A stretch of DNA of 20,499 nucleotides from a virus: positions 1 to 20,499 of the IMG/VR virus record IMGVR_UViG_3300044910_000335. The stretch is one strand, 5' to 3'. The translations under genes were made by a program, and so were the position numbers. Of this stretch, positions 1 to 20,499 are shown piece after piece (position 1 is the first letter of the stretch; every line of letters begins with the position of its first letter). The notes beneath the pieces were generated by a model that did not search any database, was not told the DNA's origin, and worked only from the letters and a program-made list of their open reading frames with translations.

Positions 1-2
1 TC

Positions 3-299
3 GGGCACAACGGGATGCCAGGACTCGCCATCATCAGAACCGAAGTGTGGCGCAAGATTCCGTACCGCACCCACAAGTACGTTGATTGGATTCACTGGTG
101 CGAGATGCGAGCCCACGGCTACCGGGCCACGTTTGATACCGCTGTCCGCTGGACATGGCACCGCCATGACGATGCCCTCACCGCAGCCGACGACCAGCAG
201 GCAGTCAACGACGTCATCATCTTTGCGAACCTGTTGAGGGAAGGTCGAGTGATACCGGGTGAAGAATGGCCGCCACGGCTCAAACCGTTAGCGACTTGA
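3..299 (+). CDS. Glycosyltransferase-like protein, C-terminal part (cut by window edge)
   Basis: Open from the first complete codon, so the 5' end lies outside the window; the ATG at 15 is probably internal. The visible 98 residues are rich in Trp and His, with MPGLAIIRTEVWRKIPY followed by a VDWIHWCEMRAHGY stretch. This resembles the C-terminal part of GT-A-type glycosyltransferases, where such segments close the acceptor side of the fold. That reading is family resemblance by eye, because the nucleotide-sugar site is not visible. It overlaps the next gene by 34 bases, so the two are probably co-translated. Together they suggest sugar modification of virion proteins or host glycans. The final residues are those of the overlap and are probably not functionally important. 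Confidence 0.5.
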   Translation, partial: GHNGMPGLAIIRTEVWRKIPYRTHKYVDWIHWCEMRAHGYRATFDTAVRWTWHRHDDALTAADDQQAVNDVIIFANLLREGRVIPGEEWPPRLKPLAT

Positions 300-901
300 A
301 AGGTATTTGGAGCGGACAAACCGTCTGGGTTGTCGGCTCCGGACCGAGCCTTGAGACCACACCACCCGAGTTCTACGACGACAAGCGCGTGGTCTCAATC
401 AACATGTCGGCGTTCTACTACGGCATCAAACGATTCGTGATTGCCAGCAACTATTCGCGTCACAACGACGTCATGCAGAAGATGTGCGACGAGCACCCCG
501 AATACCTGATGGTCACACCGGACTGCGACGTCGGCATCGCCAACGGTGAGCCGACGCATCCGACGCTCGGCAACAATCTCACCTTTCGTCCACGGTGGCC
601 TGTCTGGAACCCGATGGACGGCTGGCCTACGAACCCTGATTCTCTGGTCGTTGGTGGCAACTCGTCGGCGATTGCGATGCATCTCGCCGCCTACATGGGT
701 TGTGTCGAGATGCGTCTGATCGGTGTGGACATGTCGACGGTGGGTGGTAAATCGTCATACACCGGGTACATCAACTACGGTGTGCCGCCCGCGTTCGAGG
801 GTGCGATGCAACAGTTGCGAATCGTCGCCAACCGATTGCGCAACGATTACGGCTGCGAGATACTCAGGTTCGTGGGTTCTGCTTGGGAACCTGTTGAGTA
901 G
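266..901 (+). CDS. DUF115/MptE-like protein
   Basis: This 211-residue protein opens with a Rossmann-like glycine motif, VWVVGSGPSL (residues 20-29). Further on it has a GGNSSAIAMHLAAYMGC helix (about 130-146) and LIGVDMS (151-157). This pattern is typical of the DUF115 family, which includes 6-hydroxymethylpterin pyrophosphokinase-like enzymes and bacterial motility accessory factors that act in surface glycan or flagellin modification. In phages these proteins usually accompany glycosyltransferase genes, as here. I chose the ATG at 266 although it overlaps the preceding gene; a TTG at 296, which overlaps the upstream stop, is an alternative. The substrate cannot be told from sequence. Its stop codon TAG is the first half of a -10-like hexamer in front of the next gene. 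Confidence 0.7.
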   Translation: MAATAQTVSDLKGIWSGQTVWVVGSGPSLETTPPEFYDDKRVVSINMSAFYYGIKRFVIASNYSRHNDVMQKMCDEHPEYLMVTPDCDVGIANGEPTHPTLGNNLTFRPRWPVWNPMDGWPTNPDSLVVGGNSSAIAMHLAAYMGCVEMRLIGVDMSTVGGKSSYTGYINYGVPPAFEGAMQQLRIVANRLRNDYGCEILRFVGSAWEPVE

Positions 902-904
902 GAT
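899..904 (+). promoter_or_regulatory. Candidate -10 element, leaderless start of the connector gene
   Basis: TAGGAT lies 9 bases before the ATG at 914. There is no Shine-Dalgarno sequence between them and no clear -35 hexamer. The hexamer begins with the stop codon of the upstream gene. This arrangement fits actinobacterial leaderless promoters, but it could be chance. Confidence 0.3.
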
Positions 905-913
905 TGACCTGTC

Positions 914-1540
914 ATGGCGACCAACGGCTACGCAACATTGGCAGAAGTAAAGGCAGCTCTACGGATCGGGACAGCCGACACCGTTGACGACGTGCTGATA
1001 GACAACTGCATCGGTGCCGCATCACGCCTCATCGACGGCTACTGCAACCGCCAATTCTGGGCATACTCCTCGGCAACCGTCCGCGTCTATCAGGCGAACA
1101 CCGAATACGTCTGCGACATCGACGACGTCTATTCCACCAGCGGATTCATCCTCAAGACCTCCACGTTCGCCGACGGCAACTTTGACGTCACCTGGGCATC
1201 GACCGACGTGCAGCTCGAACCGTTGAACGGCGTGCTTGATGGACTCACTTGGTCGTACAACAAATTGCGTGCCATCGGCGACTACCTGTTCCCGACCGTC
1301 AACGCCAACTACGGCGAACAAGCACTCGTGCAAGTCACCGCCCTCTATGGCTGGGCAAGCGTCCCTGAGCCCATCAAACAAGCCTGCATCATTCAGTCGT
1401 CACGCATCTTCAAGCGATACGATTCGCCGCTCGGCGTCGCAGGCTTCGGCGATCTCGGCGCAATCCGCGTCTCTCGATTCCTCGACCCTGACATGGCTCA
1501 GCTCGTCGAGCCGTATCGACGCATGCGGATGTTCGCCTAA
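914..1540 (+). CDS. Head-tail connector (gp6/neck-like) protein
   Basis: This 208-residue protein begins with GYATLAEVKAALRI, followed by the LIDNCIGAASRLIDGYC segment (about 29-44). That combination is characteristic of phage head-tail connector proteins of the HK97 gp6/SPP1 gp15 type: an N-terminal helical bundle that joins the portal ring to the tail. A C-terminal helix containing PIKQACIIQSSRIFKRYD also fits this family. Its position fits a head completion protein: after the presumed capsid region and directly before a tail terminator-like gene and the major tail protein. The gene has no visible ribosome binding site; TAGGAT lies 9 bases upstream. It overlaps the next gene by one base (TAATG). 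Confidence 0.75.
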   Translation: MATNGYATLAEVKAALRIGTADTVDDVLIDNCIGAASRLIDGYCNRQFWAYSSATVRVYQANTEYVCDIDDVYSTSGFILKTSTFADGNFDVTWASTDVQLEPLNGVLDGLTWSYNKLRAIGDYLFPTVNANYGEQALVQVTALYGWASVPEPIKQACIIQSSRIFKRYDSPLGVAGFGDLGAIRVSRFLDPDMAQLVEPYRRMRMFA

Positions 1541-1950
1541 TGCCAGCCACAATCAGCCAAGTCAAAGACGGCCTCAAAGCCGCCATCAACACCGTCTCTG
1601 GTCTGCGTGCATTCGACTACCAGCCCGACCAGGTCAATCCTCCGTTTGCGTGGCCGACGCTCGACACCATCACCTACCACCAGACCGGCATGAACAACGG
1701 TGGCGTCGTCATGAACTTCACCGTCACGCTCGTCGTCAACCGAGCAGCGGAACGAGTTGCTCAAGACCAGTTAGATCAATACATGTCATGGGATGGGGCC
1801 AAGTCGCTTCGTGCCGCCATCGAAGCCGACCGCACACTTGGCGGAGTCTGCGACGACCTCATCGTCACCAACGCCGAGAACCTCACCAACATCGATGCGA
1901 ATGACACGCTGTATCTGGCGGTCGATTTCAAGGTCACGGTGTACGCTTAG
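1540..1950 (+). CDS. Tail terminator-like / minor neck protein
   Basis: A 136-residue protein starting inside the TAATG junction with the connector gene and without its own Shine-Dalgarno, so it probably relies on re-initiation. It has the form common for siphovirus tail terminator proteins: an N-terminal helix (ISQVKDGLKAAINTV), a beta-rich centre (GVVMNFTVTLVVNR) and a C-terminal strand (YLAVDFKVTVYA). Terminators cap the tail tube and join it to the neck. Assignment rests mainly on length, fold pattern and position between the connector and the major tail protein. No catalytic motif is present. A general minor tail or neck protein remains possible. Confidence 0.6.
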   Translation: MPATISQVKDGLKAAINTVSGLRAFDYQPDQVNPPFAWPTLDTITYHQTGMNNGGVVMNFTVTLVVNRAAERVAQDQLDQYMSWDGAKSLRAAIEADRTLGGVCDDLIVTNAENLTNIDANDTLYLAVDFKVTVYA

Positions 1951-1953
1951 AAC

Positions 1954-2124
1954 ATGGCAAAATACCTTGTATCCGGACCATTTCCTGTCACCGGCGTAAA
2001 ACCTGGCGGCTATGTGGACGGAAGCGGAATCGACAATGTAGAGTTGTTGCTGCAAGCCGGTGTCCTCACACTGGTCGAAGAATCCAAAAAACCTCTAAAG
2101 GCCGATAAGGCAGGAGAAAAATAG
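1954..2124 (+). CDS. Small conserved-type protein before the major tail gene
   Basis: A 56-residue open frame that fills the gap between the terminator-like gene and the major tail protein exactly, with 3 bases before and 2 after. It starts MAKYLVSGPFPVTGVKPGGY, contains a short amphipathic stretch (NVELLLQAGVLTLVEE) and ends in a Lys/Ala/Glu-rich tail. Short proteins with a SGPFPVTG-like start occur at this position in actinophage tail operons, but I know of no established function; a head-tail joining accessory role is a guess. There is no Shine-Dalgarno; TACGCT lies 6 bases before the ATG. Confidence 0.65.
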   Translation: MAKYLVSGPFPVTGVKPGGYVDGSGIDNVELLLQAGVLTLVEESKKPLKADKAGEK

Positions 2125-2126
2125 TC

Positions 2127-2534
2127 ATGGCAAAGTTGGTCCTCAAAGACGCGAACATCGTGTTCAACGGCACGGATGTGAGTGCGAATGTGGCGAGTGT
2201 GAGTTTGTCGACAACCGCGGCTGAGGTTGCGACCACGGCGTTCGGGTCTTCTGCGGTCACGAGGGTCTCAGGGTTGGTGGACAACTCGGTGACGTTCAGC
2301 ATCCACAACGACTACAACGCCATCGACGGAATCTTCTTCCCACTCGTCGGCTCAACCGCAGTCACCTGCGTCATCAAGCCCAATGGCACCGCAGTCGCAT
2401 CCCCGACGAACCCGTCGTACACCTTCTCGGTTCTCGTGACCGAGTGGACACCGGTCAACGGTGCGGTCGGCGAACTCGCCACCGCCGACGTGACGTTCCC
2501 GATTTCGGGTGCCATCACCAAGGGCACTGCCTGA
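2127..2534 (+). CDS. Major tail (tail tube) protein
   Basis: 135 residues, almost wholly beta-strand in pattern with many Thr, Val and Ser. It starts MAKLVLKDANIVFNGTDVS and ends in ADVTFPISGAITKGT, a closing strand typical of phage tail tube subunits, which stack as hexameric rings around the DNA channel. Position supports the call: it directly precedes the tail assembly chaperone pair and the tape measure region. AGGAG lies about 10 bases upstream of the ATG. The length is short but within the range of small actinophage tube proteins. Codon use is GC-rich, unlike the genes that follow. Confidence 0.8.
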   Translation: MAKLVLKDANIVFNGTDVSANVASVSLSTTAAEVATTAFGSSAVTRVSGLVDNSVTFSIHNDYNAIDGIFFPLVGSTAVTCVIKPNGTAVASPTNPSYTFSVLVTEWTPVNGAVGELATADVTFPISGAITKGTA

Positions 2535-2565
2535 TTCCAATCCACCTAACCTGCGGAGGTAGAAA

Positions 2566-2850
2566 ATGAAATTAGTCCTTTGGATTCATCGCTCCAACGA
2601 TGAATCACAAGAGTGCGTTGCCGAATTTGTGGACTTCGTCAAATACGAAGAAATCCATAACGTTTCAATGTCCAAAGTAGAACAGGACATCAAAATTCGT
2701 GACTTGGCTTGGTTGGCGTGGCATTCAGAAAAACGTCGCAACAAGACCACGCTTGATTTCGACAAATGGCTTGAGACTGTTGCCAATATCAGTCTCGACG
2801 CTGGGGACGGTCAAATCGTCCCTTTGGAGAAGACTCAGCCCACTGGATGA
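2566..2850 (+). CDS. Tail assembly chaperone, short (G-type) form
   Basis: This 94-residue frame directly follows the major tail protein and has a strong Shine-Dalgarno (GGAGGT, 6-7 bases before the ATG). It is mostly helical. IRDLAWLAWHSEKRR (residues 44-58) and LDFDKWLETV (63-72) match the usual chaperone pattern of a DLAWLA helix followed by a WL-containing helix. Chaperones of the lambda gpG/gpGT type coat the tape measure protein while the tail tube assembles. The frame stops at 2848-2850 inside an ATGA overlap with a second frame. Seven codons before its stop lies a canonical -1 slippery heptamer, so this is probably the unshifted product of a pair. Confidence 0.8.
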   Translation: MKLVLWIHRSNDESQECVAEFVDFVKYEEIHNVSMSKVEQDIKIRDLAWLAWHSEKRRNKTTLDFDKWLETVANISLDAGDGQIVPLEKTQPTG

Positions 2851-2987
2851 TCGCCTATTTGGCGTGCGAGACGGGGATTGCCCCATCTCAACTGTTGGCT
2901 GAGTCACCACGAATGATTTGGACGATGCAAAAATATTTACACTGGCGTTTTATCAAACAGAATCCAAAGACGCCCTACACTCGCTGA
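2566..2987 (+). CDS. Tail assembly chaperone, frameshifted (GT-type) fusion
   Basis: The predicted -1 frameshift product is 140 residues: 87 from the first frame through Leu87, then 53 from the second frame starting at 2826. The joined sequence runs IVPL-GEDSAHWMIAYLACE and then TGIAPSQLLAESPRMIW. The second frame has its own ATG at 2847, but in the shifted frame it is open well upstream, back to 2775. Its content (a helix, then TGIAPSQLL, then a helix ending WTMQKYLHWR) is typical of the T half of siphovirus chaperones. Reading it as a free 46-residue protein from 2847 is the alternative. The fusion is inferred from sequence; the shift efficiency is unknown. Confidence 0.7.
2820..2826 (+). 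promoter_or_regulatory. -1 programmed ribosomal frameshift site CCCTTTG
   Basis: Read in the chaperone frame as GTC CCT TTG, the heptamer is C CCT TTG and fits the X XXY YYZ rule exactly. After a one-base backward slip the ribosome reads GGA GAA GAC and enters the T-type frame, which is open to 2987. Its placement 24 bases before the first stop is typical of tail chaperone frameshifts. Confidence 0.7.
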
Positions 2988-2988
2988 T

Positions 2989-3573
2989 ATGCCGAAGGTC
3001 TCTAGCGGTACTCGGATAGCTTCCGGACGCGCAGGAGATGTCGCCTTCGCAGCACCAGGTCTATTGGAATTCTTGCGTGACGCCAGTCAAGCGCAAGAAG
3101 GTTTCAACAAGCAGATGCGCAAGGCCGCCGAAGCCGTCGCACAAAAGGTAGTTGACGACGCAAAAAGAAACGCCGCAGCCCAACCGCCTCATGGAAAACC
3201 ACGTCCTGGATCATCGGGACGTTCTCAAGCACAGGTCGTTGTGAACGGATTGCGTGCCAGACGCGACCGCATCCCAACCATCAAACTCGATCACAACAAG
3301 CTCTACCCTTCTAAATCGCGGTCAAATACCAAACGCACACGAGGCAAAGCCTTTGGTCCTGGTCTGACTAGAAAAGTCACCATGGGCGACGTTTTTTTCG
3401 GTGCCGAATTTGGTGGTCAAGCGCGACCTCGCACTCAGCAATTCCTGCGACATCGCGGTAGGCAAGGATATTTCTTCTGGCAAGCAGTTAGAGACAACAA
3501 GTCCTACATCGTCAAAGAATATTCTGACGCCATCGAACGAGTATTGAAAGAACTTGCCAAGGGAGCCAAATAG
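2989..3573 (+). CDS. HK97 gp10-like tail completion protein
   Basis: 194 residues. The N-terminal third is helical (KQMRKAAEAVAQKVVDDAKR, about 41-60). The signature comes later: FFGAEFGG, then RTQQFLRHRGRQGYFFWQAV (about 149-168) and a C-terminal helix. The GxEFG...FxxHRGRQGYFFW pattern is typical of HK97 gp10-type minor tail or tail completion proteins. These are usually encoded between the connector and the terminator, so the position after the chaperones is unusual. A very basic middle section (KSRSNTKRTRGK) may contact nucleic acid or acidic partners. The ATG has no Shine-Dalgarno and is preceded by TACACT 7 bases upstream. Codon use is less GC-rich than upstream genes. Confidence 0.7.
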   Translation: MPKVSSGTRIASGRAGDVAFAAPGLLEFLRDASQAQEGFNKQMRKAAEAVAQKVVDDAKRNAAAQPPHGKPRPGSSGRSQAQVVVNGLRARRDRIPTIKLDHNKLYPSKSRSNTKRTRGKAFGPGLTRKVTMGDVFFGAEFGGQARPRTQQFLRHRGRQGYFFWQAVRDNKSYIVKEYSDAIERVLKELAKGAK

Positions 3574-3582
3574 GCGTAGTCT
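3554..3582 (+). promoter_or_regulatory. Sigma-70-type promoter inside the tail cluster
   Basis: TTGCCA (3554-3559), a spacer of exactly 17 bases, then TAGTCT (3577-3582). It overlaps the end of the gp10-like gene and points at the primase-like gene at 3609. Transcription would start near 3589. The following leader carries AAGGAG (3596-3601), 7 bases before the ATG. Confidence 0.55.
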
Positions 3583-3608
3583 GATTCCACAACATAAGGA
3601 GCCCGCCA

Positions 3609-4325
3609 ATGCCCCGCCAACTAATCAGTGCCGTCAAATTTCGTGACGTCAAATCCAATCAACCGCAGAAGTTCGCCATCTCCTGGAAGGGATTGAGCAG
3701 CCTGCTGCAAATCAGCGAGGCAAGAAGCGATAAGACGCAACGCGAACTCTGGTCCCCAGTCACCTATTTCAACGGCACGACCCGAGGCAACCGCAATGTC
3801 CAATACGTCACCTGTCTCGTCGTCGACATGGACGGCGAAGCATTCGACCATGCACGACTAGACGGCTTGGAATATCTCGCCTACACCACCTGGTCACACA
3901 CGCCAGAAGACCAGCACTGGCACCTCGTCCTGCCACTTGCCTACCCGGTTCCTGCTGATCGTTGGCACGAAGTCTGGACTCATTTGCATGAACGCATCAA
4001 CGTCGTCGGTGACCCGCAGACCAAAGATCCTGCACGCATCTTCTACCGACCGCAACACAAACCGCTGACGACTCCCGACATCAAGATTGGGTTTGGCGAA
4101 TTCATTGACCCCGACCTCGAAGCAATTTTCGTGCCTCGACCACGAATCGCACCAAACCCGAAATCTGCAGAAATTCGACAATCAACGAATTCTCATTGGC
4201 GACCCGAATCATGGTGGAATGAACCGCAGGATTTAAGTCGTTTCGCCGGTTTGACACAGTCACAAATAGCTGCCAAATTGCTTGATGAGTTTAGAGAACT
4301 GAGAAAGAGCTGGGTTTTTGACTGA
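3609..4325 (+). CDS. Primase-polymerase-like (AEP-type) protein in the tail cluster
   Basis: 238 residues. The core carries VTCLVVDMDGEAFD, with an Asp-x-Asp pair at 73-75 like the metal site of archaeo-eukaryotic primases. It is followed by YTTWSHTPEDQHWHLVLPLA (92-111), VPADRWHEVWTHL, and DPQTKDPARIFYRP (135-148). The DxDG...HTP...LVLPL...DPxRxFYxP order is found in primase or replication-initiation domains of phages and plasmids. No helicase or zinc domain is present, so it is a single-domain protein. It has a strong AAGGAG site, its own promoter, and sits between tail completion and tape measure genes. That makes it a likely moron or displaced replication gene. The fold assignment comes from motifs seen by eye. 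A catalytically inactive or different nucleotide-binding role is possible. Confidence 0.55.
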   Translation: MPRQLISAVKFRDVKSNQPQKFAISWKGLSSLLQISEARSDKTQRELWSPVTYFNGTTRGNRNVQYVTCLVVDMDGEAFDHARLDGLEYLAYTTWSHTPEDQHWHLVLPLAYPVPADRWHEVWTHLHERINVVGDPQTKDPARIFYRPQHKPLTTPDIKIGFGEFIDPDLEAIFVPRPRIAPNPKSAEIRQSTNSHWRPESWWNEPQDLSRFAGLTQSQIAAKLLDEFRELRKSWVFD

Positions 4326-4326
4326 G

Positions 4327-4332
4327 TAGAAT
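4327..4332 (+). promoter_or_regulatory. Candidate -10 element, leaderless start of the tape measure gene
   Basis: TAGAAT ends 8 bases before the ATG at 4341. No Shine-Dalgarno is present in the 15 bases between the upstream stop and this ATG, and no -35 hexamer is evident. The spacing fits a transcript starting at or next to the A of the ATG. Confidence 0.35.
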
Positions 4333-4340
4333 CGTCGCTC

Positions 4341-7103
4341 ATGGCCGTTGAGCGTCAATTTATCGTCAAGTTGCTTGCCGACCCCAAGCAACTTATCGCC
4401 GATTTTCAATTAGTTCGAGGCGAAGCCGAGAAAACCTTTGGCATCTCCAATGCCAAACTCCAACAACTGCTACCTGGTTTCAAGGTATTGACGACTGCTG
4501 CGGCAGGCGTATTCGGAGGCTTGGTCGCTGGAGCAGGATTGGCGGTCAAAGCAGCAGCCGAAAACGAGGCGGCTCAACAACGACTTGCTCAAATTCTCCG
4601 AACGACTGGCAAAGCAACCTCCGATCAAATCAAGGGTCTCAATGAGCAGGCTGATGCACTTGAACGTGTTGGCGTTGTTTCGGGTGGCAATATCACTGCG
4701 TTGCAGGCTCAGCTTGCGACCTTTGATTTGCAGGCAGACACGATTGCCAAATTGACGCCGGCGATTGCCGACTATGTCGTCGCCGAAAAGGGTGCGACGG
4801 CCAGTGCCGAAGATTTCAAGTCAATGACCAACGGTCTTGCACAAGCATTGAATGGTCAATTCGGGGCGTTGACCCGGGTGGGCTTCGTGCTCGATGACAC
4901 AACAAAAGAACTGATTTCCAATGGAACTGAAGCCGAACGTGCCGCAGCTCTAGTCGAAGTCTTGAACTCCACTTATGGCGGTTTTAATGCTTCATTAAGG
5001 GAGACGACAGAAGGTCGAATGATTGCTCTTCGCAATTCGTTGGGCAAACTTCAAGAAGATATCGGCAAAATCCTCCTTCCGTTATTTGAGAATCTTGTGG
5101 GCGTGCTGGCGAAATTCGCATCGTTCGCTGCTCAAAACAGCACAATAATCGCGATATTGGCTGGAGGCGTCGGAGTTCTCTCCGTCGCCATTCTCGGTCT
5201 TGCCGGATATCTAAAAATCGCAGCTCTACAAAAGCGAGCCCTCAATGACGAATTCTTGAAAGGTCTGGTCACATTCAAGACTGCAGAAGGGCAGATGACC
5301 GCAACCGGAAAAGCAATCGTCGGCGTAGGAAAAGCCCTTGCGGTGGTTGCGGCCGCTGAAGGCACTTTTGCTGTCGTGAATGCAGTCGGAAATTCGGCTG
5401 CCAAAACTGCCGATCAAGTCAAAGCATTGACCGTTGCATTGAATGAGTTTGGTAAGGCTGGTGAAAAAGAACCCGAAAAAGTTTTGGAAGAATTTACAAG
5501 GCTCGCTCAAACAATCGGTCAAGAACTTCGATTGAAAGACATCTTCATTCAGTTCGGTCGAGAATTTCAATTGGTGGCCAACGGAATTTCTGTTGATATT
5601 GAATTAGCCGATGAGGCTTTCCGCAAATTTTTGGACAGCGATCCGCAGAAAGCCGCAGCCATTGTTCAAGCTCTTCAAGATCAACTTGCTGTCACTGATC
5701 CGACGAGTCGTGCTTATCAAGACTTGAAAGATGCAATTGATCGTTATCGTGCCGCCGTCAATTTGACTCTTGCAGCACAAGGCAAGTTAAATGACGAATT
5801 GAATAAGACATCTTGGTTTGAGAAGAATACAAAAGGTCTGGCAGACCTTAAGGTCGCACACAATAACGAGGCGCGAGCTCGCCTGGCTTCCGCGGATTCC
5901 ATTAAGAATTGGAATACCGAAGCAGAGAGATTGTTTAACAAGGCCGGTAGCGGTAAATCTGCGATTGAGAAACTTGCCGACGCCCAGAAAAAATTGCAGG
6001 ATGCCGTTCGTGGTGTTTTCAGCGCACAAATTGGGGAACGCAACGCAATCGAACGAGTCACCGACGCACAGAAACAATTGAAGAACGCCGACGAGGCAGT
6101 CACCAAGGCTAAGGAAAAACTCGCTCAGGCAATCCGCGGCTACGGTCGGGACAGCAAGGAAGGTGCGGCTGCGGTCAGAAAATTGACTGATGCGCAAAGA
6201 AATCTTACTCAAGCCAATCGGGGTGTTGCCGATGCGCAACAACGTGTTCTTGATGCCGAACGCAAGATTGCGGAAATCCGAGCCAAGGCAGCGGACCCCA
6301 CCGAACAGAACGAAGCTCAACTTGCGTTGGAGCAATCTCGACTCGGATTGGAGGAGGCGACGATTCGAGTTTCCGAAGCGGAAGAAGAATTGGCAAAGAC
6401 CTTGGCCGATCCAGAGGCTTCTGCCAAAGACAAACGGAAGGCGGAACTTTCGCTTGTTTCAGCGAAGTTGAGTTTGCGTGATGCGACGATGGATCTTGGT
6501 CAGGCCGAGAAGGAATTGGCTGCGATTCGTGCGGGTACGGAAAATGCTGTCGAATTGGCGGAAGCTGAACGGGAATTGACCGACGCAAAGATTTCCGTCG
6601 AGGACGCTATTTACAATCAGAAAAAAGCTCAAGAGGAATTGAATGCCGAACAAGAGAATTACCGCAAGGTCGTCGAGGGTATTCGAGAATCCGACAAGGA
6701 ATATGTCGAATTGTCGAAAGACATTGTGGATGCCGAAGAGAATCAGGCTTCTGCGGCTCGTGGATTGCGCGATGCCAGAGAACAGGCCGCTTCAGCAACC
6801 GATTCGCTTCGCAAAGCAGAAGAGGCGTTACGAGAAAGTCGAAAAGAGGCTCGTGGTGCTGGAGTTAATGTTAAAAATGTTGTTGCCGGTGTTAAGTCTC
6901 CGATGGATTTCGGCAAAATTCCGGAACCGACTGCAAACGGAAACGGTAATCAGAATGGCGGCAACAACGGTGCCACTGTAATCATGAATATCACGAACGG
7001 CATTGGTGGCAATGCCTACCAGGTCGGCAAGGAACTCATTGAGATACTTGACCAGTACACGTCGGTGGCTGGTCCGCTTGACACGTTGATGCGCGTGGCC
7101 TGA
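4341..7103 (+). CDS. Tape measure protein
   Basis: At 920 residues this is the longest protein in the window. It has hydrophobic segments at about 48-70 (GVFGGLVAGAGLAVKAA), 266-292 and 323-350. The region SMTNGLAQALNGQFGALTRV (161-180) with ATAERAAALVEV-like text after it is typical of siphovirus tape measures. From about 530 to 840 the chain is one long series of coiled-coil heptads rich in Ala, Glu, Lys and the recurring words DAQ and DAE. It ends in an Asn/Gly-rich hinge and a short C-terminal domain. The protein sets tail length; at the usual 0.15 nm per residue the tail would be near 140 nm. Base composition is clearly lower in G+C than in the genes after 7105. The start lacks a ribosome binding site. 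Confidence 0.9.
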   Translation: MAVERQFIVKLLADPKQLIADFQLVRGEAEKTFGISNAKLQQLLPGFKVLTTAAAGVFGGLVAGAGLAVKAAAENEAAQQRLAQILRTTGKATSDQIKGLNEQADALERVGVVSGGNITALQAQLATFDLQADTIAKLTPAIADYVVAEKGATASAEDFKSMTNGLAQALNGQFGALTRVGFVLDDTTKELISNGTEAERAAALVEVLNSTYGGFNASLRETTEGRMIALRNSLGKLQEDIGKILLPLFENLVGVLAKFASFAAQNSTIIAILAGGVGVLSVAILGLAGYLKIAALQKRALNDEFLKGLVTFKTAEGQMTATGKAIVGVGKALAVVAAAEGTFAVVNAVGNSAAKTADQVKALTVALNEFGKAGEKEPEKVLEEFTRLAQTIGQELRLKDIFIQFGREFQLVANGISVDIELADEAFRKFLDSDPQKAAAIVQALQDQLAVTDPTSRAYQDLKDAIDRYRAAVNLTLAAQGKLNDELNKTSWFEKNTKGLADLKVAHNNEARARLASADSIKNWNTEAERLFNKAGSGKSAIEKLADAQKKLQDAVRGVFSAQIGERNAIERVTDAQKQLKNADEAVTKAKEKLAQAIRGYGRDSKEGAAAVRKLTDAQRNLTQANRGVADAQQRVLDAERKIAEIRAKAADPTEQNEAQLALEQSRLGLEEATIRVSEAEEELAKTLADPEASAKDKRKAELSLVSAKLSLRDATMDLGQAEKELAAIRAGTENAVELAEAERELTDAKISVEDAIYNQKKAQEELNAEQENYRKVVEGIRESDKEYVELSKDIVDAEENQASAARGLRDAREQAASATDSLRKAEEALRESRKEARGAGVNVKNVVAGVKSPMDFGKIPEPTANGNGNQNGGNNGATVIMNITNGIGGNAYQVGKELIEILDQYTSVAGPLDTLMRVA

Positions 7104-7104
7104 C

Positions 7105-8355
7105 ATGGCGAAGGTGATGCCGTGGGGTGAAACCCTGAAGGTGCTGCTAGATGCAGGGTTCATTACCGATGCGTTCACGCTTGATTCATCGACGCTTGAT
7201 GGCGGAGACACTCTTGACGGTTCAACAGACTTCGTTGACGTCACCGAATACGTCCTCTCAGTCGGCATCACACGCGGACGCACCGACCAACTCCGCTCAC
7301 AATTCCAACCCGGCGTCTGCCAAATCGTCCTCGACGACCGCGCATCGGGCCGCTCCTTCGACCCAGCCAACACCGCCTCCCCGTACTACCAAGGCGATCT
7401 CGGCATCGCCCCACGACGCTTCCTCCAGGTCTACGCAGGGACCGCCGGTGACGAACCGCTCTTCGTCGGAAGAGTCCAAGACCTCGACATTGAATACGAA
7501 CAACCCGACCTCTCCACCTGCACCATCGTCGGCATCGACGACCTCTCCAGCTTCGCCAAAACCACCCTGCTCGCCTTCACCCCACCCCAAGAACTCACCT
7601 CAGCCCGCGTCACCCGCATCCTTGACCGACCAGAAGTCGCCTACTCCACCGCAACCCGCAACATCTCCACTGGTGTCGCCACCCTCGGCACATTCGCCTA
7701 CGCCGACGGCGACAGCGTCGCAGCCGCACTCCAAGAAGTCGCCGAATCAGAAGACGGTCGCTTCTTCATCGCACGCAACGGCAACGCAACCTTCCAACCA
7801 CGCATCACCTTCACCTTCTCCACCGCAATCGCTACCTTCTCCGACGGCGGCACCGCCATCCCATACCAGTCACTCGACGTGCTCTACGGAGCCGAAACCC
7901 TCTACAACTCCGTCACCGTCACTACCCAAGGCAACGCACTCGGCACCGCTACCGATTCCGCATCCATCATCCAATACGGAATCAATAACTACAGCCTCAA
8001 CGACCTTCCGCTCGCCGACGCCACCCAGGCGGCCAGCCTCGCCCAAGGCATCGTCAACAAATACAAAGACCCGATCTCACGCTTCACTCAAATCGGCATC
8101 ACGATGAACGGTCTCAGCGCCGCACAAATCGAAGCCATCGACTCCTTCGAGGTAGGCGACGTCATCAGCGTCGTCAAGAACTTCGCCACCGGGGCACCAG
8201 CCTCAATCACCCAGAGCGTCTTCATCGAACGCATCGCCCACCAGATAACGCCAGGAATCCACCAGGTCACGCTCGGTCTCGGACAGGCGCAAATCCTGAC
8301 ACAGTTCATCCTTGACACGAGCGAACTAGACGACGTCAACGTCGGGCTGGGATAA
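7105..8355 (+). CDS. Minor tail / baseplate hub-like protein
   Basis: 416 residues, beginning one base after the tape measure stop with no Shine-Dalgarno, so probably coupled to it. The N-terminal part (VDVTEYVLSVGITRGRTDQL, then CQIVLDDRASGRSFDP, about 40-95) is the standard opening of actinophage minor tail proteins equivalent to distal tail/hub proteins. The rest alternates beta strands with a FFIARNGNATFQPRITF motif and a C-terminal domain containing FEVGDVISVVKNF. Such proteins form the tail tip ring that holds fibres and receives the tape measure. The first 130 bases use mixed codons; after about 7240 codons end mostly in C, a visible change inside one gene. No peptidase motif is seen. 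Confidence 0.75.
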   Translation: MAKVMPWGETLKVLLDAGFITDAFTLDSSTLDGGDTLDGSTDFVDVTEYVLSVGITRGRTDQLRSQFQPGVCQIVLDDRASGRSFDPANTASPYYQGDLGIAPRRFLQVYAGTAGDEPLFVGRVQDLDIEYEQPDLSTCTIVGIDDLSSFAKTTLLAFTPPQELTSARVTRILDRPEVAYSTATRNISTGVATLGTFAYADGDSVAAALQEVAESEDGRFFIARNGNATFQPRITFTFSTAIATFSDGGTAIPYQSLDVLYGAETLYNSVTVTTQGNALGTATDSASIIQYGINNYSLNDLPLADATQAASLAQGIVNKYKDPISRFTQIGITMNGLSAAQIEAIDSFEVGDVISVVKNFATGAPASITQSVFIERIAHQITPGIHQVTLGLGQAQILTQFILDTSELDDVNVGLG

Positions 8356-8358
8356 ACT
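8353..8358 (+). promoter_or_regulatory. Candidate -10 element before the short fibre module
   Basis: TAAACT begins with the stop codon of the hub-like gene and lies 9 bases before the ATG at 8368. AGGG at 8359-8362 is a weak alternative ribosome site. No -35 hexamer at normal spacing. Confidence 0.25.
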
Positions 8359-8367
8359 AGGGCGCCT

Positions 8368-8574
8368 ATGGGAGCCGGATTCAGGACATTCGCCAGCGGC
8401 GAAGTATTGACGAGCACGAACGTCATGGACTATCTCATGAAACAGATGGTGATGGTCTTCTCAGGAACCGCTGAACGCGGCTCCGCGATACCTTCACCAG
8501 AGACAGGCATGTGCAGCTACTCGACAGCGTTCGGTTTCCAGGTCTACAACGGCACCGCCTGGGTTAGCATCTAA
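8368..8574 (+). CDS. Stand-alone fibre leader module
   Basis: 68 residues: GFRTFASGEVLTSTNVMDYL, MVMVFSGTAERGSAI, then a beta motif ending FQVYNGTAWV. It matches the N-terminal 68 residues of the next protein at 50 of 68 positions, so the two arose by duplication. The FxSGEVLT...YLM.Q..MVF..TA.R...P.P.xGM..Y....xxQVYNGxAWV unit is a common attachment module at the N-terminus of tail fibre and minor tail proteins. Here it stands alone and stops where the fibre continues. It may be a trimming remnant of an older fibre gene or a capping subunit. Translation start at 8368 lacks a clear Shine-Dalgarno. Confidence 0.7.
   Translation: MGAGFRTFASGEVLTSTNVMDYLMKQMVMVFSGTAERGSAIPSPETGMCSYSTAFGFQVYNGTAWVSI
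8565..8570 (+). promoter_or_regulatory. Candidate -10 element, leaderless start of the fibre gene
   Basis: TAGCAT ends 8 bases before the ATG at 8579. There is no Shine-Dalgarno and no recognisable -35. The TAG is not the stop codon of the upstream gene, which is TAA at 8572-8574. Confidence 0.3.
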
Positions 8575-8578
8575 CGTC

Positions 8579-9652
8579 ATGGGTTCAGGCTTCCGCACCT
8601 TCGCATCAGGAGAAGTGCTCACCGCGAGCAACGTCCAGAACTACCTGATGGACCAAGCCGTCATGGTGTTCTCTGGTACCGCAGCTCGAGCATCAGCACT
8701 GCCGACACCAGAGACAGGCATGACCGCGTATTCGACCGCAACAGGATTGCAGGTCTACAACGGATCAGCATGGGTTGATGTCGGCACTGGTTACGGCACG
8801 ATGACTGGTGGCACCGGGTCACCAGTATCTGTCACGATCGGCGGCACGAACTATCAATACATTGTGTTCACTTCGAGTGACACTGCGACCGTCACGAAGG
8901 CTGGTCTGTTTGATGTGTTCTTGGTTGCAGCGGGTGGCGGTGGCGGTGGCAACAGCAAAGATGCAAATAGCTATTCGGGTGGCGGCGCGGGTGCTGGTGG
9001 CGTACTTCAGGCAACTGTCTATCTTTCAACCAATCAGACAGTGACCATCGGCGCAGGTGGAGCAGGTTCCAACTCGGATACTGAAACTGAAGCCCGACTC
9101 GGTTCTTCATCGTCGGTCGGTTCTGCTAATGGTCTTTCGGTTGCTGGTGGCGGAAGCGGAGCGTATGCCGTTAGTAATCAAGGTGTTCGTGAACCGAGAC
9201 TGGGCGGTTCAGGCGGTGGCGGAATGAATTACACGGTCGCAAGATACCGAGATGGAGTTGCGTCCATGGCTCCATCAGTAAGCGGCTTCGCAGGCGGCAA
9301 CGGCGTGAACAGTCTTTCGCAAGGTCAGGGCGCAGGTGGAGGCGGCGGTGCTACGGCTGTTGGTTCCAATGCGGCAACCACGACAGGTGGTGCTGGTGGT
9401 GCTGGCTACGATGTGTCGGCCTTCATCGGCGGTTCGACACTGTTCAAGGCTGGCGGCGGTGGCGGTGGTGGTACGACTGGCGGTGCTGGCGGTTCATCTG
9501 TTGGTGGTGCTGGTGGCGGTGCTGATACTGCTGGCACGAATGCTGGTGCGAACACGGGCGGCGGTGGCGGTGGCGCAGGTTACGCAGGTGCGTTAAGCAA
9601 GGTCGGCGGCAACGGCGGCTCGGGCATCGTCTACATCCGCTGGAAGGTCTAA
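8579..9652 (+). CDS. Glycine-rich tail fibre / receptor-binding protein
   Basis: 357 residues. Residues 1-68 are the attachment module shared with the preceding gene. A short beta domain follows (VTIGGTNYQYIVFTSSDTAT, about 81-100), then a long glycine-rich region to the end, with runs of up to eight Gly and blocks such as VTIGAGGAGSNS. It closes with GGNGGSGIVYIRWKV, a C-terminal motif common in glycine-rich phage adhesin and fibre domains. In characterised adhesins, such regions form polyglycine helices packed as a sandwich that displays receptor-binding loops. The non-glycine inserts (for example VREPRL and ARYRDGVASM) are candidates for those loops. It is probably the host recognition protein, but the receptor cannot be inferred. 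Confidence 0.75.
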   Translation: MGSGFRTFASGEVLTASNVQNYLMDQAVMVFSGTAARASALPTPETGMTAYSTATGLQVYNGSAWVDVGTGYGTMTGGTGSPVSVTIGGTNYQYIVFTSSDTATVTKAGLFDVFLVAAGGGGGGNSKDANSYSGGGAGAGGVLQATVYLSTNQTVTIGAGGAGSNSDTETEARLGSSSSVGSANGLSVAGGGSGAYAVSNQGVREPRLGGSGGGGMNYTVARYRDGVASMAPSVSGFAGGNGVNSLSQGQGAGGGGGATAVGSNAATTTGGAGGAGYDVSAFIGGSTLFKAGGGGGGGTTGGAGGSSVGGAGGGADTAGTNAGANTGGGGGGAGYAGALSKVGGNGGSGIVYIRWKV

Positions 9653-9654
9653 CG

Positions 9655-9900
9655 ATGGCACATTTTGCAAAAGTCTCAAACGGAATCGTTCAACAAGTAA
9701 TCGTTGTCTCTAACGATGACGCATCCACCGAGGCGGCAGGACAAGCATTCATCGCCGCAATCGGCCTCGATGGTGAGTGGATTCAGACTTCGTACAATAA
9801 CAATCTCATTGAGGGCCAAGATCGCGGCAAGTACGCAGGCATCGGCGACCTTTGGGATGGCGAAAAGTTCAGCGACCCAATAAGCGGAGATGCGCAGTAG
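9655..9900 (+). CDS. Small virion-type protein (MAHFAKV family)
   Basis: 81 residues starting MAHFAKVSNGIVQQVIVVSN and containing GEWIQTSYNNN and YAGIGDLWDGEKFSDP. Proteins with the MAHFA/VIVV/W.QTSYN/YAGIG order are frequent near tail fibre genes of aquatic phages, especially those of cyanobacteria and other marine or freshwater bacteria. Their function is not established; a structural or fibre-associated role is assumed from position. GGAAGG lies about 8 bases upstream of the ATG. The usual C-terminal Pro/Tyr-rich ending of the family is absent here; the protein stops soon after FSDP. The end overlaps the next gene by 11 bases. Confidence 0.7.
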   Translation: MAHFAKVSNGIVQQVIVVSNDDASTEAAGQAFIAAIGLDGEWIQTSYNNNLIEGQDRGKYAGIGDLWDGEKFSDPISGDAQ

Positions 9901-10129
9901 CGCACTCGTCGCTCTTCCCGCCCTCCTTCTAGTCCTCTTCGCATCCCCGGCCCGAGCGCAAGAGCTCGAATGCCGTGAGGTTGACACGCAGCCACCTTGG
10001 GAGTGGGCTTACGAATGCAAAGCGTCGTGGCTGCCTGACGGGTCACGAATAACGGAAGAACAACGAAAGACCGTCAACGCAATCGTTCTGTTGACGGTGG
10101 TGGCACCGGCGACTAGGAGACGACAATGA
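9890..10129 (+). CDS. Small secreted protein with signal peptide
   Basis: 79 residues. The N-terminus (MRSSALVALPALLLVLFASP then ARAQ) is a clear Sec signal peptide with a likely cut after ARA. The mature part is about 56 residues with two Cys (in LECREV and YECKAS), four Trp-region residues and a second hydrophobic stretch near the end (VNAIVLLTVVAPA). I do not recognise a family. It overlaps the end of the preceding gene by 11 bases and joins the next by ATGA, so it belongs to the start of the lysis-type cassette. It may be an envelope-directed accessory such as a spanin-like or superinfection protein, but nothing specific supports this. Confidence 0.6.
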   Translation: MRSSALVALPALLLVLFASPARAQELECREVDTQPPWEWAYECKASWLPDGSRITEEQRKTVNAIVLLTVVAPATRRRQ

Positions 10130-10296
10130 AGTGGCGTGAGTACCTGATTGAGAACGTGTGGACGTGGGCTGGCACCGTGATGGTGTTGCTGACGTTGACT
10201 GGTTCGACGTTGCTGCGTGCTTCTGTGGTTACGGCAATCGTCGTTTCACTACACTTGTTCCTGACCATCCAGGGAGAGAACAGTGACGACACCTGA
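10126..10296 (+). CDS. Small membrane protein, holin-like candidate
   Basis: This short frame of 56 residues starts in an ATGA overlap, with TAGGAG a few bases upstream. MKWREYLIENVWTWAG leads into a first hydrophobic segment (about 11-30) and, after LLRAS, a second (about 34-48, VVTAIVVSLHLFLTI). The tail is short and acidic (GENSDDT). Two closely spaced membrane helices in a 56-residue protein directly before an endolysin gene suggest a holin or holin-associated protein. There is no family-specific motif, so function is inferred from topology and position. The end overlaps the GTG start of the next gene by 14 bases. Confidence 0.65.
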   Translation: MKWREYLIENVWTWAGTVMVLLTLTGSTLLRASVVTAIVVSLHLFLTIQGENSDDT

Positions 10297-10561
10297 AGTG
10301 AACATCAAATCGAACGCGACCATCGCCAAAGCCCTCGACCTCGGCCAGCGGCTCTTCTCCCTCTTCCTCGCCAACGCACTCCCAGCGATCGCTGGTGGTG
10401 CGGTGATTGGTGTGAGTGTGGCGAAGGCTGCGATGCTGTCGGGCATCATGGCGTGCGTACAGGTAATCCAGAAACTTGCGGCCGCTTCGGTCGATGGAGA
10501 TTTGACTGCTGATGAGATCAAAGAAGCGTTCGGCAACGGCAAGCCCGTCAAGAAGAAGTAA
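10283..10561 (+). CDS. Membrane protein of the lysis cassette, holin-like
   Basis: 92 residues with a GTG start preceded by AGGGAGAG at suitable spacing. Residues about 27-62 form one or two hydrophobic helices (LFLANALPAIAGGAVIGVSV, then MLSGIMACVQVI). An acidic helix follows (DGDLTADEIKEAF) and the chain ends in KPVKKK. The EF-like helix after the membrane part and the Lys-rich end are common in small actinophage membrane proteins encoded just before endolysins. It may act as the holin or as partner to the small membrane protein before it. The stop is 4 bases before the endolysin start. Confidence 0.65.
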   Translation: MTTPEVNIKSNATIAKALDLGQRLFSLFLANALPAIAGGAVIGVSVAKAAMLSGIMACVQVIQKLAAASVDGDLTADEIKEAFGNGKPVKKK

Positions 10562-10565
10562 GGCG

Positions 10566-11069
10566 ATGACTCGCCCGTACACCGGCACGAAGGACGGTGC
10601 TGCATCCGGTAAGCGTGCGGGCCTCGAGCAGTTCGTGCGTGAGATAGTCAAAGTTTCTGACGATGCGCTCTGGAACAATGGGACTTGGGTCGTGCGCAAC
10701 ATGCGCGGCAAAGAATCGTTGAGCGTCCACGCAACAGGGCGTGCCGTCGACCTCTCCTACCGCAAGGTCGGCAAACTCGGCAAAGCCGATGGTCGCAAGC
10801 ACGCCGAAGCAATCATCGAGTTCCTCATCGCCAACGCCAAGCGTCTCCAGATCGAGTGCATCCTTGACTACTTCCCGCAGCCGCACGGTCGCGGGTGGCG
10901 TTGCGACCGGGGCACCTGGCAGAACTACACGACCAAAACCATCAGCGGTGCGCCGGGCGGCGACTGGATTCATGTCGAGATAAGCCCGAAGTTCGCCGAC
11001 GACGCCCAGGCATACATCGATAGGTTCGCCGCCATCGCCGCAGGCAAGCAGGAAGCCGATGCTGACTGA
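10566..11069 (+). CDS. M15-type peptidase endolysin
   Basis: 167 residues from the ATG at 10566; an in-frame upstream ATG would overlap the previous gene deeply and is not needed. The zinc site of M15/VanY-type peptidases is present: SVHATGRAVDLS (53-64) gives His55 and Asp62, and GGDWIHVEIS (131-140) gives His136. These enzymes cut peptide bonds in the peptidoglycan stem or cross-link (L-Ala-D-Glu or D-Ala-D-Ala type). No separate wall-binding domain is visible, although the C-terminal 25 residues are helical. Neighbouring small membrane proteins could provide release to the wall, since no signal peptide is seen. The specificity cannot be told from sequence. It overlaps the next gene by 11 bases. 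Confidence 0.85.
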   Translation: MTRPYTGTKDGAASGKRAGLEQFVREIVKVSDDALWNNGTWVVRNMRGKESLSVHATGRAVDLSYRKVGKLGKADGRKHAEAIIEFLIANAKRLQIECILDYFPQPHGRGWRCDRGTWQNYTTKTISGAPGGDWIHVEISPKFADDAQAYIDRFAAIAAGKQEADAD

Positions 11070-11316
11070 AGCCTGGGCACTCGTCATCGCAGCCGCAGTC
11101 GCAGCCGTAGGCGGTATCACCGTCGCCCTCATCCAGCAGTTCCGCCGCGAGAACCGCAGAGACCACGGCCACGTCATGGATGCCCTGCAACGGGTATCCC
11201 ACACGATGGACCGGGTCGAAGGTAAGGTGGATTCACACCTCGAGTGGCACATAAAGGAGACAGGGAATGGGAGAACTGTTCGACGCAATAAAGTCGGAGG
11301 CCGCAAAGCGTCCTAA
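11059..11316 (+). CDS. DUF2746-like membrane protein, probable holin
   Basis: 85 residues with one N-terminal membrane helix (ALVIAAAVAAVGGITVALI, about 7-25). A charged helical part follows (FRRENRRDHGHVMDALQRVS), then HTMDRVEGKVDSHLEWHI, and the C-terminus is basic. This layout (one helix, then a coiled-coil-like cytoplasmic part) is that of the DUF2746 family found directly after actinophage endolysin genes and usually annotated as a holin. AGGAAG lies just before the ATG. Its last 50 bases overlap the next gene, which has its own strong ribosome site, so the C-terminal residues may be under little constraint. Confidence 0.75.
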   Translation: MLTEAWALVIAAAVAAVGGITVALIQQFRRENRRDHGHVMDALQRVSHTMDRVEGKVDSHLEWHIKETGNGRTVRRNKVGGRKAS

Positions 11317-11509
11317 CGTCACCAAGACGGAGGAGAAACTTGCCGCACATCTCGGCAAGGAACGCTGGAAGGACTTCGAGAAAGCCTGCCTTGACCCAGA
11401 GTTTTCAACCGCGGTCATCTGCCGGGTCGTCAAATCAACCGGGTTTAGCATCTCGTATTCTGCGGTGCAACGCATCCGCGCCGATCTCAACAAGCAGGCC
11501 GAGAAGTGA
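11267..11509 (+). CDS. Small helix-turn-helix-like protein
   Basis: 80 residues with a strong AAAGGAGA 6 bases before the ATG, which decides this start despite a 50-base overlap with the upstream gene. The C-terminal half reads FSTAVICRVVKSTGFSISYS then AVQRIRADL (about 46-73). This is a helix-turn-helix pattern of the type in which the second helix starts SYSAVQRIR. The N-terminal half is helical and charged. Similar small proteins precede phosphoesterase genes in actinophages, and DNA binding is the usual suggestion. The stop overlaps the GTG of the phosphoesterase gene (GTGA), so the two are coupled and may work together. Confidence 0.65.
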   Translation: MGELFDAIKSEAAKRPNVTKTEEKLAAHLGKERWKDFEKACLDPEFSTAVICRVVKSTGFSISYSAVQRIRADLNKQAEK

Positions 11510-12504
11510 GCGCGTATGACCATCAGCGGGAACTCGACGAGCTCCAGCGACTCCTCAAGAAAGCCCAGCAGGAAGCGGCGGCGAACAAGCGACGCACCGA
11601 CGACCTCGTCAACGCGGTCTACACGGCAGCCTATGAGGCTGCTCGGGCATCTGGGCGAGGACTCGCTGTCAAGCGCCCTCCCGTGGACAAGCGACGCCGC
11701 AAAGCCGAAGTTGCGCTAATCCACGCCACCGACTGGCAACTAGGCAAAAAGACCGTCACCTACGGCATTACAACCCTGTCTAAACGCATGGAGTTGTTCG
11801 CCGACAAAGTCATTGAAATCACCGGCATTCAACGCCAAGACCATCCGGTCAAAGAAGCGGTGCTGATGCTGGGTGGTGACATGGTTGAGGGACTCGGAAT
11901 CTACGAGTCACAGATTTACGAGATTGAAGCGCATCTCTTCGAGCAGCTCTTTGAGTGCGCACGCATCATCGAGAAACTCGTCCGAAGCCTGGCTGAGAAC
12001 TTCGAGCAGGTGCGCGTGGTATGCGAGTTCGGCAATCATGGTCGCATCGGCAAATACGGTGTCATGCCTAAAGGCGACAACGTCGACCGCATGGCCTATC
12101 GGATCGTCGAAGACCGCACCAAAGACATTGCGCATGTCACCTGGCAACAATCAGACAACTGGTACCAGCACTTCGCAATCGGCAACTATCGCGTTCTACT
12201 CGTACATGGAGACGAAGTCCGAACCTACTCTGGAACGCCACTCTTCGGTATTCTGCGCAGGGTTTCGGCCTGGGCGGCTGGCGTCGTGCCAACATTCGAG
12301 GACTGCTACATGGGCCACTGGCACAATCCGATCTCGGCCACCATCGGCAACGGCAACCGCGTCTTCATCACCGGCTCACCAGAATCAGGCAACGCCTACG
12401 CCGCCGAACACCTCGCCGCCCAAGCCCGACCCAGCCAACGCCTTCACTTCATCGACCCTGAGAAGGGTCGCGTCACCGGGGAGTACGTCGTATGGCTCGA
12501 CTAG
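11506..12504 (+). CDS. Calcineurin-like metallophosphoesterase
   Basis: 332 residues with a GTG start in a GTGA overlap. After an N-terminal coiled-coil (about 5-35) the metal-binding motifs appear in order: HATDWQLGK (73-81), MLGGDMVEG (121-129), EFGNHGR (174-180), VLLVHGDE (230-237) and MGHWHN (269-274). This is the two-metal site of the calcineurin/Mre11-type phosphoesterase fold. The first motif, normally Asp-x-His, reads Asp76-Trp-Gln78, so one metal ligand is substituted. The coiled-coil start and the HTH-like partner upstream suggest a nucleic acid substrate, as with Mre11-family nucleases, but nucleotide or protein phosphoesters are possible. It overlaps the next gene by 13 bases. Confidence 0.8.
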   Translation: MSAYDHQRELDELQRLLKKAQQEAAANKRRTDDLVNAVYTAAYEAARASGRGLAVKRPPVDKRRRKAEVALIHATDWQLGKKTVTYGITTLSKRMELFADKVIEITGIQRQDHPVKEAVLMLGGDMVEGLGIYESQIYEIEAHLFEQLFECARIIEKLVRSLAENFEQVRVVCEFGNHGRIGKYGVMPKGDNVDRMAYRIVEDRTKDIAHVTWQQSDNWYQHFAIGNYRVLLVHGDEVRTYSGTPLFGILRRVSAWAAGVVPTFEDCYMGHWHNPISATIGNGNRVFITGSPESGNAYAAEHLAAQARPSQRLHFIDPEKGRVTGEYVVWLD

Positions 12505-12770
12505 AAGACTTCGGCACCCTCGCCATCGTCACCTGGCACGACTGCCACGGCGACAAAGACGGATGGCTCGTCATCGGCGAACTCGAACAAGACCCATGCG
12601 TCGTCCACAGCGTCGGCTGGCTCATCCCCACCCACGAAGGCGGCAAAGCCGACCACGTCACCCTCTACCAGACACGCATCGAAGGCACCGACCAGGTCGA
12701 TTCCGTGACACACATACCTGTCGGAATGGTCGTCGGCATCAAGCTCGTCTCGAAGCACGATCTCCGCTAG
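12492..12770 (+). CDS. Conserved-type small protein after the phosphoesterase
   Basis: 92 residues, beginning MARLEDFGTLAIVTWHDCHG and containing VHSVGWLIPTHEGGKADHVT (about 38-57) and SVTHIPVGMVVGI. Small beta-rich proteins with a VGWL.P...GGK..HVTL...D..VDSV.HIPVGMV pattern occur beside phosphoesterase and HTH genes in actinophages. I recognise the type but know no function. GGGGAG lies about 8 bases before the ATG, inside the end of the upstream gene. It is the last gene before the largest intergenic gap of this half of the window. Confidence 0.7.
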   Translation: MARLEDFGTLAIVTWHDCHGDKDGWLVIGELEQDPCVVHSVGWLIPTHEGGKADHVTLYQTRIEGTDQVDSVTHIPVGMVVGIKLVSKHDLR

Positions 12771-12777
12771 GGTTTTC

Positions 12778-12808
12778 TTGGACAGCCCAAGGAGGCGTCC
12801 ACTAGGCT
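12778..12808 (+). promoter_or_regulatory. Candidate promoter upstream of the secreted lysozyme-like gene
   Basis: TTGGACA (12778-12784) followed after 18 bases by TAGGCT (12803-12808), a frequent actinobacterial -10 form. A transcript would start near 12815 and carry about 98 bases of leader. The -35 is imperfect, so this is less convincing than the promoters at 3554 and 14310. Confidence 0.4.
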
Positions 12809-12886
12809 GAGCACCGGCAGGTCCTCGGCCTCGGCGGGCGTCACGAGTCGACCGCCCCGCACAGTTTCCTCCTTGGCTGTGCGGTC
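12787..12886 (+). other. Structured intergenic element with loop complementary to an upstream arm
   Basis: GCACAG (12859-12864) pairs with CTGTGC (12877-12882) around a 12-base loop. GACC (12850-12853) pairs with GGTC (12883-12886) outside a 5-base bulge. The loop contains CCTCCTTGG (12868-12876), the exact complement of CCAAGGAGG at 12787-12795. A further stem, GGCGGGCG with CGACCGCC (12833-12840 and 12849-12856, one mismatch), competes with the outer stem. The pieces allow either a pseudoknot or alternative folds. No U tract follows, so it does not look like a simple terminator. It is not tRNA-like. Confidence 0.4.
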
Positions 12887-12912
12887 ATAACCACACACGA
12901 AAAGAGACCTCG

Positions 12913-13440
12913 ATGAGAGCAGTCACCGCCGCCGCAATCCTCGCGATAGCCACCCTCCTAGGGCTCATGCCTGCGATGGCAGCCGAAGCCCCAGAGACCA
13001 CGCCACAGCCCTCCAGAAGCGTCCAGACGCTTCCAGCGGTCACCGAGCCAATCAAGCCCGCAGCACCGCCCAGAAGGGCTCTGGAAGCGTCTGAAGGGCA
13101 ATCCTGCCCAGGCTGGATTGACGTCGCCCGCGATGTCGGTTGGCCGGACGCTGAGCTGCCGATGGTCGGGGCCGTCACCTACTTCGAGTCGCGATGCCAG
13201 CAAGGCGTCCGAGGCGACAAGGGCAAGTCGTGGAGCGCATTCCAAATCCACACGACCTCATGGTGCCGACCCAACCGGTACTGGCCAGACGGTTATCTGC
13301 AAGCCATGCGAATAGTGAACACCTGCAAAGACTTACTCGACCCGGAGACCGCAGCACGGGCCGCCCTCGCCATCTGGCAGTACGGCGGCTGGGCACAATG
13401 GACCACGGCAGAGAAAGCATCCACCACTCTGTTGCCATGA
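12913..13440 (+). CDS. Secreted lysozyme/transglycosylase-like protein
   Basis: 175 residues. Residues 1-23 form a Sec signal peptide (AAAILAIATLLGLMPAMA). A Pro-rich linker extends to about 63, and a lysozyme-like domain runs from about 65: CPGWIDVARDVGWPDAELP, then VTYFESRC with the probable catalytic Glu92, WSAFQIHTTSWC, and ARAALAIWQYGGWAQW. Cys65, Cys95, Cys118 and Cys138 may form disulphides, which fits an exported enzyme. The pattern is that of soluble lytic transglycosylase/lysozyme-like domains in actinophages. Export without a holin sets it apart from the M15 endolysin 1.8 kb upstream; it may weaken the wall during lysis or local remodelling. An AAAGAGA sequence precedes the ATG. 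Three related palindromic words lie in the linker-coding part. Confidence 0.75.
   Translation: MRAVTAAAILAIATLLGLMPAMAAEAPETTPQPSRSVQTLPAVTEPIKPAAPPRRALEASEGQSCPGWIDVARDVGWPDAELPMVGAVTYFESRCQQGVRGDKGKSWSAFQIHTTSWCRPNRYWPDGYLQAMRIVNTCKDLLDPETAARAALAIWQYGGWAQWTTAEKASTTLLP
13016..13093 (+). repeat. Inverted repeat cluster in the linker-coding region
   Basis: GAAGCGTC (13016-13023) and GACGCTTC (13026-13033) form a perfect 8-base palindrome with a 2-base centre. CAGACGCTTCCAG (13024-13036) is repeated as its exact 13-base reverse complement CTGGAAGCGTCTG at 13081-13093. All copies lie within the Pro-rich linker of the lysozyme-like gene. Confidence 0.6.
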
Positions 13441-13475
13441 TGCCCTATGGTCGAATCTGACCCAAAGGAGGGACA

Positions 13476-13718
13476 ATGAAACCAATGGAGAAAATCTGGA
13501 TGCTCGCAGTCTGCACGGCTGCGTGGATCGGACTATGGATGACAGGACCAGAGAACCCCGAAGAGAAATACTCGTCGTGGGAACTCGCCGTCTTTGCAGC
13601 AGTGCTCATCTTCTGCTTCATCCAATTCGTCCGCTACTCCAGCCAGCACGTCCAGCAACGTGACCGCGAACGACTCAAGAAAGTGTTGGACCGCAGTGAC
13701 GCTCGAACCGATCGCTAA
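13476..13718 (+). CDS. Small two-helix membrane protein
   Basis: 80 residues with a strong AAAGGAGGG before the ATG. Two hydrophobic segments are visible, IWMLAVCTAAWIGLWMTG (7-24) and WELAVFAAVLIFCFIQFVRY (35-54), joined by an acidic loop (PENPEEKYSS). The C-terminal 25 residues are highly charged and helical. The topology is most likely with both ends in the cytoplasm. I recognise no family. It lies between the secreted lysozyme-like gene and WhiB and overlaps the WhiB start by 23 bases. A role with the exported enzyme (a late holin-like or envelope protein) is possible from position only. Confidence 0.6.
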   Translation: MKPMEKIWMLAVCTAAWIGLWMTGPENPEEKYSSWELAVFAAVLIFCFIQFVRYSSQHVQQRDRERLKKVLDRSDARTDR

Positions 13719-13998
13719 CTGGAACAACGAAGACAACGCCTTCACGCTCCGCGCACCCAAGTGGTACAAACACGCTGCGTGCGTCGGAGTGTCAGGCGAC
13801 ATCTTCTTCGAGGAAGGCGTCAGACGTCTCGTCATCGAAGCCAAGTCGTACTGCTACAAATGCCCGGTGCGTGTCGACTGCCTCGAGTACGCAATCAAGG
13901 CCGAAGAGATCGGCATCTGGGGTGGGATGACCACGACCGAGCGGCGAAGAGAAGCACGCCGTCGTCGTAAGATTCAGTTGTATGGCTCATCCAAATAA
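13696..13998 (+). CDS. WhiB-family iron-sulphur transcription factor
   Basis: 100 residues if started at the GTG at 13696; the frame is open further upstream, but that part overlaps the membrane protein gene in low-complexity sequence. The WhiB signature is complete: WYKHAACVGVSGDIFFEEG, then CYKCPVRVDCLEYAI (CxxC...C) and GIWGGMTTTERRREARRRR. Four Cys bind a [4Fe-4S] cluster; the GIWGG turn contacts sigma factor and the basic tail contacts DNA. WhiB proteins are confined to actinobacteria and their phages, which supports the host assignment. Phage copies can interfere with host WhiB function and septation genes. The start lacks a strong ribosome site. Its end overlaps the next gene by 17 bases. 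Confidence 0.85.
   Translation: MTLEPIANWNNEDNAFTLRAPKWYKHAACVGVSGDIFFEEGVRRLVIEAKSYCYKCPVRVDCLEYAIKAEEIGIWGGMTTTERRREARRRRKIQLYGSSK
13968..13973 (+). promoter_or_regulatory. Candidate -10 element, leaderless start of the nuclease gene
   Basis: TAAGAT ends 8 bases before the ATG at 13982, inside the end of the WhiB gene. There is no Shine-Dalgarno. No -35 hexamer is recognisable at 16-18 bases. Confidence 0.3.
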
Positions 13999-14335
13999 AC
14001 GCAAAGGCAACCGCGCCGAACTTCTCGTCGCCAAATGGCTACGCAAGTACGGCTGGATAAACGCCGAACGAAGCCGCGCCGGTTGGACCGACGACCGCGG
14101 CGACATCGACGGCCTGCCAGGTGTCTGCATCGAAGTGAAGAACGAAAAAAAGATTGACATCCCCGGCTACCTGAAAGAGCTCGAAGTGGAGATGAGCAAC
14201 GCCCGAGCATGGACAGGTGCAGTCATCATCAAACGCCGTGGCACCGAAGAAGTAGACGACTGGTATGCAGTGATGCCCGCAAAGGTGTGGGCGGAGCTGC
14301 TCGCTATGCTTGACCGTCCCACACCGCCCCGCTAA
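13982..14335 (+). CDS. PD-(D/E)XK nuclease, Holliday junction resolvase-like
   Basis: 117 residues. The order KGNRAELLVAKWLR (Glu13), GWTDDRGDIDGLPG (Asp41), CIEVKNEKK (Glu51-x-Lys53) is the PD-(D/E)XK nuclease core as arranged in archaeal-type Holliday junction resolvases and related small phage nucleases. A following helix (YLKELEVEMSNA) and the strand GAVIIKRRG complete the fold. It probably cleaves branched DNA during replication, recombination or packaging. It sits just upstream of the recombination and replication genes, and the end of its coding sequence carries the -35 and most of the -10 of the next promoter. It overlaps WhiB by 17 bases and has no visible ribosome site, so its start may be leaderless or coupled. 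Confidence 0.75.
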   Translation: MAHPNKRKGNRAELLVAKWLRKYGWINAERSRAGWTDDRGDIDGLPGVCIEVKNEKKIDIPGYLKELEVEMSNARAWTGAVIIKRRGTEEVDDWYAVMPAKVWAELLAMLDRPTPPR

Positions 14336-14338
14336 GGT
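14310..14338 (+). promoter_or_regulatory. Sigma-70-type promoter of the nuclease/replication operon
   Basis: TTGACC (14310-14315), exactly 17 bases, then TAAGGT (14333-14338). The -10 includes the stop codon of the upstream gene. Transcription would start near 14345 and give a 49-base leader. The leader ends with CCACAAC, AAGGA and GCCCGCCA, words shared with the leader of the gene at 3609. It is the best promoter in the window. Confidence 0.65.
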
Positions 14339-14393
14339 ACTCTCAATCCCGAATACCCGATAAGCCCACAACAAGGAAAGGCCCGCCAGCCAC

Positions 14394-15521
14394 ATGACAA
14401 CCGCCGATGGTTTCACAACCGCCGAAGCACCCAAAGACAGATGGGGCAGATACCTCATCGAAACGACCAGCGGAAAACAGACGTCGTTCACCCGCGTCAC
14501 CACGATTGCCAAATCGCTCGACGACGAAGGCGCACTCACCGCATGGAAAGGACGGATGACCGCAACAGGTCTCGTGCAACGCAACGACCTGCTCGTCGCC
14601 GCCTCAACCTGCCTCGACGACAAATCATCCCTCGACCGAATCGTCCAACAAGCAATCGAAGCCGCAGGTGCATCCAGCAAAGCGAACATCGGCACCGCGC
14701 TGCATCAACTCACCCAGGCGATCGACCTCGGCCAGAAGCCCGCAATCCTCCCCGGCTTGCAGGCTGACGTCGACGCCTACACCGCAGGCATAACACGACA
14801 CGGCATCATCATCGACCCACGCCTCGTCGAAGTGCTCCTCGTCAACGAGAAGCACGAGTACGCAGGTACCGCCGACCGCATTGCCCGCTTCGGCTCACGC
14901 AAACGCAAACAAGTCTTCGACCTGAAGACAGGCAACATCGATTACGCCATCAACGCCATCGCAGTCCAGATGGCGATGTACGCCAACGCCGAATACATCT
15001 ACGACTGGCGCACCAAGGAACGCATCCCGATGCCAGAGCTCGACAAGACTCGCGGCGTCATCATCCACCTGCCCGCAGGCAAAGCCCAATGCGACCTCTA
15101 CGAACTTGACCTAGTCGCCGGGTGGGAAGCCGCGTTGATGGCGATGGATGTTCGCGCTTGGCGTAAGCGCAAAAACCTGCACATCAAAGTGCATGCGGAG
15201 GCGGCGGCCACCGACAAGGTTCCGCCCACAACCGGAGTCGCCGCCTCTGCCGACATCAACCGATTAGACGTCCTCGCACGCATCCGCAATCTCCCCGACG
15301 CGGCACAGGAACTGTTGAAGCGTCACTGGCCTGCGCCTGGCGTCAAGTTGCCCGACATGGACGAGTTCCAGTTGGATGTGCTGATGGTGCGCATCGACCA
15401 GTTGGAGACCGAGTTCTCCGCACCGTTCATGCCGAACCCCGAGAAGCCAGTCGCCCCAATCAACGACGGCGCCCCGGTGAAGAAGAAGTCGGCACCGAAG
15501 AAGAAAGCGGTCAAGAAATGA
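14394..15521 (+). CDS. RecB/Cas4-like PD-(D/E)XK exonuclease
   Basis: 375 residues. The RecB-type nuclease motifs are in order: NIGTALHQLTQA (99-110, His104), KHEYAGTADRIARF (153-166, Asp161), VFDLKTGN (174-181, Asp177-x-Lys179) and AVQMAMYA (190-197, the QxxxY-like motif). No clear Cys cluster for an iron-sulphur site is visible. These phage enzymes are usually annotated as Cas4-family or RecB-like exonucleases and work in recombination or degrade host DNA. The last 20 residues are Lys-rich (PVKKKSAPKKKAVKK), probably for DNA contact. The ribosome site AAGGA is unusually far (about 16 bases) from the ATG. It overlaps the next gene in ATGA. Confidence 0.8.
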   Translation: MTTADGFTTAEAPKDRWGRYLIETTSGKQTSFTRVTTIAKSLDDEGALTAWKGRMTATGLVQRNDLLVAASTCLDDKSSLDRIVQQAIEAAGASSKANIGTALHQLTQAIDLGQKPAILPGLQADVDAYTAGITRHGIIIDPRLVEVLLVNEKHEYAGTADRIARFGSRKRKQVFDLKTGNIDYAINAIAVQMAMYANAEYIYDWRTKERIPMPELDKTRGVIIHLPAGKAQCDLYELDLVAGWEAALMAMDVRAWRKRKNLHIKVHAEAAATDKVPPTTGVAASADINRLDVLARIRNLPDAAQELLKRHWPAPGVKLPDMDEFQLDVLMVRIDQLETEFSAPFMPNPEKPVAPINDGAPVKKKSAPKKKAVKK

Positions 15522-15928
15522 GCCGCCTCGAAGGACAACTCGTCGCCGAAGAACACGTCGCCATCCTCAAGATGCGCTTCGCACGCCTCGACGACCGCAC
15601 ACGGCTCATCATCCGCGACATCGCCGACGAAGCCCACGGCGACATCAGCATGACCCCACCCACCGAACGGCGGGTCGGCATCGCACGCATACTTCTCGAG
15701 GTCGCCGAAAACGACGACACCATCGATAAAGACTTGGTGCGCAGCATCTGCGAGCTGCGCACCGGGAAGAAATACATCAACGCAGGGCTCGCCTTGGCGG
15801 ACCTGTCCTGGATCGACGCCGAACGAGTTTGGTCGACGTTCCAAGACATCTACGCCAACCGGGTCGAATTGGAATACATCCCAGTAAGCAACCACTACAA
15901 CATCAAGGAGCATCATCATGTCCGATGA
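15518..15928 (+). CDS. Unrecognised helical protein downstream of the exonuclease
   Basis: 136 residues starting in an ATGA overlap with the exonuclease, so almost certainly translated with it. It is predicted to be largely helical: QLVAEEHVAILKMRFARLDD, then RLIIRDIADEAHGD, and VGIARILLEVAEND. A TGKKYINAGLALADLSWIDA segment follows, and the C-terminus is His-rich (NIKEHHHVR). I do not recognise a family or catalytic motif. A partner of the exonuclease or of the OB-fold-like protein that follows is plausible from operon position. It overlaps the next gene by 11 bases. Confidence 0.65.
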   Translation: MSRLEGQLVAEEHVAILKMRFARLDDRTRLIIRDIADEAHGDISMTPPTERRVGIARILLEVAENDDTIDKDLVRSICELRTGKKYINAGLALADLSWIDAERVWSTFQDIYANRVELEYIPVSNHYNIKEHHHVR

Positions 15929-16325
15929 GTTCATGGAATCAACCGCGGGTGGCCCCAAGCTGCCCGCACTCAAGTTCGCCAAGGTAGGTGACGTCCACAC
16001 GGGCGTCGTCACCGAGGTGACGAAACTGCAAGACAAAGACCCGGCAGGGAACCCGAAGACCTATGACAACGGCGACCCTCGCTACGTCTTCGTCTTCACC
16101 CTCGAGCAGCCGACCGGCGCAGCGAACCTGTGGGTCCGCGGCCAGATGGTCAAAGCAATCCGCGAAGCAGCAGAGAAGGCGGGCGTCAAAACGCTCGTCG
16201 GCTCCACGCTCTCGGTCAAATACACCGGCGACGGCGAGAAGAAGTCGGCTGCGTTCAACGCACCGAAGCTCTACGCCGCCAAGGTCGAAGCACCGAAGAA
16301 CGACGCATCCGCGGAGATGTGGTAA
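15918..16325 (+). CDS. OB-fold-like, putative single-stranded-DNA-binding protein
   Basis: 135 residues with AAGGAG 8 bases before the ATG. The N-terminus (PALKFAKVGDVHTGVVTEV, about 15-33) is followed by YVFVFTLEQPTGAANLWVRG and by a helix (MVKAIREAAEKAGV). The last strand, STLSVKYTGDG, comes before a short tail. The beta strands around one helix, with a GxVxxV opening, resemble OB-fold proteins. Small proteins of this type lie among replication and recombination genes of actinophages and are often suspected to bind single-stranded DNA. The usual acidic C-terminal tail of SSB is absent; the chain ends SAEMW. The call is based on strand pattern and location. Confidence 0.6.
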   Translation: MSDEFMESTAGGPKLPALKFAKVGDVHTGVVTEVTKLQDKDPAGNPKTYDNGDPRYVFVFTLEQPTGAANLWVRGQMVKAIREAAEKAGVKTLVGSTLSVKYTGDGEKKSAAFNAPKLYAAKVEAPKNDASAEMW

Positions 16326-16459
16326 TGACCGACACGGTGACGTTCATCTTCCTGGTGGGCGTCGCCAGTCTGTGGTGCACCCTGCTCTGGCTGGCCCTGC
16401 GTCAGCCAGGGCGGGGCAACCCGAGAAAGAAACAAGATGACCAAGCAAGAGATTCGTGA
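16325..16459 (+). CDS. Small single-pass membrane peptide
   Basis: 44 residues, beginning in a TAATG overlap with the gene before. MTDTVTFIFLVGVASLWCTL continues as LWLAL, one membrane helix at about 6-25, and the rest is basic and polar (RQPGRGNPRKKQDDQARDS). Orientation is likely N-out with the basic tail inside. I recognise no family. The neat overlaps on both sides make it a probable gene, though no independent evidence of translation is available. It overlaps the next frame by 23 bases. Confidence 0.5.
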   Translation: MTDTVTFIFLVGVASLWCTLLWLALRQPGRGNPRKKQDDQARDS

Positions 16460-16568
16460 CGCAATCGAGTTCCTCCAGCGTGTCTTCGTCGGCCCCGGCG
16501 ACGTCGACAGGCTCGAGGCAGCAATCAAAGCTTTACAAGCAGAACTGAAAAGGAGAAACAAGAAATGA
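16437..16568 (+). CDS. Very small helical protein
   Basis: 43 residues in the gap before the coiled-coil gene. MTKQEIRDAIEFLQRVFVGP is followed by GDVDRLEAAIKALQAELKRR: two amphipathic helices separated by a Gly-Pro turn, which suggests a small helical hairpin that may dimerise. The ribosome site is weak. It joins the following gene through ATGA. No family is recognised. Its dense codon use and exact overlaps are the only support. Confidence 0.5.
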   Translation: MTKQEIRDAIEFLQRVFVGPGDVDRLEAAIKALQAELKRRNKK

Positions 16569-16789
16569 CCTACGACCCCGACGCCCTTCGGCAGATGAAC
16601 GAAGAAGCCCAACTTCGCATCGCCGAACTGTCCACCGCCCTCGGCAACGTCACCGAGCAACGCGACAACCTCGAAGACTCGCTTACCGCAGCGATCCGAG
16701 AAGTCGACGCCTACAAGGCGCACGTCGCCCAACTCACTGCGACCATCGAACGACTCCGCCTCCACATCCAGCAAGGCGTTGAACTGTGA
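16565..16789 (+). CDS. Coiled-coil protein
   Basis: 74 residues with AAGGAGA about 10 bases before the ATG. From about residue 6 to the end the sequence is a continuous heptad pattern (LRQMNEEAQLRIAELSTALG, then EQRDNLEDSLTAAIREVD, then LTATIERLRLHI), so a parallel coiled coil is expected. It has no catalytic residues. Such proteins often bridge or oligomerise partners; none can be named here. It joins the next gene by GTGA. Confidence 0.6.
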   Translation: MTYDPDALRQMNEEAQLRIAELSTALGNVTEQRDNLEDSLTAAIREVDAYKAHVAQLTATIERLRLHIQQGVEL

Positions 16790-17142
16790 ACCATGACTAC
16801 GCCAAGCCCGACATGGCAGGAGCGGACATCCTCACCGAAGCCCACCACCTCATCACCGGGCCACGCCAAAACACCTACAGCCACCCGTTCGACGACTACT
16901 ACAAAGTCAAAGAACTGTTCTTCAACATGACCGGCATCATGCTCACCGTTGAACAAGCCGTCACGTTCATGATTTGCGTCAAGCTCGCACGCATCGCCAC
17001 GAACGCCGAACGAGGCCGCTGGCACCGCGACAGCGTCGTAGACGCAGCAGGGTATCTCGGCTGCCTCAGCATGGTCCACGAACACCGCCAAGAGAAGCTC
17101 CGCGAGATTGCCGACATTGAGGACCGTCATGATCGTCAATGA
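16786..17142 (+). CDS. DUF6378-like protein
   Basis: 118 residues with a GTG start in a GTGA overlap. The sequence ILTEAHHLITGPRQNTYSHP (15-34) is followed by FDDYYKVKELFFNMTG and TVEQAVTFMICVKLARIATN. Then comes a His...DSVVDAAGYLGCL end. This all-helical pattern with conserved Glu, His and Asp residues is that of the phage DUF6378 family. Its layout recalls MazG-like nucleotide pyrophosphohydrolases, which suggests nucleotide pool housekeeping, but the enzymatic function is unproven. It overlaps the next gene by 14 bases. Confidence 0.7.
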   Translation: MNHDYAKPDMAGADILTEAHHLITGPRQNTYSHPFDDYYKVKELFFNMTGIMLTVEQAVTFMICVKLARIATNAERGRWHRDSVVDAAGYLGCLSMVHEHRQEKLREIADIEDRHDRQ

Positions 17143-17353
17143 CCCGAAGTTCGTCACCGTCATGGCAGACGGCGACGGTCACGCACGCTGGGTCGGCAGC
17201 ATCGACTGCACCGACATCATGCAGGCATACCGCACCGGCGGCGTCTACATCCTCGTCATGCTCGACGAAGAAGGCCGACTCTGCGTCGGCTTCAAGCCCG
17301 GCAGGCATTGGGAAGCGTCCTGGTCGCCGCCGATTACGCTCGAGAGACGATGA
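17129..17353 (+). CDS. Small beta-rich hypothetical protein
   Basis: 74 residues from the ATG at 17129, chosen because GAGGA lies about 6 bases upstream; a TTG 21 bases earlier is a weaker alternative. The protein reads MIVNDPKFVTVMADGDGHAR, then WVGSIDCTDIMQAYRTGGVY and ILVMLDEEGRLCVGF, a strand-helix-strand arrangement. I recognise no family. The stop overlaps the next ATG (ATGA), so it is part of the same translational chain. Confidence 0.55.
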   Translation: MIVNDPKFVTVMADGDGHARWVGSIDCTDIMQAYRTGGVYILVMLDEEGRLCVGFKPGRHWEASWSPPITLERR

Positions 17354-17568
17354 AGCTCACACTCGACGAATGGCTTGCCGTACAGCTCGGACGCGGCGTA
17401 CTCCAACCCTGCGGCATCGAGAACGGCATTGACATCTACCACCCGCTCAGCCACCCTTGGATGGAGGACGAAATTAAAGACAACGACCCCAACAAGCCCT
17501 GCGGCTGCCAACCAGTCATCCCCGCCAACCCATGCTGCGAAGGCGGAGACGATGACGAAGAAGACTGA
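17350..17568 (+). CDS. Cys-rich acidic small protein
   Basis: 72 residues from the ATG at 17350. The N-terminal half is ordinary (MKLTLDEWLAVQLGRGVLQP). The C-terminal half is acidic and has four Cys close together (Cys51, Cys53, Cys62, Cys63; also Cys21), ending GGDDDEED. The cluster could bind zinc or another metal, or form disulphides, but it matches no finger type I know. It overlaps the next gene by 17 bases. Confidence 0.5.
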   Translation: MKLTLDEWLAVQLGRGVLQPCGIENGIDIYHPLSHPWMEDEIKDNDPNKPCGCQPVIPANPCCEGGDDDEED

Positions 17569-17794
17569 CATCCTCGAGCAGTACGTCAACAGCCTGGGCG
17601 CGGGCTGGTGCATCCGGTACGTCATGATTGCCATCGTTGAAGACGCCGACGGCGAACAAAACTTCATCATCCAATGCTCACCCGACCAGACCGCAGCCGA
17701 AACCATCGGCCTCTGCGAAGCCGTCTCTCACATCCAGAAAGCCAAGATCGCCCACGCATGGATACAGCAAGAGACCGAGACCGACGACGAGTGA
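17552..17794 (+). CDS. Small hypothetical protein
   Basis: 80 residues from the ATG at 17552, with GGCGGAG just upstream; the frame is open further 5' but that part lies inside the previous gene. MTKKTDILEQYVNSLGAGWC leads into strands (RYVMIAIVED, NFIIQCSPD). A helical half follows (AAETIGLCEAVSHIQKAKIA) and the end is acidic (ETETDDE). I recognise no family. It joins the following zinc-ribbon peptide by GTGA. Confidence 0.55.
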   Translation: MTKKTDILEQYVNSLGAGWCIRYVMIAIVEDADGEQNFIIQCSPDQTAAETIGLCEAVSHIQKAKIAHAWIQQETETDDE

Positions 17795-17901
17795 CGTGGC
17801 GTTGCCCGCGATGTGAAAATCAAATAACTCTTCACATCACACCGACCGTCGCCCCGCAATGCACCCGGCATTCACCGACACAACCAATGGAGAAACAATG
17901 A
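17791..17901 (+). CDS. Zinc-ribbon peptide
   Basis: 36 residues starting with GTG in a GTGA overlap. MTWRCPRCENQITLHITPTV continues APQCTRHSP and ends PMEKQ. A Cys5-x-x-Cys8 knuckle is followed by Cys24 and His27, enough for one zinc site. Short phage peptides with a W.CP.C...L.....PP.C..H....ME ending are common in actinophages, which is why I accept such a small frame. The function is unknown; these are usually noted only as zinc-binding. The stop overlaps the next gene in ATGA. Confidence 0.65.
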   Translation: MTWRCPRCENQITLHITPTVAPQCTRHSPTQPMEKQ

Positions 17902-18122
17902 ACCAAGCAAACCTCCGCTACGCAGTAGGACCGCTCATCGCCCCATACGTCAACCTCACCGCACGACAACTCGGAGACATCTTCGGCGTCAACCGCGCCA
18001 CCATCGTCCGGTGGCGCAACCCGAAAGCCACCTTCAACCAGTGGGACGCCGACCGCTACGCAATCCAAATCGGCAAACACCCAGGCGAAATCTGGCCCGA
18101 CTGGTTCGACATCGACTGCTAA
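17898..18122 (+). CDS. Helix-turn-helix protein
   Basis: 74 residues from the ATG at 17898, with GGAGAAA just upstream; an earlier in-frame ATG lies in the previous gene. LTARQLGDIFGVNRATIVRW (20-39) is a good helix-turn-helix, with the recognition helix starting at about 33. The C-terminal part (WDADRYAIQIGKHPGEIWPD) is a helix plus turn as in small MerR/excisionase-like or Cro-like binders. Located directly before the primase-helicase, it could regulate the replication operon or bind the origin, but no target site is identifiable. Confidence 0.65.
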   Translation: MNQANLRYAVGPLIAPYVNLTARQLGDIFGVNRATIVRWRNPKATFNQWDADRYAIQIGKHPGEIWPDWFDIDC

Positions 18123-18155
18123 CCTGACCAACCCCGCCCACACAAGGAGAAAACG

Positions 18156-19994
18156 ATGGAAGTGCTGACCGCCGCACTCGCCTACGCATCAAAAGGATTA
18201 CGCGTCATACCAATCGCCCCAGGCGAAAAGTATCCGTCAGGCATCGAATCGTGGCAAACGAAAGCCACCACCGACCCCGACACCATCACCACATGGTTCA
18301 CCAAGACATACAAAGGCTGGGGCGTCGGCATCGCCACAGGCAAGATCACCAACAGCTACCTGTTCGTCCTCGACATCGACGACCGCGAACAACATCGAGG
18401 CTCAGACACACTCGCCGACCTTGAAGCCGAACACGGCGAACTACCACCCACCGTCACCGTCCATACCCCATCCGGTGGCAGGCATCTCTACTTCCGCACC
18501 AGCATCAACGTGCGCAACGACGCAGGCAAACGCCTCGGGCCGGGCTTAGACATCCGAGGCGAGGGCGGACAAGTCCTCGCACCACCAACGCTGCACCCGA
18601 ACGGCAAGCCCTACATCGAAGACGTCGAACACGGCTTCAACAACCCACCCGCATTCGCACCCGACTGGCTCATCCAACGCCTCACCGTAGAACCAAAAAT
18701 CGACCGCCACCAGCCACACGACCTCGACGGACTCCGCGACGACCCCAACCTCCCCAGCACCCGCTACAACTCCACCAGCGACTGGCACAGCCTCCTCACC
18801 GCCGACGGATGGAAACACGCCTACCAACACAACGGCACCGACTACTACATCCGCCCAGGCAAAGACCGAGGCATCTCAGCATCCGTCAACCACAACGGCA
18901 ACGATGCCCTCATCGTCTTCAGCACCAACGCACCCATCCCACCCGGCGGCTACACCCGCTTCGGCTACTACGCCCAAACCCGACACGGAGGCGACTGGAA
19001 AAAAGCCAGCGCCGCCTACCTCGGCACCAACCCCACACCCACCACCACAACGACTCATGAGTTGCTCGAGCAGCTCATCAACTGGCAAGACTTCTGGAAC
19101 CAAGACCACAAATCAGAAGACTGGATCGCCTACCCACTCATCGCACGCGGAAGACAAACAGCACTCTTCGCCGTCAGCAAAGAAGGCAAATCATACATCG
19201 CACTCGCCTGCACCGCAGCCCTCGCCACAGGCAAACCCATCTTCGGACGCCCAGCCCAACCACCCGTCCACGTCCTCTACCTCGACTACGAAATGACCGC
19301 ATCAGACCTGATGGAACGATTGGAGACCCTCGGCTACACCAACGAAGACGACCTCACCCACCTGCACTACGCCCTCATCCCGAGCCTGCCACCACTCAAC
19401 ACCTACGAAGGTGCAGCAGAAGTCATGAAACTCGTAGAACTTACAGGTGCCCAAGTCGTCGTCATCGACACCACCGGACGAGCCGTAGAAGGCGAAGAGA
19501 ACTCCGCAGACACCTACCGCGAGTTCGCCAGGACAACCGGCCTCAGCCTCAAAGCAGCAGGCGTCGCCCTCCTGCGTACCGATCACGCAGGCAAAGACAA
19601 AGGCAAAACCCAAGGCCAACGAGGCTCATCAGCCAAAAACGACGACGTCGACATCGTCTACCACCTCCAACGCGACGGCCACACAATGAAACTCACCCGC
19701 ATCTTCTCCCGCATCGGCTGGGCACCAACCGAAGTCGAACTCGTCGAGGAGCAGCTCGAGGACGACCACAAACCCATCAGGCTCAAAGAAGCCATGGAAA
19801 CCTTCACCGAAGAGACCTACGACCTCGCACGCCGCCTCATGATCGCACTCGGCCTCAAACCCGGCGACAAGCAACAGAACAGCCAAGCCTTCCGACGCCA
19901 AGCCCGCCAAGCAGGCATCAAAGCTCGCAACGACCAATGGGGTCCAGCCCTCCGAGCCATCGCCCAAAACCGCCTAAGAGACCCACTCGCCTAA
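18156..19994 (+). CDS. Bifunctional primase-polymerase / RecA-like helicase
   Basis: 612 residues with AAGGAGA before the ATG. The N-terminal prim-pol domain (about 1-180) has LFVLDIDDRE (69-78, Asp73-x-Asp75), TVHTPSGGRHLYFR (101-114, the SGGxH motif) and GLDIRGEGGQVLAPP (130-144). A linker domain runs to about 300. The C-terminal RecA-like ATPase has Walker A as AVSKEGKS (339-346), with Ala in place of the first Gly, VHVLYLDYEM (371-380), Walker B VVVIDTTGR (434-442) and a DHAGKDKGKT loop. This is the replicative primase-helicase type of small actinophages, which makes primers and unwinds DNA. No DNA polymerase is seen in the window, so synthesis may depend on the host or on genes outside it. 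Confidence 0.85.
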   Translation: MEVLTAALAYASKGLRVIPIAPGEKYPSGIESWQTKATTDPDTITTWFTKTYKGWGVGIATGKITNSYLFVLDIDDREQHRGSDTLADLEAEHGELPPTVTVHTPSGGRHLYFRTSINVRNDAGKRLGPGLDIRGEGGQVLAPPTLHPNGKPYIEDVEHGFNNPPAFAPDWLIQRLTVEPKIDRHQPHDLDGLRDDPNLPSTRYNSTSDWHSLLTADGWKHAYQHNGTDYYIRPGKDRGISASVNHNGNDALIVFSTNAPIPPGGYTRFGYYAQTRHGGDWKKASAAYLGTNPTPTTTTTHELLEQLINWQDFWNQDHKSEDWIAYPLIARGRQTALFAVSKEGKSYIALACTAALATGKPIFGRPAQPPVHVLYLDYEMTASDLMERLETLGYTNEDDLTHLHYALIPSLPPLNTYEGAAEVMKLVELTGAQVVVIDTTGRAVEGEENSADTYREFARTTGLSLKAAGVALLRTDHAGKDKGKTQGQRGSSAKNDDVDIVYHLQRDGHTMKLTRIFSRIGWAPTEVELVEEQLEDDHKPIRLKEAMETFTEETYDLARRLMIALGLKPGDKQQNSQAFRRQARQAGIKARNDQWGPALRAIAQNRLRDPLA

Positions 19995-20016
19995 CCCCAA
20001 AAACGGGGACACGCTC

Positions 20017-20089
20017 ACGGGACAAGAAACTGAAACCCTTGCCAGACAAAGGGACCTGGGTGTGTTACGTAGTAACACCCAGTTCCCGT
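20017..20089 (+). other. Possible three-way-junction element in the 19995-20137 gap
   Basis: ACGGGA (20017-20022) can pair with TCCCGT (20084-20089). Inside lie a 5-base hairpin, CCCTT/AAGGG (20036-20040 and 20049-20053), and a long hairpin, CTGGGT...ACCCAG (20056-20082), whose inner stem is GTTAC/GTAAC around GTA. Alternatively GGGA/TCCC extends the long hairpin. The rest of the 143-base gap shows only a small CCCC/GGGG hairpin just after the helicase stop. The element could be a replication origin, a terminator or a small RNA; it does not fit a tRNA. Confidence 0.4.
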
Positions 20090-20137
20090 CTCACGATTCA
20101 GGCGGTCCCCAGACCACCTCAGCCCTAACCTCAATCC

Positions 20138-20440
20138 ATGCCCATTCGCCGCCCATGCATCGAGTGTCGGCGACTCACCACCTCCATCACCCGCTGCGAC
20201 CTCTGCGCCGGTAAGCGAGAGGCAATCAGGAACGCCAGCCGACCGCACTACAAAGGCGACTACCCCGAGCGCGCTCGACTCGTGAGGGAGACCGCGACCC
20301 ACTGCCACATCTGCGGCCAAGGCGCACGAGACGGCGACCCTTGGACGGCAGATCATGTCTTCGGTCCCGAGTCCGACGTGCTCGCCGCCGCTCATCGCAG
20401 CTGCAACTCGAGCCGCGGCGCACGCGAGCAGCGCGGCTGA
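20138..20440 (+). CDS. HNH endonuclease
   Basis: 100 residues. Cys7, Cys10, Cys20 and Cys23 form one zinc-like site. The HNH core follows: ATHCHICGQG (53-62, Cys56 and Cys59), DPWTADHVFG (67-76, Asp72-His73) and LAAAHRSCNSSRG (82-94, His86, Cys89, Asn90). This is the common small actinophage HNH endonuclease encoded just before the terminase, which is required for DNA packaging in several siphoviruses. TAACCT lies 6 bases before the ATG and there is no Shine-Dalgarno, so the start may be leaderless. The gene is followed by a strong hairpin and then the window end. Confidence 0.85.
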   Translation: MPIRRPCIECRRLTTSITRCDLCAGKREAIRNASRPHYKGDYPERARLVRETATHCHICGQGARDGDPWTADHVFGPESDVLAAAHRSCNSSRGAREQRG

Positions 20441-20469
20441 CCCCGCCCCGGCCTCGACCGGGGTGGGTC
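20439..20469 (+). terminator. Strong hairpin after the HNH gene
   Basis: The arms 20439-20451 and 20458-20469 pair over 12 positions, with one bulged C and one G-U pair, around the loop CCTCGA. The left arm begins in the HNH stop codon. Only a weak AAAA follows instead of a U tract, so it may be a terminator, a processing site or part of the packaging region. Confidence 0.55.
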
Positions 20470-20494
20470 AAAATCTGCGCGAGGGAAGCCGAAA

Positions 20495-20499
20495 ATGAC
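20495..20499 (+). CDS. Start of the next gene (cut by window edge), perhaps terminase
   Basis: ATG at 20495 with GAGGGAAG at suitable spacing upstream. Only five bases are present. By the usual gene order after an HNH endonuclease, terminase small subunit is the expected product, but the sequence does not show it. Confidence 0.3.

Follow-up and report, generated by a model that had tools for sequence, protein, structure and literature searches.

A predicted single-domain primase carried as a moron-like cassette in the tail operon of uncultured phages

Gene content of the locus

The DNA analysed here, called the window below, is a virus record from IMG/VR, 20,499 bases long. The gene under study occupies positions 3609–4325 on the plus strand and encodes a protein of 238 residues, which the list of open reading frames, a PHROG match, an AlphaFold2 model and Foldseek indicate to be a single-domain protein of the archaeo-eukaryotic primase (AEP) fold. 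In agreement with the initial annotation, the gene lies between a gp10-like or tail-completion gene (2989–3573, plus strand) and the tape-measure gene (4341–7103, plus strand). The left neighbour is present as had been stated, but its gp10 label is weak, the match to PF04883 scoring 20 bits, below the cut-off of 21.4, and that to phrog_5 having an E value of 2.5e-4. An unannotated ORF of 46 residues (2847–2987, plus strand), whose ATG overlaps the stop codon of a 94-residue ORF (ATGA), is kept in the phages that carry the AEP gene as well as in sister phages, and is situated where the second tail-assembly chaperone would be. Just within the tape-measure gene (4368–4394) there is a perfect 10-bp inverted repeat (AAGTTGCTTG/CAAGCAACTT, with a 7-nt loop).

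The early region encodes a separate Prim-Pol with a RecA/AAA helicase (18156–19994, plus strand). This gene had been pointed out before and proved to be real (PF09250, 1.3e-42; AAA_25, 3.3e-21). It was found in 8 of the 20 records searched, the remaining records possibly ending before it. No DNA polymerase A was found in ten records of 30–35 kb. Neither a turn in the GC skew nor an iteron-like repeat suggested an origin near the AEP gene. In a near-complete relative (G007), a protein of 226 residues is encoded beside the Prim-Pol helicase (L375:14504–15184); it is the likely source of a Mom-like DNA-modification match (PF25680, 3.6e-39) obtained in a pooled scan that leaves the member unnamed.

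These phages carry a WhiB gene (PF02467), and WhiB is typical of actinophages (PMC10202952). The −10 hexamer predicted upstream of the AEP gene is of the TANNNT type, which is the −10 preferred by SigA in Mycobacterium smegmatis (PMC6448022). Because of these two features, an actinobacterial host is likely. The AEP family, which is large, probably belongs to uncultured viruses of aquatic actinobacteria. The same pattern scan that detects the family in IMG/VR found no relative of the AEP gene in 84,980 bacterial and archaeal genomes, so that there was no support from prophages and no host by that route; in a phage collection it returned remote primases only.

Primase fold and active site

PHROG profiles of phage primases and helicases matched residues 36–169 of the protein (phrog_9765, 1.4e-13; phrog_256, 1.4e-6; phrog_2135, 3.4e-6). 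Both phrog_9765 and phrog_256 also matched all of the 32 diverse family members tested, which takes the primase-like call made at the outset beyond chance. Comparison by hhalign with the stand-alone DNA primase of phage C48C1 gave a probability of 97.5% (E value 7e-12) over 121 residues. The gene had no match in the copies of Pfam, NCBIfam or PADLOC used. Since nothing in Pfam came up to E=1, the protein is not a member of PF09250, a family with which comparison had been proposed, and the PDB searched by sequence gave no hit. Profile searches matched no recognisable PriCT or helix-bundle domain; a fused helicase domain is absent from this single-domain protein of 238 residues, which also lacks the multi-domain build of polyvalent proteins. 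The possibility that the gene is a duplicate of the genome's own PF09250 Prim-Pol, which belongs to another subfamily of the AEP superfamily, was rejected, as hhalign gave a probability of 0.1% and no profile similarity was detectable. Longer versions of 307–372 residues (L032–L035), which could pass for gp10–primase fusions, turned out to be artefacts, their extra N-terminus being the gp10 region in another frame.

AlphaFold2 models were obtained for two clades of the family, with a pLDDT of 81.6 for the protein of the window and of 81.3 for the other. The best PDB match found with Foldseek was for both models the AEP domain of S-2L PrimPol (6ZP9; 8.7e-5 and 1.1e-4), followed in the case of the second clade by the primase RepB'. 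In BFVD, Foldseek gave 52 hits at E≤1e-3, mostly N-terminal domains of phage primases and helicases. The top hit, an uncharacterised protein of an uncultured phage with 44% identity, is a member of the AEP family already deposited without a function. The structure prediction that had been proposed as a check did thus reveal a match to a primase fold. The C-terminal ~55 residues contain, in the model, one long helix (residues 217–236, positions 4257–4316), which follows a disordered linker and corresponds to no recognised PriCT domain. Taken with the profile matches, the models identify the product as a predicted single-domain AEP.

The sequence elements singled out in the initial annotation, i.e. 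an Asp-x-Asp motif (residues 73–75), an HTP...HWHLVLPL segment (residues 97–110) and DPARIFYRP (residues 140–148), were all found in the protein. The protein was compared, in an alignment, with annotated primases that phages encode in their replication regions (C48C1, Javan405, EcP1, phiCDKH02, V6Aob and ctKpZ937). Its conserved residues match the three AEP motifs known from S-2L PrimPol (PMC8065100). Motif I (hhhDhD/E) reads LVVDMD and comprises D73-M-D75 (3825–3833, plus strand). Motif II is formed by H103-W-H105 (3915–3923, plus strand), the equivalent of the R/H-x-R/H-L-[IV]-x-P segment of phage primases, H103-x-H105 aligning with their RxR/HxR segment. Motif III is D135-P-x-T-x-D-P-A-R143 (4011–4037, plus strand); its acid is most likely D135, which is also invariant in the other phage primases, and not the Asp of DPARIF. 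D73, D75, D135, T138 and R143 are invariant between the protein and the six annotated primases. Within the family, D73, H103, H105, D135 and R143 are kept in every covering copy (234 copies), and so is D75, save for one conservative D75E. The median dN/dS of the gene is 0.14 (328 pairs), which, together with the retention of these residues, indicates that the catalytic centre is under selection. By these comparisons, the gene appears to be under purifying selection and its active site to be complete.

Among known proteins, the primase of C48C1 (Kyanoviridae, OQ984149, 314 residues) resembles the AEP protein in that it stands alone and contains the AEP motifs, including GDPQTKD...R. It is, however, ~75 residues longer, and its gene adjoins that of a DNA polymerase in the replication region, whereas the AEP gene of the window sits in a tail operon behind a predicted promoter of its own. 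The VapE-type and N4 gp43-like primases (Javan405, phiCDKH02, EcP1), into whose primase/helicase families the PHROG hits fall, share DxD, R/HxR/H-L-[IV]-xP and D-xx-T-xxxx-R with it, but are multidomain proteins of 750–800 residues with a VapE-like helicase or PriCT-1, while the protein of the window consists of the AEP domain alone and a tail of ~55 residues. S-2L PrimPol, the closest solved fold, differs in the same way, since its AEP domain is followed by PriCT-2 and a helicase domain; it serves its phage as replicase (PMC8065100).

Promoter, insertion and loss of the cassette

The AEP gene is preceded by a predicted −35 hexamer, TTGCCA (3554–3559, plus strand), which overlaps the 3' end of the gp10-like ORF, and, after a spacer of 17 nt, by a predicted −10 hexamer, TAGTCT (3577–3582, plus strand). 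An AAGGAG ribosome-binding site (3596–3601, plus strand) is found 7 nt before the ATG, as had been claimed, and AGGAG or GGAGG is present within 25 nt upstream of the gene in 79 of 79 relatives. The hexamers were also where the initial annotation had placed them, but in the single sequence they did no better than chance: a strict sigma-70 scan of the window gave 5 sites, as against 6.3 expected in shuffles, and the promoter of the AEP gene was not listed among them. Comparison between genomes, on the contrary, spoke for the promoter. The pattern TTGnnn-N16-18-TAnnnT occurred within 70 nt upstream of the AEP gene in all of the 45 non-redundant loci, as compared to 2.2% of shuffles and 0–8% of the regions upstream of 12 other genes; kinship of the sequences inflates such counts, while the difference from nearby genes in those genomes is independent of it. 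In a wider set, the pattern was found in 80 of 85 loci versus 4.5% of shuffles. It was kept across relatives whose AEP copies share only about 43–50% identity, and in the group of L045, where the flanks diverge, TTGACT/A-N16-TACCCT was retained. The AEP gene has, on the strength of this conservation, a predicted promoter of its own. The only other site of the same type in the window is TTGACC-N17-TAAGGT (14310–14338, plus strand), ~55 nt before the RecB-like exonuclease gene that starts at 14394. No terminator was found on the plus strand in the 15-nt gap between the AEP and tape-measure genes of the window, and because of this the promoter may serve the tape-measure gene as well. The gap measures 6–24 nt in relatives.

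Pattern scans of IMG/VR gave at least 177 and at least 414 coding stretches of the AEP family, which amounts to at least 414 contigs carrying it; among cultured phages, no carrier was encountered. The left neighbour was the gp10-like gene in all 125 loci fetched, and the right neighbour was the tape-measure gene in all 117 loci in which this could be tested. Such constant synteny, by itself, resembles that of a standard tail component, and sampling was therefore switched to the neck protein. In a sister lineage, the AEP gene was absent from 45 of 45 testable loci, the genes in gp10 position and for the tape measure being adjacent or overlapping, while the same profile detected all of the 125 carriers used as a positive control. 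The order of the genes is otherwise the same (tail tube, 82-residue ORF, ORF in gp10 position, tape measure). This is also the case in phiPsal1, a phage of this sister lineage with a cultured host, Pontimonas (neck 44%, tail tube 43%), which has no AEP gene. The term 'gp10-like' rests in the sisters on position and size, because profile homology of phiPsal1_017 and EBPR gp12 to the gp10-like protein could not be shown. On the tree of the neck proteins, presence and absence of the AEP gene correspond to one change, on a dividing branch that is modestly supported and with far outgroups that are long-branched; this fits a single gain.

The carrier lineage, as sampled by the neck protein, comprised 109 carriers, 33 contigs that were too short to tell and 2 contigs devoid of the AEP gene. 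These two (L276 and L278), which are identical over the 12.6 kb compared, also lack the promoter. Their tape measure is 87% identical to that of carriers and their tail gene 90% identical to that of the window. Furthermore, the short spacer between their gp10 and tape-measure genes retains AGTAGAATCG-GCGCTC, a sequence that in the window stands between the primase gene and that of the tape measure, and this suggests a natural loss rather than a primary absence. Absence in the sisters, a single change on the tree and this natural loss argue together for an insertion between otherwise adjacent genes, and not for a part of the tail. The related-phage survey that had been called for therefore indicates that the gene, though embedded in the tail operon as first described, is not a universal tail component, and the loss supports the view that it is dispensable for virion assembly. 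Within the clade, pairwise divergence of the AEP gene was only moderately correlated with that of its neighbours (rho 0.29–0.46), which gave no indication that it evolves closely with any one of them. Mosaicism is strong between the window and L004–L008, whose tape measure is ~30% identical to that of the window, as opposed to 86–98% for the neck, the tail tube and a tail gene of 416 residues.

Like the oriR segment of SPP1 with ORFs 8–10 (PMC6316719), the AEP cassette is an extra unit with predicted transcription signals of its own in a conserved order of virion genes. It differs from late-operon morons such as that of SPP1 in that it has no terminator, is found at a single site, is almost fixed in its lineage and encodes a replication-type enzyme. 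The features of a moron that we observed are the insertion between adjacent genes and, on a comparative basis, the promoter; a terminator belonging to the cassette was not among them. By sequence, it would combine two known kinds of element, an AEP primase domain and a moron-like cassette, within a tail operon.

Possible roles of the primase

Our preferred explanation, which we hold to be probable, is that the gene is moron-like, is transcribed independently and encodes a replication primase, which would act in addition to the Prim-Pol helicase of the genome and would not be involved in building the tail. A cassette made of a housekeeping-type promoter, a strong ribosome-binding site and one ORF would have been inserted at the junction of the gp10 and tape-measure genes in the ancestor of the lineage, and then retained; insertion, loss and dispensability for the tail are the elements of sequence comparison that bear on this step. 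Host RNA polymerase would read the cassette from its conserved promoter, independently of the late operon, the firing of the promoter and its timing being what we infer here. The enzyme would make or extend primers in phage DNA replication, beside the Prim-Pol helicase encoded at 18156. The fold family, motif conservation and purifying selection are in keeping with this; the protein would then be active, with phage DNA as its presumed substrate. The NrS-1 and ORF904 enzymes need a PriCT or helix-bundle domain to start primers (PMC8718748); as none was recognisable in the AEP protein, its role may be limited to primer extension, or it may require a partner. The Prim-Pol helicase that the genomes already possess argues against a replication primase, and near-fixed retention at one site of a late operon is unusual for a moron. 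Of the options listed in the initial annotation, the moron has good support as far as origin and structure are concerned, given the insertion and the predicted promoter. An orphan replication initiator or primase is the likeliest function, helped by a CopG-like partner found in a sub-clade, while no specific evidence was found for anti-host competition or for DNA entry.

This sub-clade consists of ten loci, at least seven of them distinct, that carry extra genes in the slot between gp10 and the primase. The promoter is followed by one or two variable ORFs (46–104 residues), by a gene for a CopG-like ribbon-helix-helix (RHH) protein of 46 residues (PF01402, 2.4e-8, above the cut-off), the end of which overlaps the start of the AEP gene in the ten loci, and by the primase gene. 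In all ten loci there are two copies of TTGTCTTAC, exactly 21 nt apart with a variable stretch of 12 nt between them; they lie within the spacer of the promoter and across the end of its −10 hexamer, as an operator would. The layout is, by analogy, that of an autoregulated operon such as copG-repB of pMV158, in which the gene for a small RHH repressor and the rep gene downstream of it share a transcript (PMC5717011). In both cases the small gene precedes and overlaps a replication-type gene, with repeats over the promoter; RepB, however, is an HUH rolling-circle initiator and not an AEP, and in the window no RHH gene is found near the AEP gene. By the same analogy, the sub-clade would point to a cassette that is under separate control and has a bearing on replication. 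The small ORFs preceding the RHH gene differ between loci (L315, L316, L317, L318, L319, L329, L334, L348, L355 and L369), and the slot may therefore be a site of accretion for non-structural genes.

The overlapping genes, the paired repeats and the likeness to copG-repB could also mean that CopG and AEP form a toxin–antitoxin-like or plasmid-like copy-control module, in which the RHH protein limits a costly AEP, for dosage control or episomal carriage. We consider this improbable, since the arrangement is confined to the sub-clade and neither a partition gene nor an integrase appeared among the 25 of 80 PHROG families listed for the near-complete set of G007. Somewhat less doubtful, although still quite unlikely, is the view that a CopG-controlled minimal AEP is an autonomous replication unit, giving these actinophages of ~32 kb a second, separately switched replication mode (e.g., plasmid-like persistence or late replication), or is delivered by the virion to prime incoming DNA; CopG control would then have been retained in one sub-clade and reduced to promoter and primase elsewhere. 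A primase that is made late, along with tail proteins, and is incorporated into the tail or head and then ejected together with the DNA could prime the first round of replication or protect the entering DNA. The constant contiguity with the tape-measure gene would agree with this, and there are precedents in the conjugative primases Sog and TraC and in the N4 virion RNA polymerase, which are delivered with DNA, and in the AEP domains of predicted injected polyvalent proteins (PMC5512222). Such a virion-borne enzyme has, nevertheless, a small chance of being correct, as the gene has its own predicted promoter, is paired in the sub-clade operon with a CopG-like regulator and small non-structural genes, encodes no extra packaging domain and was lost with no change of tail type.

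Regulators and inhibitors are frequent among morons, the PriCT domain is missing and a second primase looks redundant beside the Prim-Pol. The AEP fold might accordingly have been repurposed to bind DNA or nucleotides with no synthesis of primers, and to act on host replication, competing phages or satellites. This is unlikely, though the least so of the alternatives, because the catalytic acids, the histidines of motif II and the arginine of motif III, invariant in the 234 copies, would be needless in a non-catalytic binder, and PADLOC gave no defence match. As to a function in tail assembly or tail structure, for which position and constant synteny in carriers could be invoked, we regard it as extremely unlikely in view of the identical tail order without the AEP gene in the 45 sister loci and phiPsal1, of a natural loss that leaves the neighbouring tail genes so similar to those of carriers, and of the conserved primase active site.

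As a rule, phages keep their replication genes separate from those for the virion. In this lineage, which is common in metagenomes, the gene for a replication-type enzyme has long been retained at one point between two tail genes, and its family has no model in the copies of Pfam, NCBIfam or PADLOC used. The cassette is a clean example of a moron turning nearly permanent, for which the loss variant and the CopG-bearing sub-clade provide natural comparisons. If the enzyme is active, the question would be why a small phage that already has one Prim-Pol helicase requires another enzyme for priming.

Follow-up and report, generated by a model that had tools for sequence, protein, structure and literature searches.

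The window analysed here, a stretch of 20,499 nucleotides from a 20.5-kb virus record, carries 143 bp (positions 19995-20137) that fill the space between the gene of a fused prim-pol/AAA_25 helicase, whose stop codon directly precedes them, and a small HNH-like gene. What is this element for? The original prediction, made from the letters alone, described it as a three-way junction and offered an origin of replication, a terminator or an RNA gene as its function. From comparison with relatives, in which the element also lies 3' of the helicase gene, we consider it quite probable that these 143 bp are an iteron-plus-stem-loop replication origin of the phage. The features to which we refer are:

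18156-19994, + strand: prim-pol/AAA_25 helicase gene (Pfam PF09250, E 1.3e-42; PF13481, E 3.3e-21), the proposed initiator
19773-19991, + strand: helicase C-terminal domain (about residues 540-612), three helices in an AlphaFold2 model (pLDDT 84), the proposed reader of the repeats
20005-20011, + strand: repeat 1, GGGGACA, with a GGGACA block invariant in 18 aligned relatives
20019-20024, + strand: repeat 2, GGGACA, likewise an invariant block in the 18 aligned relatives
20033-20041, + strand: AAACCCTTG box upstream of the hairpin, an AACC-like motif
20044-20091, + strand: bulged stem-loop with compensated changes, of a plan shared with other classes, with 5'-arm bulges in 58 of 61 elements
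20105-20109, - strand: GTCCC to the right of the hairpin, possibly a copy of the repeat in inverted orientation; in 9 of 18 rows (window to L010) and absent from the other 9
20138-20440: small HNH-like gene (phrog_338, E 3e-4; no Pfam match)

The genes flanking the element all have the same reading direction. Directly before the helicase gene lies a small HTH-like gene (17859-18122) that matches phrog_7950, a transcriptional repressor, weakly (E 4.5e-4). A DNA similarity search against isolated phages gave no match, nor did a sequence search of the helicase against solved structures (E 0.01). With the helicase as query, 18 stretches of bacterial genomes were matched, none of them encoding a relative. 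We found no description of this element in the literature among the matches listed.

One bulged hairpin in the window

The letters on which the three-way junction was built are all in place: ACGGGA at 20017-20022 and TCCCGT at 20084-20089 for an outer stem, CCCTT from 20036 and AAGGG from 20049 for an inner one, a hairpin with the inner palindrome GTTACGTAGTAAC at 20064-20076, and AACTG and CAGTT for an alternative pairing. We aligned 18 relatives of the window's class (class A; 17 distinct rows, alignment A1). In the outer stem two positions fail in 9 of 17 rows, in the inner stem three positions fail in 7, 1 and 5 of 17 rows, and neither stem has a single pair changed on both sides. Because these breaks go uncompensated, the three-way junction is not supported; the complementarity of both stems is made of copies of the GGGAC repeat. 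The hairpin is the only one of the three proposed stems that behaves as a paired structure: across the 17 distinct rows, 5 of its 11 pairs show changes in both partners, and 95% of cells are paired. The covariation that the original prediction had named as a check is thus found in the hairpin and missing from the outer and inner stems. Of the two CTCACG copies noted at the edges, both are present (20014 and 20090), but the right-hand one is not kept in relatives, being replaced by CTCCAG in L004 and L011.

The hairpin is also longer than first described. RNAalifold adds a basal stem, AGAC/GTCT (20044-20047/20088-20091), in which two pairs have changed on both sides and one row is broken at one pair, and we therefore place the hairpin at 20044-20091. 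From the base upwards it consists of AGAC/GTCT, an AAA bulge in the 5' arm (20048-20050, 3 nt), GGGA/TCCC, a C/T mismatch, CTGGGT/ACCCAG, a GT bulge, again in the 5' arm (20062-20063, 2 nt), GTTAC/GTAAC and the loop GTA (20069-20071). Across the 18-row alignment, its 11 pairs comprise 189 Watson-Crick, 0 G-T and 9 other combinations; outside these 11 pairs, G-T is present in the extended stems, with 33 of 613 pairs in one count and 10 at the base in another.

Folded as RNA, the 143 nt reach a z score of -2.6, with 2 of 200 shuffles as good. As DNA, 20040-20095 gives -2.7 for the + strand and -3.7 for the - strand, so that folding of the bottom strand is no weaker than that of the top one, which counts against the origin reading. 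The element contains this one conserved hairpin, not the two stem-loops of RSF1010 oriV, and no AT-rich stretch could be clearly seen in it by eye.

Two of the functions originally offered were dropped. An intrinsic terminator would need a hairpin followed by a run of T, and the + strand of 19500-20499 has no such site; three terminator-like sites lie in this interval, all on the - strand and one inside the element (20052-20036), compared with 2.0 +/- 1.6 in shuffled sequences. As to an RNA gene, the window has no match to an Rfam family at the gathering score (0 matches) and no tRNA or tmRNA. Of the three options the origin is the best supported.

The same plan in unrelated letters

A viral search with the helicase provided the best 80 of 109 relatives, and further searches added distant ones; the resulting 184 loci reduce to 105 distinct regions downstream of the helicase core. 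We omitted L072 from all counts. In this locus the helicase gene, viewed by eye, seems to reverse into its own reverse complement beyond about position 3590, probably an assembly artefact.

When 52 distinct elements were folded as DNA, most shared one order with letters unrelated across sub-groups: a basal stem of 3-5 bp, a 5' bulge, a stem containing a repeat, a short 5' bulge, an apical palindrome and a loop of 3-5 nt. In some, for example L034, L035, L038 and L080, the minimum-energy fold deviates from this plan or leaves part of it unpaired. A perfect apical palindrome of at least 7 bp is present in all 91 scored loci, compared with 54 of 1539 control windows; the 91 are those of the 105 regions that remain when L072, L200, L202 and regions shorter than 480 nt are set aside. 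The regions without such a palindrome are the truncated contigs L041, L043, L049 and L060, plus L072 and L200. These, together with L202, are omitted from the folding, bulge-side and AACC-like-motif counts.

The bulges have a strand polarity. In an outward walk that treats both arms alike, the 5' arm has an excess of unpaired bases in 58 of 61 distinct elements and the 3' arm in none, 3 elements not being extendable; since the walk starts from loci that bear a palindrome, it is uninformative on palindrome frequency. The loops show a preference as well. Loops of the form G...A closed by C-G, a kind known from very stable DNA minihairpins, occur in 13 of 21 distinct apical palindromes and 1 of 77 control palindromes, and other loops (ATT, ATA, TATA) are also present. 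The AACC-like motif recurs at the same distance from the hairpin in all 17 class A elements, in 28 of 30 of class B and in 5 of 22 of class C. In the distant relative L202, the helicase gene is followed by a perfect hairpin of 12 bp, GAAGATTATTGT/ACAATAATCTTC, with which we recognised neither repeats nor bulges. The 1.1 kb around the end of the prim-pol gene of Arthrobacter phage Constance contain no perfect hairpin that reaches 7 bp.

A blind search with the apical motif GTGTGTNACGNAGTNACAC led back to the same gene. The motif matched 45 viral contigs, and in 41 of them the variable bases are complementary, that is, palindromic. A relative of the helicase lies within 700 nt upstream of 39 of these 41 matches. 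As for the other two, the contig of L225 offers only 43 nt upstream, and the match in L255 lies right after another AAA_25 helicase, without a prim-pol match and with GGGAAGGGT repeats. The link of the hairpin to an AAA_25 helicase gene is thus constant. No helicase relative was found near the 4 non-complementary matches. In bacterial genomes a narrower apical motif matched 3 contigs, of which one, from a Spirochaetes MAG (L258), is palindromic and apparently unrelated; by eye, no helicase was seen among its ORFs of at least 150 aa. In L255, the AAA_25 helicase gene with its ACCCTTCCC repeats at the 3' end and the same GTGTGTTACGTAGTAACAC hairpin right behind lies in the stretch 5464-6934, and an integrase-like ORF can be seen by eye at 2789-4054.

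Among isolates, Streptomyces phage mu1/6 offers a partial likeness. Of the 14 ACCTGCCC sites in its genome, 8 fall in the 3' end of an AAA_25 helicase gene (gp21 region), which also holds a long hairpin with a long stem and a 10-nt loop, without the two bulges. What mu1/6 shares with our phages is repeats plus a hairpin at the 3' end of an AAA_25 helicase gene. However, its helicase has a DnaB-type N-terminus where ours has prim-pol, and mu1/6 enters the comparison as a sequence with no described origin.

Repeats, helicase C-terminus and reading frame

Short repeats accompany the hairpin. The window itself has only two clear GGGACA copies at the element, out of 5 in 20.5 kb, and a repeat finder run on 19985-20140 reported no iteron family; both results weigh against the origin reading. 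Other loci are richer: some class B regions have 8 to 11 copies of GGGAACCA, and C1 has 6 to 9 copies of GGCGT(G/A)A. The repeat word differs by class (GGGGACA, GGGAACCAC, CGGAACCA, GGGTACC, GAACCG, GGCGTGA, CAAGCA), loci found later have CAGACAC or CAGACC, and at the outgroup loci L200 and L202 the repeats are absent, which also speaks against that reading. L008 and L009 carry about 100 extra nt with GGGGTGGGGTACC and CCCCACCCC repeats between the helicase stop and the GGGGACA element. One 31.9-kb record (G008, which holds L035) has three exact TTATCCACA DnaA-box-like sites at +64, +319 and +330 from the end of the helicase match and none away from the element; no exact TTATCCACA box was found in the other nine of the 10 records scanned.

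The repeat type changes together with the C-terminus of the helicase. We compared the two in 86 of the 91 proteins, using repeat classes that had been defined after inspection of the data. None of the 246 protein pairs with C-termini more than 75% identical differ in repeat type. Where the cores are 90-95% identical, mean C-terminus identity is 85% in the 91 pairs that share a repeat and 56% in the 62 pairs that do not, and 0 of 2000 within-cluster permutations reached the observed link. Repeat and C-terminal domain can switch while the rest of the protein stays about 90% identical or more, as in L103 compared with L081, and in L080 compared with L056 or L074, L080 being assigned to the GGGACA class on two copies only. 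Three points speak against the link: the GGCGTGA repeat is common to two C-terminal types that are only about 17% identical (38 of 112 pairs with close cores and low C-terminus identity have the same repeat type), the 55-65% core bin shows no greater similarity between pairs of one type (17% vs 24%), and the classes were defined after inspection.

In two AlphaFold2 models the C-terminal domain forms three helices (pLDDT 84, for the window, and 69). Its structural matches are weak, the best reaching Z 3.7, with many HTH or homeodomain chains among them; the P4 alpha domain is not in these match lists, from which no exclusion follows. Foldseek found nothing significant with the C-terminal model. 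Taken from sequence comparison, our suggestion is that the C-terminal domain reads the repeats.

The position of the element relative to the helicase reading frame also depends on the class. Of 39 distinct class B elements, 38 are traversed by the frame (the exception is L028), while it stops ahead of the element in 19 of 20 cases in class A (all but L080) and in all 28 in class C. Class B helicases end on an aromatic residue that follows mostly acidic or polar ones, e.g., ELW, DIW or NNY. An acidic/polar tail with an aromatic end resembles the tip at the C-terminus of SSB proteins. Such an aromatic end (W, F or Y) is found in nearly all helicases of classes B and C; those of the window's class lack it and end in RDPLA, RDPLE, RDPLN or similar residues.

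A candidate origin and its alternatives

Cumulative skew, another check proposed with the original prediction, proved ambiguous. A switch in composition exists: in all 13 genomes that bear the element, the largest top-strand switch towards G/T lies 0.45-1.0 kb after the end of the helicase match, whereas two outgroups that lack the element have it at a distance of 2.6 and 3.8 kb. On a finer scale, however, the likely genome end is where the sign changes, 0.3-0.6 kb to the right of the loop, and mu1/6 has no composition flip at its helicase. For these two reasons we dropped the switch as proof of an origin position and give skew little weight.

That genome end was recognised from the contigs themselves. 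By eye, 19 of the 33 contig ends inspected break off at the equivalent base, immediately behind the HNH gene, the window (20499) and L002 at the same one. Sharing this end are the window, L002, L007, L010, L012, L015, L018, L023, L030, L031, L035, L057, L058, L062, L066, L070, L075, L109 and L112. The shared ends mostly read ...GAC or ...TAC, and contigs that continue, such as L003, read ...GAC CCATGCC. Contigs stopping at an equivalent base suggest a physical genome end of the cos type, about 0.4 kb right of the element. Between the HNH stop and the inferred end, the window has a G+C-rich inverted repeat, CCCCGCCCCGG...CCGGGGTGGG (20441-20467), which is possibly part of a packaging site; similar inverted repeats with different letters are visible near the ends of many relatives.

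How might the element act? The C-terminal domain of the helicase would bind the short repeats just 3' of its own gene or, in class B, inside the 3' end of the gene. This binding would load the helicase and open the DNA, and the exposed top strand could then fold in the cell into the bulged hairpin, which may serve as a structured site for assembly or priming. It is tempting to go further and speculate that the start signal is a single-stranded DNA hairpin read by shape (bulges that always fall on one strand, in many cases with a C-(G..A)-G loop) and not by letters, combined with fast-swapping iterons and cognate C-terminal domains, and placed in many phages inside the coding sequence of the initiator helicase. 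We hold this fuller version only tentatively and lean slightly against it.

One alternative is that the helicase mRNA carries a regulatory RNA element or an operator here: the transcript would fold, or the helicase or the HTH-like protein of 17859-18122 would bind, to control replication or late genes. The flanking genes are read one way, the folded strand is the coding strand, compensated pairs suit RNA as well as DNA, and a weak repressor match (E 4.5e-4) was found for the gene that precedes the helicase. We nevertheless regard this explanation as unlikely, given that Rfam yields no match, that in 38 of 39 class B elements translation of the frame continues through the structure, that repeats and C-terminal domain change jointly, and that the 11 hairpin pairs have no G-T in 18 rows although G-T occurs elsewhere in extended stems.

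The same joint change of repeat type and helicase C-terminus argues against a packaging site resembling cosB, with terminase binding the repeats and hairpin near the genome end. In mu1/6, moreover, the repeats and hairpin (14.1-14.3 kb) lie more than 4 kb from the terminase large subunit gene (18.9 kb). A packaging role, which would fit the likely physical end about 0.4 kb to the right, the composition switch there and the adjoining HNH gene, of a kind often found beside terminase genes, therefore seems very unlikely to us. Strand-specific bulges are typical of recombination sites that act as folded single-stranded DNA, such as integron attC, and a recombination or resolution site of this sort would fit the polarity we see. 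The constant association with the helicase gene and with the C-terminal domain that it encodes speaks against it, no recombinase was found among the window proteins searched against families, and we judge it highly improbable.

An origin of this kind has known counterparts. In the Sulfolobus plasmid pRN1, a stem-loop of about 100 nt 3' of orf904, which encodes a prim-pol helicase, is a putative origin; it is required for replication, the authors stating that direct proof of initiation there is lacking, and a similar stem-loop has been proposed in Bordetella phage BIP-1 (PMC4234260). As in our phages, the stem-loop lies right after the prim-pol helicase gene and its structure is kept over changing letters. 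However, pRN1 as described there lacks iterons and has an SF3 helicase and a large loop, whereas our elements combine iterons, an AAA_25 (PF13481) helicase, small loops and two bulges in the 5' arm.

SaPI and SCCmec elements resemble ours in having short direct repeats directly behind the gene of an initiator helicase, which on our side form clear arrays in many relatives. Repeats 3' of the helicase gene mark origins in SaPI, and in SCCmec (Cch2) it is the C-terminus of the helicase, encoded immediately upstream, that binds them (PMC7581432), a reading by the C-terminus that is demonstrated there and inferred here. Those helicases are of other types, and deletion of the inverted repeats in SCCmec had no effect on binding (PMC7581432). 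In our elements, by comparison, the bulged hairpin is the best-kept part, and the putative class B origin lies inside the gene.

RSF1010 oriV also combines iterons with a helicase, and its stem-loops are recognised by a primase when they become single-stranded; the multifunctional helicase-primase alpha of phage P4 binds origin repeats through a winged-helix domain (PMC4234260). RSF1010 divides the work among three separate proteins and uses the ssiA/ssiB stem-loops, whereas here we see one fused protein and one hairpin; the P4 primase is of the Toprim type, whereas ours is prim-pol. To our knowledge, the P4 origin has no matching hairpin. The ori of phage lambda lies inside gene O, so that its iterons are part of the gene for the protein that binds them, as we propose for class B; lambda O is a separate initiator and has neither a helicase nor a primase domain. 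While this kind of origin is already known, what is new here is the combination of iterons and a hairpin with strand-specific bulges, together with the AAA_25 helicase and, in some classes, the location inside the gene.

If the element is an origin, it gives a recognisable signature for environmental phages known mainly from metagenomes. The classes would then form a natural series of swapped initiator and repeat pairs from which a recognition code could be read, and the hairpin would be a testable structure-coded DNA signal that in some phages lies within a protein-coding gene.
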